64,000 nucleotides of DNA, from contig VHBC01000005.1 of NCBI GenBank assembly GCA_016872115.1, forward strand, positions 1 through 64,000. Reading direction: 5' to 3'. Both the position numbers and the translations under genes were made by a program. The notes under the pieces are model-generated. The model was not told where the DNA came from. It saw only the letters and a list, made by a program, of their open reading frames with translations, and ran no database searches. Below, piece after piece: positions 1-64,000 of this stretch; position 1 is the stretch's first letter; the number at the start of each line of letters is the position of its first letter. The stretch comes from Sphingomonadales bacterium (lineage in GTDB: Bacteria; Bacteroidota; Bacteroidia; Flavobacteriales_D; Crocinitomicaceae).

Positions 1-81
1 TTTGTGGGTGTCAATATGGGCTTCAATGTTCAGAAAAGCAAGCAGCCGATCAATAAGCAAAACCCACAGCGCTATTATTAA
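1..81 (+). CDS. C-terminal end of an unidentified protein (partial)
   Basis: Frame 1 is open from the first base and ends at TAA 79-81, giving 26 residues that finish in NPQRYY. The fragment contains VGVNMGF followed by a basic, polar tail. An alternating glycine/hydrophobic strand near a C-terminus would suit an outer-membrane or secreted protein, but 26 residues are too few to assign a family. It reads in the same direction as the next gene, which has its own promoter. Confidence 0.5.
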   Translation, partial: FVGVNMGFNVQKSKQPINKQNPQRYY

Positions 82-171
82 TATTCAGGAATTATATCAA
101 TAACGAGATTTCAGATTATCATCAAATCTTATCTCAGCTTAACGCTCTGCTTCTTCTGAAGTCAGGGCGTT

Positions 172-202
172 TTGGCGCAAGATTGAATTATCCTTATTTT
201 TG
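172..202 (+). promoter_or_regulatory. Bacteroidota-type promoter (TTG-N20-TAttTTTG)
   Basis: TTG at 172-174 is followed after 20 bases by TATTTTTG at 195-202, matching the Bacteroidota sigma consensus TTG / TAnnTTTG with normal spacing. Transcription would start near 207-210. The TTG codon at 183 is therefore upstream of the transcript, and the ATG at 228 is favoured as start of the next gene. Confidence 0.65.
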
Positions 203-227
203 TAGTATGTCACTAAAATCACAACCA

Positions 228-1307
228 ATGAAAACCAGTTTAATTTTCCTATTGTCGTTTTTTTGCCTTCTCAGTAGCCAACAGGCTTTTGCTCAGGCAC
301 CAAGCACAACCTCACCCGCAACCGATACAACCAAATTTGTTGTCACCAAAAACGATGGCAACGAGTATGTCGGCCGAATTTTGTCTGATGACGGGCGTGA
401 AGTCTTGATTGAAACACAAATGTTAGGGAAAGTATACATCCCTAAAAGCGATATCAAATCTATTCGCAAATTGAATTATAGTGAAGATGTTCAAAAAGGT
501 GGAGCAGTAAGTACAGCTGGTGTTTTTACAACCCGCTATCAGTTTACAACGAATTGTTTTCCGATTAAAAAAGGAGAGAACTACGCCATGATCAATCTAT
601 ATGGTCCAGAGGTTCATTTTGCAGTCCACAAAGACTTTTCAATCGGCGTCATGTCCACTTGGATAGGTTCACCGATTGCTTTGGCGCTCAAATATACCCG
701 CGGCACCGCGAATCCGAAAATCAATTATGGCGTAGGTACTTTACTCGGCACATCCGGATATTTGAATTCAGGCCGTGGTTTTGGTGGTTTATATTGGGGT
801 ATGATTACATACGGAGACCGTCGTTCTAATGCTACGCTGTCGTTAGGATTTGGGCACTTCAATGATGGAGATACATATAGCCAAACAATTTATGAGCCTG
901 GAACTTATGTTTCACATGACGGATCGACACCTTTTTTGCCGATTGCAAGTATTGAAAATGTGAACGGAGGATTTATTGGTAGAGCTCCAATAATTGGCCT
1001 TGCCGGTCAAACCAAAGTTGGCAAGAAAGCGAGCTTTATTTATGACTGTATGTACATTATGGGTCGTACGAGAACGAACGAACAATCCGTCGATTATATT
1101 TATGACAACACAAGTTGGCAGTTACAACAAGTTGTTGTTGGACCATGGAACCCAGGCTTCACAAATAGCCAAAATTTATTGATTGTCATGCCAGGCATGC
1201 GCTTCCAGCGTTCAGATAGCAAAGCCTTCCAGATCAGCTTGGCAGGTGTCATTACCAAAAACATGTCTTTCCCTTTTCCAATGGCGAGTTGGTTTTACAG
1301 ATTTTAG
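228..1307 (+). CDS. Secreted beta-barrel-like hypothetical protein
   Basis: I do not recognise a named family. From the ATG at 228 the protein has 359 residues and begins with a clean signal peptide ending AFA, so the mature protein would start with Gln. Residues about 35-80 form a small beta-rich module (a GKVYIPKSDIKSI-type stretch often found at the front of Bacteroidota envelope proteins). The rest is glycine- and aromatic-rich alternating strand sequence and the last residues are WFYRF, an aromatic ending typical of outer-membrane beta-barrels. An in-frame TTG at 183 extends the reading frame but lies inside the promoter. ATG 207 is also possible but would put extra residues ahead of the signal peptide. 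Outer-membrane location is inferred. Confidence 0.7.
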   Translation: MKTSLIFLLSFFCLLSSQQAFAQAPSTTSPATDTTKFVVTKNDGNEYVGRILSDDGREVLIETQMLGKVYIPKSDIKSIRKLNYSEDVQKGGAVSTAGVFTTRYQFTTNCFPIKKGENYAMINLYGPEVHFAVHKDFSIGVMSTWIGSPIALALKYTRGTANPKINYGVGTLLGTSGYLNSGRGFGGLYWGMITYGDRRSNATLSLGFGHFNDGDTYSQTIYEPGTYVSHDGSTPFLPIASIENVNGGFIGRAPIIGLAGQTKVGKKASFIYDCMYIMGRTRTNEQSVDYIYDNTSWQLQQVVVGPWNPGFTNSQNLLIVMPGMRFQRSDSKAFQISLAGVITKNMSFPFPMASWFYRF

Positions 1308-1356
1308 AAACAAAATCTTTCGAACGAACGTTTATTAACTAAGAAAAATTTATTTT

Positions 1357-1872
1357 ATGATGAATCCTAGGGTAGAGGCCGCGCTCAATGAGCAAATTAA
1401 AAAAGAAGCTAGTTCTTCTCAATATTATTTGGCAATGGCTTCATGGGCTGAAAACAACGGCCTCAACGGTACTTCAAAATTCATGTACTTACATACCGAT
1501 GAAGAGCGATTTCATATGTTAAAGCTCATCAAATTTGTGAATGAACGCGGTGGAACAGCAATTGTGCCTTCAGTAGAGCAGCCACCACTTAGTTTCGATA
1601 ATTTACGCTCGGTTTTTGAATTATTACTGGAACATGAACTTACGGTAACGGCGTCAATCAATAATTTAGTAGACATCTGTTTACAAGAAAAGGATTACAC
1701 CACTCACAACTTCGTTCAATGGTATGTTGCCGAGCAACTTGAAGAAGAGGCCTTGGCAAGAAGTATTCTCGACAAGCTCAAATTGATAGGTAACGAAAGC
1801 GGAGGATTGTATTTATTTGATCGGGACCTCGAGCAAATGACAGCCCAAAACAATCCAGCACCACAAGTGTAA
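1357..1872 (+). CDS. ftnA: Ferritin
   Basis: A 171-residue bacterial non-haem ferritin that oxidises Fe(II) and stores it as a ferric core inside a 24-subunit shell in the cytoplasm. All ferroxidase-centre residues are visible: E17, Y24, E50, H53, E94, Q127 and E130, at the usual spacing for FtnA, and the length is normal. The start is ATG 1357 (ATG 1360 follows directly). I see no Fur-like operator or convincing TAnnTTTG box in the 49-base gap upstream. The stop codon overlaps the ATG of the adenylate cyclase-HD gene (TAATG), so the two are probably translationally coupled. This is an unusual partnership, since ferritin genes are normally monocistronic. Family assignment is secure. Confidence 0.95.
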   Translation: MMNPRVEAALNEQIKKEASSSQYYLAMASWAENNGLNGTSKFMYLHTDEERFHMLKLIKFVNERGGTAIVPSVEQPPLSFDNLRSVFELLLEHELTVTASINNLVDICLQEKDYTTHNFVQWYVAEQLEEEALARSILDKLKLIGNESGGLYLFDRDLEQMTAQNNPAPQV

Positions 1873-3455
1873 TGAGCCTTTTGCTCGGCTTATTGATTTT
1901 TCAGTCATGGTGGCTTACTATTGTAGTAGCCACCCTTTTTTTGCTTGCTGTTCTCGTTTTCATTAGGCGGCGGATAGAAACTTCAAGGAGAAATCAAGTG
2001 CGCTTGGAGATTAAAATTGCCGAGCGAACAAAAGAAATCCGTTTGCAAAAGACTAAAATTGAAGAGCAAAAACGTCTCCTCGAAGAGGAAAAACATAAGG
2101 TGGATGAACAACAAGCCTTGTTGCAAAAGGAAAAAGATAGAACTGAACAATGGCTACTCAAAACACTACCATCACAGGTGGTTATAGAGCTCAAACGCAA
2201 TGGAAAGGTAAAAGCGCAGGCATTTAAACAAGTTTCCATTATGTTTACTGATGTCGTGGGTTTTACACGTATTTCAGAATCCATGGTGCCGAGCCGCATT
2301 GTGTCTAAACTTGACGTCCTCTTTCAAAAGTTCGATGAAATTATTCAGGCCAATAATTTGGAGAAGATCAAAACCATTGGTGACGCTTATATGTGTGCTG
2401 GGGGTGTTCCGGCAGAGAACTCCACCAATCCAATCGATGCTTGTTGTGCGGCATTGCAAATCCAGGCTTTTATGGAAAAGCTCAAGTACGAAGCAATAGC
2501 CGACCACGAAGACTACTGGGAAATCCGTTTGGGGATCAACACCGGCCCAGTAATTGCAGGCATCATCGGCAACATACGATTAGCCTACGACGTTTGGGGT
2601 TCTTCTGTTAATCTCGCACAACGAATGGAAATGCTCGGTGAACCGGGGAAAGTGACCATTACTGGCAATACCTTTCAACACATCGAACCCTACTTTGAAT
2701 GTGATTACAAAGGCAAGGCGCTTACAAAATCGCGCACCAAAGTAGATATGTATGTGGTGCAGCGTATCAAGCCCGAACTTTCTTTAAATGGCGAAGGACT
2801 GGTCCCAAATTCGCGTTTTGAAGAAATCAAAAAGCTCCACCACTATAGCTCGATTAAATATTATAAAACGGAACATCATGTGATGGGGATTCTTCAAAAA
2901 AGTCTCTCTCAAAGTCTTTATTACCACTCCATCAAGCACACCAAAGACGTAGTCAAATCAGTGGAGCGCATTGCGCTTTTGGAAGGCGTCACTGACGAAG
3001 GTTTGTTTTTATTGAAAACGGCGGCAATTTTTCACGATGCCGGTTTCATTGAACAATATGACCACAACGAAGCGATTGGGGCACGCATGGCTCAAGAGAT
3101 TTTACCAAAATACGGCTACACCGAGCAGCACGTTAAAACTATCGTAGAACTCATCCATGCCACAGAAATTCCGCACAAACCGATCAATAAATTACAAGAA
3201 ATAATTTGTGACGCCGACCTCGATTATTTGGGTCGTTATGATTTCGAGGAAATTGCCGATAACTTACGCAAAGAATTAACCGAAATGGGGAAAATAAAGT
3301 CCAGAAAAGAATGGGACGAAATTCAGGTTAAATTTTTGAATCAGCATCAGTACTTTACCGCTACTGCATTGGGTTCTCGTCAGCAGAAAAAACAAGAAAA
3401 TCTACAATTGGTTATAGATCGTTTGGAAGCTAATACCTACGAGGTGGAATTATAA
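1872..3455 (+). CDS. Membrane-anchored class III adenylate cyclase with C-terminal HD domain
   Basis: 527 residues. One transmembrane helix (about 12-31), a charged coiled coil (about 40-95), a class III nucleotidyl cyclase domain (about 118-300) and an HD-type metal-binding domain (about 340-500). Catalytic residues seen: metal ligands D127 (in FTDVVGFT) and D171 (GDAYM), transition-state N247 and R251. The substrate pair is K167 and D240, which in known enzymes selects ATP, so cAMP rather than cGMP is the likely product. The HD domain has HD at 388-389 with nearby His and a later Asp, compatible with a phosphohydrolase; its substrate is unknown. The membrane start (QSWW, one helix, then RRRIE...AERTKEI) resembles the juxtamembrane end of Bacteroidota propeller sensor kinases without the periplasmic sensor. 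The gene overlaps the ferritin stop by one base and converges with the DUF2490 gene. Confidence 0.88.
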   Translation: MSLLLGLLIFQSWWLTIVVATLFLLAVLVFIRRRIETSRRNQVRLEIKIAERTKEIRLQKTKIEEQKRLLEEEKHKVDEQQALLQKEKDRTEQWLLKTLPSQVVIELKRNGKVKAQAFKQVSIMFTDVVGFTRISESMVPSRIVSKLDVLFQKFDEIIQANNLEKIKTIGDAYMCAGGVPAENSTNPIDACCAALQIQAFMEKLKYEAIADHEDYWEIRLGINTGPVIAGIIGNIRLAYDVWGSSVNLAQRMEMLGEPGKVTITGNTFQHIEPYFECDYKGKALTKSRTKVDMYVVQRIKPELSLNGEGLVPNSRFEEIKKLHHYSSIKYYKTEHHVMGILQKSLSQSLYYHSIKHTKDVVKSVERIALLEGVTDEGLFLLKTAAIFHDAGFIEQYDHNEAIGARMAQEILPKYGYTEQHVKTIVELIHATEIPHKPINKLQEIICDADLDYLGRYDFEEIADNLRKELTEMGKIKSRKEWDEIQVKFLNQHQYFTATALGSRQQKKQENLQLVIDRLEANTYEVEL

Positions 3456-4163
3456 AAATCTAGCGTTGCGACGATTAGCCTCCTTTTTTTTGACTTTTTC
3501 ATTTCCGAGGCTATACCCATACGAAAAATTTAAAATCGCTCTATTTAATGCGCCTGGACTGTTGATGCGTTGATCGTACAAATAGGCAATTTCGATTGCA
3601 TGCGTTGAATTGATGGCATACCCGAATCCCACACTCCAGCGAATCCGGTTAAGGTGGTACCCGTTTTGGCCATCCATTGGGCCATTGAAAAACTCTGCAG
3701 ATACTTGCGGCTCCAGATCTGTATTCTTGATATCGTAAGAAAGACTTGGTTTGATTCGAAATGCCTGCCCAAATTCAGGTTCAAAATTATCCGCCAATCG
3801 ATTTGCCGTATGTTGGTAACGCAAACGAAGACCTAATTGTAATCTGTTTATTTCATGCGCCAATTGGAGGTTGGCGTTGAGCCGATGTTGGTAAGTGAAA
3901 TTACCTTCATTGGTCCGACTGCCAATGTAGCGGTAGTCAATAGACGGCCTAATGGTTTTATTTAATTTAAACCTATAGGAAAGCTGAGGAAAAAAAGTTT
4001 GGACTCCACCCGCACCATGTCGCGTTGTAAGCTCAAAAGCAATACTTTGTTTTTTATCTAGCTTGTAAGAAACTCCGGCTTCATTCCAAACTTGGAACAC
4101 CGTGCTGTTTTGGCCAAAAGCAAGAATTGGCAAGCAAAATAAAAGCAATGATACAATGCGCAT
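3450..4163 (-). CDS. DUF2490 family outer-membrane protein
   Basis: About 237 residues with a signal peptide ending LAFG followed by Gln. The mature part consists of alternating strands rich in Tyr, Arg and Asn (for example LSYRF, IDYRYIG, LRLRYQHT), the pattern of the DUF2490 predicted outer-membrane beta-barrels of Bacteroidota. Function is unknown. The open frame extends to an ATG at 4187, but that start overlaps the upstream lipoprotein gene; ATG 4163 lies one base after that gene's stop and gives a standard signal peptide, so I chose it. The end overlaps the stop of the convergent cyclase gene by six bases. It is probably co-transcribed with the lipoprotein gene upstream. Confidence 0.75.
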   Translation of the reverse strand: MRIVSLLLFCLPILAFGQNSTVFQVWNEAGVSYKLDKKQSIAFELTTRHGAGGVQTFFPQLSYRFKLNKTIRPSIDYRYIGSRTNEGNFTYQHRLNANLQLAHEINRLQLGLRLRYQHTANRLADNFEPEFGQAFRIKPSLSYDIKNTDLEPQVSAEFFNGPMDGQNGYHLNRIRWSVGFGYAINSTHAIEIAYLYDQRINSPGALNRAILNFSYGYSLGNEKVKKKEANRRNARFL

Positions 4164-4164
4164 T

Positions 4165-4596
4165 TTAACGAACAACAGTGATTTCACCTAAATCAACCGT
4201 CTCATTTTTGCCAACTTCTACGGTAAATTTCACTGGTACTTTCGTGTAATAGTCGTCGTCATTGTTGGTTATAGAGTTGCCTGTATTGAATACTTCGTTG
4301 TAAGCAAAAACGGTGTAAGTTCCTGGGAATAAATAATTAAAGCTAAACGACCCATCGTAATTACATTCGATCTTATCGTCAAAGATGCTATCTTGGGTTC
4401 CATATACGATATAAACATCTTCAGTAGCACCAGGGTAACTTACGGTCTGAGAAAGGGCACCATTGATGTAGAGCTTTTCATTGATGGTGAGTTTACCGGT
4501 TATTTTACTTCGGCCGCCTTCGCCTTCATATTTTTTACAGCTCATGAAATTTAATGCTACAAATACAAGCGTCAAGAGGACAGAGATACGTTTCAT
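4165..4596 (-). CDS. Small Ig-like lipoprotein
   Basis: 143 residues. A type II signal peptide ends in FMSC with the lipidated Cys at about residue 20, followed by KKYEGEGG. The remainder looks like one SpaA/CNA-B-type or carboxypeptidase-regulatory beta-sandwich (an extended strand, a GSFSFNYLFPGTYTV stretch, then a final strand ending the protein). No catalytic motif is visible; an adhesive or structural envelope role is a guess. On the minus strand it is the first gene before the DUF2490 barrel, one base apart. A weak box (TAacATTG) lies 14 bases before its ATG. Confidence 0.72.
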   Translation of the reverse strand: MKRISVLLTLVFVALNFMSCKKYEGEGGRSKITGKLTINEKLYINGALSQTVSYPGATEDVYIVYGTQDSIFDDKIECNYDGSFSFNYLFPGTYTVFAYNEVFNTGNSITNNDDDYYTKVPVKFTVEVGKNETVDLGEITVVR

Positions 4597-4658
4597 TTTC
4601 TTTTTTTTGGCAATGTTAAGAAAAAAACAACTTTTTCCAAGTTATTGCGTCTGTTTAT

Positions 4659-4689
4659 TTGGATAAAAACTGATATTTCTGTAATATTG
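4659..4689 (+). promoter_or_regulatory. Probable promoter (TTG-N20-TAatATTG)
   Basis: TTG at 4659-4661 and TAATATTG at 4682-4689 are 20 bases apart. The second element differs from TAnnTTTG at one base. It lies 20 bases before the ATG of the CotH protein gene. Confidence 0.45.
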
Positions 4690-4709
4690 ATACCGCTAAA
4701 CCCAGTTGA

Positions 4710-7700
4710 ATGAAACACTTACTACTCTCCTTCATTTTCCTACTGCCCTTTCTTGGTTTTTCTCAAGTTGTGATAAATGAATATTCTTGTTCCAACGTCA
4801 CTGGCCCAGCCGACGCCTATGGCGAAAGAGAAGACTGGATTGAGCTTTACAACACCACTGGTGCTGCTGTAGATCTTACCGGCTGGTATCTCTCGGACAA
4901 AGCTACCAACTTGACCAAATGGCAAATCCCAAGTGGCAACATTACGGCCAATGGTTTTAAAATGGTATTCTGCTCTAAGCGCAATACGGTGAATGGAAAC
5001 CAATATCACCCTAATTTTAATTTATCGCAGACAGAAGGCGACTGGATCATTTTATCGAATCCATCTGCTGTGGTGGTGGATTCATTTAAAATTGTTCATC
5101 TTACCAAAGCCAACCATTCGGTGGGCCGCTCCACAAACGGCGCCATTGATTTCAAATTATTTACAACCCCAACCCCCAACGCAAATAATACTGGAGCTGT
5201 CAACTTTTACCCACCTAAACCTGTGTTCAGTTTGGCACCAGGTTTTTATACTGGTGCTCAAACAGTGAGTATTACCTGTGCTGATCCAACCGCCACTATT
5301 CGCTACACCCTCGACGGTAGTGATCCTACTGCCACATCAACGGTTTACAGCGGCCCCATCAACATTCCTAGCACTAAAGTTCTTCGGTCCACTGCATTTG
5401 GCACAACCTTATCCTCTTTTACTGAAACCAACACTTATTTTATCAATGTAAACCATACCGTACCGGTGGTTTCTGTTTGTAGTCAAGGTGTCTATTCTTT
5501 AGTTGCCAATGGCAGCCAAAATCCAGCCAATCGCATTGGTTCTTTTGAGCTTTTTGAGCAAGATGGTTCTTTCAAAGACGAGGCCGAAGGCGATTTCAAT
5601 AAGCATGGCAATGACTCTTGGGCCTATGCGCAACGCGGCTTTGATTTCATCTGCCGCGATCAATACGGCCACAACGGAGACATCGAACACCTCATCTTTC
5701 CAGAAAAAGACCGCGATCGCTTTCAGCGTCTCATCATGAAACCAGGAGCCAGCGACAACTATCCTTTTGAACAAGGTGCTCATATTCGTGATGCATTTAT
5801 TCATACCCTTTCTATCCGTGCCGATATGAAACTCGATGAACGCACCTGGCGTCCGGCTGTTGTCTATTTGAACGGAAATTACTGGGGTGTCTACGAAATC
5901 CGCGAAAAAGCCGACGACCACGACTACACCGATTATTACTATGACCAAGGTAAATACGACCTCTATTATCTTAAAACTTGGGGCGGCACTTGGCAAGAAT
6001 ATGGCGCGCCAAATGCACAACCGAGCTGGAATTCGTTGCGCAACTATATCCTAACGAACAACATGTCGAATCCTGCGAACTTCAATTATGTTGATTCGCT
6101 CCTAAGCTGGAAGTCGTTAGCAGATTACTTCATGATCAACTCCTACACGGTGAACCAAGACTGGCTTAATTGGAACACTGCTTGGTGGCGAGGATTAGAC
6201 ACCAATGGAAATCATAAAAAATGGGGTTATGCCCTCTGGGACATGGACGCCACATTCGGTCATTATATCAATTATACCGGAATTCCAGATCCGAGTGCCA
6301 ATGCTGATCCGTGTAATGCCGAAAACCTACCAAATCCAGGCGGTCAAGGTCACACAGACATACTCGAGAAATTAATCAATGAAAATCCTGCCGTAGAACA
6401 ATACTACATCACCAGATACATCGATTTAATCAATACTTCGTTTAGTTGTGCCAGCATGATTGCTTTGCTAGATAGTATGGTCAATGAAATTGAGCCAGAA
6501 ATGACGGCGCACTGTGCCAAATGGGGAGGCAGCTACAATGGTTGGCAATCGCGTGTTACACAACTGCGCAACTTTGTAAATCAACGCTGTTTGGCCCTCG
6601 AACAAGGGCTTATTGATTGTTATCAACTGTCAGGCCCATTTGCCACAACTTTTGACGTAAGCCCTGCTGGCGCCGGCACTATTCAAGTAAATTCAATCAA
6701 TCCACCAACATATCCTTGGACCACTAGTTATTTTGGCGGTATACAAACTTTAATCGAGCCAAATGCAAATCCAGGCTTTATGTTTAGTCATTGGACCGTA
6801 ACCACTGGCCCACTTGGCTTGCCTTCGACAACCGCCAATAACTTTATCAATATCAACGGTCCAGAAACAATAGTAGCTGTTTTTGTTCCGGACATTCCAG
6901 ACCTCGATGGCGATGGCTGTCTGAACGTCGATGAAATCGCAGTAGGTACCAATCCTAACCTTGTTGATACCGACGGTGACGGTGAAAACGACTGCGCCGA
7001 AATTGGAAATGTTGCCAACCCTACGGATACAGACGGCGATGGCATCATTGATGCACTCGAGTCGTCTATCGTCGATACCGACGGCGATGGCGTCATGGAT
7101 GAACTAGATCCTGACAACACCAATCCATGTATTCCGAATCCAAATGCTGGCCCTTGTGACCAAGATGGTGACGGCCTCACCAACAGCCAAGAAAATGCTG
7201 CCGGTACAAGCCCTACCAACCCAGACACAGATGGAGATGGTCTTTCTGATGGAGCCGAGGTAACTAACGGTTCAGATCCGCTCAACCCATGTGACCCAGA
7301 CGACACCTTGCCAGGTTGCCAAATTGATACCGACTTCGACGGACTTACTGATGCGCAAGAAGGCGTTCTTGGAACCAACCCAAACAACCCTGATACCGAC
7401 GGCGATGGCATCAACGACGGCACTGAGGTAACCAATGGTTCCAATCCATTGGATCCTTGTGATCCTGACGGCAGTAGCCCTGAATGTGCCACAGGCATTT
7501 TCTTTCCAACAGCATTTTCACCGAATGGTGTAGGCAATGGTCTCAACGAGGTTTATCAAATCATTGCTGGCAAAGATGTGGCCTCCTTAAACTTTAAAAT
7601 TGTTGATCGTTGGGGTAATTTGGTATTCTCATCGACTAACAAGACTTTCAAATGGGATGGCTCTTATAAAGGAAAACCGTGTAATTCAGGGGTATATGCT

Positions 7701-7772
7701 TATGTGTGTGACGTCACCTACGAAAACGGAAGCACTAAGAAATTTACCGGAAACATTACATTAATCAGATAA
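4710..7772 (+). CDS. T9SS type B cargo: lamin-tail, CotH kinase-like and thrombospondin-3 repeat protein
   Basis: 1020 residues with several recognisable parts. A signal peptide ends GFS before Gln. A lamin-tail domain (about 20-130) has INEY and DWIELYN. A chitobiase C-terminal-like module (about 170-240) has [12 protein letters not shown] CotH domain (about 255-600) has [17 protein letters not shown] and [10 protein letters not shown], which holds the predicted metal-binding DxD. A short beta module follows, then eight DxDGDG calcium-binding thrombospondin type 3 repeats (about 730-905). The last 90 residues are a type B sorting domain (FSPNG, DRWGN, W-D-G, GVYAYV). CotH proteins of spore coats are atypical protein kinases; activity here is unproven. 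The protein should be exported through the T9SS to the surface or medium. The PorP/SprF gene follows directly, matching the known pairing of type B cargo with SprF-like partners. Confidence 0.9.
6900..7485 (+). repeat. Thrombospondin type 3 calcium-binding repeats, with a duplicated module
   Basis: Eight copies of a DxDGDGxxDxxE-type coding repeat, one carrying Phe for the second Gly (DTDFDG). The last two modules, about 7159-7320 and 7321-7485, share the order [14 protein letters not shown] and NPCDPD or DPCDPD, so they look like a recent in-frame tandem duplication. The repeats should bind calcium and stiffen the linker before the sorting domain. Confidence 0.8.
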
Positions 7773-7775
7773 TTG

Positions 7776-8813
7776 ATGCAGCTCAATATGCGATTATTTT
7801 ATTTGGTGTTGTACATCGGAATGTCTCAACTTGTGTGCGCACAAGATTTTCATTTGACGCAAGCCGACCGCAGTATGCCATTCTTAAATCCGGCGTTTGT
7901 CGGTGCATACAAGGGCTATGAGAAATTCACAATGCTCAACCGCAACCAATGGATCGGTTCGGGCACTCAATTTCTTACCAGCTATGGCATGGCTGAATTC
8001 ACAGCAGGTCGCTCGCGTCAAAACGACCGCGCCTATGCAGGTGTGGCTGCGTCTTACGGCAACGATGTCGGTGGCGATTCCCGCATGTCTCAAAAATCTT
8101 TTGGGCTAACTGCCAGTGGGCACATCCCTTTGGCAAAAGGTCACTGGCTTGACGCTGGTTTACAAACTGCTATTCAACAACGTTCTGCAGATTTCAGTAA
8201 ATTACTTTATTATTCACAGTGGAACGGCACTACCCTAGATCCTAGCGTTTATTCTGGCGAAGAGAATGATTTTGTGAATTTTGCGTTTGTCGATGCAGGG
8301 CTTGGTGTAGCTTATCGCTATGAACCAAATCAACGTGGAGAACTCCGCGACGGTCAGTGGTCCTTACTAACGGGTTTATCTATGCAACATGTCAATAAAC
8401 CGCGTTTGCAATACAACACCCTTTCTGCTGACCGATTAAATCAAAAGTTGGTCGCTTATACTTGCTTTTCATTGGGACTCAATGAGGTTTCTACGTTGCA
8501 ATTTTCCTTGACACATCTCAGACAAGGTGGTCATACAGAAACTATGCTTGGCACTTTGTATCGTATTCAGCTCAGAGGAAGCTCACAAATCACTAACGAA
8601 GTCAGTACGCGTTTGCTCACAACAGGTCTTTATTTTAGATCTTCAGCGGCAATAGCACCTTATGTGTCTATCGATTTTGGCGCATTTGATTTTGGGGTTT
8701 CATATGACGCAGATTTAGGTGCAGCAGCAGCTGTTTACCGCCACTCTGTAGAGTTAAATTTAGCTTACACCTTTTTGAAAAAGTCCGCCTTTAAAGGTAG
8801 CCGTTTGCGCTAA
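7776..8813 (+). CDS. PorP/SprF family type IX secretion protein
   Basis: About 345 residues. The signal peptide ends VCA before QDFHLTQ. The N-terminal hallmark (HLTQ, NPAFVGAY, NRNQWIG) and the long run of amphipathic strands mark the PorP/SprF outer-membrane family. In Flavobacterium johnsoniae SprF is needed to secrete or attach the type B cargo SprB, so this copy probably serves the CotH protein encoded three bases upstream; the pairing is inferred from adjacency. The frame opens at TTG 7773; ATG 7776 and ATG 7788 both give a signal peptide, and 7788 would give the more usual short n-region. Its end overlaps the convergent GH3 gene by 23 bases. Confidence 0.88.
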   Translation: MQLNMRLFYLVLYIGMSQLVCAQDFHLTQADRSMPFLNPAFVGAYKGYEKFTMLNRNQWIGSGTQFLTSYGMAEFTAGRSRQNDRAYAGVAASYGNDVGGDSRMSQKSFGLTASGHIPLAKGHWLDAGLQTAIQQRSADFSKLLYYSQWNGTTLDPSVYSGEENDFVNFAFVDAGLGVAYRYEPNQRGELRDGQWSLLTGLSMQHVNKPRLQYNTLSADRLNQKLVAYTCFSLGLNEVSTLQFSLTHLRQGGHTETMLGTLYRIQLRGSSQITNEVSTRLLTTGLYFRSSAAIAPYVSIDFGAFDFGVSYDADLGAAAAVYRHSVELNLAYTFLKKSAFKGSRLR

Positions 8814-10317
8814 GATAAGCTATCCAGCGTTCCGCTTGCTGCTTGTTCATAACCCTCGGCATTTTATTTTGTGCCCCCAATTTTCCGATGCTTTCCAAAT
8901 ATTGATAAAAGACTGCGGTAGGAAGAACTTTAAGTTTCGGAACAGGCATACTATGCTTTCTAACATAGGCATAATCATCGTTGATTCGCTGAAGCGCAGC
9001 ATCTATTTCCAGCATTAAATCATTGTTGATCAAAGTATCGTTGCAACCAATGTACCAGCAATGCTTTAAATTTTCTTCGTCAGCATGAATGGTATATTCC
9101 GAGATAGACAATTGGTGCTCGTTGCTCACCCGAACGAGTGCTTGATTGATATTATCCAATGAAAGATGTTCGCCACAAATACTCAAAAACTGCTTTATTC
9201 TACCGGCAATAATGAGTTCATGAGTGGTTGTGTCGACAAACCTAATGAGGTCCCCCAGCATATAGCGCCACAAACCAGCGTTTGTAGAAATGACCATTGC
9301 GTAGTCGATATGTGGCTTTACTTCCGAAATTGTATAGGCTTTGTACTTATTTTTGAGCTCGCCCGATTCATTAAAGTATTCTAAATTAAAAGGCACAAAC
9401 TCAAAAAAGATACTATTGTTCATGAGCAGCGTCATACCTTTTTTCCGAGGACTTGTTTGATATGCAAAATAGCCTTCACTTGCCAGGTAGGTGTCCAGCA
9501 ATATGACGGGTTTACCAGAATTTTTTTTGAGTCTTTCTACAAAAGGATCCATATAAACACCGCCATGCACATAGACTTGAAAGTTAGGCCAAATATCGTG
9601 GATGCTTTTAAGCTGGTAATGAGTCACGATTTCTTCAAGTAAGAGAATACACCAACTTGGAATACCAGCCATTATACCAATATCCCATTTGGGTGCTTGC
9701 TGGACCATTAATGGAAGTTTCGCTTTCCATTCCTTGAGGTTGGTGATTTTCTTATTTGGTTTGGTGAACGGCGTTGCAATTAACGATGTATGCTTTTTGA
9801 GAATTCCGCTTAAGTCGCCTTCGAAGTGCTGGCCAATTTTTTTAAGTTTGGTTGAACCACCAACCGCAAGAACTTTGGCACTGTAAAAAGAATCAGATAG
9901 ATTGAGTTCATGTAGAACGGAAAATTGCCTTAGTGAGACCCGCTGAAATGACCGAATCATTTCTGTGCTTACAGGTATGCGTTTGCTTGGCGCCCCGGTT
10001 GTGCCTGAAGACAGCGCAAAATATTTAATGCGACCAGGCCATGTATGGTCTTTTTTGCCTTTCAGCGTTTCGTGCAACCAATTTGTGTAGAATTCATCGT
10101 AGTCTGTGATTGGAACACGTTGTTGAAAGCGCGAGACAAAATCACTTTTGTTTAAAAGTGAAGTAAATTGATGCTTCTGGCCGAAAGTTGTTTTTTTTGA
10201 AACATCAATGTTTTGACGCAAGACTTCTAGCTGTTGTTTGTAGTCGGCGCGTGCACGCGATATGCGCTTAAAGCTAATTGCTGTACTGCGTTGAATGAGC
10301 TTACCTATAATTGGCAT
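8791..10317 (-). CDS. GH3-family acyl-adenylating ligase
   Basis: 508 residues belonging to the GH3 (auxin-responsive promoter) branch of the ANL adenylating superfamily. Motifs: ATP-binding SSGTTGAPSKRIP (about 103-115), DTYLASEGYF in the middle (motif II), and YMLGDLIRF followed by the IAGR turn near the hinge. Plant GH3 enzymes join acyl acids such as indole-acetate or jasmonate to amino acids; bacterial members are widespread in Bacteroidota but their substrates are largely unknown. Length fits the two-domain enzyme. It stands alone on the minus strand, converging with PorP/SprF and divergent from the universal stress protein gene. Function beyond adenylate-forming ligase cannot be given. 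Confidence 0.85.
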   Translation of the reverse strand: MPIIGKLIQRSTAISFKRISRARADYKQQLEVLRQNIDVSKKTTFGQKHQFTSLLNKSDFVSRFQQRVPITDYDEFYTNWLHETLKGKKDHTWPGRIKYFALSSGTTGAPSKRIPVSTEMIRSFQRVSLRQFSVLHELNLSDSFYSAKVLAVGGSTKLKKIGQHFEGDLSGILKKHTSLIATPFTKPNKKITNLKEWKAKLPLMVQQAPKWDIGIMAGIPSWCILLLEEIVTHYQLKSIHDIWPNFQVYVHGGVYMDPFVERLKKNSGKPVILLDTYLASEGYFAYQTSPRKKGMTLLMNNSIFFEFVPFNLEYFNESGELKNKYKAYTISEVKPHIDYAMVISTNAGLWRYMLGDLIRFVDTTTHELIIAGRIKQFLSICGEHLSLDNINQALVRVSNEHQLSISEYTIHADEENLKHCWYIGCNDTLINNDLMLEIDAALQRINDDYAYVRKHSMPVPKLKVLPTAVFYQYLESIGKLGAQNKMPRVMNKQQAERWIAYLSANGYL

Positions 10318-10349
10318 TTTTTCAGAAGCTTTTACGTGTAGGCTTCACG

Positions 10350-10357
10350 CAAAAATA
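10350..10357 (-). promoter_or_regulatory. -7 box (TAttTTTG) for the GH3 gene
   Basis: The reverse complement reads TATTTTTG, a full match to TAnnTTTG, 32 bases before the GH3 ATG. No clear TTG element lies at the proper distance. Confidence 0.4.
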
Positions 10358-10393
10358 AAGAGAAAACTAGTGCGTTCTTACAGCACTTTATTT

Positions 10394-10401
10394 TAAATTT
10401 G
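10394..10401 (+). promoter_or_regulatory. -7 box (TAaaTTTG) for the uspA-like/fbp operon
   Basis: TAAATTTG matches the Bacteroidota -7 consensus and lies 14 bases before the ATG at 10416. The -33 element is weak (a TTC near 10375). Confidence 0.6.
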
Positions 10402-10415
10402 TAAAAAACTCGACT

Positions 10416-11240
10416 ATGCAAACTAAAACCTTCATTGTACCTCACGACTTTACCGCAGTGGCCGATATCGCCCTTCAACATGCCATTGCAACCGCTAAGC
10501 CACTTGGTGCTCGCATACAAGTGCTGCATGTGGTCTCCAAAGACACTCAAATTCCAGAAGCTTTGGCTCAGTTAGAGAATATCATAGGAAGTTTTGAAAG
10601 TGAAGGTGTTCAGCTTTTGCCAAATGTGAGAATTGGAAGTATTTTCGAAGATATTGGCGCTTTTGCTGCCGAACACCAGGCAGAACTCATCGTGATGGGT
10701 ACCCACGGCGCACACGGCTGGCAACACATTACCGGTAGTCATGCCCTGAAGGTGGTTACTAGCTCTCGGGTTCCTTTTATTATTGTTCAAGAAAAAGCAG
10801 TGAAGGCAAGCGGCTATGACTCTATTGTCGTGCCAATGGACCTCCACAAAGAAACCAAACAAAAATTATCAATTGTAGCAAATCTTGCCCAGTATTTTAA
10901 CTCAAAAGTACACGTTGTTACGCCAGACGAAACAGACGAATTCTTGCGCCATCAAGTTATTTCAAATATTACCTTCTCTGAGGGCTTCTTCAAAGACCGC
11001 GGTATCGAAATGACGAGTGCGGTTGTCCCGAGCGCTGGTTTTGACAAAGAAGTCGTCAAATATGCCGTGAGTGTAGATGCCGACCTCATTGCCATCATGA
11101 ACCTTCAGCGCAACAACCTCTTTCCGGCATTAACAAGTAACCACGAACAATACATCATCACCAACGACGCTTTGATTCCGACGCTTATTGTGAATCCAAT
11201 TCACCTTGGTTCGGACTACAGCAACATGTTCTCCATGTAA
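10416..11240 (+). CDS. Tandem-domain universal stress protein
   Basis: 274 residues with two UspA folds, about 1-130 and 131-270. The first carries the nucleotide-binding signature GTHGAHGW...GS (about 93-110); the second lacks a clear copy, so only the first half probably binds ATP. Such proteins act in the cytoplasm during energy or oxidative stress. The gene is two bases ahead of fructose bisphosphatase, so both should be co-transcribed from the TAAATTTG promoter; a link between stress and gluconeogenic flux is an inference from that layout. Start ATG 10416 fits the promoter. Confidence 0.88.
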
Positions 11241-11242
11241 GC

Positions 11243-12238
11243 ATGTCTCAACTCGTAACGCTTCACGAATTTATAGTCCGCAAACAAAGAGATTTTCCTT
11301 TTGCTAGTGGTGAGTTATCGCGTTTATTAAACGATATCGCGCTTGCAGCTAAAATAGTCAGCAACGACGTCAGAAAAGCAGGTCTCGTTGACCATATTCT
11401 TGGCGCTCAAGGTGGCCAAAATGTCCAAGGTGAGGACCAACAAAAGTTAGATGTAGTAGCCGACCAAGCTTTTATCAATGCCTTTCAAAATGGCGGTGAA
11501 GTCTGCGGTATTGCCTCTGAAGAAAACGACGATTTTCTTGCTTTTGAATCCCAAAGCGCACAAAATGCCAATTACGTGGTCCTTTTTGATCCACTTGACG
11601 GTTCGTCTAATATTGATGTCAATGTCTCCATCGGGACCATCTTCTCTATTTACCGTAGGTTGTCTACCTGCGGAACAAAAGCAGAACGCCAAGACATGTT
11701 ACAGCAAGGCACAGCTCAGGTTGCCGCTGGTTATGTACTTTACGGATCGTCAACAATTTTAGTTTACACTACAGGTAACGGTGTAAATGGTTTTACCCTC
11801 GATCCAGCAATCGGTGAGTTCTTTTTGTCTCACCCCGATATGCAAATACCAGAAAATGGCAGGCTTTATTCGGTAAACGAAGGAAATCTCAACGATTTCG
11901 ATCCACAACTACGTTCCTATTTGGCATATTGCCAAACCACAGCCAATCAAACCGGTAAGCCATACTCTGGTCGTTATATCGGTTCATTGGTCGCCGATTT
12001 TCATCGAAACCTGATCAAAGGTGGGATTTATATTTACCCCGCTGTACCTTCTGCGCCACAGGGACGCCTACGTCTTTTGTACGAATGCAATCCGTTGGCT
12101 TTTATTGCTGAACAAGCCGGTGGGCTTGCCACTGACGGCAAAAAACGCATTTTAGAAATTCAACCTACTGAATTACATCAGCGTGTTGGCTTGTATATTG
12201 GCTCCAAAAAAATGGTGGAAAAAGCCATGGGGCTTTAA
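11243..12238 (+). CDS. fbp: Fructose-1,6-bisphosphatase, class I
   Basis: 331 residues, the normal length for class I FBPase. It removes the 1-phosphate of fructose 1,6-bisphosphate in gluconeogenesis. The active-site signature [10 protein letters not shown] starts at about residue 116, the metal-binding SEEND is near 92-96, and the substrate-binding [11 protein letters not shown] and [10 protein letters not shown] segments are present. The ATG lies two bases after the stress-protein stop. The stop codon overlaps that of the convergent TonB-like gene. Assignment is secure. Confidence 0.95.
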
Positions 12239-12999
12239 TTGCGCGCTTTTAAGTCAAACGTATAATTCATCTCAACTATTCCTGCACCAGGGGCCTTGTT
12301 GTATCTGACCTCTTTTTTGATGCGTTCCATGATATTGTTTATGGTGCGATCATCTGTACAAGTAGTAAGTGACTTGATTTTTCTCACGCCAACAACCTCA
12401 CCTTCGGCATTGACCTGGACTTTAAATCCAATTCTGCAGTCGAAATCACTCTCATAACTTGGCAAGGTAACATTGTTGAGGCGCACCCGACCTTTTCCCG
12501 AGCCACGTCCATTTCCCTGGCCATCCCCGTCGCCGTTGCCATTGCCGGGACCGCCAAAGGGTCCGTTGCCGGAACCACTGCCGTTACCGCTACCACCGCT
12601 ACCAAAAAAGTTGGTACTTTGTGTAGTGGTAGAGGTGCCGTTGGTGCCGTTATTCGAATTATGATTATTGGAATTGCCACTGCTGTGTGAAAAGTCACTG
12701 CGACTTGCCGTAGCGACACGCTCGGTTTGCTCTGCAGAAGGTGCAATTCGGCCTGAGCCTGGTGTGCCGCCACCCCTAGAACCACCAGCGTTATTTTCTA
12801 TTGTGACATTATCAATTTGGAATTCTTCAATGACTTCATCAGAACGCAAAGGTGGTGTATCTACCAATTGGTCAGGCCGAGCATCGAACTTGATGATAAA
12901 AGTCAAAAGCAACAAGCATAATAACCAAATGCTGCTGTAAATCAGAGACTTTTTAGCATCTTCTTTGGCTTGTTGGAAGTCTAATTGAAGTTGGTCCAT
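12235..12999 (-). CDS. TonB-like energy transducer with Gly/Asn-rich linker
   Basis: 254 residues. A cytoplasmic N-terminus and one transmembrane helix (about 20-38) are followed by an acidic stretch, a very long Gly/Asn/Ser/Thr linker (about 70-170) and a C-terminal TonB-like domain (about 175-254) with [17 protein letters not shown] and a short helix ([12 protein letters not shown]). TonB proteins carry proton-motive energy from ExbB/ExbD to outer-membrane receptors, but their linkers are usually proline-rich, so this one is atypical. It is the last gene of an exbB-exbD-tonB minus-strand operon, 19 bases after exbD. It could equally be the TolA/TonB-type partner of a dedicated ExbBD motor. 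Confidence 0.78.
12470..12700 (-). repeat. Low-complexity Gly/Asn/Ser coding tract
   Basis: The linker region of the TonB-like gene is built of degenerate GGN and AAY codon runs (GSGNGSG- and GNGDG-type peptide repeats). It produces long proline-rich open frames on the opposite strand that are not genes. Confidence 0.7.
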
Positions 13000-13018
13000 A
13001 AATTTTGTCTGAATGGGT

Positions 13019-13426
13019 TTAACCTTCTTTGGTTGCGATGATCATTTTGAGGTCGTTTAGCATGCCTATTTTGAGCAGGTCTACTAATTCTTGAACTTGT
13101 GCATCAAATGGCAAACGCAAAATAACAGTGTTGTCGCCGAGTTTTTTAGTTTCGCTAATCAGGACACCTTCTAATTGGTCCAGCGCAAATTCATCGTTGT
13201 TGATGTAAAAATGGCGCTGTTGGTTTTCGTCAAACTTAACAGTTAGAGTGACGTGCTGTTGTTGCGTCTTTTCATTGGCATCTGACTTTGGCAGGGGAAC
13301 TTTAATCACATTTGGATTCGCTAAAGTAGAGATGATCAAAAAGAACAACAATAAGAAAAACATGATATCGCTCAACGCAGAGGTAGCTACTTCTGCATGG
13401 AACCTTCTATTACGCTTTATTGCCAT
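13019..13426 (-). CDS. exbD: ExbD/TolR family biopolymer transport protein
   Basis: 135 residues. The basic N-terminus leads into one transmembrane helix (about 17-36) preceded by an Asp (SALSDIMFFLLLFFL), the conserved protonatable residue of ExbD/TolR. A periplasmic domain completes the protein. It forms the stator with ExbB and uses proton flow to drive the TonB-like protein. Its start overlaps the end of exbB by 17 bases, and the TonB-like gene follows after 19 bases. Confidence 0.9.
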   Translation of the reverse strand: MAIKRNRRFHAEVATSALSDIMFFLLLFFLIISTLANPNVIKVPLPKSDANEKTQQQHVTLTVKFDENQQRHFYINNDEFALDQLEGVLISETKKLGDNTVILRLPFDAQVQELVDLLKIGMLNDLKMIIATKEG

Positions 13427-14147
13427 CTTTAGGTCTGATTAATTTGACGAATTCTAGGTTGATTTTTTGAATGGCTAGTGCATAGTTATCGATGATGCCA
13501 TTTAAAATGTGGTAAGCTGTAAATGCTAAAATACCAACCACCAAACCGGAGCCCGATGAAATCATTTTTTCATAGAGTCCGCCTGAAATATTACCTATGG
13601 AAACATTCTCAGAGATTGAAATATTGTAGAAAATTTTAATTACCCCTGAAATGGTTCCAATGAAACCTAAAGTTGGTGCAATCCCAGCAATAAGCCCCAG
13701 GTGATTAACGTTTTTCTCCATTTTCCCAATTTCAATATTGGCTACTTTTTCCATATTCGCTTCAATTTGCGGAACAGGCCTACCAATTGACTGAACACCT
13801 TCCTTAACGACTGAACCAAATGCAGTTTGATCGCGGTTGGTTACATCAAGCGCACCCTGCATATTGCCAGCATTGAGCTGTGTTTGCAGGTCGTTGAGTA
13901 ACAACATGTCTTGCTTGGTCATGCGGCGGATATACAGATAACGCTCAACAGCAATATAAGTGGTGTAAAATAAAAGTAATGCAATCGGAATCAAGAAGAC
14001 ACCACCTTTCATGAGGAAGTCAATAACTGAAATTTCCTCAACTGTTTTAAAAGATTCTTCGGTGTTGGTCTGTGCAACTTGGGCGTTCAATATGCCTGCG
14101 CTTACTGTAAACGCTGCAACTAAAATGTGTTTAACTGAAAACTTCAT
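13410..14147 (-). CDS. exbB: ExbB/TolQ/MotA family proton channel
   Basis: 245 residues with an N-terminal signal-like helix ending LNA before Gln, a first core helix (about 46-66), and two C-terminal helices containing the conserved LGLIAGIAPTLGFIGTISG segment and the SGLVVGILAFTAY helix. This is the pentameric channel of ExbBD/TolQR motors in the inner membrane. The N-terminal extra helix is common in Bacteroidota ExbB proteins. First gene of the operon; a weak -7 box (TAatTTTa) lies upstream. Confidence 0.9.
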   Translation of the reverse strand: MKFSVKHILVAAFTVSAGILNAQVAQTNTEESFKTVEEISVIDFLMKGGVFLIPIALLLFYTTYIAVERYLYIRRMTKQDMLLLNDLQTQLNAGNMQGALDVTNRDQTAFGSVVKEGVQSIGRPVPQIEANMEKVANIEIGKMEKNVNHLGLIAGIAPTLGFIGTISGVIKIFYNISISENVSIGNISGGLYEKMISSGSGLVVGILAFTAYHILNGIIDNYALAIQKINLEFVKLIRPKDGNKA

Positions 14148-14294
14148 AAGTGTGTTCTAATTTGGTACGCTAAAATTACGAATTGACTGAAGGCAACTTG
14201 ACTATATGATTTTGAGATATTCACACTGAATTGTTATTTGTAACGCAGCATAATGAAAAGGTCACATTTATTTTCGCTCGGCGGATACTTTGCT

Positions 14295-14302
14295 TAATTT
14301 TG
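14295..14302 (+). promoter_or_regulatory. -7 box (TAatTTTG) for mfd
   Basis: TAATTTTG matches the -7 consensus and ends nine bases before ATG 14312. This places transcription start almost at the start codon and excludes the upstream in-frame codon at 14231. Confidence 0.6.
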
Positions 14303-14311
14303 CAGCCCCAC

Positions 14312-17300
14312 ATGGAACTGACCCAATTTATCAAATCTCTTGCCAAACATTCGGCTGTTGATCGCAGTGCTGCAGCGCTGCAAATGGCCAATGCGCGTTT
14401 GCATTGGAAAGGAATGGTTGGGTCTGCAAAATCCTTACTTTCCTTAATGGTTGCACAGCAAGTACCCGGGACGCATCTTTTTATTCTTTCGGACAAAGAG
14501 GAGGCAGCTTATTTTTTAAATGATTTTGAAGGTGTTTTTCCCGAAGACAAGCGCATTCTTTTTTATCCTGCATCTTACAGAGTCCCGTATCAGCAAGAGC
14601 AAACCGATAATGCCAATGTAGTTGCAAGGGCAGAAGTTCTAGAACAACTCAGTGCCAAACAAAATGCTTGGATAGTCACTTATCCTGAGGCGCTTTTTGA
14701 AAAAATACCCACTAAGAAAAACTTGGTTAAGCACACCATGCGGTTGGAGGTCGCAAAAACGTATAGTACTGACTTTTTGAATGAACTGCTATTGGAGTAC
14801 CAATTTGAGCGCGTAGATTTTGTCTACGAGCCAGGCCAGTTCTCAATTAGAGGTGGCATACTAGACGTATTTTCATTTGCAAATGAGCATCCTTTTCGTA
14901 TCGAGTTTTTTGGCGATGAGGTCGAAAGCATACGCACCTTCGATGCAGCAAGCCAATTATCGATTGCAACTCATCAGTTTTTTAATGTGTTGCCTAATAT
15001 ACAGTCTGGTCAAAGTCTCGAAATTCAAGAAACATTCTTGGGTTTTATAGGGTCGGATACCGTTTGTTGGGTTGCCGATGTTGACCGCACTTTTGAGGTG
15101 CTCAAACGCGAATACGAGCGCGCCGTTGAAATACATAGCAAACATGAAGGTCCTGTATCATATGCCTTACCACAAGATAAATATGCATCACACCTCGATT
15201 TTGATCAACAACTCAAAGCGCATCGGGTTGTGGAGTATGGACCGGTATTTCATTATAAATCCAGCCATACTGAAACCTTTGATTGTGTGCCGCAGCCCAG
15301 TTTCAACAAAGACTTTGAGCGTCTAAACACCGATCTAAAAGCGAGAAAAGCCGATGGATTTCAGAATTTAATTTTTTCAAATCAGCCAAGGCAAATTGAA
15401 CGGCTCTATCAAATCTTTAGCGATATCGGTGAAGATGGAGAGTTTAGCGCTTTGCCTATTGCCTTGCACGAAGGCTTTATTTTTCCGAGCCTCAAATTAG
15501 TTTGCTATACCGATCATCAATTATTTGAACGCTATCATCGTTTCAGGCTCAAGGAAGGATTCAAACAGGCCAAACAAGCCTTAACTATCAAAGAAATTTA
15601 TCAGCTCCAAAAAGGTGACTACGTGACCCATATCGATCACGGCGTTGGACAGTTTTCTGGGCTGGAAACGATTGACGTCAATGGCAAACCCCAAGAAGCG
15701 ATTCGCCTGGTTTATAAAGATGGAGACGTCCTCTATGTCGGGATTCACTCTTTGCACCGCATCTCCAAGTTTACGGGCAAAGAAGGAAGTGCGCCATCGC
15801 TTAATAAACTCGGCACACAGGCGTGGTCTAATTTAAAAAACAAGACCAAAAAGAAAATCAAAGAGCTGGCTTTTGACCTCATCAAGCTCTATGCCCAACG
15901 CCGCAGCAAACCCGGTTTTTCTTTTGCCCCAGATAGCTACCTCCAGAACGAGCTCGAGGCTTCGTTTATGTTCGAAGATACACCAGACCAATACAAAGCA
16001 ACTCAAGACATCAAGTGCGACATGGAGGCTCCGCAACCTATGGATCGGTTGGTTTGTGGTGATGTCGGGTTTGGCAAAACAGAGGTGGCCATAAGAGCTG
16101 CCTTTAAAGCCGTCACAGACTCCAAACAGGTCGCTGTTTTAGTGCCAACAACCATACTTTCTTTACAACATTATCGTAGCTTCAAAAATAGGTTGGCAAG
16201 TTTTCCGGTTACGATTGACTACATCAATCGTTTCAAGTCGGCCAAAGAAATTACCGAAACGCTCAAAAAATTGGCCGCCGGTCAGATAGACATACTCATT
16301 GGTACCCACGCTTTAGTAGCTGAACGCGTCAAGTTCAAAGATTTGGGTCTTATGATCATCGATGAAGAACAAAAATTCGGCGTTGCGGTCAAAGATAAGC
16401 TCAAGACCTTGCGCACCTCAGTCGATACGCTAACGCTTACCGCGACTCCTATACCGCGGACGCTGCAGTTTTCTTTAATGGGAGCCCGAGACTTAAGTAT
16501 TATCAATACCCCACCGCCTAATAGACAGCCGGTACTCACGGAAATCATTTCTTTCAACGAAGAAGTCCTGCGCGACGCTATTGCTTATGAAGTAGGGCGC
16601 GGGGGTCAGGTTTTTTTCGTCAACAACAGGTTGTCAAATATCCGCGAACTTTCTGGCATGATCCAGCGCTTATGTCCGGGGGTTCGGGTAGGCATTGGGC
16701 ATGGCCAAATGGATGGCAAGCAACTCGAGAAAGTAATGCTAGATTTCATTGAAGGCGCTTACGATATCCTCATTGCCACTACAATTATTGAATCGGGTAT
16801 TGATATCTCAAATGCCAACACAATCATCATTAATGACGCCCACCAGTTCGGCCTCAGTGATTTACATCAATTACGCGGCAGGGTAGGCCGTAGCAATAAA
16901 AAAGGTTTTTGCTACCTCATTGCACCTAAGTTTAGCATTATGACTTCAGAGTCTCGCAAGCGCTTAGAGGCATTGGTTCAATTTTCTGATTTGGGCTCAG
17001 GATTCAATATTGCCATGAAAGACCTCGATATCAGAGGTGCAGGCAATATGTTGGGTGGCGAGCAAAGCGGTTTCATCGCCGAAATAGGTTTTGAGATGTA
17101 TCAAAAAATCCTTAATGAAGCCATGCAAGAATTGCGCGAAAGCGAGTACAAAGAACTGTTCGATGAGCGCGTTACTGATCAGTTTACAGGCTTTGTTCAA
17201 GATTGTATCTTTGAAACCGATATGGAAGTCAGAATTCCAGACCAATATGTCAACCAAGTTGCCGAACGCCTCAGTTTGTATCAGGCCATGGATAACCTTA

Positions 17301-17650
17301 AAAACAAACAAGAACTCGATGCTTTTAGCGAACAACTCAAAGATCGTTTTGGACCACTTCCAATAGAAGTCCAGGAACTGTTGTTTTCTTTCGAGCTTCG
17401 TTGGCTTGCTGAATCTTTAGGTTTGGAGCGTTTGGTCTTGAAATCTGAAAAACTGGTGGGGCATTTTATTGCCAATCCGCAGTCACCTTTTTACGAAACG
17501 GAGCAATTCCAACGCTTACTCAATCAAATATTGGCTCAGTCAACAGGTTACCGCTTGGTTCAAAAAGACGATAAATTACGCCTTGTCATCGAACCAATTC
17601 GTCATATTAAAGATGCTTTTCAAAAATTAAAAGTACTCCAACAAGCTTGA
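14312..17650 (+). CDS. mfd: Transcription-repair coupling factor Mfd
   Basis: 1112 residues. Mfd displaces RNA polymerase stalled at DNA damage and recruits UvrA. Visible parts: N-terminal UvrB-like module (about 1-330), RNA-polymerase interaction domain beginning YQLQKGDYVTHIDHGVGQFSG (about 430), helicase motif I GDVGFGKTEVA (about 583), motif II DEEQ (about 683), motif VI GRVGRSNKKG (about 855), and the C-terminal UvrA-inhibiting domain. The open frame starts at 14231, but those 27 codons include the promoter box; ATG 14312 begins MELTQF and gives normal family length. Divergent from exbB. Assignment is certain. Confidence 0.96.
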   Translation: MELTQFIKSLAKHSAVDRSAAALQMANARLHWKGMVGSAKSLLSLMVAQQVPGTHLFILSDKEEAAYFLNDFEGVFPEDKRILFYPASYRVPYQQEQTDNANVVARAEVLEQLSAKQNAWIVTYPEALFEKIPTKKNLVKHTMRLEVAKTYSTDFLNELLLEYQFERVDFVYEPGQFSIRGGILDVFSFANEHPFRIEFFGDEVESIRTFDAASQLSIATHQFFNVLPNIQSGQSLEIQETFLGFIGSDTVCWVADVDRTFEVLKREYERAVEIHSKHEGPVSYALPQDKYASHLDFDQQLKAHRVVEYGPVFHYKSSHTETFDCVPQPSFNKDFERLNTDLKARKADGFQNLIFSNQPRQIERLYQIFSDIGEDGEFSALPIALHEGFIFPSLKLVCYTDHQLFERYHRFRLKEGFKQAKQALTIKEIYQLQKGDYVTHIDHGVGQFSGLETIDVNGKPQEAIRLVYKDGDVLYVGIHSLHRISKFTGKEGSAPSLNKLGTQAWSNLKNKTKKKIKELAFDLIKLYAQRRSKPGFSFAPDSYLQNELEASFMFEDTPDQYKATQDIKCDMEAPQPMDRLVCGDVGFGKTEVAIRAAFKAVTDSKQVAVLVPTTILSLQHYRSFKNRLASFPVTIDYINRFKSAKEITETLKKLAAGQIDILIGTHALVAERVKFKDLGLMIIDEEQKFGVAVKDKLKTLRTSVDTLTLTATPIPRTLQFSLMGARDLSIINTPPPNRQPVLTEIISFNEEVLRDAIAYEVGRGGQVFFVNNRLSNIRELSGMIQRLCPGVRVGIGHGQMDGKQLEKVMLDFIEGAYDILIATTIIESGIDISNANTIIINDAHQFGLSDLHQLRGRVGRSNKKGFCYLIAPKFSIMTSESRKRLEALVQFSDLGSGFNIAMKDLDIRGAGNMLGGEQSGFIAEIGFEMYQKILNEAMQELRESEYKELFDERVTDQFTGFVQDCIFETDMEVRIPDQYVNQVAERLSLYQAMDNLKNKQELDAFSEQLKDRFGPLPIEVQELLFSFELRWLAESLGLERLVLKSEKLVGHFIANPQSPFYETEQFQRLLNQILAQSTGYRLVQKDDKLRLVIEPIRHIKDAFQKLKVLQQA

Positions 17651-17696
17651 ATTTGATTCCTTGACCTACGTTAAGTAATTTTAGTAAGAACTATTG

Positions 17697-17704
17697 CAAC
17701 TTTG
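17697..17704 (+). promoter_or_regulatory. Weak -7 box (CAacTTTG) for the YceI operon
   Basis: CAACTTTG differs from TAnnTTTG at the first base and lies 43 bases before the first YceI gene. The same variant occurs upstream of the OmpA lipoprotein gene on the minus strand (CAAAGTTG on the plus strand). Confidence 0.3.
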
Positions 17705-17747
17705 CAAGCAAATAATTGTTTAATCATCAAACTTAAAATTTTAAAAC

Positions 17748-18320
17748 ATGAAAAATTTAGCAATTGGATTAGTTGGCGCTTTCGCCTTGTTTTCGTTTGT
17801 AGCTTCACAGGCCGGGATGTGGTCGGTAGATGGTGCACACTCTCGTTTAGGGTTTACCATTCTACATAACGGTATTACAAACGTTCACGGCAACTTTGGT
17901 AAGTTTACCATGGAAGTCACTACCCCTAACGAAGATTTCAACGGTGCAACAATCACACTCAATGCAGACGCAGCATCTGTTAACACCGGTATCGAAGCAC
18001 GTGACAACCACTTGCGCACTGCAGATTGTTTCGAAGTAGAAAAGTATCCAAACATTACATTTAAAAGTACTGCTGTAATAGCAACTAAAGTAGAAGGAAC
18101 TTATACTGTAGAAGGTGACCTCACAATGCACGGAGTTACTAAAAAGGTAATTTTCAATGGTGTGCACACGGGTAACGGTAAAAACTACAAAGGAACAGAG
18201 GTAGCTGGTTTGCAAATCTCAGGTGTCGTTAAGCGTTCAGAATTCGGTATGGGTGAAGTGAGCCCAGGTCTTGCTGACGAAGTAAAACTCCAGGCCGATA
18301 TAGAAATCGTTAAAAACTAA
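17748..18320 (+). CDS. YceI family periplasmic protein (first copy)
   Basis: 190 residues with a signal peptide ending VAS before Gln, then a YceI lipocalin-like beta-barrel: WSVDGAHSRLGFTI, a TFKST strand, and GDLTMHGVTKKV, which is the family's conserved (D/K)LTxHGVTK turn. YceI proteins bind polyprenyl lipids such as quinones in the periplasm; the role here is not defined. A second YceI gene follows after six bases and a small membrane protein after that, suggesting an operon ended by the terminator at 19257-19285. Confidence 0.9.
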   Translation: MKNLAIGLVGAFALFSFVASQAGMWSVDGAHSRLGFTILHNGITNVHGNFGKFTMEVTTPNEDFNGATITLNADAASVNTGIEARDNHLRTADCFEVEKYPNITFKSTAVIATKVEGTYTVEGDLTMHGVTKKVIFNGVHTGNGKNYKGTEVAGLQISGVVKRSEFGMGEVSPGLADEVKLQADIEIVKN

Positions 18321-18326
18321 AAAACT

Positions 18327-18842
18327 ATGAAAAACGCATTGTTTTTGTGCTTGATGTGCAGTTTATTTTCCGTTTTTGCGCAGCAATATAAAGTAGCAGA
18401 GGGCTATAAAATCGCTTTTTCAAACCCAGATGTTAGCGGAACTTTTGATAAATTGAGTTCATCAACCTTGATTTTCGACCAAGCCAAATTAGCAAATTCT
18501 AAATTGAGTTTTAAAATTGAAGTGGCGTCAATCAATACCGGAAATGGCCTTCAAAACAAACATGCCCGCGGAGAAGAATGGTTCAATGCCGACAAATACC
18601 CTTACATTGAATTCAATTCGTCAAAAATTGAAAAAACATCTGAGGGGTACAAAGCAATAGGTAAATTACAAATGCATGGTGTAAGCAAAGAGGTTACTAT
18701 TCCATTCACTTTTTCTAAAAAAGACAATAAAGGCACTTTTATTGCTAAATTTAGTGTAGACCGCTGTGATTACCAGATCGGTAAAAAAAATAGTGGCGTT
18801 GCAGAAACTATTAAAATTACAGCTACAATTCCCGTTATTTAA
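18327..18842 (+). CDS. YceI family periplasmic protein (second copy)
   Basis: 171 residues, signal peptide ending VFA before QQYK. The barrel is more diverged than its neighbour's (its first strand reads YKIAFSNPDVSGTFDKL) but retains the ASINTGN strand turn, the EWFNADKYPYIEF signature and GKLQMHGVSKEV. It is clearly paralogous to the first copy, six bases upstream. The divergence suggests a different ligand or role; this is inferred. Confidence 0.87.
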   Translation: MKNALFLCLMCSLFSVFAQQYKVAEGYKIAFSNPDVSGTFDKLSSSTLIFDQAKLANSKLSFKIEVASINTGNGLQNKHARGEEWFNADKYPYIEFNSSKIEKTSEGYKAIGKLQMHGVSKEVTIPFTFSKKDNKGTFIAKFSVDRCDYQIGKKNSGVAETIKITATIPVI

Positions 18843-18851
18843 AAATAGACT

Positions 18852-19235
18852 ATGATTCGTGCATTTGTATTTGGATTAATAAGCGCAACGCTTTCTTCGG
18901 TAGTCATCGGATTTTTCCTGAATTACTTCTATTCTTTTGAGTTTGATGAAACAATTAAAATACTTCCGATTTGGAAGGTTGTTTTATTTTACTTTATTAT
19001 TTCACTTACCCTTACTATTGCCTCTTATTGGATAGAAATGAAATGGCAAAACAAAGGGCTATTTGCACTCAATTCAACAGTGAGTTTCATCTCAGTTGCA
19101 GCAATGGGTGTTCCGTTGAAGTATACCAATACAGAAATTGACACTACATTTCTACCGATTGTGGCCATCCCATGTTTATTTGTCTTACCACTGATTTTAT
19201 TGTCTTTTCAACCTTTGCTTTTTTTGAAAAAATAG
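18852..19235 (+). CDS. Small four-helix membrane protein, unknown
   Basis: 127 residues with four predicted transmembrane segments (about 5-25, 42-62, 72-90 and 103-123) and two short charged loops. I recognise no family. It starts nine bases after the second YceI stop and is followed by a strong terminator, so it is the last gene of the YceI operon. Some YceI genes neighbour cytochrome b561-type membrane proteins, but this protein has no visible paired haem-ligand histidines. It may be a membrane partner of the YceI proteins. Confidence 0.6.
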   Translation: MIRAFVFGLISATLSSVVIGFFLNYFYSFEFDETIKILPIWKVVLFYFIISLTLTIASYWIEMKWQNKGLFALNSTVSFISVAAMGVPLKYTNTEIDTTFLPIVAIPCLFVLPLILLSFQPLLFLKK

Positions 19236-19256
19236 AACGTTTTGGCATAAATCTTG

Positions 19257-19285
19257 AAAAGGATGCTTCGGCATCCTTTTTTTTT
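19257..19285 (+). terminator. Rho-independent terminator of the YceI operon
   Basis: AAAA GGATGC TTCG GCATCC followed by a run of nine T. A perfect six-base stem (ten with A/T flanks) with a UUCG tetraloop. Confidence 0.92.
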
Positions 19286-19339
19286 GAAAAAAACAGTCAA
19301 AAAAGACAACGAAATGCTTTGATTTACGTTAATAACAAG

Positions 19340-21718
19340 ATGTTGCGACGCTTTTATATTTTACTTCTTTATCTTGGGATAGCTATCCCGGTAGTTTTGC
19401 GTGCGCAACTCATTACCAATAACGCATTAAATCCACAAGGATTGGTGCAAAATGTCTTACTTGGCAATGGCGTTACTGTATCAAATGTGACTTATAATGG
19501 CAGTCCTGTCGCTATTGCTCAATTCACCGCTGCTAACACTACACTTGGTATCAACAGCGGTATTGTACTTACGACCGGTACTACTTTACCCAATGGCGAT
19601 GGTCCGCAAGGGCCCAATGATGCTTCTGGAGCGGGTGTGGACAACAACATGGGTGGCTTCAATTTACTTTCACAAGCCATTAACGGTACCCAAACCTACA
19701 ATGCAGCTATTTTGGAGTTCGACTTTATTCCTTATGCTGACACCGTCCGTTTCAAATATGTTTTTGGTTCGGATGAATACCCTGAATTTGCACCACCAAA
19801 CAATACCACCTACAACGACGTCTTTGGATTCTTCATATCGGGTCCTGGAATAACTGGTTTTCAGAATATTGCCAAGCTACCAAATGGCGCGGTCGTTTCG
19901 ATCAATAATGTAAACAGTATTACCAATCCCTTTTATTTTGTCAATAATGGCGATGGCAATACGGCCCCATACAACCAGAGCCCGCAGTATATTCAATACG
20001 ACGGCCTCACCAAAGTATTAGAAGCGGTTTCTCAGGTGCAGTGTGGCCAGTCCTATCATTTAATTATTGCCATTGCCGATGTTGGTGACGGCCAATGGGA
20101 CTCAGGTATTTTCTTAGAAGCTGCTAGTTTATCGACCTTGACCCCAGTAGATATCAGCCACACGCTTTCTCAGCAAGTATTTCCTAATCCAGACTGGATG
20201 GCCGAAGGTTGTGTAAGCGCTACTGTAACACTTGAAAGGCAGGCCAACCTTAACCAAGCATTAACTATTCCAATTCAGCTAAGTGGAACGGCAACAAACG
20301 GCATTGACTACAGCGGTGTTCCCTCTAGCATTACATTTGGTCCAGGCCAATCGATGGTTAGTTTTACAATTAACTCATTAACAGATGCCCTCACTGAAGG
20401 CCTAGAAACCCTTATTTTGACATTCCCAATTACCGATCCATGCGGAAATATAACACCATTAGTACTCGACCTATATATCCAAGACAACCAGCCTATGGAA
20501 TTGAATTTGAGCACTTCGGCTATTAGTTGCCCAGGAGATCCTGTTACAATCGTTTCCCAGATAATCGGCGGTTTACAACCATATACATATCAATGGAGTA
20601 CGGGTCAAAATACCGCTAGTATTACATACACGCCAACAGCCACACAAGCCATCTGGCTTTCAGTTATAGATGCTTGTTCTGGTATTCCTGCATACGACAC
20701 TATCATCGTAAGCGTACCTGTTTTTGCACCATTGCAATTACAAACGAGTGCGGATATTACGGAAATCTGCCCCTATATTGAATCCATGATTGGTGTTAGT
20801 GCTTCAGGGGGATCTGGGCAATATAACTACCTCTGGACTACAAATGGTGCGGTAAGCGGCCTAACGGATTCGCTTTTGGTTAATCCGGGTTCGAGTACCA
20901 CCTACTACATCAATGTCTCCGATAACTGTGGCAACACCATTCAAGATTCAATAATTTATACTATCCTGAGTCCGCCGTTGGTTGTTCAGACAAACGGCCC
21001 GTTTGAAATTTGTCCTGGCGATAGCGTTTTACTAACCGTAACTGCGAGTGGCGGCTATGGAAACTATTATCATTTATGGTCAAATCAACAAACTACTGAC
21101 CAAATTTGGGTTGCACCACAAGTATCATCTTCCTATTTTGTCCAAGTGAGCGATGAATGCCAAACCTTTACAGTAATTGGTGTTGCTCAGGTACAAGTAG
21201 TGAAGCCGCTCGCCAATTTTTATATTTTGAGTCAAAATCCGATGCAGGGCTTACCTGTCCAATTTGAAAATGCTTCGGCCAATGCGTGGTCCTATACGTG
21301 GTATTTTGGTGATGGCAATGGTTCGTTTTTAGTAAATCCAAGCCATACGTTTACCAATCCAGGCCCCTACGAAATTACTTTGATAGCCACCGATCAAAAA
21401 GGTTGCTTGGACAGCATTTCCAAATGGATTAACATTGCCCCTGAACGCTATATTTACCTCCCAAATTCATTTACCCCAGATGGCGATGGCCTCAATGAAT
21501 ATTTTTACGGACGCTTTATTGGCCTGATGAGTGCGCGCTTCTATATTTTCAATCGTTGGGGTGAGCAAGTCTTCTTTTCAGATGAACTCAATTTTGTTTG
21601 GGATGCAACTTACGAAGGCACACCAGTACAAGACGGCACCTACACTTGGTATCTCATTTACGAGATAGAGAAAGGCATCTACGAAGACCTGTCAGGTCAC
21701 GTCAACGTGATCCGTTAA
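19340..21718 (+). CDS. T9SS type B cargo with choice-of-anchor-L, Calx-beta-like and PKD domains
   Basis: 792 residues from ATG 19340. The signal peptide ends LRA before QLIT. Residues about 20-270 match the choice-of-anchor L domain (GIVLTTG, a FDFIPYADTVRFKYVFGSDEYPE segment, DVFGFFISGPG). A Calx-beta-like repeat follows (about 290-370, TNGIDY and EGLETLILTF), then Ig/SprB-like repeats with GGxxxYxYxW, a PKD domain (WYFGDGN...HTFTNPG), and a type B sorting domain (NSFTPDGDGLNE, FNRWGEQVF, W-D-A-T, YLIY). Expected at the cell surface through the T9SS, perhaps as an adhesin. The open frame extends upstream to 19172 but passes through the terminator, so it is not coding there. Confidence 0.9.
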   Translation: MLRRFYILLLYLGIAIPVVLRAQLITNNALNPQGLVQNVLLGNGVTVSNVTYNGSPVAIAQFTAANTTLGINSGIVLTTGTTLPNGDGPQGPNDASGAGVDNNMGGFNLLSQAINGTQTYNAAILEFDFIPYADTVRFKYVFGSDEYPEFAPPNNTTYNDVFGFFISGPGITGFQNIAKLPNGAVVSINNVNSITNPFYFVNNGDGNTAPYNQSPQYIQYDGLTKVLEAVSQVQCGQSYHLIIAIADVGDGQWDSGIFLEAASLSTLTPVDISHTLSQQVFPNPDWMAEGCVSATVTLERQANLNQALTIPIQLSGTATNGIDYSGVPSSITFGPGQSMVSFTINSLTDALTEGLETLILTFPITDPCGNITPLVLDLYIQDNQPMELNLSTSAISCPGDPVTIVSQIIGGLQPYTYQWSTGQNTASITYTPTATQAIWLSVIDACSGIPAYDTIIVSVPVFAPLQLQTSADITEICPYIESMIGVSASGGSGQYNYLWTTNGAVSGLTDSLLVNPGSSTTYYINVSDNCGNTIQDSIIYTILSPPLVVQTNGPFEICPGDSVLLTVTASGGYGNYYHLWSNQQTTDQIWVAPQVSSSYFVQVSDECQTFTVIGVAQVQVVKPLANFYILSQNPMQGLPVQFENASANAWSYTWYFGDGNGSFLVNPSHTFTNPGPYEITLIATDQKGCLDSISKWINIAPERYIYLPNSFTPDGDGLNEYFYGRFIGLMSARFYIFNRWGEQVFFSDELNFVWDATYEGTPVQDGTYTWYLIYEIEKGIYEDLSGHVNVIR

Positions 21719-21730
21719 AATCAAGAAAGT

Positions 21731-22699
21731 TTATTCGTTGGAAATAATTTCGAACAACTCGTTGAGGTTTGGCGAAATAATGATCTCGATGCGTCTGTTT
21801 TTGGCTTTATCAGCTGGATCCACCGGATGATATTCACTTCTTCCAGCAGCCATGATTTGTGTTGGTGCCATATTTGAATTGGCGAGCATGAGTTCAACTA
21901 CAGATGTTGCGCGCAGTACAGATAATTCCCAATTGTTCTTGGGAGATACGCTGCTATTGAGTTTATCGGTATCGGTATGGCCTTCAACAACAATTTCTAA
22001 ATCGCGCTCTGTTTCGAGTACCCGAGCTAATTCTACTAAAGCCTTTTTCCCTTCTTCTTCTACTTTCGTTGATCCGGATTGGAAAAGTAATTTAGCTTCA
22101 AGGCTGACATAAATCTTACCATTTTTTTGGACTACAGTGAGACCTTGGTTTTCGAAGTTTCGCAATGCATTTGCAACGCGCGCTTTAAGTAATTGAATTT
22201 TCGCATCTTTTTTACGGATGGCTTCTTCGAGCTCATTGACACGTTTTTCGCGCTCCAACAACAAGGCTTGTTTGGCCTGTAACTCTTGGTCTAGTTTCAG
22301 TAGGGCATCTTCTTTACGCTGAAGTTCTTTGGTTTTTTGTTCAAGTTCAGTTTGGAGCGTCGCTGTTTCTTTGGCACTCAAATTTTTGAGTTTATCAAAA
22401 GAACTTTCGAGGGCTTCATATTGGGCTTCAATGGTTTCTTGTTCGCGCTTGAGTAAGCGAATCTGATTGCCAAGATTATTGGTGTCTCCTCTTAGACGGC
22501 TCACTTCTTTGGCTGCTAAATCATATTTTGTTTGAAGGTCTTTGGAGAGCACTTCGTACTCACTGCTGCTTTTTTTATACTTTGCCAGTTCTTCACTACA
22601 CGCTTTTTCGCGTTCGAGTAATTCATTGTATTTCTTAGAGGGCACGCAGGCAGTAAAAAGGCCCGTAAGCAAGATAGAGAGGAAGAGCAATTTTTTCAT
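21731..22699 (-). CDS. OmpA-family lipoprotein with long coiled coil
   Basis: 322 residues. A lipobox LFTAC places the lipidated Cys at residue 18. A heptad-rich coiled coil (about 25-175) is followed by an OmpA/MotB peptidoglycan-binding domain (about 195-315) with VVEGHTDTD, NWELSVLRATSVV and AAGRSEYHP, including the Asp and Arg that hold diaminopimelate. It should tether the outer membrane to peptidoglycan through a long rod. It stands alone on the minus strand, convergent with the type B cargo gene. A weak CAacTTTG box lies upstream. Confidence 0.88.
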   Translation of the reverse strand: MKKLLFLSILLTGLFTACVPSKKYNELLEREKACSEELAKYKKSSSEYEVLSKDLQTKYDLAAKEVSRLRGDTNNLGNQIRLLKREQETIEAQYEALESSFDKLKNLSAKETATLQTELEQKTKELQRKEDALLKLDQELQAKQALLLEREKRVNELEEAIRKKDAKIQLLKARVANALRNFENQGLTVVQKNGKIYVSLEAKLLFQSGSTKVEEEGKKALVELARVLETERDLEIVVEGHTDTDKLNSSVSPKNNWELSVLRATSVVELMLANSNMAPTQIMAAGRSEYHPVDPADKAKNRRIEIIISPNLNELFEIISNE

Positions 22700-22830
22700 A
22701 AGTGCAGCTTTTTTACAAAGTTGAGGTATTTATGTGTAGACTTTTGGTATTTCTCTTGATTTTATAAACACTAAATATTGTATAAAGTAACACATTTGAT
22801 CAATTTATGGGCCGTAGCGCTTGAATTGCT

Positions 22831-22838
22831 TACCTTTG
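22831..22838 (+). promoter_or_regulatory. -7 box (TAccTTTG) four bases before the start codon
   Basis: TACCTTTG, then TGAC, then ATG at 22843. The expected transcription start coincides with the start codon, suggesting a leaderless mRNA. Confidence 0.6.
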
Positions 22839-22842
22839 TGAC

Positions 22843-23412
22843 ATGAGTGCTGCCAAGACCAATCAAAAAAAACTGCAAGAGGCATTTGAACTTCTCGAGC
22901 GTAAAGACCAGGCTTCTTTAAGCGCTGCCTTGGTTATATACAAAGAATACGGTAATCTAAGCATATTACCTACGCTTTTTAATGCATTACAAGGTCGCGA
23001 GCGTACACAGCAGCAACTTATTTTGGGTTTTTTGGCCGATGTAAACGATTCCGATGCAGCAGAAGTTTTTGTAAACTACCTTCAAGACGAGTTAGTGGCG
23101 GACGCGCGTAAACTTATTTTATCAGCAATTTGGAATTCAAAATTGCCTTTTGATGCGCACTTGCCTTTTTTCGTGATGCTTGCCACCCAAGGAGACTATT
23201 TAGAGGCACTGGATTGCCTAACAATTATAGAAAATATGGCGGGTCCGTTTGAAGAGGCCCAATTACTCGAGGCCCAACTATTACTCAAGGAATATATTGA
23301 AGAGCGCGCGCCACAAAGCGATCAAAAAGCTCAAATCATGAGCGAAATTGCTTGGTTTGTAAAAGAACAAAACGAAGGAATAGACGCTGACTTATTAATC
23401 GACAACGACTAA
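22843..23412 (+). CDS. All-helical hypothetical protein, HEAT-like
   Basis: 189 residues without a signal peptide, almost entirely amphipathic helices in pairs of about 35 residues with Leu/Ala periodicity, suggesting a short HEAT- or TPR-like solenoid; the C-terminus is acidic. I do not recognise a named family. It is the first gene of a tight operon with yicC (3 bases), gmk and nadD, and its own TACCTTTG promoter lies directly at the start codon. A cytoplasmic scaffold role is possible but not shown. Confidence 0.65.
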   Translation: MSAAKTNQKKLQEAFELLERKDQASLSAALVIYKEYGNLSILPTLFNALQGRERTQQQLILGFLADVNDSDAAEVFVNYLQDELVADARKLILSAIWNSKLPFDAHLPFFVMLATQGDYLEALDCLTIIENMAGPFEEAQLLEAQLLLKEYIEERAPQSDQKAQIMSEIAWFVKEQNEGIDADLLIDND

Positions 23413-23415
23413 GCA

Positions 23416-24294
23416 ATGAGTTCAAACGCACTGCAATCTATGACCGGTTTTGGCAAAGCCAATGGTCATTTTCAAGATAAAAAAGTATCAATAGAAGTTC
23501 GTTCCCTTAATTCCAAGGGCCTTGATCTCAATTTGAAGATCCCAACGCTGTACCGCGATCTCGAGGCTCCGATTCGGAAATTGATTACGGATCATTTACT
23601 CCGTGGAAAAATGGATTTGGTTATCTATATCGAAAGTCAAAATCAGCAACTTTCTGGTCAAATAAACGAACAAGTTGCTACCGCCTATTTCGAAAAATTT
23701 AAGGCTTTAAATGACAAATGGCAAACCAATACCCAAGATTATTTGGCGCTTATTTTACGAATGCCCGATGTCTTGAATAGCCAACAAGAAGAACTCGAAG
23801 ATACTGAAAGTCAGTTTATTCTCAATTTAGTGGCTCAGGCTTGCGAACAACTTCAAAAATTTCGCAAACAAGAAGGGGCATCACTTGCCAAAGATTTATT
23901 TTCCAATTTGGCTCAAATTCAGCATGAACTCAGTGCAATTGCACCCTTTGAGCAAGAACGCGTACAACAAGTCAAAGACCGAATTCAGAAAGGCTTGACT
24001 TCCATAGACGAGAGTCGTCTTGATGCCAACCGTTTGGAACAAGAAATGATTTATTACGTCGAAAAACTCGATATTTCAGAGGAGAAACAACGCCTCCAAC
24101 AGCATCTCAATTATTTTACTGAGACCCTTCAACAAGAAGCTTCCGGCAAAAAACTTGGTTTTATTGCCCAAGAAATGGGGCGCGAGATCAACACACTTGG
24201 TAGCAAGTGCAATCACTCAGAAATTCAACGCCGCGTCGTGATCATGAAAGACCACCTCGAAAAAATAAAAGAACAAGTACTTAACGCACTCTAA
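23416..24294 (+). CDS. YicC/YloC family endoribonuclease
   Basis: 292 residues. The family N-terminus SMTGFGKA (about 8-15), EVRSLNSKGLDLNLKIP and the C-terminal GREINTLGSKCNH with IVIMKD-like ending are all present. YicC proteins are metal-dependent endoribonucleases implicated in small-RNA turnover. The gene lies three bases after the helical protein and its stop overlaps the gmk ATG (TAATG), a gene order conserved in many bacteria. Confidence 0.92.
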   Translation: MSSNALQSMTGFGKANGHFQDKKVSIEVRSLNSKGLDLNLKIPTLYRDLEAPIRKLITDHLLRGKMDLVIYIESQNQQLSGQINEQVATAYFEKFKALNDKWQTNTQDYLALILRMPDVLNSQQEELEDTESQFILNLVAQACEQLQKFRKQEGASLAKDLFSNLAQIQHELSAIAPFEQERVQQVKDRIQKGLTSIDESRLDANRLEQEMIYYVEKLDISEEKQRLQQHLNYFTETLQQEASGKKLGFIAQEMGREINTLGSKCNHSEIQRRVVIMKDHLEKIKEQVLNAL

Positions 24295-24866
24295 TGACTT
24301 CCAACCATCAAAGTATCGTCATTTCTGCGCCTTCTGGTGCGGGCAAATCAACAATAGTTGGTGCGCTATTAGCCAAATTTCCTCGGCTTGCATTTTCGAT
24401 TTCTGCCTGTTCAAGACCACCCCGAGGACAAGAACAAGATGGTGTACATTATTATTTCTTGGCTCCAGAAATATTTCAGCAGCGCATCGCTGCCGGCGCA
24501 TTTTTTGAATGGGAAGAAGTCTATCCAGGAATGTATTATGGCACTTTAAATACAGAATTAGAACGTCTTTGGTCTGCAGGCAAGGTTGTTGTTTTCGATG
24601 TCGATGTAGTTGGCGGATTAAAAATCAAATCTAAGCTTGCTCAACACGCCTTAGCTATTTTTATTCAGCCTCCAAGTATAAGTGAGTTAGAAAAAAGATT
24701 GCGCACTAGACAAACAGATTCAGTGGAAAAGATTGAAATGCGATTGTCTAAGGCTTCCAATGAAATGAGCCATGCCCATCATTTTGATCACGTTGTCATC
24801 AATGATAACCTTGATCAGGCATTAGAAGTGGTCGAGCGACTGATTTTGGAATTCATAGGATCATGA
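24294..24866 (+). CDS. gmk: Guanylate kinase
   Basis: 190 residues. It phosphorylates GMP to GDP. The P-loop SAPSGAGKST is near residue 11, the GMP-binding SRPPRGQEQDGVHYYF region near 40, and the Y-(P)-G-M-Y-YGT segment near 80. Length is normal. It overlaps yicC by one base and nadD by four (ATGA), so it is translated as part of one operon. Confidence 0.96.
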   Translation: MTSNHQSIVISAPSGAGKSTIVGALLAKFPRLAFSISACSRPPRGQEQDGVHYYFLAPEIFQQRIAAGAFFEWEEVYPGMYYGTLNTELERLWSAGKVVVFDVDVVGGLKIKSKLAQHALAIFIQPPSISELEKRLRTRQTDSVEKIEMRLSKASNEMSHAHHFDHVVINDNLDQALEVVERLILEFIGS

Positions 24867-25459
24867 GAGTAGTATTGTACTTTGGAACCTTTAATCCGAT
24901 TCATGTTGGTCATTTGATCATCGCAAATCATATGGCCCAACAACCACAAATTGACCAAGTTTGGTTAGTCGTTACGCCACATAATCCGCACAAGGATAAA
25001 GCAACCTTGTTGTCGGATCAGCTCAGGCTTGATATGGTACGCGAGGCAATTTATGAGCACCCAAATCTCAAAGCTTGTAATGTAGAATTCCATCTTCCCA
25101 AGCCCAATTACACAATTTCTACTTTAACTCACCTTCAAGAACAGTTTCCAGCGCACGAATTTTGTTTGTTAATGGGAGCCGACAACCTCAAGTCTTTTCA
25201 TAAATGGTATAATTGGGAGCAAATTTTGGAGAAACATCAGATTTTTGTCTATCCGAGGAGTAGTCAAGCACCTGAAAACCCAGAGCAAATAGGACAACTA
25301 CAAAAGCATCCAAATATTTCTATGCTCACTGACGTCCCCATTTTAGGTATAAGTGCAAGTCATATTCGAGCCAGATTAGCAGTTGGTCTAGATTGTTCTT
25401 TTTTACTGACAGAACCAGTCCTGGAATATATCTTAAAGGGCAGTCTATATCGTAACTAA
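24863..25459 (+). CDS. nadD: Nicotinate-nucleotide adenylyltransferase
   Basis: 198 residues. It transfers AMP from ATP to nicotinate mononucleotide in NAD synthesis. Nucleotidyltransferase motifs are seen at both ends: GTFNPIHVGHL (about 7-17) and ISASHIRARL (about 165-174). LMGADNLKSFHKW in the middle is typical of NadD. Last gene of the yicC-gmk-nadD operon, converging with a T9SS type A cargo gene. Confidence 0.95.
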   Translation: MRVVLYFGTFNPIHVGHLIIANHMAQQPQIDQVWLVVTPHNPHKDKATLLSDQLRLDMVREAIYEHPNLKACNVEFHLPKPNYTISTLTHLQEQFPAHEFCLLMGADNLKSFHKWYNWEQILEKHQIFVYPRSSQAPENPEQIGQLQKHPNISMLTDVPILGISASHIRARLAVGLDCSFLLTEPVLEYILKGSLYRN

Positions 25460-25480
25460 TTCACATCAATGTGGGGCATA

Positions 25481-25507
25481 AAAAAAGGGGAGCTTAGCCC
25501 CCCATTT
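25481..25507 (-). terminator. Intrinsic terminator for the type A cargo gene
   Basis: On the minus strand a GGGG...CCCC hairpin with an inner GC/GC stem is followed by six T (the A-run at 25481-25486 on the plus strand). On the plus strand it has only a weak T-run, so it mainly serves the minus-strand gene. Confidence 0.7.
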
Positions 25508-25528
25508 TCAAAGTGTTGTGAAACGATA

Positions 25529-26275
25529 TTAAAGCTTCACGAATTTTTGTTGTTGGATTCCGAAAGTATCAGAAAGTTCAATAATATAGGTGCCTTCGGC
25601 TAGTTTCTCCAGATCAAAGGTTGCTGTTGAGGCCGTGGTTTGAATCGTTTGGATGTTTTTACCGTTGAGGTCACGTAAAACGAGCTGGGAGTTACTGCCA
25701 CCTACCAAACCACTGACTTCAATACTCGATTGAGCTGGATTTGGCTGTAGGCTGATTGGATTGATAATTTGTTCAATAGTACCGCCAGAACCTACAACAA
25801 TTTTGTAGCCATCAAAGGATACTGTCTGGGTAACAGGTGTTGGTGGTAAACCAGGGAAGAGCACCACTAAAACAGTTGCTGTTACGTCAACTGTTACGGG
25901 AAAAACAGCGACAGAGTCTGTGGTACCAAAGATATTAGCACAGCCATTTTCACCACCTAAATAAGTACAATTACTGATATTACAAGCAAAGTCATATCCC
26001 GGAGGTAAACCCTGAAGTGCATCAATAGTAAATTGTTGGATTACTGAACCTACAAACTGACCGCTTGGATCGATTTCTGCGGTTACAGTTGACGGAACCT
26101 TAAAGTTGATATCTGTTGAGTAAGCAACGTTAGGCAGGGCCGGAGGCAAATTTTGTGTGGTATCTGGCCAGATGCCGTAGGTAGAATCCACAAAGTTTGC
26201 ACCAGGGATACATGATTGACCCCAAGAGATGAGGTAAGTCATTGTAAATAATAAAGAAAGTAATAGTTTTTTCAT
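25529..26275 (-). CDS. Small T9SS type A cargo protein
   Basis: 248 residues. Signal peptide ending SWG before QSCIPG. The body (about 20-175) is a beta-rich, Pro/Thr/Val-rich region with several Cys (CNISNCTYLGGENGC), suggesting disulphides and an exported domain; no enzyme motif is visible. The last 75 residues are a type A sorting domain (LQPNPAQSSIEVSG, VLRDLNGK, LAEGTYIIELSD, QKFVKL), which targets the protein through the T9SS. Function unknown. Confidence 0.82.
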   Translation of the reverse strand: MKKLLLSLLFTMTYLISWGQSCIPGANFVDSTYGIWPDTTQNLPPALPNVAYSTDINFKVPSTVTAEIDPSGQFVGSVIQQFTIDALQGLPPGYDFACNISNCTYLGGENGCANIFGTTDSVAVFPVTVDVTATVLVVLFPGLPPTPVTQTVSFDGYKIVVGSGGTIEQIINPISLQPNPAQSSIEVSGLVGGSNSQLVLRDLNGKNIQTIQTTASTATFDLEKLAEGTYIIELSDTFGIQQQKFVKL

Positions 26276-26379
26276 GGCGAATGATTAATGTTTAAAGTAA
26301 AAGTACAATTATTTTAATTGAAATGACAAAGTAAATTTTCAGACTTCTTTCAATTTTCGCTGCATTTCAATGCTTTGGC

Positions 26380-26387
26380 TACCTTTG
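26380..26387 (+). promoter_or_regulatory. -7 box (TAccTTTG) four bases before the start codon
   Basis: TACCTTTG, then CGCT, then ATG at 26392: the same layout as at 22831, suggesting a leaderless mRNA for DUF4286-rsmA. Confidence 0.6.
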
Positions 26388-26391
26388 CGCT

Positions 26392-26706
26392 ATGGTAATA
26401 TACAATGTAACGGTCAGTATAGATCTGGCTGTAGCAAAAGAATGGCTGAGCTGGATGCGTTCAAAACACATCCCAGATATCCTAAAAACAGGCTGTTTTT
26501 TGGAGTGCAGGCTCTCAAGAGTAAAAGGTGAAGAAGAGGGCGGGCTTACTTATTCAGTGATGTATTTGGCCAAAGATCAAGCTACTTTAGATAGATACCA
26601 ATCGGAATTTGCCCCCGACTTACAACAAGAACATTCGTTGCTTTATCAAGGTAAATTTGCAGCTTTCCGAACTACCCTTGATCTTATTGACGCTTTTAAA
26701 CCATGA
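26392..26706 (+). CDS. DUF4286 family protein
   Basis: 104 residues matching the Bacteroidota DUF4286 family: an opening IYNVTVSID strand, WLSWMRSKHIPDIL, then CRLSRV and a C-terminal FRTTLDLI. The fold looks like a small ferredoxin-like alpha/beta domain. Its function is not known. The stop overlaps the rsmA ATG (ATGA), so it is translationally coupled to rRNA methylation; a link to ribosome maturation is only suggested by that. Confidence 0.85.
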   Translation: MVIYNVTVSIDLAVAKEWLSWMRSKHIPDILKTGCFLECRLSRVKGEEEGGLTYSVMYLAKDQATLDRYQSEFAPDLQQEHSLLYQGKFAAFRTTLDLIDAFKP

Positions 26707-27482
26707 GTGTCAAACCAAAAAAACAACTTGGTCAGCACTTTTTAAAGGATGCCGGAACATGTCAAAAAATTGCCAATCAAGTTATCTGGACCGATGCAAC
26801 ACGAAAGGTTCTAGAAATTGGCCCTGGGATGGGCGCCTTGAGCAAGTACTTGTGGGCACTTCCTGAAATTGATTTGTGGTTGCTCGATGTAGACATCGAA
26901 TCCATCGATTATCTCAGGGCCTATTACCCAACACAAGCTGAGCGCATTTTATTTGGTGATTTTTTGCGATTGAACCCTGCTGAACTCTTTGATCAAGATC
27001 CGTTTATCGTGGTTGGAAATTTTCCTTACAATATTTCTTCTCAAATTTTATTTAAGTGCCTTGAATACCGCAACCAAATACCTCAAATAATGGGAATGTT
27101 CCAAAAGGAGGTAGCGGTTAGGGTGGCTCAAAAACCAGGCTCCAAAGAATATGGCATTATTAGTGTTTTATTGCAAACCTTCTATGACATACATTACTGT
27201 TTTACGGTAGATGAACATGTATTTATACCGCCTCCAAAAGTTAAGAGTGGTGTTATCAGATGTGTGCGCAACCAAAGAAGCGCTTTGCCTTGCGATGAAA
27301 AATTGTATTTTCAAGTAGTGAAAGCAGCTTTTAATCAGCGGCGTAAAACCCTCCGTAACTCGCTGCGTGTATTGCTTAAAGATGCGCCGTTACCCGAAAA
27401 ATTTGAACAACAACGACCCGAAAGACTTAGTGTCGAAGACTTTATCGAACTCACTTGTTTTATTGAACAACTTGCCAATTAA
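26703..27482 (+). CDS. rsmA: 16S rRNA dimethyladenosine transferase
   Basis: 259 residues. RsmA (KsgA) dimethylates the two adjacent adenosines near the 3' end of 16S rRNA with S-adenosylmethionine. Seen: KKQLGQHFLKD at the start, motif I EIGPGMGALSKYL, motif IV NFPYNISSQILFK, the VFIPPPKVKSGVIR stretch and the RRKTLRNSLR C-terminal segment. Length is typical. The last four bases overlap the convergent repeat-protein gene. Confidence 0.96.
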   Translation: MSVKPKKQLGQHFLKDAGTCQKIANQVIWTDATRKVLEIGPGMGALSKYLWALPEIDLWLLDVDIESIDYLRAYYPTQAERILFGDFLRLNPAELFDQDPFIVVGNFPYNISSQILFKCLEYRNQIPQIMGMFQKEVAVRVAQKPGSKEYGIISVLLQTFYDIHYCFTVDEHVFIPPPKVKSGVIRCVRNQRSALPCDEKLYFQVVKAAFNQRRKTLRNSLRVLLKDAPLPEKFEQQRPERLSVEDFIELTCFIEQLAN

Positions 27483-29185
27483 GGCTGAAAACCATCTTGG
27501 CGTTCACCGCTAATCTGTTGCCCCTTTTTAAAGATTTTTTTACTGACCAACTGGCCATTTTCATTATAGGCTAAAAACAAGCCGTCTTTGAGCCCATTCT
27601 TGTAATTTATTTCATAAACCAATCTGCCATAGCGATCATATTGCTTGAAAACACCGTGTAGTCTACCGTAGCGGTATTGGGCCACAATTGTGGGCACTAC
27701 ACCACCCGGGTAGTAATTGGTCCAGGTTCCATGCTTGAGTCCATGGTAATATTTACCTGTTTCTTTGACTTGAAAATCTACTTGAGAAAAGGATTCATAG
27801 GAGCCATGAAGGTCTGAAACAGTTTCTTTAAGCCCCATAATGGCCATGCCGTCGGCCATATTTTGTTGCGTAAAAATTTTATAATGTTGTTTTTCTTTGA
27901 GCCTGCCGTTACTGTAATAACTGAGCCATTCGCTGGTTTTATATCCATTTTTATAAACCCCTTGCGTGAGCAAAACACCTTCCGGAGAGTATGATTCCCA
28001 ATTGCCGTTTAATTTTCCGTCTACAAAAGTTGTTTTGTCTTTGAGTCTTCCGTTTTCCCAGTAATTAAACCATTCACCTTCTTCTTTTCCTGCGACGTAG
28101 GATCCTTTCATGAGCAGTGTAGAATCTTCGTACCAGGTTTGCCATAAACCTGTTCTAAGATCATTGCGGTAGCTCCCTGTTCTGTAAAGCGCATTGTTGG
28201 GGTAGAAATATGTCCAATCTCCTGTTCGCAAATCTGCATTGTATTGTGCACGATACGAAAGTTGACCGTTTGTAAAATAATAATGCCACACACTATCCTG
28301 AAGACCTTTCTCAAAAAAGCCATCCATATCGAGGGTCCCCTCTGGGGTAAACCATTTCCAGTAACCTTGTTTTTTGCCCATTAAATAGTTGCCGTATGTG
28401 AGGGTGTCTTTTTCGTTAGCCATGACCATATAGATACCATTTAGGGAATCAGTTTCATAACCAACCTTTTTTTCAAGTACGCCATCGAAACGATAAAACT
28501 CCCATAGACCATCTTTTTTACCGTTTTTAAATGCGCCTCCGATGGAAAGCACACCATTGGCCGTGCGTTCTTCGAATGGCCCCGTCTTCAGGCCGTTTTG
28601 GAAAGTATAAAATTCCTTCACTACACCGTCGATGTAGTAGCTGATAATTTGACCATTTCCGTCTTTGACGGTTTGTAGGTGTGTGCTGTCGGCCTGCCAA
28701 AACGCTTTTAAATAAACGGTATCGTTTTGAACTTTTTCGATGGATTTAGGATGCCCGTCAGCGTAGTAATAGTTCCATAACCCTACCGGACTTCCGAGTT
28801 CAAATTGACCACTCACAAGCAGCTTTCCGTCGCTTCCAAATTCTTTGTATGTGGAGTCTGGGACATTAAATTTAAAGAATGCTTCTTGCTTGACCTGTTT
28901 ATTTGGGTAAAAAAAAGTGCGCTTACCATGGAGACGGTTTCTGTAGTAATTCGCCTCTTCTTCTAGCTGACCATCGTAGTCGTAGAACAGCCATTTTCCA
29001 TGCTTTTCTGTTGTTTGGGGTGAAGCAGAACTGGTAAAATAGGCGCCATAACCTTGCAAATGTTTGTTTTGGGCATCCCAATAAGTACGAACTTTAGGGC
29101 TGAGGTTTTCTTTCAAGACCTTTAGTTCTTGTGCCAAAAAATCAGCGGCAAATATCAATAAAATGAATAGCGATAAGAGGCGCAT
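27479..29185 (-). CDS. MORN/YwqK-type repeat protein, secreted
   Basis: 568 residues from ATG 29185. Signal peptide ending FLA before QELK. The rest is a dozen or more imperfect 22-24-residue repeats of the form G-x-W-x-x-Y-(F/Y)-x-x-G-x-L, as in MORN and YwqK proteins, giving a long beta-sheet solenoid. Database names often call these toxin-antitoxin YwqK antitoxin; nothing here supports a toxin-antitoxin role, and an envelope structural or binding role is more likely. The reading frame opens at 29224, but the upstream codons overlap the end of the LysE gene. It follows that gene by four bases. Confidence 0.8.
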   Translation of the reverse strand: MRLLSLFILLIFAADFLAQELKVLKENLSPKVRTYWDAQNKHLQGYGAYFTSSASPQTTEKHGKWLFYDYDGQLEEEANYYRNRLHGKRTFFYPNKQVKQEAFFKFNVPDSTYKEFGSDGKLLVSGQFELGSPVGLWNYYYADGHPKSIEKVQNDTVYLKAFWQADSTHLQTVKDGNGQIISYYIDGVVKEFYTFQNGLKTGPFEERTANGVLSIGGAFKNGKKDGLWEFYRFDGVLEKKVGYETDSLNGIYMVMANEKDTLTYGNYLMGKKQGYWKWFTPEGTLDMDGFFEKGLQDSVWHYYFTNGQLSYRAQYNADLRTGDWTYFYPNNALYRTGSYRNDLRTGLWQTWYEDSTLLMKGSYVAGKEEGEWFNYWENGRLKDKTTFVDGKLNGNWESYSPEGVLLTQGVYKNGYKTSEWLSYYSNGRLKEKQHYKIFTQQNMADGMAIMGLKETVSDLHGSYESFSQVDFQVKETGKYYHGLKHGTWTNYYPGGVVPTIVAQYRYGRLHGVFKQYDRYGRLVYEINYKNGLKDGLFLAYNENGQLVSKKIFKKGQQISGERQDGFQP

Positions 29186-29189
29186 AGGC

Positions 29190-29852
29190 TTAAATAAAAC
29201 TGCGGAAAATAAAGAAGAGACCAAAGCTGATAAATAGCATTCCGATGATCTTGTTGATCACATTAAGTAATTTTTCGGTGACCAAATTTCTGATTTTTTT
29301 GGCCGCAGAAATTTTGATAATGTCAAAAGCAAAGTAGGTGAGTAAGACGAAACCGAGATAGAAAAATAAAAATAAATTCGTATCGTTTGGACTTTCGCGT
29401 TTGGCCACTGACGCAACACTTAACCAATAAAATACGACGAGCGGATTGGCAAAGTTCAGTAGGAAACCTTTTGCAATGAGGAGTCCAAAATTCTTTTTAG
29501 GGTCGGCACTTTCTTTGAGATGGTATTTTTCGGTTACGTCTTCTAGCTCTCGGTCTCCGTCGTGTATTTTTGTTTTCTTGATGAGATTCACTATGCCATA
29601 AACGATAAATATAAGCCCACCTAAACGATCAAAAAGCTCTTTGTTTTCTCCTGAAAGCAAAGTATTGATTTGTTCTACAAATAAGACAGCGAGTAAAATA
29701 TATACCACATCGCTAAGTATGACCCCCAGATCAATGGCTAAAGCGCTGCGGATACCTTTTGTGATGCTCTTCTCGAGTAGAACAAAAAATACAGGACCTG
29801 GCATTATTGAAAGAATTAGGCCAATGGTAAAGGCGTGGAAAAACATATCCAT
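29190..29852 (-). CDS. LysE family exporter
   Basis: 220 residues with six predicted transmembrane helices. The N-terminal IMPGPVFFVLLEKSIT stretch and LNFANPLVVFYWL in the middle are characteristic of LysE/RhtB amino-acid exporters. The loop between helices 3 and 4 is charged and long (about 95-130). Substrate unknown. A TAAATTTG box sits four bases before the ATG. The MORN-repeat gene follows four bases downstream. Confidence 0.88.
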   Translation of the reverse strand: MDMFFHAFTIGLILSIMPGPVFFVLLEKSITKGIRSALAIDLGVILSDVVYILLAVLFVEQINTLLSGENKELFDRLGGLIFIVYGIVNLIKKTKIHDGDRELEDVTEKYHLKESADPKKNFGLLIAKGFLLNFANPLVVFYWLSVASVAKRESPNDTNLFLFFYLGFVLLTYFAFDIIKISAAKKIRNLVTEKLLNVINKIIGMLFISFGLFFIFRSFI

Positions 29853-29856
29853 GTAA

Positions 29857-29864
29857 CAAATTTA
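29857..29864 (-). promoter_or_regulatory. -7 box (TAaaTTTG) four bases before the LysE start
   Basis: On the minus strand: TAAATTTG, TTAC, ATG at 29852. Consistent with a leaderless mRNA. Confidence 0.6.
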
Positions 29865-29938
29865 ACCGATTAAACCCATGAAATGAGAATGGATTGCTAA
29901 TGTTACTTACAGCGCGATGTTTATTTCAGGAAATGCAC

Positions 29939-29946
29939 TAAATTTG
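29939..29946 (+). promoter_or_regulatory. -7 box (TAaaTTTG) for the acidic protein gene
   Basis: TAAATTTG lies 18 bases before ATG 29965 and inside the upstream extension of the open frame, so the earlier in-frame start at 29917 is not used. Confidence 0.55.
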
Positions 29947-29964
29947 TGGCTCAATTCTAACATT

Positions 29965-30324
29965 ATGAAAACTTTGCGCGCCAACCAAAAACTGGAACAA
30001 ATAATTGCCAACGTCGAGAAAAAAGGCTTAGAAGCACCTCGCCTCATCGAAGACCTCAAAGAACTCAGAGAAATGGCGTTACTCGAACAAGATCCACTGG
30101 TTGTCAAGGTTCTACGTCTTACCTACGAGTTTATTCAAGAAAATGAATGTTTTGATGTCGAAGCGCAATACGAAGAAGACGAGGAAGGCAATGAGTATCC
30201 GATTGAAATTGACGACAACGAAAACTTGTTATATTTCTTAAATCTACTTAAGAATGCAGACCACAAGATTAACCGTGAAGAAATCAAAGATTACCGCGCT
30301 GCGCTTAAATTAGAACTTTATTAA
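29965..30324 (+). CDS. Acidic helical hypothetical protein
   Basis: 119 residues, no signal peptide or membrane segment. Helical N-terminal half (about 1-65), then a strongly acidic segment (about 65-85, EEDEEGNEYPIEIDDNE) and a short helical end. No family recognised. It is a single-gene unit with its own promoter and a shared bidirectional terminator downstream. A cytoplasmic adaptor role is possible. Confidence 0.68.
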   Translation: MKTLRANQKLEQIIANVEKKGLEAPRLIEDLKELREMALLEQDPLVVKVLRLTYEFIQENECFDVEAQYEEDEEGNEYPIEIDDNENLLYFLNLLKNADHKINREEIKDYRAALKLELY

Positions 30325-30401
30325 GCAACCCTTCACCAATCTGATCGTCTTGCTGCTAAAGAGCAAGTCATTTGTTCATTTTGGTTTTAATTATCTTGCA
30401 G

Positions 30402-30433
30402 AAAAAACCTGGAAAGTCCTTCCAGGTTTTTTT
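30402..30433. terminator. Bidirectional intrinsic terminator
   Basis: A-run, CCTGGAA stem, five-base loop AGTCC, TTCCAGG, T-run. The symmetric A and T tracts let it end both the acidic protein gene (plus) and the AddB-like gene (minus), whose stop codon touches it. Confidence 0.88.
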
Positions 30434-33233
30434 ATGTGCAGAATTGGCAATATTTTGCCTCTGGGTTGTGTGAAAATGGTATTTCAGTGTCCATTAACTG
30501 CGCAACAAGCGCTTGCATCCCGTCTTCAAAAAGTTTTGGAATCATGCTTAAATCTGTGTTTTTATCGTAGCTCAATGCAAAGTCTTCAGATACATTGATC
30601 AATGATTCGATGCGTGCTTCTGCAGGAAGTTGTCCGTATTGTGCCTCAAAGAAAAGTGTATATAAACAAAGCTGCATCACGTGTTTAGGTTTGGTGAGAT
30701 TGGTAAATGCATCGTGTTTAGCACTCATTTTAACATCTTCGTCCTTGACCTTTCCTGACTTGTAATCTATGACTCTGTAGCCATTTTGGCCAATTCGGTC
30801 AATTCGATCAATAAAGCCGACAAAGAGAATAGGAATTTGTGACTGTTCGATTTGAACCATTTGCGTTAGTTCAAATCTAGCCTCAAGTTGTTCAATAAAG
30901 AGTGGTTCATGAAGTTGTTGAACAAAATCAAGTTCTTTTCTGAGGTGTTGATTGGTCAAATCAAGCGCCATTTCAAAGCTCAGTAAATTCTTGCCGCGTT
31001 CAAATAACGTTGCATTTTGGTCGAAGTACTTAAGAAAGTGTTTTCTTAAAATAGCTGGGTAGGTATTGAGCATTTGAGAAATGTCCTTAGCGGTAACTGG
31101 CCCAGGAGCTGGCTCAATACGTTTGCCGTTTTTGTCTTTTTGCGCAAAAGGTGTAAAAAGTTCTTCCAAACAAGCGTGAATAAGTGAGCCGAATGTACTT
31201 GCAGCAAGGTCTTCCTCAACTTCCTCCTCTTCTCCAAATTCAACTACATAACGGTAATAAAAGTCTAAAGGACAATTGGCGAATTTACGCAATGCAGAAG
31301 CTGAAACGCCATTTTTAAGGTAGGCAAGTAATCGTTCTTGAATAGCGGTATTTTTGGGAATCGCCGAAACTTCTTGGTTTTGTTCATCAGTTGGTATCTG
31401 GTAATAAAAGGTTTGCCAATTCACATTTGGATTAGCGGCGCGCCACTCCATTTCTAATTGCAGTAAATAGCGACTTTTTTCATGGCTTCCAAGGACTTCA
31501 CTGGTTGTTGTGTATGTAAAAGTAAGGTGTCGTGCATGATGGAGTAGTCTGTAAAAGTGCTGTGCAAAAAGTCCTTGTTTATCGCGGTTGCTTGGCAAGC
31601 CAAAGGCACTACGCAAATCCATAGGGATAATACTCTGAATGGGATTGGTAGGCGGAAGCTTCCCTTCATTCATGCCGAGCACATAAATATGTTCGAAGTC
31701 AAGTAGGCGTGTTTCAAGAAGTCCGGTGATTTGCAAGCCTTCTGTTGGACTACCAATATAAGCGAGGTGCGCACGCGTCCAATGTTGGTAAAATAGCTTT
31801 TTAAAGCTACTAAGTGCCATTTCGGGAAAAGCGTCGTCAAATAACAATTCGAATTGCCTGCAGCAGGTTTCAAAAGATAGCAGTGCGGTGCGTTCAAAAT
31901 CGTTTTCTTCTGGAATGTGTAGTAGCAAGAATGAATTGATTTTTCTCAATTGAGTCAAACCTTGTTGCCAGTCTGCTTGCCAGTCTGCGTTAAGCAATTC
32001 TAGGAGCTCCTGCAGTTTATTGGGAAGTTGGAGTTGATCAACTCGCTGAAAAACGCGGTTAAATTGTACCGTATGTTTTTCAACTTTTGCCAATGCATGG
32101 AGTTCCTTTTGATTAAAAGCAATTGTAATAAACGCATGATGGCAAAAGCGCTGAAAATCTTTGTAGTACAGTGCTTTGGTCCGAAACTTTTGATGGTTCT
32201 CTTGGAGTTGAAAACAAAGGTCTATCCAAGTTCTTATTGGTGTTTGTTCAAGTGGAAGACCGAGCGTAATGTTTGCTTGACCAACTGTTTTGGGAATATT
32301 GCGAATGGCGGCGTGCACCAATGATTCGTCGGCAAGTAATACCAGTACCTCACTCCAGTCTGTATGCGTATTTTGGTATAGTTCGGTTGCGAGCACTTTC
32401 ACTTGTCCGATGTGTTGCGCACATTCAATTTCCTTTACATGATAAGTAGCTGTGCGTAAGGCGTCAGGAAGATCATCGGGGGCACCCAACCCAAAAAAAG
32501 TACTGTTTTTACGTTGAAAATTACCTGCTTCGTGAAAAGGGTTATCAAAATAATAACGATCCGAATCCTGGATATATTCCGCTTGTTTGGCGTTTATTAA
32601 ATATTTGATGAGTTGTTGTTCTGCCAATGAAAGCGCATTAAAACCTGCAAAAATAAAGTACTGAGCAGGTTTAAAGTAGTGGCTAGGATTTGTAGCAAGT
32701 TCTCGGTAGGCTTGGGCTTTTGTGCAAGAATTAGTCTCTTTTAAATGTTTTAATAAACCCCCGTGTAGTTTGGGAATAAGCTCCCAAAATAGCATAAATT
32801 TTTTCTGCGAAGCAGAATAGGCTTCTTCGTCAATTTGCCAGCTTTCTAGGGCTTTAATTGAGGCTAAATTTTGATAGAGTTGTTGGTGATCAACTAGATA
32901 CCTGTCTACATCATCAAAATCGGATAGTAGGATTGGACCCCAAGTGAGGTAATCTTCAAAGCTAAGTGCCTGCTCTTGAAAAAGACTTTTGTAAATATTG
33001 TAAAGTGAAAGCAGGGTGCGTGTGGGATGCTGTATGGTTTTCTTTGTAAGGTCGCTTATCCATTGATCGATGGTGAGGATTTGAGGCGAAACGAGCGGCC
33101 CATGATTCATTTGGAACAACGCATTTTGTAAATAGCGTTTGGCTCTTTCAGAAGGAAGTATGATGAAAAGATCTTTTGCAGCTATCTTTTTAGCCAAGAT
33201 TTGATGCGCAAGTCGGTCTAAGAATTTCATCAT
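30432..33233 (-). CDS. AddB-like PD-(D/E)XK nuclease/inactivated helicase
   Basis: 933 residues. The C-terminal nuclease domain (about 680-933) has HACLEEL, then GFIDRIDRI and VIDYKSGK, giving the catalytic His, Asp, Asp and Lys of the RecB/AddB nuclease superfamily. The first Fe-S cysteine is in FANCPLDFYYRY; two more are in YCQFC at the very end. N-terminally, LFIILPSERAKRYL replaces a Walker A loop, so the helicase part should not hydrolyse ATP, as in other Bacteroidota AddB-like proteins. No AddA partner lies next to it. Likely role is double-strand-break end processing. The frame opens at 33362, but ATG 33233 follows the upstream gene's stop by 13 bases and begins MMKFLDRLAHQIL. Confidence 0.82.
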   Translation of the reverse strand: MMKFLDRLAHQILAKKIAAKDLFIILPSERAKRYLQNALFQMNHGPLVSPQILTIDQWISDLTKKTIQHPTRTLLSLYNIYKSLFQEQALSFEDYLTWGPILLSDFDDVDRYLVDHQQLYQNLASIKALESWQIDEEAYSASQKKFMLFWELIPKLHGGLLKHLKETNSCTKAQAYRELATNPSHYFKPAQYFIFAGFNALSLAEQQLIKYLINAKQAEYIQDSDRYYFDNPFHEAGNFQRKNSTFFGLGAPDDLPDALRTATYHVKEIECAQHIGQVKVLATELYQNTHTDWSEVLVLLADESLVHAAIRNIPKTVGQANITLGLPLEQTPIRTWIDLCFQLQENHQKFRTKALYYKDFQRFCHHAFITIAFNQKELHALAKVEKHTVQFNRVFQRVDQLQLPNKLQELLELLNADWQADWQQGLTQLRKINSFLLLHIPEENDFERTALLSFETCCRQFELLFDDAFPEMALSSFKKLFYQHWTRAHLAYIGSPTEGLQITGLLETRLLDFEHIYVLGMNEGKLPPTNPIQSIIPMDLRSAFGLPSNRDKQGLFAQHFYRLLHHARHLTFTYTTTSEVLGSHEKSRYLLQLEMEWRAANPNVNWQTFYYQIPTDEQNQEVSAIPKNTAIQERLLAYLKNGVSASALRKFANCPLDFYYRYVVEFGEEEEVEEDLAASTFGSLIHACLEELFTPFAQKDKNGKRIEPAPGPVTAKDISQMLNTYPAILRKHFLKYFDQNATLFERGKNLLSFEMALDLTNQHLRKELDFVQQLHEPLFIEQLEARFELTQMVQIEQSQIPILFVGFIDRIDRIGQNGYRVIDYKSGKVKDEDVKMSAKHDAFTNLTKPKHVMQLCLYTLFFEAQYGQLPAEARIESLINVSEDFALSYDKNTDLSMIPKLFEDGMQALVAQLMDTEIPFSHNPEAKYCQFCT

Positions 33234-33246
33234 GGCAAACGATTGG

Positions 33247-34467
33247 TTAATCGAACCAAACTTTTTCAAAGAAAGATTGCGGCCTATTGGAGTGAATAAA
33301 TTTGTGCCCCCCGTAGCATTTGATGATGGCAAAATGATTGGCTCCAAACTGAATTTGCACACAATTGAGCCCTTCTGGGTAGGTGTCAGAAAGGCCTTCG
33401 AATACGGTAGAACCGTCGTCTAAGGTTTTTTTGGTAATGCGACCTGCAGTAGGTGGATTGATATAAATACTTGCGATTTCTTCTGGATTCAGGAGTTGAT
33501 CCAAGGGATGAATAACGACTTCATAGGTATTTCCTTGGCCAAGTTCGCGGTAGACTAAACGAACTGTGTTGTCTTGGAGCGTTTCGACAAGAGGTTTACC
33601 TGGAAACTTTGCAACTAAACCAGAAGCGGGGTCAGTCTGAATATATTCTGTTGGTTTTTTAAGTAAGCGTTTGCTTGGAGGCGGTGTAGCGCTGATAGTC
33701 CATTGTACGGGTCTCACTTTGTATCCTTTGGCGCGCAAGAGCTGTAATATACCTTCTTCGCCACCTAAATGCCCTGCACCCACAGCACAAAAGAAGGGCT
33801 GCTGTTTTTTAAGCAAAGAAAGAAGTGTGTCCCGCATTTGGTAATTGCGCTTGACGATTACCTCTTGGTAAAGGCTATCTTGAACGGACAAATAGGATTT
33901 CATAAAACGTTGTAATGCATCGAGGTCACCTCTGAGGTATAATTCAAGAAGTTTTTCTTGGGTGAACGAATTGATTTGGTTATCGATGATCTTTCGTTCG
34001 CTCAGTTTGAATTCATTGGACAACGCGTATTGGTCTTCTAGTTTTTCTAGTGCTATTGTTTTTTTACCAAGTTGTAGAGCAAGTACTTGGAAATAAGCAT
34101 CTAGAAATTGGGGCATGCCATCTTCAGAGCCATAAAGCGTTTTGGAATTTAGTGCAAAGGTTGTGTATGACTTTCCTTGGTTGTCTATGCGCGTTTCGGG
34201 CAGCGTTTTACGGGTATCCATTGCGGAAAAAAGCTGATAAATATCTGTCTCAAGGACTATATTTGGTGCTTGCTCAAAGACAATATAGGTACTATCCGAG
34301 AGATCGAAAAGCGCTCGGTCATTGGCATGAAGTGTGCCGAAAAGGTATGATTTGGCTGCTGATTTTGGCTGCGATATTTCCCACAATAGTTCTTTATCGG
34401 GCTCAATGATTTGTGCACTAAGATTTATATGAATGGGAGTCAATAAAAAGAGCAGGAAAAAATGCAT
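33247..34467 (-). CDS. TraB/GumN family protein
   Basis: 406 residues. Signal peptide ending LSA before QIIE. The TraB/GumN hallmarks are the opening YLFGTLHAND and the later GAGHLGGEEGIL, carrying the conserved His residues of this erythromycin-esterase-like or Tiki-like metalloprotease fold. The C-terminal 130 residues are an extra beta-rich region not found in the shortest members. A periplasmic metal-dependent hydrolase is suspected but substrate unknown. The frame begins with TTG 34470 directly before ATG 34467. It lies between hutI (14 bases upstream) and the AddB-like gene in a minus-strand run. Confidence 0.8.
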   Translation of the reverse strand: MHFFLLFLLTPIHINLSAQIIEPDKELLWEISQPKSAAKSYLFGTLHANDRALFDLSDSTYIVFEQAPNIVLETDIYQLFSAMDTRKTLPETRIDNQGKSYTTFALNSKTLYGSEDGMPQFLDAYFQVLALQLGKKTIALEKLEDQYALSNEFKLSERKIIDNQINSFTQEKLLELYLRGDLDALQRFMKSYLSVQDSLYQEVIVKRNYQMRDTLLSLLKKQQPFFCAVGAGHLGGEEGILQLLRAKGYKVRPVQWTISATPPPSKRLLKKPTEYIQTDPASGLVAKFPGKPLVETLQDNTVRLVYRELGQGNTYEVVIHPLDQLLNPEEIASIYINPPTAGRITKKTLDDGSTVFEGLSDTYPEGLNCVQIQFGANHFAIIKCYGGHKFIHSNRPQSFFEKVWFD

Positions 34468-34481
34468 CAATCCAAAGTTAA

Positions 34482-35714
34482 TTAAATAAATACACGCTGG
34501 ATGTGTTTTTCTGTGTAAGCATAAGCCAAATAAGCCAATGACGGGATTTCATTGGTGAGTAAAATTGGCGATCTTCTGCCAAGTGCAATTTTACCATGGG
34601 TGCTTTGTAATTCGAGAGCAGCTGCTGCATTGATGGTGAGGGCGTTGATGGCCGCTTCTGGTGTCATTTTCATTTTTATACAGGCTAAAGAAAGCACATG
34701 CATGAGGTCATAACTAGGAGCAGATCCTGGGTTAAAGTCACTGGCTAGTGCCACAATTGCACCTGCGTTAATGAGTTCATTTGCTGCACCGTAAGGTATC
34801 GAAAGAAAATGTGAACAACCAGGCAGAAGCGTAGCTATGCAATTGCTTTTTGCAAGTGCAGCAATATCCGAAGCATCGAGTTCTTCGAGGTGGTCTACTG
34901 AAACTGCACCTTTTGAAATTGCGGCAGGGATGCCACCTAAAACAGAAAACTGGTTGACATGAACTTTTCCTTTAAGTCCAAAGCATTGCCCCGCTTCGAG
35001 TATTTGGCACATTTCGTCTGTACTGAAATAGTTGCGTTCGCAAAAAATATCGATGTAGTCGGCTAGATTTTCTGCAGCAATTTGAGGCAGCATTTCGTTG
35101 ATGATGAGGTCAATATAGGCGCTCCGCTGGTCTTTATAGGCAAGTGGAATGGCGTGTGCACCAAGAAACGTTGCTTTGATTTGTACTTTACAAGATGACT
35201 TTAATTGTTGAATAACCCGGAGCATTTTAAGCTCTGCTTCTGTACTAAGGCCGTAACCGGATTTGATTTCTATAGCACCAGTGCCGGCGGCAATCATTTT
35301 TTGAATGCGAATATAAGCAGCGTCGAAAAGTTCTTGTTCGGACATTTCTGCTAGTTTGCGTGCTGAATTGAGAATGCCGCCGCCTTTGGCCGCAATAGCT
35401 TCATAACTGAGACCATTGATCCGGTCTATAAATTCTTCTTCGCGGCTAGCTGCAAAAACGGTGTGGGTGTGAGAATCAATAAATGCAGGAAGCACATAGC
35501 AATTACTTGCATCTATAACCTCTACATCGCGCCAATCGGTTATGCCAGGCCATTCACTCATAGGTCCATAAGCAATGACTTCGTTGTCCTCTAATGCCAA
35601 GTAGGCATTTTCGATCACTGGTAGCACTTGCATTTGAGCAGCGCGGACTACCTCAGGTAGATCTTCGCCAGCTTGAACCAGGCCTTTGATATTTTTAATA
35701 AATTGTTTGCGCAT
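34482..35714 (-). CDS. hutI: Imidazolonepropionase
   Basis: 410 residues of the amidohydrolase superfamily. It hydrolyses 4-imidazolone-5-propionate to formiminoglutamate, the third step of histidine degradation. Seen: metal-binding HTH in FIDSHTHTVFA (about 76), EIKSGYGLS, the metal His in AHAIPL, HVNQFS, and SDFNPGSAPS near the C-terminus. All are typical of HutI. The other hut genes are not in this window. A GTG at 35726 could start four codons earlier. Divergent from yraN with a 50-base spacer. Confidence 0.93.
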   Translation of the reverse strand: MRKQFIKNIKGLVQAGEDLPEVVRAAQMQVLPVIENAYLALEDNEVIAYGPMSEWPGITDWRDVEVIDASNCYVLPAFIDSHTHTVFAASREEEFIDRINGLSYEAIAAKGGGILNSARKLAEMSEQELFDAAYIRIQKMIAAGTGAIEIKSGYGLSTEAELKMLRVIQQLKSSCKVQIKATFLGAHAIPLAYKDQRSAYIDLIINEMLPQIAAENLADYIDIFCERNYFSTDEMCQILEAGQCFGLKGKVHVNQFSVLGGIPAAISKGAVSVDHLEELDASDIAALAKSNCIATLLPGCSHFLSIPYGAANELINAGAIVALASDFNPGSAPSYDLMHVLSLACIKMKMTPEAAINALTINAAAALELQSTHGKIALGRRSPILLTNEIPSLAYLAYAYTEKHIQRVFI

Positions 35715-35751
35715 ACGTATTTTCACTGTAAAGATACGGTCAATTTCGGCT

Positions 35752-35759
35752 TATTTTCG
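35752..35759 (+). promoter_or_regulatory. Possible -7 box (TAttTTcG) for yraN
   Basis: TATTTTCG differs from TAnnTTTG at one base and is five bases before ATG 35765. Weak evidence on its own. Confidence 0.3.
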
Positions 35760-35764
35760 CAGAG

Positions 35765-36145
35765 ATGAAAGAAAGAAATGCAAGCATGTCTCACGATCTA
35801 TTGGGTAAGTGGGGCGAGGCCTATGCATTGAATTATTTACTCGAGCTTGGTTATGCCCTCCAAGCTAGAAATTATAAGTTCAACCGCATGGAAATCGATT
35901 TAGTGCTCATTGACCATCAAACAATGGTTGTGGTTGAGGTAAAAACCAGGCATAGTGCCGAACTCGGAGAACCATGGCGGTCCGTAAATCTCGCTAAACA
36001 AAAGCAAATTATTAGAGTGGCTAATTATTACACAAAGACCATCCAATGGCCAAATGAAGTGCGCTTTGATGTTGTGTCAATTGTGCATAACAGTAACCAC
36101 ACTGACCTCACGCACATCAAGGATGCATTTAGCCCTGGTCCTTGA
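35765..36145 (+). CDS. YraN family (UPF0102) nuclease-fold protein
   Basis: 126 residues. The restriction-endonuclease-like fold is shown by GKWGEAYALNYLL, MEIDLVLID and VVVEVKTRH, which give the Glu, Asp and ExK residues of the UPF0102/YraN family. The family is broadly conserved and may act on DNA during recombination or uptake; this is not proven. Single gene between divergent hutI and convergent lpdA, whose stop lies two bases away. ATG 35786 is a possible second start. Confidence 0.9.
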   Translation: MKERNASMSHDLLGKWGEAYALNYLLELGYALQARNYKFNRMEIDLVLIDHQTMVVVEVKTRHSAELGEPWRSVNLAKQKQIIRVANYYTKTIQWPNEVRFDVVSIVHNSNHTDLTHIKDAFSPGP

Positions 36146-36147
36146 AT

Positions 36148-37545
36148 TTAGACGTGTAGCGCTCTGTCTGCAGTGGCTGCTAACGCTGCTTCTTTGACGG
36201 CCTCAGAGTAGGTCGGGTGTCCGTGGCAAATGCGGGCAATGTCTTCGGCAGAAGCGCGGTATTCCATTGCGGTCACTGCCTCCATAATAAGGTCGGCAGC
36301 ACGCGGCGCAATCATATGCACACCAAGAACTTCGTCGGTGTTGGCATCAGCTAAAATCTTGATGAAGCCGCTGGTATCCATACTTGCACGCGCTCTTCCC
36401 AAAGCTTTAATTGGGAATGACCCCGCTTTGTATGCGTGTCCTTGTGCTTTGAGTTCTTCTTCGGTTTGCCCAACGGCGGCAATTTCAGGCCAAGTGTACA
36501 CAACACCAGGGATGAGGTTGTAATTGATATGCGGTTGTTGACCAGCAATATACTCTGCTACAAAAACACCCTCTTCTTCGGCTTTGTGCGCAAGCATAGC
36601 ACCGCGAACAACATCACCAATTGCAAATATGTGTTGTTGAGCGGTTTGTAAATGGTCATTGACCTCGATCTGACCGCGTTGGTTGGTCTGAAGTCCGGCT
36701 TTTTCTAATTGAAGTCCCTCAGTGAAAGCTTTGCGTCCGACAGCAACCAAGCAATAATCAGCATCTATTGTAATTTGCTCGCCTTTTTTATTTTGCGCTG
36801 TTAGCGTAACACTTTTGCCATTATTGACTACCCCTAGTACTTTGTGTTCCATATGGAATTTAAAGCCTTCTTTTTTCAAAATTTTGGTAAATTCTTTACC
36901 AATTCCAGCATCCATTGTAGGTAAGATACTTGGTGCAGATTCAACGACTTCGACTGCTGTGCCCAAACGCGCGTAAACAGATCCGAGTTCTAAGCCGATC
37001 ACTCCGCCGCCAATGACGAGCATTTTTTTAGGAATTTCTGGCATATTGAGTGCTTCGGTAGAGGTAATGATGCGTTTTTTATCGGGTTCCATGCCCGAAA
37101 AATAATTGGGTTTACTTCCTGTTGCGATAATGATATTCTTGGCACTCAATTGGGTGCTTTGCTCGCCGCTTACCTCGATCGTATGGGCATCTATAAAACG
37201 ACCAATTCCATGAAAAACCGCGATTTTATTTTTGTCCATGAGGAACTTGACACCCGCGCAGGTCTGTGAGACGACTTCGTTTTTGCGGGTAATCATTTGA
37301 GATAGATTTGCCTTAAGGCCCTTGATTTCAATTCCGTGCGTCGCAAAATTATGTTGTGCGTTATGGAAATGCTCGGATGAATCGAGGAGGGCTTTTGATG
37401 GAATACAACCCACATTAAGGCAAGTTCCGCCAAGTGTGTTGTATTTTTCAATTAGAGCTGTTTTGAGTCCGAGCTGAGCACAACGCAACGCTGAAACGTA
37501 TCCGCCCGGTCCTGAACCAATTACTACCACATCAAAAGTTTCCAT
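36148..37545 (-). CDS. lpdA: Dihydrolipoyl dehydrogenase
   Basis: 465 residues. The E3 subunit of pyruvate and 2-oxoglutarate dehydrogenase complexes, which reoxidises dihydrolipoamide with NAD. Seen: FAD-binding GSGPGG (10-15), redox disulphide C42 and C47 in GGTCLNVGCIPSK, NAD-binding GGGVIGLELGS, and the active-site HGHPTYSEAVKEA (His-Glu) near residue 444. No E1 or E2 genes are adjacent. It has a full-consensus promoter interleaved with that of the divergent T9SS cargo gene. Confidence 0.96.
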   Translation of the reverse strand: METFDVVVIGSGPGGYVSALRCAQLGLKTALIEKYNTLGGTCLNVGCIPSKALLDSSEHFHNAQHNFATHGIEIKGLKANLSQMITRKNEVVSQTCAGVKFLMDKNKIAVFHGIGRFIDAHTIEVSGEQSTQLSAKNIIIATGSKPNYFSGMEPDKKRIITSTEALNMPEIPKKMLVIGGGVIGLELGSVYARLGTAVEVVESAPSILPTMDAGIGKEFTKILKKEGFKFHMEHKVLGVVNNGKSVTLTAQNKKGEQITIDADYCLVAVGRKAFTEGLQLEKAGLQTNQRGQIEVNDHLQTAQQHIFAIGDVVRGAMLAHKAEEEGVFVAEYIAGQQPHINYNLIPGVVYTWPEIAAVGQTEEELKAQGHAYKAGSFPIKALGRARASMDTSGFIKILADANTDEVLGVHMIAPRAADLIMEAVTAMEYRASAEDIARICHGHPTYSEAVKEAALAATADRALHV

Positions 37546-37560
37546 CCTTACAATTTTTTA

Positions 37561-37590
37561 CAAATTTACTGTTTGTCTACGAACAACCAA
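37561..37590 (-). promoter_or_regulatory. lpdA promoter (TTG-N19-TAaaTTTG)
   Basis: On the minus strand, TTG (37590-37588) is 19 bases from TAAATTTG (37568-37561), a perfect match in sequence and spacing; the lpdA ATG is 15 bases downstream. Confidence 0.75.
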
Positions 37591-37603
37591 AGCCTTAAAT
37601 TTG
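37573..37603 (+). promoter_or_regulatory. Type B cargo promoter (TTG-N20-TAaaTTTG)
   Basis: TTG 37573-37575 and TAAATTTG 37596-37603 are 20 bases apart. The in-frame TTG at 37601 is inside the box; GTG 37616, 12 bases downstream, is the probable start codon. Confidence 0.75.
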
Positions 37604-37615
37604 CGTTGTAAGATC

Positions 37616-40282
37616 GTGTACAAGTTAAAAATCTTTATTCTATACCTTTACCTCCTGATTTTCGGGCAGTTGTCTGCTTCTCATATTATCGGAGGTGATA
37701 TCTACTATAATTATTTAGGGAACAATCAATATCGTTTTTTCATTACCCTTTACCGTGATTGCGCATCGACAGGTGCACAATTCGACGACCCATTATACCT
37801 TTCCATATTTACCCAAGGCAATGTTCATTACCAAACGGTTCAAGTTCCTTTTCCTGGCTCGGTTATTTTGCCCATCAATTTCAATAATCCCTGTGCTACG
37901 CAACCAACCGGAATTTGTGTGGAGCGCGCCATTTATCAGGTTGTACTGACTTTACCTCCAATTCCTGGCGGATACCTCGTTTCGTATCAACGCTGTTGTC
38001 GCGGGCCGAATATTACCAATCTTCAATTTCCCGACGACACCGGCCTCACTATAGTGGCAACTATTCCCGGATCCAATACCAATGCCACCAATAACAGCAG
38101 TCCTCGTTTTACCAACTATCCTCCGGTATTGCTTTGCAACAACGACCAACTTGTTTTTGACCATTCGGCAACAGATCCTGACGGAGACCAACTCGTCTAT
38201 TCATTAGTCACCCCTAATGCCGGCGCCAACTCCGGCAACCCACAACCGCTGCAAATGCCACCGCCACCCTATTTTCCGGTGACGTGGCAAAATAATTTCA
38301 ATGCAGCCGTACCGCTTGGCCCCGGATCGTCAACTATGATCCACCCTAATACAGGTATGTTGACAGTAAGCCCAAACCTCATTGGCCTTTTTGTAGTTGG
38401 CGTTCGCGTTCAGGAATACCGCAACGGCCAGTTAATAGGCGAAACCGTCCGCGATTTCTTGTTCAGGGTTTTTGATTGCAATATTCAGCTTGCTGCTATT
38501 CTTCCGCAACAACCGCAATTACCCAATTTCAATGGGTACTGCGATGGACTCACCGTTCAATTTGACAACCAGTCATACGGCGGCACCACTTATTTATGGG
38601 ATTTCGGAGTCCCGGGAACAACCGCTGATAGCAGTCCTTTATTTGAACCAACGTATACTTATCCGAGTTCTGGAACTTACACGGCTCAGCTCATTGTGAA
38701 TCCGGGCCAGAACTGTACAGATACTGCTTACATTGAAATCATCATCAATGAAGAGTTGAGTGTTTCGTGGTCAACCATTGATTCACTTTGTTTGTCTAGC
38801 AATAGCCATGATTTTATAGCGCAGGTATCCGACCCTAGTGCTACGCTCAGTTGGAATTTTCCTCCAACGGCATCCACTTTACAAGCGAGCGGAAATATAG
38901 TTTCGGGCGTTAGTTTCAATTCCGCAGGTTTTCATTTGGTTACCATCGACGCAAATACAACCTATTGCCAACAGAGTTACACCGATTCTGTATTTGTATT
39001 TGGAGAGGCTATTGCGGCTATTGTAGTGCCACCCCAAGTTGAATGCTTGGGTTATACCATTCCTTTTGGTAATAATTCACAAAATGCAATAAGCTATGCT
39101 TGGGATTTTGGCAACGGTCTAACAAGTGCTGCAACAACCCCGACCATTACTTTCCCCGGACCAGGCGTTTATCCTGTTACGCTGATTGCGGGCTCGTCTA
39201 CGATATGTCTAGACACCACCCAAGTGAATGTCACTATTCTAGAGCCAATTGTTCTAAGTACAATCCATTCTGACTCTTTATGTATCGATGATTTTTTTAG
39301 TTTCGATGCCCAGGTAAGCGGTCCAATAGGCACCAATTATTTCTGGGATTTTGGGGCAAATGCCACTCCAATGACCAGTAATCAACTCACGGGCAATAAT
39401 GTCCTCTTTAATCAAAGTGGCACGCAGCAAATAATGCTTATTGGTCAAAACCCGCTTTGTGCTGACACACTTCTTGAAACAGTCCGTGTGTTCGGGCATC
39501 CGAGTATCAACTTTATGTTTCTCAATGCTTTGCAATGTGCACCATCACAAGCACAATTTGTGAATTTAAGTCAAAGTGAAGTTCCAACTATTTATATATG
39601 GGATCTTGGCGATGGCACTCAAGTTCAAGCCAACAGCGTAACCCATACTTACTTTAATCCAGGAAATTATACCGTTACACTCACACTCATTGAGCAATTT
39701 GGCTGTCTAGATACTTTATTTATGGCTCAGCAGGATTTAGTTACCGTACATCCTTCCCCACAAGCGGGCTTTTCGATAAGCCCAGACAAAGTGGATGTTT
39801 GTCAAAATGAAGCAGTTTTTACAGATCAATCTATTGATGCTGTGACCTATCAATATTTTGTCGAAGACCGCACAATCCAATATACCAGCGCCAATTTTGT
39901 CCATGCGTATGGTCGCGGTGGCACCGATTATCCAATGCAAGTTGTTTCCAACGCTTTTGGATGTACAGATACAGCATATGCGAGCATTGAAGTTGAACCT
40001 TTTAGTATTTACGCACCTAATACTTTCATTCCAGATGCAAACGGTCGGAATGAAATTTTTAAACTTGTCACCGATTTTGGAGTTACAGATTGGTCTTTAG
40101 AGGTATTCAATCGGTGGGGAGAACGCGTTTTTGTAAGTCAAAATCCGGAGGAGGGTTGGGACGGCACCTTTAATGGGATTCCATGCCAAGATGGTTTGTA
40201 CAACTATGTACTGAAGTTCAGGCCTTGCCACGAACCCTATATCAGAAGACAAAGAGAAGGCATGGTGAATTTACTGCGCTGA
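37616..40282 (+). CDS. PKD-rich T9SS type B surface protein
   Basis: 888 residues from GTG 37616 (the preceding TTG lies in the promoter). Signal peptide ending LSA before SHIIGG. The first 300 residues form a module common in Bacteroidota gliding-associated proteins (SHIIGGDIYY, LYRDC, SYQRCCRG, ATDPDGDQLVYS). At least four PKD-type domains follow (YLWDFG, YAWDFGNG, YFWDFG, YIWDLGDG, each with a later VTL strand). The C-terminus is a type B sorting domain (APNTFIPDANGRNE, FNRWGERVF, GWDGTFNG, GLYNYVLKF). Cell-surface adhesion is likely. It converges with lptB three bases away, without a visible terminator. Confidence 0.9.
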   Translation: MYKLKIFILYLYLLIFGQLSASHIIGGDIYYNYLGNNQYRFFITLYRDCASTGAQFDDPLYLSIFTQGNVHYQTVQVPFPGSVILPINFNNPCATQPTGICVERAIYQVVLTLPPIPGGYLVSYQRCCRGPNITNLQFPDDTGLTIVATIPGSNTNATNNSSPRFTNYPPVLLCNNDQLVFDHSATDPDGDQLVYSLVTPNAGANSGNPQPLQMPPPPYFPVTWQNNFNAAVPLGPGSSTMIHPNTGMLTVSPNLIGLFVVGVRVQEYRNGQLIGETVRDFLFRVFDCNIQLAAILPQQPQLPNFNGYCDGLTVQFDNQSYGGTTYLWDFGVPGTTADSSPLFEPTYTYPSSGTYTAQLIVNPGQNCTDTAYIEIIINEELSVSWSTIDSLCLSSNSHDFIAQVSDPSATLSWNFPPTASTLQASGNIVSGVSFNSAGFHLVTIDANTTYCQQSYTDSVFVFGEAIAAIVVPPQVECLGYTIPFGNNSQNAISYAWDFGNGLTSAATTPTITFPGPGVYPVTLIAGSSTICLDTTQVNVTILEPIVLSTIHSDSLCIDDFFSFDAQVSGPIGTNYFWDFGANATPMTSNQLTGNNVLFNQSGTQQIMLIGQNPLCADTLLETVRVFGHPSINFMFLNALQCAPSQAQFVNLSQSEVPTIYIWDLGDGTQVQANSVTHTYFNPGNYTVTLTLIEQFGCLDTLFMAQQDLVTVHPSPQAGFSISPDKVDVCQNEAVFTDQSIDAVTYQYFVEDRTIQYTSANFVHAYGRGGTDYPMQVVSNAFGCTDTAYASIEVEPFSIYAPNTFIPDANGRNEIFKLVTDFGVTDWSLEVFNRWGERVFVSQNPEEGWDGTFNGIPCQDGLYNYVLKFRPCHEPYIRRQREGMVNLLR

Positions 40283-40284
40283 TT

Positions 40285-41016
40285 TCAAAGTTTTCTACGC
40301 AATTCAAAGTTCTGACCCAAATAAACTTTTCGAACTTGTTCATCGGCTGCGAGTTCTTCTGCTGTTCCCGATTTTAAAATTTGACCTTCAAAAAGCAAAT
40401 AGGCTCTGTCTGTAATCGAAAGGGTTTCTTGTACGTTGTGATCCGTGATGAGGATGCCAATATTGCGTTTTTTAAGCTCCCAAACGATTGCCTGAATGTC
40501 CTCGACAGCGATTGGGTCTACCCCGGCAAAAGGTTCGTCGAGTAGAATAAATTTAGGGTCTGTTGCCAGGGCTCTGGCAATTTCGGTGCGTCGTTTTTCA
40601 CCCCCAGATAAGCGGTCCCCAAGGTTTTTGCGCACATGACCTAAACTGAATTCTTCGAGTAATTTTTCGAGTTTGGCTTCGCGCTCAGCTTTTGGCAAGG
40701 GGCCCATTTCGAGAATGGCCATGATGTTGTCTTCAACGCTTAGTTTTCTAAATACGGAAACTTCTTGTGGTAGGTATCCGATGCCGAGTTGTGCACGTTT
40801 GTACATCGGTAATTTGGTGATATCCTTCCCGTCTAGAAAAACACTTCCCGAATCTGGTTTGACTAAACCCACCATCATGTAAAAGGATGTTGTTTTTCCG
40901 GCGCCGTTTGGCCCAAGTAGGCCAACGATTTCACCTCGTTGAACATCAACATTGACCCCGTTTACGACAGCACGCCCGCGGTACGCTTTACAGATATCTT
41001 GAGTATGTAATTTCAC
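40285..41016 (-). CDS. lptB: LPS export ABC transporter ATPase LptB
   Basis: 243 residues. The cytoplasmic ATPase that powers lipopolysaccharide extraction by LptFG. Walker A GPNGAGKT (about 34-41), Q-loop in YLPQE, signature LSGGEKRR, Walker [13 protein letters not shown] and the switch His in ITDHN are all present. LptB-type features include [12 protein letters not shown]. Last gene of a tatC-DUF5686-lptB minus-strand run, 12 bases after DUF5686; all three serve the envelope. Confidence 0.95.
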
Positions 41017-41028
41017 AAATCGAAAATA

Positions 41029-43482
41029 CTAAAAATTTAGGGAGTAGCGCGCTTTAATACCAATAGGGCTTACACCAGGAATTTGATGTGTGGCACGGTA
41101 AACGACATCTATGCGAATCACTTTAAGAATGTTCTCAATACCGACTCCTACTTCGATGTATGGGATGCCATTAAATGGCCGCACAAATTCTGGAATCAGC
41201 ATTTGATCGGCATGTTTAGATGATAAACCACCGAGCATGAAGCGCTCCGTAGTGATGAGTCTTATTTTGGATGCTTTTACAAGCGGAATACGGTCAAAAA
41301 TAAGACCTTCCCAGCGGTTTTCAGCAAAGCCAATCACATAACGATCACTGACAAATTCGATAAAATTGACCATGTTAAAAGTACTGGTGAGCAACCAAAC
41401 AGACTGATTCCCCTCGTGGACTTTTAGAAGCGGATATGCGGTGCTCCCATTAATGTATCCGAGTGTGAAGCCATAGCGCATGCGTCCCAAAACACCAAGC
41501 TGGGTGTTGTGCTCATATTGAAATTCAAATTTTTGGTAGTTGTATTCACTACCTAATATACCTTTGATGCCGAAGACCCCTTGAAACGAAAGAATTGGAT
41601 ATGGCGAGCGCAATGCGGTGCGGTCGAAAGAACCGGATAAGAATTCTTCATCTTTGGTCCAGCGAATTCTTGTTGTAAATTCTGCAGCCGTAAGATTTGA
41701 AAGTTGTATGGTATCTTGTCCAATTAAACGCTGGTACGTTGCCAAGCCAAGCGGCGTATAATTTTTCCATTCGGCTGCCGTATAAACGATGAGGTCTTTT
41801 TTAATGTCTTTTTCAAGGCTTAACCCTGCTTTTTGGACAAAAGTAAGTTTGTCAAAAGGCGCTGTACTCAGAAAGGTAACAAACGAGGTGCCCATTGAGG
41901 CTGCTGTTGGCGATTGCCCTATTTGTTCGATGTCATAGTTGTAATAGGCATTGAGCATTCCTCTTTTCTGAGGTGTGATATTGTATCGAACTCTGACGTT
42001 GTATTTGAAGCGTTCATCACCAAAACCATAAGCGATTCGCCCTCCTAATTCAAGCCTTTTGGAAAAATCATTGGATGTGCGAAGTGCCAATGACATTCGG
42101 AATTTTTCTACAGGGTTCACACTTACCAAAGACGCGGCAGATCCCAATTCTATTTTTTGAATTGGCCAATATCCAGTTGTGGCAAAGTAAGTGAGCTTGC
42201 GCATGTTTTGATAAAATGGTTGCGCTTCCAATGAATCAACCATTGCTTGAATTTGTGTTTCTTGGGTGCTCAACGCAATAGGCCTCATTTTTTCCCATTC
42301 TTCATTGCTCAGGGTTTTGGCATTTGAAACAACCTCAACTGCATTTTCACTTCGATAAAATGCTTCTTCGTGAGGCTGATTGATCATAAAAGTACTCCGC
42401 CTGCTGTATTTTCTACCAATGAGTCCCAAAAATTTGGATTTTTCTGTGACTTTAAAAGAAAGGACCATGTTTTCTTCGGTGAGCATCCAGACCTCTTTTT
42501 GAACTTGTTCAAAGCTTTGTTCAAAATAGAATTCTTGAATGTAATTGAGGTTGGCACCCGGGGCAATATTTGCTTCAATGCGTTTGACGGCATAGGTGGT
42601 ATCGTGGATCCACATATGTCCTTCAAAAACAAGATCTCCGCTGCGTTTAGGGACAAATCGAAGTTTGTAGCACCAATCGGATCCTATAAACGTGGAGTCG
42701 TCGAGGTAAAATTGGTAATACGACCGAGCATAGGGTGCAAGGGGGCTAATGAACGATTTATTGAAAAGGTCGTAGATGTTGTCGTAGATATTGAGTTCGA
42801 GGTACATGTCGCCCAAAAATGGGGTCATTTGCATATTCTCAACACCTGTAATTTTTGTGGCTCCCACCACTTCTTTCTTGAGTTTAGGATCTTTTCTGTA
42901 ATAGTAATCCGAGACGCTTTCAGATAATATTACTGGAAGAAGCGAAGTGTTGTTGGAGTCTGTCTGCAAATAGCTCTTTACTAGGTCAAGGCGATTGACA
43001 ATTGGGTTGTTGAGCAAGCCCGAATCTAGGTTACTGGCATCGAGTTCAATTTTGTTATAAAGGTGACATTGATAAGCACTCAGTTTTTCTTTATTGTTAA
43101 CGTCTTTGTAAGTGATGATCCGCCTGTGCAATTGGGACCCTCTGGTTTCTGTCGGGGCTTTGAGAATAATTTCAGCAATGTCTTTATCCTGAGTAGGCAT
43201 TTTAATGACTAATTCTTGATTTTTGTCCTTATTGATTTTAATGCGTTGCGTCTGATAGCCAAGCAAGCGAAAAAGCAGTGTATCGGTAGGGTAGTAAGTA
43301 CTTAGGTAAAAGTTCCCTAAAGAATCTGACCGCGTACTTATTTTACTGTCAAGAAATTGGATATTGACATCGGACAAGGGCTCACCTTTTTTATCGGTGA
43401 CGCGTCCGCTTACTATGGTTTGTTGGCCAAATGCTGGTGAAATCAAAAAACAAAATAAGCCAAGGAAAATTGGTTTCATCAA
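41029..43482 (-). CDS. DUF5686 protein with carboxypeptidase-regulatory domain
   Basis: 817 residues. Signal peptide ending AFG before QQTI. A carboxypeptidase D regulatory-like beta-sandwich (about 20-105, VSGRVTDKKGEPLSDV) is followed by a long DUF5686 region, ending in a strand-rich C-terminus (Y-x-L-N-F final residues) that suggests an outer-membrane beta-barrel. The layout recalls TonB-dependent receptor-like or Omp85-like proteins without a plug. Function unknown. Its start overlaps the tatC stop by four bases and lptB follows, suggesting a role in envelope assembly, though this is inferred from context. Confidence 0.85.
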   Translation of the reverse strand: MMKPIFLGLFCFLISPAFGQQTIVSGRVTDKKGEPLSDVNIQFLDSKISTRSDSLGNFYLSTYYPTDTLLFRLLGYQTQRIKINKDKNQELVIKMPTQDKDIAEIILKAPTETRGSQLHRRIITYKDVNNKEKLSAYQCHLYNKIELDASNLDSGLLNNPIVNRLDLVKSYLQTDSNNTSLLPVILSESVSDYYYRKDPKLKKEVVGATKITGVENMQMTPFLGDMYLELNIYDNIYDLFNKSFISPLAPYARSYYQFYLDDSTFIGSDWCYKLRFVPKRSGDLVFEGHMWIHDTTYAVKRIEANIAPGANLNYIQEFYFEQSFEQVQKEVWMLTEENMVLSFKVTEKSKFLGLIGRKYSRRSTFMINQPHEEAFYRSENAVEVVSNAKTLSNEEWEKMRPIALSTQETQIQAMVDSLEAQPFYQNMRKLTYFATTGYWPIQKIELGSAASLVSVNPVEKFRMSLALRTSNDFSKRLELGGRIAYGFGDERFKYNVRVRYNITPQKRGMLNAYYNYDIEQIGQSPTAASMGTSFVTFLSTAPFDKLTFVQKAGLSLEKDIKKDLIVYTAAEWKNYTPLGLATYQRLIGQDTIQLSNLTAAEFTTRIRWTKDEEFLSGSFDRTALRSPYPILSFQGVFGIKGILGSEYNYQKFEFQYEHNTQLGVLGRMRYGFTLGYINGSTAYPLLKVHEGNQSVWLLTSTFNMVNFIEFVSDRYVIGFAENRWEGLIFDRIPLVKASKIRLITTERFMLGGLSSKHADQMLIPEFVRPFNGIPYIEVGVGIENILKVIRIDVVYRATHQIPGVSPIGIKARYSLNF

Positions 43483-44258
43483 TCTTCTACTTTTGACGCT
43501 GCTCTTTTAGAGACAATGATGCTCAATTCAAAGAGTATATAAATTGGGATGGTAACGATGATTTGTGATATGATGTCAGGTGGCGTTATTACTGCTGCTA
43601 AGATGAGGATGACGACGATGGCATGTTTTCTATATTTTACCAAAAATGCAGGTGTAAACAGACCTATTTTGACGAGCAGAAAGGTGACAATCGGAAATAA
43701 AAAAAATAATCCGGTGTAAAATACTGTAGATAATATGGTGCTCATGTAAGAAGCAATGGTAACATCAGTTTTAATTTCTGGTGTTATCTGAAACGCACCA
43801 AAAAATTGTACACTAAGCGGCGCTACTACATAATAGCCGAATAAAATCCCAAGGAAAAAAAGTAAACTGACATAAAATACAATTCCTTTAGCCATCTTTT
43901 TTTCATTACTCTTTAAGCCTGGTTTAACAAATGCCCACAGTTGATAAAAGATATACGGAAATGCAAGTACAACACCACCCATGATGCACATCATGAGGGC
44001 ATAAGAAAATTGACCGGCCAGGGTGGTACTTTGGAAATCGACATTGATTGGATCCACACATACTCCTAAATACTGACACATAAGTTTGAAAGTGATGAAG
44101 TCGGCATCAACCATGTTCAAGAAAATGTGCTCCATGATTTCTCGTTGGTAAGTCCAGATGACGACCGCAAAAATAACAACTGCAATTGCCGAACGGAGCA
44201 AACGCCAACGCAGCTCTTCGAGGTGATCTAAAAATGACATTGGCTGGTCTTCAGACAT
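43479..44258 (-). CDS. tatC: Twin-arginine translocase subunit TatC
   Basis: 259 residues with six transmembrane helices. TatC is the receptor that binds twin-arginine signal peptides of folded proteins. The signature SFLDHLEELRWRL near residue 8 and the conserved FPYIFYQLWAFVKPGL in the second helix region are present. No tatA is adjacent. First gene of the tatC-DUF5686-lptB run; a TAATTTTG box sits four bases before its ATG. Confidence 0.95.
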   Translation of the reverse strand: MSEDQPMSFLDHLEELRWRLLRSAIAVVIFAVVIWTYQREIMEHIFLNMVDADFITFKLMCQYLGVCVDPINVDFQSTTLAGQFSYALMMCIMGGVVLAFPYIFYQLWAFVKPGLKSNEKKMAKGIVFYVSLLFFLGILFGYYVVAPLSVQFFGAFQITPEIKTDVTIASYMSTILSTVFYTGLFFLFPIVTFLLVKIGLFTPAFLVKYRKHAIVVILILAAVITPPDIISQIIVTIPIYILFELSIIVSKRAASKVED

Positions 44259-44262
44259 GCTG

Positions 44263-44270
44263 CAAAATTA
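44263..44270 (-). promoter_or_regulatory. -7 box (TAatTTTG) four bases before the tatC start
   Basis: Minus strand: TAATTTTG, CAGC, ATG at 44258. Fits a leaderless mRNA for the tatC operon. Confidence 0.6.
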
Positions 44271-44361
44271 AGCAAAATATCAGAAAAGGAATTTTAAAAA
44301 GAAGTTCGTAAATCGTTTACGATGTTATGGCTGAACTTTGTATCATCAAAACCGATACACT

Positions 44362-44673
44362 ATGAAAAAGCAATTTGTAATTCAGCACATTTGGTTCAAC
44401 AACCAAGATGCCGCAGTCACTTTAGCAGGCCTAATGAAAGAAGATGTGCTTGCTTATGAGTCTAAGTTAGTCATTCAAATGGCGAAACTAAATGCCGTAA
44501 TTTCTGAAATTCAAAAGCAGACTGGTATCGAGGTGAGTGAGTATATGTGCCGCTTCGAGCTCGGGTTCATAACAGAATACGAAATCAGTTTTCCACAAGC
44601 AGTGCAGGTTGAACTCGACTTGGAAACGATCATTGGGCATGATCAGCAAATGATCAAGCGTATTGTTGCTTAA
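44362..44673 (+). CDS. Orphan small protein, unknown
   Basis: 103 residues from ATG 44362; no signal peptide or membrane helix. A strand-helix-strand pattern with a central amphipathic helix (about 27-56) suggests a small alpha/beta domain; no family or motif recognised. The open frame reaches back to 44338, but MKKQFVIQHIWF is the more natural start. A box one base off consensus (GAacTTTG, about 44334-44341) lies upstream. The stop overlaps the end of the convergent lipoprotein gene by four bases. Confidence 0.6.
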   Translation: MKKQFVIQHIWFNNQDAAVTLAGLMKEDVLAYESKLVIQMAKLNAVISEIQKQTGIEVSEYMCRFELGFITEYEISFPQAVQVELDLETIIGHDQQMIKRIVA

Positions 44674-45038
44674 GGCTGGATAAAAACGGTTTCTTCGTTG
44701 ATTTTTTCGGCTTCAATTTTAATGATGCCTTGGCCGGTTTTGTTGCCTTTTTGTGCTTTGATATCGAGTACGGCTACACCAGCTTGTCCTAGTTGGTATA
44801 ATTCGTTGTAATTGAAAGTAGCCAAACCATTTAAGTTGGTATAGGCTGTATCATATACAGCTACCTGTTGAGGTGTACTTTGGGTGTTGGTACCATATAA
44901 AACAACCATTGCGTTGGATACACTTGCATTGGTTTCGTCTTTGACGTAGATGTGCGCAACGGTATCCATCTTTTTACGACATGCGCTTAAAGAAACGAGT
45001 GTGGTGGCAGCAACTGCAAACAAAAGAATTTTTTTCAT
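44670..45038 (-). CDS. Ig-like lipoprotein, tandem family member 1
   Basis: 122 residues. Lipobox LSAC with the lipidated Cys at residue 20, then RKKMDT. One beta-sandwich follows: a first strand (AHIYVKD), an AMVVLYG strand, a central AYTNLNGLATFNYNELY stretch and a GQAGVAVLDIKA strand. The same order of elements occurs in the next two genes upstream, so it belongs to a small paralogous family. No catalytic residues are visible. Outer-membrane anchored, role unknown. Five bases after the second member. Confidence 0.72.
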   Translation of the reverse strand: MKKILLFAVAATTLVSLSACRKKMDTVAHIYVKDETNASVSNAMVVLYGTNTQSTPQQVAVYDTAYTNLNGLATFNYNELYQLGQAGVAVLDIKAQKGNKTGQGIIKIEAEKINEETVFIQP

Positions 45039-45043
45039 GGTGT

Positions 45044-45415
45044 TTAGTTTGGTAGGTAGATAGTTTCTACGGCAGTGGTATGCACTTTGGCACGGGTGTA
45101 GCCATAGGAAGTTTTGTTATTGTATTTTACTATGATATCGAAATAACCGGTCTTATTGCTTTCGCCAGCAAGCGAAAAATAAGGATCCATGTCAAAGGTG
45201 GTAAAACCTGAGGAATTGGTGTAAGTTGTGTCTACGTATGCTAATGTGGCAGGCTCTGATTGTTGGTCTCCAACAATAATGACTTTGGCACCGTCGATGA
45301 GTTGATTCGAAGAAGAACGCACAAAAACCTTTATAATAGCAGGGTCTTTGGGTTCGCATCCGCCCAATAAAATGAGCAAGGACAACGATAATAGGCTTGT
45401 TAAAATAGTTTTCAT
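45044..45415 (-). CDS. Ig-like lipoprotein, tandem family member 2
   Basis: 123 residues from ATG 45415 (the open frame begins six codons earlier). Lipobox LGGC, then EPKDPA. It shares the family pattern: IKVFVRS, an AKVIIVG strand, VDTTYTNSSGFTTFDMDPYF and a YFDIIVKY strand. Identity to its neighbours is modest, implying old duplications. Function unknown. Confidence 0.72.
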   Translation of the reverse strand: MKTILTSLLSLSLLILLGGCEPKDPAIIKVFVRSSSNQLIDGAKVIIVGDQQSEPATLAYVDTTYTNSSGFTTFDMDPYFSLAGESNKTGYFDIIVKYNNKTSYGYTRAKVHTTAVETIYLPN

Positions 45416-45478
45416 AGGTAAAGAATGTTTCAAATTTACATTTAAATTTTCGAATTTTAAAACTCTTTAATCTTTCGT

Positions 45479-45868
45479 TTATTGTATTTGCAATAGTACT
45501 TGATTTCGTTCTTGTTCCGTAATTTCAGCAATTGCTTCTCCAGTTAGACCAAAATAAAAACCTTTGACCTTGATTTGCATGACACCAATCTGTCCTGGTT
45601 TGTAGAATGGAGTCAAATCAAAATAGGCTTTCCCACTCAGATCTGAAAGGCTGCTATCTTGCACTGCAATTGGATTGTGGGCGGTGTCAGTAGGCTCGGC
45701 TACTAACCAAACCTTTACATCGGAGAGGGTAGTGCCGTTAGCATTTACCACAGTTACTTCTAAAGTTGTCGGTGGCGTCTCCTTGCATGCTGCTATGACA
45801 ACTGCAACAAAACAGAACAATAGAAAAGCAAAAGGCGCTGTACGATACAGCTTTTTTTTCTTGTACAT
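45479..45868 (-). CDS. Ig-like lipoprotein, tandem family member 3
   Basis: 129 residues from ATG 45868, with ATG 45874 two codons earlier also possible. A basic n-region and lipobox IAAC are followed by KETPPT; Lys then an acidic residue directly after the Cys resembles the surface-export signal reported for Bacteroidota lipoproteins, so this member may be surface exposed. The family pattern is intact: LEVTVVN, KVWLVAE, SSLSDLSGKAYFDLTPFY, GQIGVMQIKVK. The reading frame extends to 45958, but those codons lie across the divergent pheS leader. Confidence 0.7.
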   Translation of the reverse strand: MYKKKKLYRTAPFAFLLFCFVAVVIAACKETPPTTLEVTVVNANGTTLSDVKVWLVAEPTDTAHNPIAVQDSSLSDLSGKAYFDLTPFYKPGQIGVMQIKVKGFYFGLTGEAIAEITEQERNQVLLQIQ

Positions 45869-45871
45869 TTG
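45864..45871 (+). promoter_or_regulatory. Possible -7 box (TAcaTTTG) for pheS
   Basis: TACATTTG matches the -7 consensus 75 bases before pheS but has no clear -33 partner and overlaps the start of the divergent lipoprotein gene. Confidence 0.3.
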
Positions 45872-45946
45872 CATGAATACCAAGCTATTTTTGTTGTTAA
45901 ACAACATTCTAGCAGAAAAGGTTACAACAGTTCGCTTTTTAATACA

Positions 45947-46966
45947 ATGAACATACAAGAATTAGCAGCAGAATTAGAGCAAGTTAGCATACATGATGCA
46001 CAAACGCTTGAACAATTTCGTATCCGATTTTTAGGGTCTAAAAATGTGCTCAAAGATTTATACGCCGCCATTAAAGATATTCCCAACGAAGAGAAGCGCG
46101 TATACGGTCAGCAAGTGAATGGGCTCAAAGAGCGCGCCGAACAAATTTATTTGGAGGCCAAAACTGATCTGGGTCAAACGCAAAAATCGGTCAATCAAGA
46201 CGATTGGAGTAAACCCTCAGAAGATCCAAAGGTTGGCGCGCATCATCCGCTTTCATTAATTAGAAAAGAAATAATTAGCACATTCAAGCGCATCGGTTTT
46301 GAGGTTTCTGAAGGTCCAGAAATCGAGGACGACTGGCATAATTTCAGTGCCCTGAATTTCCCTCCAGAGCATCCTGCCCGCGACATGCAAGACACATTCT
46401 TCATTGAAAAAGGCGCGCAAGAGTTTGCGTTGCGTACGCACACCAGTAGTGTTCAAGTGCGTGTCATGGAACAACAACAACCGCCTATTAGAACCATTTC
46501 CCCCGGAAGAGTATACCGAAACGAGGCCATTTCTGCTCGTGCGCATTGTTTTTTCCACCAAGTCGAAGGGTTATACATTGACAGAGGCGTGTCTTTTGCA
46601 GATCTCAAACAAACCTTATTATATTTTGCCCAAGAGTTATTCGGTTCACAAACACAAATCCGTCTAAGGCCATCCTATTTTCCTTTTACCGAGCCTAGTG
46701 CTGAGGTCGATATTTCCTGTACACTTTGTGCTTCGAAAGGTTGCAATGTTTGTAAATATACGGGTTGGTTGGAAATCATGGGTTGTGGTATGGTAGATCC
46801 AAATGTGCTTGAAGCTTGCGGCATAGATGCCAATCAATTTACGGGTTTTGCTTTCGGTATGGGTTTGGAGCGTATTGCACAGCTCAAATACCGCGTTACC
46901 GATTTGCGCCTGTACTCAGAAAATGACGTTCGTTTCTTGAAACAGTTTAAACCGGGTATGGCATGA
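45947..46966 (+). CDS. pheS: Phenylalanine-tRNA ligase alpha subunit
   Basis: 339 residues from ATG 45947. Class II synthetase catalytic subunit. An N-terminal coiled coil (about 1-85) precedes the catalytic domain: HPLSLI, motif 2 YRNEAISARAHCFFHQVEG, the FTEPSAEVDI segment and motif 3 FGMGLERIAQLKY. A four-cysteine insertion (CTLCASKGCNVC) before the GWLEIMGCGMV segment looks like a zinc site. The open frame reaches 45869, but MNIQELAAEL is the natural start. The beta subunit gene is not here. Its stop overlaps the ytxJ ATG (ATGA). Confidence 0.95.
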   Translation: MNIQELAAELEQVSIHDAQTLEQFRIRFLGSKNVLKDLYAAIKDIPNEEKRVYGQQVNGLKERAEQIYLEAKTDLGQTQKSVNQDDWSKPSEDPKVGAHHPLSLIRKEIISTFKRIGFEVSEGPEIEDDWHNFSALNFPPEHPARDMQDTFFIEKGAQEFALRTHTSSVQVRVMEQQQPPIRTISPGRVYRNEAISARAHCFFHQVEGLYIDRGVSFADLKQTLLYFAQELFGSQTQIRLRPSYFPFTEPSAEVDISCTLCASKGCNVCKYTGWLEIMGCGMVDPNVLEACGIDANQFTGFAFGMGLERIAQLKYRVTDLRLYSENDVRFLKQFKPGMA

Positions 46967-47304
46967 GTTGGCAAGTGTTTAACTCCCCAAATCATTGGTC
47001 AGAATTGCTTGCGGCCTCCGAAGAACAACCCCAAGTATTGTTCAAACACAGCACGCGTTGTTCCATTTCTTCAATGGTACTGAATCGCTTTGAATCCAGC
47101 GCTTTATTTCAAAACAATGAACTACCATGTTGGTATTTGGATTTGATTGCCTATCGCGACTTATCTAATTTAATTGCGCAACAAACAGGTGTTCAACACG
47201 AATCGCCGCAATGTATAGTACTCAAAAACGGGCGCGTGCACTACGCAGAAAGTCATGGTTCTATCGACGCTAAAATGATTTTATTAACGTTACAAAACTT
47301 ATGA
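46963..47304 (+). CDS. YtxJ-type bacillithiol system redox protein
   Basis: 113 residues of the thioredoxin-like DUF2847/YtxJ family. The key segment FKHSTRCSISSMVL carries a single active-site Cys (about residue 33), typical of monothiol bacilliredoxin-like proteins associated with bacillithiol-producing bacteria, including Bacteroidota. It probably deals with bacillithiol-protein mixed disulphides. Overlaps pheS and the glutaminyl cyclase gene by four bases each, so it is the middle of a coupled operon. Confidence 0.85.
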   Translation: MSWQVFNSPNHWSELLAASEEQPQVLFKHSTRCSISSMVLNRFESSALFQNNELPCWYLDLIAYRDLSNLIAQQTGVQHESPQCIVLKNGRVHYAESHGSIDAKMILLTLQNL

Positions 47305-48383
47305 AAAAAGTACTTATTTGGGTGCTTGTTATTGGTCTACTTGCCGGATTTCTTGCCCCATTAATCACCTCTTCTAATTCTAATTCTGAAAGCAAAGCAG
47401 CCACTTTTGGCTTCGAAGAAAATTTAGCTGTGGTGGCTGGTCAAATAGTGGCCATTCCAATTCGAATTGTAGATGGTAGTACGGCTTTAACGCTTTCTAT
47501 TTCTGACTCTGTTGTCCTTAAAATTGCAAAACCAAAGAAAAAAGAGGTGTTTTTACTCGATACCAAAAAAATGAAACTCGGCGCATATTTATTAGAACTA
47601 AAGGTAACAGATGCCCAAAAGAATCGTTTTTCAGAACAGCGAAATCTACGCATTTTATCGGCCATCAAGCCCGAGCGCTGGTCGGTTAAACTTGGCGCGA
47701 GCTATTCCCATGACCCCCAGAATTACACTCAAGGCCTCACTTTTTGGAATGGCGAACTTTTCGAATCTACAGGTGACCCTAATCAGACCGGGAGCTCCAT
47801 GGTTGCCAAAATTGATTTACAAACCGGAAAACCCGTTCAAAAAGGGGCAACAGTTTTTAAAAAACAGCTTGACGCGAGTAAATTTGGTGAAGGAATGGCC
47901 GTTATCAATAATGAAATCTTTCAACTCACCTGGAAAAATCAACAGTGTTTTGTCTACGACCTCAATTCTTTTGAACTTAAAAAAGAATTTGCCTACAGTG
48001 GTGAAGGGTGGGGGCTTTGCACCGACGGCAAACAACTCATTATGTCCGATGGTACCGAACGCATCACATTCAGAGACCCAAAGAATTTTCAAACAATTCG
48101 CACCATTGAGGTTTACACCGATCAAGGCCCTTTGCCGCAACTCAATGAACTCGAATACATCGACGGCCTCATTTATGCCAATATTTACACCACCAATTTT
48201 GTAGCTGTAATTGACCCTGTACTTGGAAGCGTAATCGCATTAATTGACGCCAGCAATGTGGTCAATGCGGCAAAAGGAAACGGCGAGGTGCTTAATGGAA
48301 TTGCCTATAACCCAGCAACCAAAAAGACCTACATGACGGGTAAATATTGGCCAAAATTGGTCGAGGTTAGTTTCATCAAATAA
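47301..48383 (+). CDS. Glutaminyl-peptide cyclotransferase
   Basis: 360 residues. An N-terminal hydrophobic signal or anchor (about 3-22) leads into an extra 90-residue beta domain (about 30-125), then the five-bladed propeller of the plant-type glutamine cyclotransferase family: SHDPQNYTQGLTFWNGELFESTG near 132, GEGMAVIN, ELEYIDGLIYANIY and GIAYNP...MTGKYWP at the end. It converts N-terminal Gln of exported proteins to pyroglutamate. This fits the many signal peptides in this window that would be cut just before Gln. Periplasmic location inferred. Overlaps ytxJ by four bases; the LOG gene follows after six. Confidence 0.9.
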   Translation: MKKVLIWVLVIGLLAGFLAPLITSSNSNSESKAATFGFEENLAVVAGQIVAIPIRIVDGSTALTLSISDSVVLKIAKPKKKEVFLLDTKKMKLGAYLLELKVTDAQKNRFSEQRNLRILSAIKPERWSVKLGASYSHDPQNYTQGLTFWNGELFESTGDPNQTGSSMVAKIDLQTGKPVQKGATVFKKQLDASKFGEGMAVINNEIFQLTWKNQQCFVYDLNSFELKKEFAYSGEGWGLCTDGKQLIMSDGTERITFRDPKNFQTIRTIEVYTDQGPLPQLNELEYIDGLIYANIYTTNFVAVIDPVLGSVIALIDASNVVNAAKGNGEVLNGIAYNPATKKTYMTGKYWPKLVEVSFIK

Positions 48384-48389
48384 GGAAAA

Positions 48390-49070
48390 ATGGAAAATCA
48401 GCGTAAAGACTGGTCAGAAATTAAGAGCAACGACAGTTGGTCGATTTTTAAAATCATGGCTGAATTCGTTGAAGCCTACGACAAAATGGCTAAAGCAGGT
48501 CCATGTGTTGCTATTTTTGGTTCGGCCCGAACCAAACAAGATCACCCACACTATTTGCAAGCTGTTGAAATTGGTGATAAATTGGCGCGTGCAGGTTATG
48601 GTGTCATAACAGGCGGCGGCCCAGGCATCATGGAGGCTGGAAACAAAGGCGCCAAACAGGGCGGTGGCGTTTCAGTGGGCTTAAATATCGACTTGCCCTT
48701 TGAGCAGTTTCACAACCAATACATTGACCGAGACAATTACCTCGAGTTTGATTACTTCTTCGTGCGAAAAGTTATTTTTGTAAAGTACTCTCAAGCGTTC
48801 GTGATTTTACCCGGTGGGTTCGGCACTTTAGATGAGCTTTTTGAAGCCATGACGCTTGTTCAGACCAAGAAAATTGCCAAACGACCAGTTGTTTTGCTTG
48901 GAACCGCTTATTGGCAGGGTCTTTTTGAATGGGTTGAAAACACCCAACTCAAAGAAGGATATATCTCCGGGGCAGACCTTTCTTTGTACAAGATCACTGA
49001 TTCCACAGACGAAGCCCTACAGTTCATAGAGGACTTCTTTAGTTCTCATGCGCTTTCTCCGAATTTCTAA
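48390..49070 (+). CDS. LOG-family (TIGR00730) Rossmann protein
   Basis: 226 residues. The lysine-decarboxylase-like motifs GGGPGIMEAGNKGA (about 72-85) and PGGFGTLDE (about 138-146) are both present. These define cytokinin riboside monophosphate phosphoribohydrolases (LOG) and relatives that cleave nucleoside monophosphates to base and ribose phosphate. The exact substrate here is unknown. Six bases after the glutaminyl cyclase stop, preceded by AAGGA, one of the few Shine-Dalgarno-like stretches in the window. Confidence 0.9.
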   Translation: MENQRKDWSEIKSNDSWSIFKIMAEFVEAYDKMAKAGPCVAIFGSARTKQDHPHYLQAVEIGDKLARAGYGVITGGGPGIMEAGNKGAKQGGGVSVGLNIDLPFEQFHNQYIDRDNYLEFDYFFVRKVIFVKYSQAFVILPGGFGTLDELFEAMTLVQTKKIAKRPVVLLGTAYWQGLFEWVENTQLKEGYISGADLSLYKITDSTDEALQFIEDFFSSHALSPNF

Positions 49071-49071
49071 G

Positions 49072-49079
49072 CATCTTTG
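49072..49079 (+). promoter_or_regulatory. Weak -7 box (CAtcTTTG) for the PASTA gene
   Basis: CATCTTTG, one base off TAnnTTTG, 21 bases before ATG 49101. Confidence 0.3.
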
Positions 49080-49100
49080 TAAATAACTTAAGTACAATTT

Positions 49101-49922
49101 ATGTTGGACAAAATCAAAAGTACACTCCGGTTAGTGATCCCGTTCATCAAGACCAAGCACTTCTGGAAGCATTTAGGGTTGGTTTTTTTATTTTACCTTG
49201 TCATGGTATTTGCTACCATTTTATACCTTGATTTTGCCACTAATCACGGTGAAAAAATTGCCGTCCCTAATTTTGTGGGCATGCCTTCCTCAAAAGCAAA
49301 ACAGCGCATCGAAGACCTCGATCTCACTTATCAAATTCTCGACAGCATCTACGATCCGAAACTTCCTGAGGGCACCGTTGTTGAGCAGCTTGTCGAGCCC
49401 ACCTCTTTATCACAAGTCTATGTAAAGTCAGGACGAATTATTGGCTTGCGACTTTCTAAAAAGAGCCAACTTGTAGAAATGCCTAGCTTACTTCACAAAC
49501 AAATCCAGTTTGCACAAAGTATTTTAGAGCAACGCGGTCTTCGTTACATTATTCAATACCAACCGACTGTAGAAGCCAATGGGTCTGTACTAGATCAACG
49601 TTATAAAGGTCGCCGAATCAAAGAGGGCGAGCGCCTGCCTATTGGTGCCGTGGTTACGTTAATAGTGGGCCAAAACGACGAAGGCGAGCCAATTGCACTA
49701 CCCAATTTATTAGGTCTTACGATGTCTGAGGCGCAGCTTATTTTTGATACCTTAGGCGTCAGTAGCTATTCCTTTGTTTGTCCGGATTGTCTCAACGGCC
49801 AAGACTCTGCCAATGCCAGAATTTTTTCTCAGTCTCCAGAATATATTGAAGGAACCACCGTTTTCAAGTCAACCCAATTTATACTCTCGATGGAAAAAGG
49901 GGGTGGAGGACAAAATCCGTAA
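49101..49922 (+). CDS. Membrane-anchored PASTA protein
   Basis: 273 residues. A short cytoplasmic N-terminus and one transmembrane helix (about 24-45) are followed by three PASTA domains (openings at about VPNFVGMPSSKA, MPSLLHKQI, LPNLLGLTMSEA). PASTA domains bind peptidoglycan fragments or act as spacers; there is no kinase or transpeptidase domain here. Located before a T9SS cargo and an RluD-type gene, an arrangement common in Flavobacteriales. A cell-wall-linked role is likely. Confidence 0.88.
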   Translation: MLDKIKSTLRLVIPFIKTKHFWKHLGLVFLFYLVMVFATILYLDFATNHGEKIAVPNFVGMPSSKAKQRIEDLDLTYQILDSIYDPKLPEGTVVEQLVEPTSLSQVYVKSGRIIGLRLSKKSQLVEMPSLLHKQIQFAQSILEQRGLRYIIQYQPTVEANGSVLDQRYKGRRIKEGERLPIGAVVTLIVGQNDEGEPIALPNLLGLTMSEAQLIFDTLGVSSYSFVCPDCLNGQDSANARIFSQSPEYIEGTTVFKSTQFILSMEKGGGGQNP

Positions 49923-49925
49923 GCA

Positions 49926-52151
49926 ATGATGCGCAATACTTTACTAACTATTTTTGTTTGCTTTTCGACGTCATTGTGGTCGCAAGGCATAGAAATGGGG
50001 CCAATTACCAGAAATTTCGATATAAAGCGCTCCAAAAACAGCACCTATAAAAGTACAGTGGCCACTATTGACAGTACTTTTTATTACACCCCGGACACCC
50101 TTAATCTTCCTTTTTTTGATGAGTTTTCTACCGATAAATTTCAAAAATATACAGCGCAATTCAATGACCCAGGAGTTAGTTCTAGCCTTTATTATCAATT
50201 ACTAGATCCAGCCACCTTACAGGCGCTTAATGCCTCTCAGACTTTTACCGACCAAGCTACTTTTCGTCGCACCTTTGATATCGCTACGAGCTCATTCACA
50301 GACTCTATTTTTGCGACTATTTCCGTAAAAGTGGCCGATTTCTCGGCTTATCCGCTGAGTTATCAAACGCTTAGTTTGTATCCGCCTTATTATATCTACG
50401 ATACTATTGGTATTCCCGACACTCCCGATACCATTTGGGTTCAAAACCCAAGTTATTTTCAAGATTCTGTGCGCATCTTTTTTGCCACGCTCAGTGATCC
50501 AAATGCGCTTTGGCTCGATGATAACGCCTACCTCAATAAGCGTTTTGGCGTCGCTCCCCGATCAATAGGTGTGGTAACATTTGACGGTTTGGATCCAACA
50601 GGATACCCGTATGCTATTGGCACAACCCTATCCAACACCGCAGATTACCTGCATTCCAAGCCACTAGATTTAAGCCCCTACACCGCTGCGGATTCACTTT
50701 ATTTTTCTTTTTTAGTGCAAACTGAAGGATGGGGTGATACGCCAGAAGCCAATGATTCTTTGCGCCTGGAATTTTACGCCAAGGATCTCGACCAATGGTT
50801 TCAAGTTTGGTCTATTGGCGGAGATACCACCACGCCATTCAAAGCTGTACACATATCCGTCAAGGATGCAAAGTATTTCAAGCGAGGATTTCAATTCCGC
50901 TTCAGTAATTACAGCGCGCTTTCCGGTGCTCTAGATCACTTCCACATTGACTACGTGCACCTGCGGACATTATCAAACATTGCCGACACCCTCTTCAAAG
51001 ACTTTGCATGGGTTTACCCTATGAATTCCTTGCTTCAAGATTACACTTCTGTTCCTTGGGATCACTACAAAAACACGCCAAAGCCTTTTCGAAACGACTT
51101 TCCTATTGCTGTGCACAACGGTAGCCCCAACCCTGAAAACAATCAAATTGCCGGTCAGTTTACCATTGACCAAGCCGGGACACTACTCAATCAGTTTAGT
51201 ATCCCTGGCAGCCAACTTTCTAACGGTGACTTAAATTATGAACCTAATACCACTTACTTTTCCAATCATAATATCAGTGGTTTTGGTGCCTTTCCTACAA
51301 ATGTAGGAGGCGATCAGCAAGCTTTTCGAGTGAAAGGTGATATCAGCGTTCAGTTCCCTAATCTGACACGCAACGACACCACCAGTTTTTACCAACCATT
51401 CTTCAATTTTTATAGCTACGACGACGGCAGCGCCGAAGCTGCATTCGGTCCGACTGGTGCGCAATCAAGGCTTGCCGTTGAGTTCAATGCCTATGAAGCC
51501 GATTCCCTCGTTGGTGTTTCGTTCCATTTTGTGCCCTCGGTTGTCGATGTATCTAGTAAATTGTTTTTGATAAGTGTTTGGACAAACGAAAATGGCCATC
51601 CAGATAGTTTGCTCTACGAAGACGACGTCTTTTTTCCAAGAACGCCATTATATGCTGATGAACGCGGCATCTTTATTCCGTACTACTTTACAGATACGCA
51701 AAAAGTAAGTGTACCGACTTCTTTTTTCATCGGATGGAGACAACTGGACAACGAGCGGCTGAATTTAGGTCTAGATCGCAATATCGATCACGCGGATAAA
51801 GTGCAGTACAGTGTCGATGGCGGCTTCACCTGGCTTACAAGTCCTTTTGCTGGCTCTGCTATGCTGCATCCTATTTTCTCAACAGCACTAGATGCCAGCT
51901 TGGGACTTTCAACAGAAAATGCCCCCTCGCTCACTTGGTCGGTATTCCCAAATCCTGCTGCCGATCAAATTGACGTGCAATTACCGCAAATACTGAAGGG
52001 ATCCATGATTCATCTTTACAATTCTTTGGGGCAGTTACAAATTTCTCAGCAAGAGCCATTGATAGACCTCAGTATTTTGCCAAACGGCGTATACTTTTTA
52101 CATTGCCCTCAGACTAACTTAGAGGTCATTAAATTGATGGTCAATCACTAA
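49926..52151 (+). CDS. Large T9SS type A cargo protein
   Basis: 741 residues. Signal peptide ending LWS before QGIE. The body has several Asp/Ser/Tyr-rich beta modules: a possible sugar-binding-like jelly roll (about 230-330, YFSFLVQTEGWGDTPEANDSL and FHIDYVHLRT) and another at about 480-640. The last 75 residues are a type A sorting domain (SVFPNPAADQIDV, HLYNSLGQL, LPNGVYFLHC). No catalytic site recognised. The gene starts four bases after the PASTA stop and its stop overlaps the pseudouridine synthase ATG (TAATG). Confidence 0.83.
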   Translation: MMRNTLLTIFVCFSTSLWSQGIEMGPITRNFDIKRSKNSTYKSTVATIDSTFYYTPDTLNLPFFDEFSTDKFQKYTAQFNDPGVSSSLYYQLLDPATLQALNASQTFTDQATFRRTFDIATSSFTDSIFATISVKVADFSAYPLSYQTLSLYPPYYIYDTIGIPDTPDTIWVQNPSYFQDSVRIFFATLSDPNALWLDDNAYLNKRFGVAPRSIGVVTFDGLDPTGYPYAIGTTLSNTADYLHSKPLDLSPYTAADSLYFSFLVQTEGWGDTPEANDSLRLEFYAKDLDQWFQVWSIGGDTTTPFKAVHISVKDAKYFKRGFQFRFSNYSALSGALDHFHIDYVHLRTLSNIADTLFKDFAWVYPMNSLLQDYTSVPWDHYKNTPKPFRNDFPIAVHNGSPNPENNQIAGQFTIDQAGTLLNQFSIPGSQLSNGDLNYEPNTTYFSNHNISGFGAFPTNVGGDQQAFRVKGDISVQFPNLTRNDTTSFYQPFFNFYSYDDGSAEAAFGPTGAQSRLAVEFNAYEADSLVGVSFHFVPSVVDVSSKLFLISVWTNENGHPDSLLYEDDVFFPRTPLYADERGIFIPYYFTDTQKVSVPTSFFIGWRQLDNERLNLGLDRNIDHADKVQYSVDGGFTWLTSPFAGSAMLHPIFSTALDASLGLSTENAPSLTWSVFPNPAADQIDVQLPQILKGSMIHLYNSLGQLQISQQEPLIDLSILPNGVYFLHCPQTNLEVIKLMVNH

Positions 52152-53188
52152 TGAGCGAACAACTCGATATTGAATTAGAAGTAGAGGAGGCCGATTTATT
52201 TGAGCACCACCGATTCAAAGCCGATCCGGGTCAAGAGGTGGTACGCATCGACAAGTTTTTGCTCGATCGTATGTCCGACACCTCTCGAAACAAAATTCAA
52301 GTTGCAGCCAAAAATGGCAATATCCATGTGAATGGGCAGGCTGTCAAGCAAAATTACAGGGTCAAGCCAGGTGACGAAATCGCAATTGTTTTGCCTTACC
52401 CCGTCAGGGAAATCGAACTCATTGCGCAAGATATTCCAATCGATGTCATTTACGAAGACAACGATTTACTCGTGGTCAACAAGCCAGCTAATATGGTAGT
52501 GCATCCCGGTTACGGCAATTATTCAGGTACGTTGGTAAACGCCCTCGTTTATCATTTTGATCAATTACCCGCTAGACCCAAAGATTATTTTGGGCGTCCG
52601 GGTTTGGTGCATCGTATTGATAAACATACTACTGGTTTGTTGGTCATTGCTAAAACAGAAATCGCACTGAACGACCTCGCTAAGCAATTTTTTGACCGTA
52701 GCACTAAAAGAAGGTATCATGCCCTCGTTTGGGGTGATGTTCCGCAAGACGGCACCATTGAAGGACATATTGGCCGCTCTCTGAAAAACAGGAAGGTCAT
52801 GACCGTTTTTCCAAATGGAGACTACGGTAAACCAGCAATCACGCACTACAAAGTTTTGGAGCGCTTTGGCTACGTAACCCTCATTGAATGTAAACTAGAA
52901 ACCGGCCGAACGCACCAAATTCGAGCCCATATGCAATCGATTGGCCATCCGCTTTTTAATGATCTTGAATACGGTGGAAATCGCATTCTCAAAGGAACCA
53001 AATCAGCAGCCTATGAAAAATTTATGGCGAATAATTTTGAGCTACTTCCGGGGCAGGCGCTCCACGCCAAAACACTTGGTTTTATTCAGCCTAGCTCCAA
53101 ACAATATTTGGAGTTTGATTCTGCATTACCAAGTGGTTTTAAGCGCTTATTAGAACGCTGGCGAACCTATTGTTCGGATTTTAAATAA
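52151..53188 (+). CDS. RluD-family pseudouridine synthase
   Basis: 345 residues. An S4 RNA-binding domain (about 28-90, IDKFLLDRM...VNGQAVKQNYRVKPGDEI) precedes the RluA/RluC/RluD catalytic domain with HRIDKHTTGLLVIAKT, whose Asp is the nucleophile, and ETGRTHQIRAHM. It isomerises specific uridines in 23S rRNA. By length and domain order it fits RluD, but RluC-type specificity cannot be excluded. The short acidic N-terminal extension is usual in Bacteroidota members. Confidence 0.93.
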   Translation: MSEQLDIELEVEEADLFEHHRFKADPGQEVVRIDKFLLDRMSDTSRNKIQVAAKNGNIHVNGQAVKQNYRVKPGDEIAIVLPYPVREIELIAQDIPIDVIYEDNDLLVVNKPANMVVHPGYGNYSGTLVNALVYHFDQLPARPKDYFGRPGLVHRIDKHTTGLLVIAKTEIALNDLAKQFFDRSTKRRYHALVWGDVPQDGTIEGHIGRSLKNRKVMTVFPNGDYGKPAITHYKVLERFGYVTLIECKLETGRTHQIRAHMQSIGHPLFNDLEYGGNRILKGTKSAAYEKFMANNFELLPGQALHAKTLGFIQPSSKQYLEFDSALPSGFKRLLERWRTYCSDFK

Positions 53189-53196
53189 AATTTCTC

Positions 53197-53204
53197 TATT
53201 TTTG
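53197..53204 (+). promoter_or_regulatory. -7 box (TAttTTTG) for the PorE-like gene
   Basis: TATTTTTG is a full match, 37 bases before ATG 53242. A TTG at 53170-53172 is 24 bases upstream, slightly longer than usual. Confidence 0.5.
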
Positions 53205-53241
53205 CTTTCCTTGGTACTTTACTAAGCTAAAACTACGCTTT

Positions 53242-55383
53242 ATGAAACAACTATTCATTGCCGCTATTTTAACGTTGATGACCACGTCGGTAAGTTTTGC
53301 ACAAAACCTTCCCGAACCAAAATTTGTCCGTCAAGCCAACGAGGTCTTTATTTCCGGCAATTATTTTGAAGCCATCAATGTGTGTCAAGCCGCCTACAAA
53401 AAATTAGGTGCACGTGGTTCATTACGTCAAAAAGGAGATATGGCTTTCAAAGTTGCTGAGTCTTATCGGGCAATAGAAATTTATGACAAAGCCAACGATT
53501 GGTATGGCACCTGTATTGAGCTGAAGTACTTCGACGTAGTTCCTGAAGTATATTACTTTAAAGGTGATATGCAGCGCATGATGAAAGACTTTGACAATGC
53601 AATTAAGAGCTACCGCGAATACAAGCGCATCGCACCAAAGTCGCGAACCAAAGAAGTAGACGACGCCATTATGGCTTGCGAGAAATACAAAGATTTTGAT
53701 GAATTCGAGACCTCCCGTTTGGTAGTGAAACCAGAAGCCAAAATCAACACCAAGCAAATGGATATGGCGCCTTCTTTTATGGATAAAAAAGGCAAGGTAA
53801 TTGTTTTCAGTTCATCAAGAGACGAAAGCACGGGTGCAAAAAGAGACCCTATCTCCGGTGAAAAATACATGGATCTTTACATTGCTGAATACGATGTAAA
53901 TGGCAATCCAACAAATGTCAAGTCTCTCGATACAAAAGGTGTTGTCAACACAACCCAAAACGAGGGATCGGCTGTTTTTGATTCGAAACGCAAAAACATT
54001 TACTTTACACGTTGCCCCAATGCCGAAAAAATGGACCTCGGCTGTGAAATCTGGACTGCTGTCATGAGCGGAGAAGATTTCGAAGATCCCCGCAAAATCT
54101 CTTTGACAATTTCTGATACCATTTCTGTGGGTCACCCTTGTCTGTCTCCAGACGACCAAATGCTCATCTTTGCTTCCGATATGGAACAAAGTCCTAACGG
54201 AGAAAAATCTTTTGGTGGCCGTGACCTATGGTACGTTATGTTCGACAAACGCACCAAAACTTGGGATTCAGTGCCGCACAACATGGGCGCCATGTTTAAT
54301 ACTGCGGGCAATGAACTCTTCCCTTCAATTGGTCCAAATAGTCAGCTATATTTTGCTTCTGACGGTCTTCCAGGAATTGGCGGACTCGATATATTCGTTG
54401 CAGACCAAGTAAATGGCGAAAACAAATGGACTGGCGTTAAAAACATGGGTTACCCATTCAATTCTCAAGGTAATGACTACGCTATGGCTGATTTCGACGG
54501 TAAATCGGGTTTCTTTACCTCTGAGCGCAAAACAACCAGTAATCAAGAGTATGCGCCAGAAATTTGGAGTTTCACTACACCTCCAAACCTCTTTGACTTG
54601 CGCGTTACCGTATACGAGTCGGGTAAAAAGTCTAAAAAATTGGCGGGTGCAAAAGTGTACGTTACCGTATCTGACGGCACCAGCTGGGAAGGTGTAACCG
54701 ATGCCAAAGGTAAAATCATTTGGAAAGAGCGCCCAGATAAAAAAGGCCGCTATATTTTAGCCGGAAAGGAATACACGCTCAAAGCAGAAAAAGAAGGATA
54801 TTACGAGGATAAAAGAGGCGCCAAAATCTCAACTATGGGTCTTGAGCAAAGTCAAAGCTTCCTCATAGAAATGCCTTTGTTGCCAATCGGCATCATTCGC
54901 ACACCAGAAGTTCGTTATGTTTTTGATCAGTGGGTTTTTATCAATGATGCTACCTGTATGTCTCTTGACTCACTCAAATTCTTAGACAGCATGCTCAAAG
55001 AGTATCCAAACCTTACCATCGATTTATTCTCCCACACGGATGCCCGCGGTGGCGATGCCCGCAATCAAGTGCTTTCCGAAAACCGCGCCAAAGCAGTTTA
55101 CAAGCACTTGGTCGAAACTTGTAGCATCGATCCACGCCGTATTCGCCCAATCGGACGCGGTGAGGCTGAACCAGCAACTTGGCTTGACGAAACAGGAAAA
55201 ACTGTCGTCTTGACCGAAGACTACATCAACCAATTCAAAACGACCGACAAAGCTAAATTCGAAATGCTACACACCATCAACCGCCGTACTACGGCCAAGA
55301 TTACCAGCACCACCTTCGATCCAAATACAGCAACACCTGCAGATCCAGAATACAGCAAGTTTAAACAACTTCCAAGATTATAA
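53242..55383 (+). CDS. PorE-like protein: TPR, PD40, regulatory and OmpA domains
   Basis: 713 residues. Signal peptide ending SFA before QNLPEP. TPR-like helices (about 25-150, AYKKLGARG...AESYRAIEIYDKANDWY) are followed by PD40/beta-propeller strands (about 165-440, VIVFSSSRDEST, IYFTRCP, LIFASDMEQSP, LYFASDGLPGIGGLDIF), a carboxypeptidase-regulatory module (about 450-545), and an OmpA peptidoglycan-binding domain (about 565-690) with FSHTDARGG and LSENRAKAV. This is the domain order of PorE, which links the T9SS to peptidoglycan. Unlike PorE of Porphyromonas it has no lipobox. Single gene with its own promoter and terminator. Confidence 0.85.
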   Translation: MKQLFIAAILTLMTTSVSFAQNLPEPKFVRQANEVFISGNYFEAINVCQAAYKKLGARGSLRQKGDMAFKVAESYRAIEIYDKANDWYGTCIELKYFDVVPEVYYFKGDMQRMMKDFDNAIKSYREYKRIAPKSRTKEVDDAIMACEKYKDFDEFETSRLVVKPEAKINTKQMDMAPSFMDKKGKVIVFSSSRDESTGAKRDPISGEKYMDLYIAEYDVNGNPTNVKSLDTKGVVNTTQNEGSAVFDSKRKNIYFTRCPNAEKMDLGCEIWTAVMSGEDFEDPRKISLTISDTISVGHPCLSPDDQMLIFASDMEQSPNGEKSFGGRDLWYVMFDKRTKTWDSVPHNMGAMFNTAGNELFPSIGPNSQLYFASDGLPGIGGLDIFVADQVNGENKWTGVKNMGYPFNSQGNDYAMADFDGKSGFFTSERKTTSNQEYAPEIWSFTTPPNLFDLRVTVYESGKKSKKLAGAKVYVTVSDGTSWEGVTDAKGKIIWKERPDKKGRYILAGKEYTLKAEKEGYYEDKRGAKISTMGLEQSQSFLIEMPLLPIGIIRTPEVRYVFDQWVFINDATCMSLDSLKFLDSMLKEYPNLTIDLFSHTDARGGDARNQVLSENRAKAVYKHLVETCSIDPRRIRPIGRGEAEPATWLDETGKTVVLTEDYINQFKTTDKAKFEMLHTINRRTTAKITSTTFDPNTATPADPEYSKFKQLPRL

Positions 55384-55386
55384 GGT

Positions 55387-55413
55387 AAAAGGCGTCGGAA
55401 GACGCCTTTTTGT
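55387..55413 (+). terminator. Intrinsic terminator of the PorE-like gene
   Basis: AAAAGGCGTC, GGAA tetraloop, GACGCCTTTTT: a ten-base perfect stem and T-run, ending about ten bases before the next start codon. Confidence 0.9.
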
Positions 55414-55421
55414 TTGCAAAT

Positions 55422-55661
55422 ATGAGACGTCTACTTCAAAAAATCGTTTTTTTCTTTGAACTCCAATCCTTTGGGGTTTGCGAGTGGTGGGCGCGTCGTT
55501 TAGGCATTCGTACCAATAAAGTAAGACTCGGATTTATTTATTTTAGTTTCATTGGCCTTGGCTCTCCGGTGCTGCTTTATTTGATCATGGCTTGGATTCT
55601 CGAGCACAAACATTATTTCAAACTGCAATCAGAGCGCAAGCAATCAATCTGGGATTTATGA
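55422..55661 (+). CDS. PspC domain protein
   Basis: 79 residues from ATG 55422 (an in-frame TTG at 55410 lies in the terminator tail). It contains the PspC core: GVCEWWARRLGIRTNKVRLGF, followed by one transmembrane helix with FSFIGLGSPVLLYLIMAW. PspC proteins sense membrane stress in other phyla; short forms such as this are common in Bacteroidota without a known role. Its stop overlaps the next ATG (ATGA). Confidence 0.85.
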   Translation: MRRLLQKIVFFFELQSFGVCEWWARRLGIRTNKVRLGFIYFSFIGLGSPVLLYLIMAWILEHKHYFKLQSERKQSIWDL

Positions 55662-56539
55662 GAATTTTAATAACCGGTAGTAATGGTTTGCTGGGCCAAA
55701 AAATTACTGACCTTTGTTTGCAGAAACAGCTTGAATTTTTGGCTACGTCTAGTGGCGAAAACCGCTATTCCACCTGCCCACAAGAGCATTATCAAACGCT
55801 CGATATCACCGATGAGCAAAATTTTCATGAAGTGCTCGGTGCTTATCAGCCGACCCACGTCATACACACAGCAGCAATGACCAACGTGGATCAGTGTGAA
55901 CTTCAGCCAGAAGCTTGCGATCTCGTCAATCGGCAAGCAGTACAGTTGCTTGCTAATTACTGTCAGGTGCACCAAATCCATTTGCAGTTACTCTCGACTG
56001 ACTTCGTTTTTGACGGCGAAGCGGGCCCTTATACTGAAACCGACCAACCCAATCCTCTGAGTGTTTATGCGCGTTCTAAGGTGGAAGCAGAAAAAATTGT
56101 TCAAAATGCACATGGCCTGAATTACTCAATTGTACGCACTATTATTGTGTATGGTAGCGGTGAAAACTTATCGCGTTCCAATCTTATTCTTTGGGCAAAA
56201 GAAGCCTTAACAAAAGGAGATCCTTTACAAATTGTCGATGACCAATTTAGGGCGCCAACTTGGGCAGCAGACCTCGCTTGGGCCTGTGTGCGCATTTGTG
56301 AACTTTCAGCGCAGGGCATTTTTCATATTGCTGGCCCCGAAATCCTTTCAATTTATGAAATAGTAGGACGTGTAGCTGCTTATTACGGGCTTTCTATGGA
56401 CAATGTAAGCAGATTGAGTAGTGCTACGCTCAAACAGCCGGCTAAACGTCCGCCAAGAACGGGCTTTGTCTTGGATAAGGCAAGAAAAGCATTGGGTTTC
56501 CGACCTCACACCCTCGAGCAAACCTTTGAGCTGCTCTAA
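55658..56539 (+). CDS. RmlD-like SDR sugar-nucleotide reductase
   Basis: 293 residues from ATG 55658. Extended SDR fold: ITGSNGLLGQK (NAD(P)-binding GxxGxxG, about 5-14), HTAAMTNVDQCE, LLSTDFVFDGE, and the catalytic YARSKVEAE (Tyr-x-x-x-Lys, about 158). This matches dTDP-4-dehydrorhamnose reductase-like proteins. No other rml genes are near, so the substrate is uncertain. Coupled to pspC by an ATGA overlap. Confidence 0.88.
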   Translation: MRILITGSNGLLGQKITDLCLQKQLEFLATSSGENRYSTCPQEHYQTLDITDEQNFHEVLGAYQPTHVIHTAAMTNVDQCELQPEACDLVNRQAVQLLANYCQVHQIHLQLLSTDFVFDGEAGPYTETDQPNPLSVYARSKVEAEKIVQNAHGLNYSIVRTIIVYGSGENLSRSNLILWAKEALTKGDPLQIVDDQFRAPTWAADLAWACVRICELSAQGIFHIAGPEILSIYEIVGRVAAYYGLSMDNVSRLSSATLKQPAKRPPRTGFVLDKARKALGFRPHTLEQTFELL

Positions 56540-56580
56540 TTCAGAAAAAAATTTATCTTTACCTTCCTAAAAAACGAAAT

Positions 56581-58092
56581 ATGAGTGTTTGGAGAAAAAA
56601 ACCGGTAAGTCACTTTGAACGTGACATGAAAAAAAATGACCTCAACCGAGTCTTGAGTCGTTGGGGCCTTACTTCTTTGGGTATTGGAGCCATTATCGGA
56701 GGGGGTATTTTTACGCTCACCGGTATTGCCGCCCACGACCACGCAGGTCCGGCACTTGCGCTTTCTTTCGTGATTGCTGGTGTGGGTTGCTTATTTGCCT
56801 CCTTGTGCTATGCAGAATTTGCTTCCATTTTACCTGTTGAAGGATCGGCTTATGCCTATTCTTATGGTACCATGGGAGAGCTTTTCGCATGGATTATTGG
56901 ATGGAACCTCATTCTGGAATACATGATGGGCGCTACAACAGTAGCCGTCGCGTGGAGCGGTTATTTCGAAAAGCTCTTACACCAGTTTGACATTTATCCA
57001 CCCATGTGGCTTATGAACGACGCCGTAACAGCAGCCGAAAAAGCACACGAGGCAGGAATACCAACTCCAGATTTCGCCTTCAATTTACCTGCATTTTTAA
57101 TTACATGGGTGGTAACAGCTATTTTAGTTAAAGGAATAAAAGAGGCCGCCAAAACAAATAATCTAATTGTAATTCTCAAAGTTGCAGTCGTATTGTTTGT
57201 CATCTTTGTTGGCTTTTTCTTTATCGATACAAACAACTACGTGCCATTTATTCCTGAGCGTATCGTTGATACTGATGGTGTTGGTCATTTTGGTTGGTCT
57301 GGTGTGGTCACTGCAGCCACCATCGTATTCTTTGCCTACATTGGTTTTGATGCCGTCTCAACACAAGCCGGTGAAGCCATAAATCCAAAGAAAGACGTTC
57401 CATTCGCCATTATCATGTCGTTGGTAATTTGTACCGTCTTGTATATTGTAGTTTCGTTGGTTTTAACAGGAATGGTTCCATACAAGCAACTCGACATCAA
57501 AGCGCCAGTTGCTTCTGCGTTTGAGGGTGTAGGTATGCCATGGGCAACCAAACTTATCACCATTGCCGCCGTTGCCGGTCTTACAAGTGTAATGCTCGTT
57601 ATGATGCTTGGCCAAACGCGTATTTTCCTTGGAATGGCCAAAGACGGACTTTTGCCTTTCAAAATTTTTGGTAAAATTCACGAAACCTACAAAACCCCAT
57701 TTAGAAGTACGATTTTAGTTGGCGCCATCGTTTCATTTGTAGCCGCCACTACACCAATAGATAAAGTTTCAGAAATGTGCTCCATGGGGACACTTCTCGC
57801 GTTTGCGATGATTTCCATAGCAGTGCTCGTAATGCGCATTCGCCAGCCAGAGCTTGAGCGTCCGTTTAAAACACCTGCTGTTTGGTTTGTAGCTATTGCC
57901 GGAGCAGCGTTCAACTTTGGCCTCATGTCTTTTGTGCGTCCTGATACCTGGGTTGCTTTTATCATTTGGTCTACATTGGGCATCATTGTTTATTTCTTGT
58001 ATTCTCGCAAACATAGCCACCTCAATGGCTACGCATTCGAAGAATCCTTGAAAGGACACGACGCAATTATAAATGCCTCTGAAGAAGACTAA
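56581..58092 (+). CDS. APC family amino-acid permease (CAT-like)
   Basis: 503 residues, about twelve transmembrane helices. N-terminal SLGIGAIIGGGIFTLTG is the substrate-binding first helix of the amino acid-polyamine-organocation family; GFDAVSTQAGEAINPKKDVP in helix 6-7 is typical of the YfnA/cationic amino-acid transporter branch. Substrate unknown. A box one base off consensus (TAtcTTTa, 56554-56561) lies upstream. The stop overlaps the start of a second permease by one base, so they are co-translated. Confidence 0.9.
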   Translation: MSVWRKKPVSHFERDMKKNDLNRVLSRWGLTSLGIGAIIGGGIFTLTGIAAHDHAGPALALSFVIAGVGCLFASLCYAEFASILPVEGSAYAYSYGTMGELFAWIIGWNLILEYMMGATTVAVAWSGYFEKLLHQFDIYPPMWLMNDAVTAAEKAHEAGIPTPDFAFNLPAFLITWVVTAILVKGIKEAAKTNNLIVILKVAVVLFVIFVGFFFIDTNNYVPFIPERIVDTDGVGHFGWSGVVTAATIVFFAYIGFDAVSTQAGEAINPKKDVPFAIIMSLVICTVLYIVVSLVLTGMVPYKQLDIKAPVASAFEGVGMPWATKLITIAAVAGLTSVMLVMMLGQTRIFLGMAKDGLLPFKIFGKIHETYKTPFRSTILVGAIVSFVAATTPIDKVSEMCSMGTLLAFAMISIAVLVMRIRQPELERPFKTPAVWFVAIAGAAFNFGLMSFVRPDTWVAFIIWSTLGIIVYFLYSRKHSHLNGYAFEESLKGHDAIINASEED

Positions 58093-59537
58093 TGGCTAGC
58101 GAAGACAAGCGCTCGCTCGGCTTGCTCGATGCCACTTTATTGGTGTCGGGTTCCATGATCGGTTCCGGGATTTTTATCGTGTCGACCATCATGTTGCGCG
58201 ACATCGGATCGCCAGCTTGGCTGTTAGTTTTGTGGGTACTTACAGGCCTCATTACTATTTTTGCGGCACTTAGTTACGGCGAATTAGCTGGCATGATGCC
58301 GAATGCAGGTGGCCAATACGTATATATTCAGCGCGCCTATGGCAAAATGACCTCGTTTCTTTATGGCTGGACCGTCTTCACGGTGATCCAAACGGGTGTT
58401 ATTGCCGCTGTAGCGGTGGCTTTTGCCAAATACACAGCCATCTTTTTTCCAATACTCAATGAGCTCGTTTTAAAAGTTTCCTTTCTTTCGATCTCTTGGG
58501 CTCAATTACTTGCCATTGCCTCTATTATTTTTCTGACTTATTCGAATGCTAGGGGAGTGCGCAACGGCAAAGCAGTTCAATTTGTATTCACTTTTGCCAA
58601 ACTCTTTGCCCTAGGTGCCTTAATTTTTTTAGGAATCTATATTGGGCTCCAGACCGATGTCTTTTGGCTCAATTTTGCAGACGCTTGGAAAGCCTCCAAA
58701 ACAGTGGTAGCCAATGGTGGTGACAAAATATTTCAAATTCCGCTAACTGGTTGGGCTTTAGTTGGAGCCTTAGGTGCCACGATCATCAATTCTTTATTTT
58801 CTGCAGATGCTTGGAATAATGTTACTTTCATTGCTGGCGAAATCAAGGATCCTCGTAAAAATATTCCCAAAAGCTTGTTTTTTGGCACGCTCATCGTAAC
58901 TGTCATTTACGTTTTGGCCAATGTTGCATATCTTGCCCTACTACCCGTCCATGGCAGTCCTAGCGGCTCAAGCCCGATTGACCAAGGCATGCTTTTTGCC
59001 AGCAATGATCGGGTAGGCGCCTCAGCTGCGTATGTCATTTTTGGCGATGCAGGCATTCTACTAATGGCTGGGCTTATTATGGTTTCTACTTTTGGTTGTA
59101 ACAATGGTCTCGTGTTGGCAGGCTCGCGTTTGTTTTACGCGATGTCCAAAGATGGATTGTTTTTTAAAGGAGCCGCGCAGCTCAATCAGAAAGAAGTGCC
59201 CGCACGCGCACTTTGGATTCAGTGTTTGTGGGCCTGTATACTTTGTTTGTCTGGAAAATATGGCGATTTACTAACCTACAGTACTTTTGCCAGCCTGCTT
59301 TTCTATATCATCACTATTTATGGGATTTTTAGGTTGCGCAAACTAGAGCCGGATACACCAAGGCCTTACAAGGCTTGGGGTTATCCTTTTATTCCTGCTT
59401 TGTACATCATTCTTACGCTCGCTATTTGTATAGATTTGCTTATTTACGATTTTCGCAATGCTGGCATGGGCTTGTTTATTGTATTGCTCGGCATTCCGAT
59501 TTTTTACTTAATCGAAGCGAAAAGAAAGCCAAACTAG
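58092..59537 (+). CDS. APC family amino-acid permease (LAT-like)
   Basis: 481 residues, about twelve helices. LLVSGSMIGSGIFIVS is the first-helix substrate site; FSADAWNNVTFIAGEIKDPRKNIPKSL in the sixth helix region places it in the L-type (LAT) exchanger branch, such as serine/threonine exchangers. It is only distantly related to the permease upstream, so the pair is unlikely to be a recent duplication. Substrate unknown. Confidence 0.9.
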   Translation: MASEDKRSLGLLDATLLVSGSMIGSGIFIVSTIMLRDIGSPAWLLVLWVLTGLITIFAALSYGELAGMMPNAGGQYVYIQRAYGKMTSFLYGWTVFTVIQTGVIAAVAVAFAKYTAIFFPILNELVLKVSFLSISWAQLLAIASIIFLTYSNARGVRNGKAVQFVFTFAKLFALGALIFLGIYIGLQTDVFWLNFADAWKASKTVVANGGDKIFQIPLTGWALVGALGATIINSLFSADAWNNVTFIAGEIKDPRKNIPKSLFFGTLIVTVIYVLANVAYLALLPVHGSPSGSSPIDQGMLFASNDRVGASAAYVIFGDAGILLMAGLIMVSTFGCNNGLVLAGSRLFYAMSKDGLFFKGAAQLNQKEVPARALWIQCLWACILCLSGKYGDLLTYSTFASLLFYIITIYGIFRLRKLEPDTPRPYKAWGYPFIPALYIILTLAICIDLLIYDFRNAGMGLFIVLLGIPIFYLIEAKRKPN

Positions 59538-59545
59538 CCAATAAC

Positions 59546-59570
59546 CCTGACATCCTGGCGTTGAGTCAGG
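59546..59570 (+). promoter_or_regulatory. Inverted repeat just before the HhH gene start
   Basis: CCTGAC at 59546-59551 and GTCAGG at 59565-59570 form a perfect six-base stem with a 13-base loop, ending one base before ATG 59572. No T-run follows, so it is not a terminator; in RNA it would sit directly against the start codon. Confidence 0.35.
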
Positions 59571-59571
59571 C

Positions 59572-60459
59572 ATGAAAAAACCATTTGTCTTCTTCTCTAA
59601 ACGACTCGAACGCGGTACAGTGCTATGGCTAATAGTTTGTGCCATCGTTATCTTTATTCCTAGAATAGAAGCGTATTTTTTTAGCCCCGAGTTTTCTTAT
59701 GAATGGACCTATTTTGAAGAGAAAAAATACAAATTTCAACAGGGTGACACTGAGGAGCATATTCCTTCTAAAAAAAAGGAATATCAAAAATTGTGGAAGG
59801 CATGTCGTCCTGAATCATTGCGTATAAGCGATTGGAAAAAACTCGGCTTGAGTCCCAAACAGGCAGCATCAATGATACGTTACCGCGATAAATATGGTTT
59901 AAAGTCCTATCGACAAATGCAAAGTATACGTGTGCTTCCTCGCGCCCTATTGGAAATCATCAGTGATTCTTTGATTTTCGATGAAGTCAAAGAAAGCAAA
60001 GTCATCATTGAAATCGAGAACTCAAGAATCACAAGCCCCAACAGCGCAAAATCTGATCACCATATCCATCAACTCGATTTGAATGCAGCAACAGAAGCGA
60101 TGCTTGTGGCCTTGCCTGGGGTTGGTGCTTATACAGCTCAAAAAATAATTGCTTACAGAGACCGACTGGGCGGATTTTTAGATGTGAATCAACTGCAAGA
60201 GGTAAGGGGTTTAAATAGCGAGACACTCGAAAAAATCCGCCCTTATTTCGAAATCAATACATCGGTTCAAAAAATCAAGCTCAACGAGGTGAACATTGAG
60301 CGGCTTAAACTACATCCTTATTTAACTTGGAATCAGGCCAATTCTATAATTAAAATGCGCGCACAAAAAGGAAAATTCAGCTCCATAGATGAATTAAAAG
60401 AATCCGTATTAATTGACGAAGAGACGTACAAAAAACTCTTGCCTTATGTATCTTTGTAG
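59572..60459 (+). CDS. ComEA-like helix-hairpin-helix protein, membrane anchored
   Basis: 295 residues. One transmembrane helix near the N-terminus (about 18-35), then three helix-hairpin-helix units (about 85-125, 165-220 and 235-290), each with a DLNAAT- or LNEVNIERL-type start and LPGVGAYTAQKIIAYRD in the clearest one. Such proteins bind DNA non-specifically and resemble ComEA, used in DNA uptake; Bacteroidota homologues are common but untested. The last three codons (Val-Ser-Leu) form the promoter box of apt. Confidence 0.85.
   Translation: MKKPFVFFSKRLERGTVLWLIVCAIVIFIPRIEAYFFSPEFSYEWTYFEEKKYKFQQGDTEEHIPSKKKEYQKLWKACRPESLRISDWKKLGLSPKQAASMIRYRDKYGLKSYRQMQSIRVLPRALLEIISDSLIFDEVKESKVIIEIENSRITSPNSAKSDHHIHQLDLNAATEAMLVALPGVGAYTAQKIIAYRDRLGGFLDVNQLQEVRGLNSETLEKIRPYFEINTSVQKIKLNEVNIERLKLHPYLTWNQANSIIKMRAQKGKFSSIDELKESVLIDEETYKKLLPYVSL
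60449..60456 (+). promoter_or_regulatory. -7 box (TAtcTTTG) four bases before the apt start
   Basis: TATCTTTG lies in the final codons of the HhH gene and is followed by TAGC and the apt ATG at 60461, giving a leaderless arrangement. Confidence 0.6.
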
Positions 60460-60460
60460 C

Positions 60461-60991
60461 ATGACAGTACAAGAACAACTTAAGGCCGTAATACGAGATG
60501 TTCCGGATTTTCCTAAACCAGGCATCCTTTTTAAGGATATTTCTACCATCATGCTCAATCCGACAGTATCCAATGCGGTATTAGATCATTTAGTTGCCAA
60601 ATACCAAGATGCGCAACTAGGTGCAATTGCAGGCATCGAGAGCCGTGGTTTTTTATTCGGCTATCCGTTGGCCATGCGTCTGGGCTTGCCTTTTATTCTC
60701 ATTAGAAAAGAAGGGAAATTACCCTACGACAAAATCAAACATGCCTATGCCTTAGAATACGGCGAGGCAGTTATTGAAATGCATACTGATGCTGTCGAGA
60801 AAGGGCAGCGTGTTCTCATCCACGACGATTTATTGGCAACGGGCGGTTCTGCAGCTGCAGCTGCAACACTTATCGAAAAGAGCGGAGGGGTTGTAGCGGG
60901 TTTTGATTTCTTGGTTGCCTTATCTTTTTTAGATGGCAACAAGGCATTGACCCGATTTAGCAATCAAATTCACTCTATCGTAACTTACTAA
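60461..60991 (+). CDS. apt: Adenine phosphoribosyltransferase
   Basis: 176 residues from ATG 60461. It salvages adenine with PRPP to make AMP. FPKPGILFKDIS near residue 20, GIESRGFLFG near 55 and the PRPP loop VLIHDDLLATGGSAAAA near 115 are all present. The frame extends to 60413 within the HhH gene, but the promoter box and family length favour 60461. Confidence 0.95.
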   Translation: MTVQEQLKAVIRDVPDFPKPGILFKDISTIMLNPTVSNAVLDHLVAKYQDAQLGAIAGIESRGFLFGYPLAMRLGLPFILIRKEGKLPYDKIKHAYALEYGEAVIEMHTDAVEKGQRVLIHDDLLATGGSAAAAATLIEKSGGVVAGFDFLVALSFLDGNKALTRFSNQIHSIVTY

Positions 60992-61019
60992 ACTTTAATA
61001 TACCATCTCCATCATCAAC

Positions 61020-61027
61020 TACCTTCG
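61020..61027 (+). promoter_or_regulatory. Possible -7 box (TAccTTcG) for the acyl-CoA dehydrogenase
   Basis: TACCTTCG, one base off TAnnTTTG, 12 bases before ATG 61040. Confidence 0.3.
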
Positions 61028-61039
61028 ACAATCAACAAC

Positions 61040-62179
61040 ATGGCAACTTATTTCACAGAACAACAGCAAATGCTGGCCCAAATGGTCCGAGATTTTGCGG
61101 AGCGCGAAATTCGCCCTCATCATAAACTTTGGGATGAACATGAAATCTTCCCAATAGACATCATGAAAAAAATGGGCGAGCTCGGTTTGCTCGGTATTTT
61201 CATTCCTGAACAATACGGTGGTTCGGGCTTTGGCTACAACGAATACGCCACTGTCCTTATGGAAATTGGTAAAGTTTGTGGTGGTGTAGGACTGAGCGTT
61301 GCCGCGCACAACTCACTTTGCACTGGCCACATCTATTACCATGGTTCAGAAGCGCAAAAGCAAAAATACTTACCCAAACTAGCTAGTGGCGAGTGGATTG
61401 GCGCCTGGGGCTTAACAGAAGCCAATACGGGTTCTGATGCCTTGCGCATGAAAGCAACCGCAGTTCTCGACGGCGACCATTGGGTGCTCAATGGGTCCAA
61501 AAATTGGATCACTCATGGGCTCTCTGGCGATGTTGCTGTTGTACTGATTCGCACTGGCGAGCTCCTCAATAGCAAGGGTATTTCAGCTTTTATTATAGAA
61601 AAAGGAACGCCTGGTTTCTCTGCCGTAAAAATCAAAGATAAACTTGGTGTCCGTGCGAGTGAAACCGCTGAACTTATTTTCGATAACGTACGCATCCCCA
61701 AAGAAAATGTCATTGGCGAAGTAGGGCAAGGCTTTTTACAAGCCATGCAGGTTCTGGATGGCGGTAGAATTTCAATTGCCTCGTTGAGTTGCGGTATCGC
61801 CAGAGGCGCATTCGAAGCGTCGGTAAAATACGCCAAAGAACGTGAACAGTTTGGACAACCTATCGCACATTTTCAAGCAATTGCCTTCAAATTAGCCGAT
61901 ATGGCTACTCAAATTGAAGCTGCCGAACTGCTTACTTTTCAAGCAGCAGCTAAAAAAGACGCCAGGCTACCCGTCACAAAAGAAGGCGCTTATGCGAAGT
62001 ATTTTGCCTCTGAAGTCTCGGTCAAATGTGGCAACGAAGCGGTGCAAATTATGGGCGGCTATGGCTATACCAAAGAATACCCAGCCGAGAAGTTTTTGCG
62101 CGATGCCAAACTCATGACCATTGGGGAAGGCACCTCAGAGATTCAAAAACTAGTTATTTCTAGAGAAATTTTAAAATAA
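61040..62179 (+). CDS. Acyl-CoA dehydrogenase
   Basis: 379 residues, the length of short-chain acyl-CoA dehydrogenases. FAD and substrate motifs: WGLTEANTGSDA (about 124-135), WITHG, and REQFGQPIAHFQAIAFKLADM (about 272). The catalytic base is the first Glu in IGEGTSEIQK near the C-terminus, where many family members have a Tyr before it and this one has Gly. It performs the first step of fatty-acid or amino-acid-derived acyl-CoA beta-oxidation; chain length cannot be set from sequence. Confidence 0.93.
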   Translation: MATYFTEQQQMLAQMVRDFAEREIRPHHKLWDEHEIFPIDIMKKMGELGLLGIFIPEQYGGSGFGYNEYATVLMEIGKVCGGVGLSVAAHNSLCTGHIYYHGSEAQKQKYLPKLASGEWIGAWGLTEANTGSDALRMKATAVLDGDHWVLNGSKNWITHGLSGDVAVVLIRTGELLNSKGISAFIIEKGTPGFSAVKIKDKLGVRASETAELIFDNVRIPKENVIGEVGQGFLQAMQVLDGGRISIASLSCGIARGAFEASVKYAKEREQFGQPIAHFQAIAFKLADMATQIEAAELLTFQAAAKKDARLPVTKEGAYAKYFASEVSVKCGNEAVQIMGGYGYTKEYPAEKFLRDAKLMTIGEGTSEIQKLVISREILK

Positions 62180-62182
62180 TTT

Positions 62183-62212
62183 TTGTAGAATTCATTTTCT
62201 CTCGTATCTTTG
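62183..62212 (+). promoter_or_regulatory. rpsU promoter (TTG-N19-TAtcTTTG)
   Basis: TTG 62183-62185 and TATCTTTG 62205-62212 are 19 bases apart, a full match. It predicts a 5' leader of about 25-30 bases on rpsU mRNA. Confidence 0.75.
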
Positions 62213-62245
62213 CGACCCTAAGTTTAAACAAAGAAATTAAAGCAT

Positions 62246-62437
62246 ATGTTGATCATTCCAATTAAAGAAGGCGAAAACATCGAACGCGCATTGAAAAAGT
62301 ACAAAAAGAAGTACGAAAAAACCAATGTGATGAAACAACTTCGCGGTCGTAAAGAATTCGTGAAGCCTTCTGTGTCTCGTCGTCAGGAAATCATCCGCGC
62401 AGCTTACAAGCAAAGAATGCAAAGTCAGCAATTGTAA
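62246..62437 (+). CDS. rpsU: 30S ribosomal protein bS21
   Basis: 63 residues, very basic. The bS21 pattern is clear: IIPIKEGENIERALKKYKKK, a KTNVMKQLRGRKEF centre and RRQEIIRAAYKQR C-terminal helix. In Bacteroidota ribosomes bS21 helps occlude the 16S 3' tail, reducing use of Shine-Dalgarno pairing. The start is preceded by AAAGAAATTAAAGCAT, without a strong Shine-Dalgarno sequence. It has its own promoter and terminator. Assignment secure. Confidence 0.96.
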   Translation: MLIIPIKEGENIERALKKYKKKYEKTNVMKQLRGRKEFVKPSVSRRQEIIRAAYKQRMQSQQL

Positions 62438-62461
62438 CCAATTGTTACAAAATACGTTTGT

Positions 62462-62485
62462 AAAGGAGCTTCGGCTCCTTTTTTT
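62462..62485 (+). terminator. Intrinsic terminator of rpsU, touching the xerC start
   Basis: AAGGAGC, TTCG tetraloop, GCTCCTT, then T-run. The last T is directly before the ATG of the recombinase gene at 62486. Confidence 0.9.
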
Positions 62486-63364
62486 ATGTTGCAACATTTC
62501 GAAAATTATTTACGCCAAGAAAAACGCTATTCTGCCCATACCTGTTTGGCTTACCTTCAGGACCTCGAGCAGTATGCTATTTTTGCCGAGTGCCAGCAAC
62601 TCTCCGATTGGCAGCAACAAAACAGCGCTATTATCAGAAGCTGGATGGTTCAATTATTGGAATCCGGTCTGAGTAACCGAACAGTGAACCGTAAATTAGC
62701 GTCATTGCGTACTTTTTTTAGGTGGTTACTCAAGGAAGGGAAGCTCACCGAAAATCCAATGTTGCGCATTCAGGGCCCGAAAGCTGAGAAGCGTTTGCCT
62801 GTTTTTGTCAAAGAAACCGAATTAAGTCCTGAACGGATTGAGCCTTTATTTGGCACTGATTTCGAGGGCCTACGCAACCGCCTGATCATCGAGTTATTTT
62901 ATCAAACCGGTATGCGTTTGTCGGAACTCATAGACCTCAAAGAAGGTGCACTGACCGATCAGTATTTAAAAGTGTTGGGAAAACGCAACAAAGAGCGCTT
63001 GATTCCGATTTCGGTAGAACTTGCAGAAATGATTTTTCGGTATAAAAATGCAAAAAAGGCTTTGGGGCTGAGCCATCCCAACCTTTTGGTTAGAACGAAT
63101 GGCGAAGCATTATATCCACAATTTGTTTATAGACTGGTGCGCGAGGTTATTGGAACGCTCAGCGGTGTTGAGAAGCGCAGTCCGCATGTTTTAAGGCATA
63201 CTTTTGCTACCCATATGCTCAATAACGGCGCTGGCTTGGAAACGCTCAAAGACTTACTAGGCCATGCCAACTTATCAGCCACACAAGTCTACACCCACAA
63301 TTCTTTTGCGCAATTGAGAAAGGCTTACGGAAGCGCACATCCGCGCGCTGTTAAAACATCTTAA
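62486..63364 (+). CDS. xerC: XerC/XerD-type tyrosine recombinase
   Basis: 292 residues. An N-terminal SAM-like core-binding domain (about 1-90) precedes a catalytic domain with Arg in QTGMRLSELIDL (about 150), Lys in the beta hairpin, HVLRHTFATHML (His-x-x-Arg, about 236), a GHANLSATQ His, and the nucleophile Tyr in VYTH (about 275). Length and features fit the housekeeping XerC/XerD recombinases that resolve chromosome dimers; XerC or XerD cannot be told apart here. The start is directly preceded by the rpsU terminator. Confidence 0.88.
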   Translation: MLQHFENYLRQEKRYSAHTCLAYLQDLEQYAIFAECQQLSDWQQQNSAIIRSWMVQLLESGLSNRTVNRKLASLRTFFRWLLKEGKLTENPMLRIQGPKAEKRLPVFVKETELSPERIEPLFGTDFEGLRNRLIIELFYQTGMRLSELIDLKEGALTDQYLKVLGKRNKERLIPISVELAEMIFRYKNAKKALGLSHPNLLVRTNGEALYPQFVYRLVREVIGTLSGVEKRSPHVLRHTFATHMLNNGAGLETLKDLLGHANLSATQVYTHNSFAQLRKAYGSAHPRAVKTS

Positions 63365-63391
63365 ATAAATAGCTAAAGCGCTGAAATTACC

Positions 63392-63399
63392 TATCTTTG
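63392..63399 (+). promoter_or_regulatory. -7 box (TAtcTTTG) for the PfkB kinase gene
   Basis: TATCTTTG is a full match 17 bases before ATG 63417; no clear -33 element. Confidence 0.55.
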
Positions 63400-63416
63400 C
63401 GGCACAATTTGGAATT

Positions 63417-64000
63417 ATGAAATTAGCAGCAGTTGGTAGTGTCGCATTTGATGCCATCGAAACGCCTTTTGGCAAAACAGACAAAATAGTAGGCGGTGCC
63501 GGAACCTACATCTCTTTGGCGTCCTCTTTTTTCGTTAAAGAGCAAAGCCTCATTTCTGTTGTGGGTGGTGATTTTCCAAAAGATTTCTTAGCGCTTTTAC
63601 AAGACAAAGGGGTCAATGTTAGTGGTGTTGAAATCAAAGAAACCGAAAAAACATTTTTTTGGTCGGGTCGTTACCACACAGATCTCAACTCCCGAGACAC
63701 CCTCGTTACCGAGCTCAATGTGCTCGGAGATTTTCAACCAAAAGTACCTGCTTTAGCGCAAAACGCAAGTTTTTTAATGCTCGGCAACCTAAGCCCGGCC
63801 GTTCAACTTTCTGTCATTCAACAAATGGCTACCCGTCCAAAGCTTATTGCCATGGACACCATGAACTTTTGGATGGATATTGCACTTGACGAACTCAAAG
63901 AAACCTTAAAGCACATCGACGTCCTCATTATCAATGACGAGGAAGCACGCCAACTTTCTGGTGTTTATTCTTTGCGCAAGGCGGCAAATATCATTCGTGC
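63417..64000 (+). CDS. PfkB-family carbohydrate/nucleoside kinase (partial, runs off the end)
   Basis: The first 194 codons of a ribokinase-like kinase; the frame is open to the window edge. Seen: MKLAAVGSVAFDAIE and GGAGTYISLASSF (the N-terminal GG motif), VVGGDFPKDFLALL, a lid strand with FFWSGRYHTDLN, then MDTMNFWM and INDEEARQLSG, which lead toward the ATP site. The C-terminal GAGD catalytic motif lies beyond the window. Substrate is unknown; Bacteroidota members are usually annotated only as sugar kinases. Confidence 0.85.
   Translation, partial: MKLAAVGSVAFDAIETPFGKTDKIVGGAGTYISLASSFFVKEQSLISVVGGDFPKDFLALLQDKGVNVSGVEIKETEKTFFWSGRYHTDLNSRDTLVTELNVLGDFQPKVPALAQNASFLMLGNLSPAVQLSVIQQMATRPKLIAMDTMNFWMDIALDELKETLKHIDVLIINDEEARQLSGVYSLRKAANIIR

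Follow-up and report, generated by a model that had tools for sequence, protein, structure and literature searches.

Promoter -7 elements with the consensus TAnnTTTG appear to be placed directly at start codons in this genome, typically four bases upstream of the ATG, and would produce leaderless mRNAs, with 5′ ends that we infer from sequence. The probability of this reading is put at roughly 90%. In the proposed mechanism, the boxes would serve as -7 elements of promoters for the housekeeping sigma factor (sigma-ABfr type), RNA polymerase would begin at the A of the ATG or within about one base of it, and the ribosome would take the resulting 5′-terminal AUG directly with initiator tRNA, without any leader, a last step that draws on general knowledge. 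Since RNA-seq of Flavobacterium johnsoniae places many transcription starts 4–5 nt after the TAnnTTTG box (PMC6847099), a four-base gap would put +1 on the A of the ATG. The initial annotation had proposed that such mRNAs begin at or within the start codon, and this proposal is supported by a peak in box-to-ATG spacing, its replication in held-out sequence, its specificity for the box and its retention among members of the genus. The flank resembles that of a promoter, the bases just before the ATG are poor in A and the genes mostly lie at the start of transcription units, all of which points the same way.

The window, that is, the entire 64-kb stretch of DNA that was analysed, lies in a 2.22 Mb, 65-contig assembly. 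The initial annotation listed five TAnnTTTG-N4-ATG sites in the window, and a strict pattern scan recovered all of them with exactly four bases between box and ATG. The spacing of nine bases given for mfd was likewise recovered. For the two minus-strand sites, each pair of positions in that annotation begins at the final G of the box and extends through the ATG; the actual boxes are at 29864–29857 and 44270–44263. The sites and the genes that they precede are as follows.

195–209, plus strand: sixth strict match, absent from the initial annotation; box 195–202, ATG 207
14295–14302, plus strand: -7 box of mfd, nine bases before ATG 14312, a spacing within the low range
22831–22845, plus strand: TAnnTTTG-N4-ATG of the helical gene, from the strict pattern scan
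22843–23412, plus strand: 189-aa helical protein without a Pfam or NCBIfam match, predicted leaderless
26380–26394, plus strand: TAnnTTTG-N4-ATG of DUF4286-rsmA, from the strict pattern scan
26392–26706, plus strand: DUF4286 protein (Pfam PF14114, 1e-33), encoded ahead of rsmA in a two-gene unit
26703–27482, plus strand: rsmA/ksgA, 16S rRNA dimethyladenosine transferase (NCBIfam TIGR00755, 228 bits over a cut-off of 171)
29864–29850, minus strand: TAnnTTTG-N4-ATG of LysE, from the strict pattern scan
29190–29852, minus strand: LysE-type translocator (Pfam PF01810, 6.7e-26), predicted leaderless; box 29857–29864
34480–34473, minus strand: -7 box five bases before ATG 34467 of the gene at 33247–34467 (minus strand)
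44270–44256, minus strand: TAnnTTTG-N4-ATG of tatC, from the strict pattern scan
43479–44258, minus strand: tatC (NCBIfam TIGR00945, 167.8 over a cut-off of 132.7), predicted leaderless; box 44263–44270
60449–60463, plus strand: TAnnTTTG-N4-ATG of apt, from the strict pattern scan
60461–60991, plus strand: apt, adenine phosphoribosyltransferase (NCBIfam NF002636, 213 over a cut-off of 125), predicted leaderless

The spacing-5 gene that starts at ATG 34467 on the minus strand was not on the initial list and fits the same class. Elsewhere in the window (19172–21718) is an 848-aa protein with PKD and Calx-beta domains and a C-terminal CHU_C type IX secretion signal.

Six strict matches in the window compare with a mean of 1.36 in 100 dinucleotide shuffles, none of which reached six (largest 4). 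The bare box is only mildly enriched (87 versus 70.5, a count reached by 4 of 100 shuffles), and it is therefore the placement of the box that is unusual. The slightness of this bare-box enrichment favours an explanation by chance combined with selective reading of one window, while the shuffles of the strict pattern speak against it. That explanation is refuted on a larger scale by the count of first-ATG starts in 864 kb, where 38 of 733 have a box at spacing 4 and 200 dinucleotide shuffles average 0.60 and never exceed 4; with the peak replicated in held-out sequence as well, the likelihood of chance is negligible.

These 864 kb (39% of the genome) comprise the window, a further 400 kb and a held-out 400 kb, and spacings were counted wherever the ATG downstream of a box begins an ORF of 100 codons or more. 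The count of box-to-ATG gaps across the genome called for in the initial annotation, run on this sample, gives a sharp peak at four bases, and the excess over shuffled sequence on which the annotation's account depended is thus present. In the first 464 kb, spacing 4 occurs 27 times, spacing 5 eight times and other adjacent spacings 1–3 times each. The held-out portion replicates the peak, with 14 cases at spacing 4, 9 at spacing 5 and 2–5 at neighbouring spacings. In the whole genome, the TAnnTTTG-to-ATG pattern is matched 121 times with a four-base gap, 70 times with a gap of five and 29 times with a gap of seven.

Among the 735 sampled ORFs, 41 have a box at spacing 4, 19 at spacing 3 or 5 and 97 at 13–36, while for 578 no box lies at any of these distances. 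For 15 altered or permuted boxes, the corresponding means in the first three of these classes are 1.07, 0.87 and 12.3 ORFs. The variant TAnnTTTA was kept out of that average because it is itself raised (10 at spacing 4, 5 at 3 or 5 and 34 at 13–36). Hence, the spacing peak is specific to the TAnnTTTG box, with TAnnTTTA the other raised form among the variants tried. Leaderless candidates, defined by a box at 3–5, are a minority of 60 of the 735 ORFs (~8%); in the rest the box lies farther upstream or is absent from the spacings considered. Spacing-3 cases, some of which are shared within a clade, require a start only three bases after the box. With respect to the start codon at spacing 4, ATG was found 41 times, GTG six times and TTG and CTG not at all, so some leaderless genes may start with GTG. 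The six GTG cases, counted as starts of ORFs of 100 codons or more, compare with 0–3 at each of the other spacings between 0 and 19.

The distribution of spacings is bimodal. When box-ATG pairs within the first ten codons are considered, 58 fall at spacings 3–5 (7, 40 and 11 at 3, 4 and 5, respectively), 22 at 6–13 and 70 at 14–21, the latter two ranges covering eight spacings each. The low zone is not empty, as ORF counts in the 864 kb give 37 at 6–13 versus a control mean of 17.4; the second hump stands at 83 for spacings 14–21 versus 19.9. Given the 4–5 nt from box to start in F. johnsoniae, the first mode would be leaderless and the second would carry leaders of roughly 10–17 nt, with leaders of 2–9 nt scarcer than either mode. 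The pattern looks as if such short leaders were disfavoured.

The sixth match, at 195–209, illustrates that four-base spacing alone is no proof of leaderlessness. A second ATG, at 228, lies in frame 21 bases past ATG 207 (gene 207–1307) and is followed by what looks like a signal peptide. None of 29 other ortholog loci has a box at spacing 4, and for 23 of them the closest ATG is level with ATG 228 or later (one locus is cut at a contig edge, some are paralogs and two overlap). The site was thus rejected as leaderless in favour of ATG 228, for which the box is probably a promoter at spacing 25 that yields a leadered mRNA. Annotation of this gene by longest ORF or by box would misplace its start.

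This site is also the best case for a more general reading, namely that the box is a promoter but translation begins at a later AUG, which leaves a short leader. Ortholog alignments of the other genes make such an arrangement highly unlikely as a general rule. All 32 DUF4286 loci with a box at spacing 4 align from residue 1, and the nearest ATG is exactly at the start of the window gene in 22 of 30 tatC loci, 27 of 30 apt loci and 24 of 30 LysE loci (own locus included in each). Starts of the tatC, apt, LysE, helical and 207-gene orthologs were taken as the nearest in-frame ATG, a rule that misplaces some of them; two LysE and two helical rows have no ATG, and one helical row is cut at an edge.

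Evidence that the start-codon boxes are promoters comes from base composition in 1,197 ORFs of the own genome and the genus, of which 61 have the box at spacing 4, 144 are leadered and 969 have no box. A+T content peaks at -16 to -20 from the expected start in both the spacing-4 and leadered sets and reaches 0.89 at -18 in both. Neither set has a peak corresponding to the AT-rich -28 motif of F. johnsoniae. The four bases before the ATG are poorest in A in the spacing-4 set (0.225, versus 0.347 in leadered genes and 0.383 in those with no box). A pyrimidine occupies -1 in 50 of 61 spacing-4 genes, as compared with 96 of 144 leadered genes (p 0.03) and 534 of 969 without a box, while A at -3 does not differ significantly between the spacing-4 and leadered sets (20/61 versus 60/144, p 0.27). 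Placing +1 five bases downstream of the box in leadered genes gives a weak pyrimidine(-1)/purine(+1) mark (76 and 78 of 144), and for this reason the exact offset from box to start is one taken from the literature and unproven by sequence.

Spacing-4 genes mostly begin transcription units. Thirty-one of 40 are divergent from their neighbour or lie at least 50 bp after it, versus 204 of 569 no-box genes. These data bear on another explanation, in which the mRNAs are leadered and arise from other upstream promoters, and the TTTG box close to the ATG acts as a signal for translation or for a regulator. The 578 of 735 ORFs without a consensus box at 3–5 or 13–36 imply that other promoters or operon transcription serve most genes, and apt lies directly behind a co-directional gene, both of which favour this alternative. 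On the other hand, no second consensus box occurs at -100 to -14 in any of the 40 spacing-4 genes, versus 39 of 569 in the no-box class, which by definition excludes boxes at 13–36. Like leadered genes, spacing-4 genes also have an AT-rich flank at -16 to -20, but they lack the A-rich stretch before the ATG, and published maps identify TAnnTTTG as the -7 element. On balance, leadered transcripts with a signal of this kind are very unlikely, and a translational element devoid of promoter function was rejected on flank composition together with the gene-position and second-box data.

The window genes differ in how widely the proposed start-codon promoter is shared. For example, the DUF4286 box (26380–26387) lies four bases before ATG 26392 with a divergent ORF upstream, and the start of rsmA overlaps the DUF4286 stop. 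Among 75 ortholog loci, the box nearest the ATG is at exactly 4 in 32, at 5 in seven and at 3 in six, with no box within the last 60 bases in 25 (the start of one row was misplaced by the script). The spacing-4 loci, one of them from the cultured relative Taishania pollutisoli, carry record titles that name several families, and those at 5 or 3 come in groups of similar loci. The best named relatives of the protein have 74–78% identity and belong to metagenome-assembled genomes labelled Cryomorphaceae, Crocinitomicaceae, Flavobacteriia and Flavobacteriales, with one named Chryseobacterium gleum, which would place the uncultured source of the window within the Flavobacteriales, close to Crocinitomicaceae.

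The helical gene, whose upstream ORF (21731–22699) is divergent, was matched in 39 of 40 genomes searched, own included. Of 30 loci, also including its own, eight have the box at 4 and nine at 11–23. All seven other loci with at least 64% identity and readable upstream DNA have spacing 4, and the nine with a box at 11–23 are of lower identity, from which it appears that genes switch between the leaderless and leadered classes.

Counts for the remaining three genes are likewise out of 30 loci with their own included. For LysE, 17 have the box at 4, three at 5, two at 3 and one at 6, and none of six loci outside the genus has spacing 4. For tatC, 12 are at 4 and three at 6, and in seven more loci, all close relatives, TAnnTTTA replaces TAnnTTTG at spacing 4. 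For apt, 19 are at 4, two at 5 and two at 3, with none of seven at 4 outside the genus. Conservation of the apt box (60449–60456) is partly explained by protein coding, as it overlaps the end of the co-directional upstream ORF (59572–60459) and, in close relatives, sequence that encodes the C-terminus of that gene's product. Two relatives with unrelated upstream sequence still have the box, at three bases. Almost all of the spacing-4 loci of tatC, helical, apt and LysE belong to the genus; taken together, the four genes have spacing 4 in one of 25 loci from the other families of the order, a tatC.

A broader ortholog sample, not chosen for the window genes, was classed by the spacing of the own gene; it used 200 of the 578 no-box genes and dropped hits with poor N-terminal coverage, low identity or a position too near the locus end. 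Among orthologs of own spacing-4 genes, the four-base gap recurs in seven of nine cases in the genus (six distinct genes), in the single case from the family and in neither of two from elsewhere in the order. One of the two misses in the genus is the doubtful 195 site. Orthologs of leadered genes have spacing 4 in 0 of 25 cases in the genus, one of 11 in the family and none of four in the order, and 15 of the 25 in the genus have a box at 13–36. For no-box genes, the corresponding spacing-4 values are 0/36, 0/5 and 0/6 in genus, family and order. The own spacing-3 and spacing-5 genes have an ortholog at 4 in the one genus case and in none of three from the family. Four-base spacing would therefore seem to be conserved gene by gene within the genus and often lost outside it.

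The genus is also richer in start-codon promoters than most of the sampled relatives. The size of the difference varies with the comparison made, from a factor of ~1 (genus versus order, spacings 4 and 5) to one of ~5 (genome-wide counts versus class). Genome-wide excess was measured against the same box at spacing 7 or against the reversed pattern, the latter applied to the family too. Versus spacing 7, the excess per Mb is 41 in the own genome and 40 in a second genus member, while 47 sampled class genomes outside the genus have a median of 8.2 (quartiles 6.2–11.5, highest 32.0). In every one of these 47, spacing 4 exceeds spacing 7 (4,894 versus 3,060 in all). The highest value among them belongs to G233, a 2.0 Mb genome of another family. 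Versus the reversed pattern, 11 genus genomes have a median excess of 36 per Mb (lowest 26), as compared with 16.3 in 109 genomes of the family's other genera, six of which reach 26, and 7.3 in the same 47 class genomes. A weaker excess extends to 149 genomes of other classes, with 5,379 at spacing 4 versus 4,414 at spacing 7 and more at 4 in 102 of them. Two- to threefold excesses were observed outside the class in one eight-genome family (f23; 329 versus 130) and one genome of another family (f35).

In sampled stretches, ORF-based counts at spacing 4 per Mb are 45 for the own genome, 32 for the genus, 16 for the family and 16 for the order; for spacings 4 and 5 combined they are 61, 34, 23 and 31, respectively. 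Counts in the order's other families thus differ only two- to threefold from the own genome. A claim of five times the class median density was softened in view of this smaller ORF-based contrast and the intermediate values of the family's other genera.

NCBIfam scans covered 39 of the 41 genes with the box at spacing 4 (the two omitted cross a stretch edge), and those over the cut-off include genes for release factors 1 and 2, SmpB, TrmD, MnmA and RbfA, along with MenD, PurT, PurK, LpxD, GpsA, NadC, RdgB, DeoC, PyrE, Apt and TatC. RsmA is second in the DUF4286 spacing-4 unit. These look like housekeeping genes of modest demand. A bolder and, in our estimation, unlikely extension is that the genus runs two discrete initiation modes with leaders of 2–9 nt selected against. 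A conserved low-demand housekeeping set, several of whose members serve the translation machinery (the rsmA operon, rbfA, prfA, prfB, smpB, trmD and mnmA), would then be kept leaderless to stay translatable when leadered 30S initiation is impaired. If so, leaderlessness would define a regulatory class instead of reflecting where a promoter happens to lie.

The initial annotation had also linked leaderless mRNAs to poor use of Shine-Dalgarno pairing in the phylum, and here the connection is weak. SD-like motifs are not enriched before starts (30/733 near the start versus 51/733 farther up, across all sampled genes). Most of the 735 ORFs have no consensus box at 3–5 or 13–36 (578) or have it at 13–36 (97), and the 60 candidates do not make up enough of the total to explain why SD sequences are missing. 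The authors of the F. johnsoniae study likewise state that leaderlessness cannot explain this lack (PMC6847099). In the 16S gene, CACCTCCTTTCT is retained close to the 3′ end (Rfam match), and many Bacteroidia are reported to keep the same 16S tail (PMC10783764).

In the Bacteroidota, mapped leaderless mRNAs are few and ribosomes make little use of Shine-Dalgarno pairing, which raises the question of how start codons are chosen. With many start-codon promoters, a placement conserved for individual genes across its members and a sparsely populated zone that separates the leaderless from the leadered class, this genus would lend itself to the study of 5′-terminal AUG initiation in Bacteroidia. 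A box four bases upstream may also help to fix start codons during annotation, with the caution advised by the 195–209 site. In the open-access literature searched, no report was found of the spacing peak or of leaderless mRNAs in Crocinitomicaceae, nor of the higher density in the genus, the two-mode spacing or the gene-by-gene conservation within it.

Leaderless mRNAs as such are already known in the phylum, having been mapped in Flavobacterium psychrophilum, F. johnsoniae and Bacteroides thetaiotaomicron (PMC6847099, PMC9723704, PMC7366714), species that share with the present genome both phylum and the TAnnTTTG -7 element. Few were reported in these mapped members: the three studies together give 5.5% leaderless among mRNAs before 890 CDSs, leaders of ≤10 nt in 13% of transcripts with probable promoters and ~3.7% of leaders at <10 nt, and leaders in F. 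johnsoniae average 33 nt (PMC6847099). In contrast, exact-consensus boxes at 3–5 are found here in 60 of 735 ORFs, or 60 of the 157 with a box at 3–5 or 13–36, a contrast that is only indicative since denominators differ and boxes beyond 36 bases are uncounted.

Two genomic surveys are also relevant. Zheng et al. (2011; PMC3160421) described TA-led genes, in which leaderlessness is inferred, much as here, from a -10-like box ~10–12 bp before the start codon, and found many leaderless genes in Actinobacteria and Deinococcus-Thermus. Unlike the present analysis, that survey used the motif TANNNT; it called leaderless genes in one of 37 Bacteroidetes/Chlorobi genomes, and, as its authors acknowledge, promoters of other types could have escaped it. 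A second survey (PMC5397173) suggested leaderless mRNA and/or ribosomal protein S1 as the initiation route for the non-SD genes of Bacteroidetes; it describes average base frequencies rather than a promoter box at fixed spacing in named genes.

With respect to promoter architecture, F. johnsoniae is described as having AT-rich regions near -18 and -28 (PMC6847099), while its -33 TTTG element is reported as weak or not identified. The candidates described here would share with the sigma-ABfr promoters of Bacteroidia the -7 element and the AT-rich flank near -18 and, unlike the usual promoters of this type, would be placed at the start codon itself.
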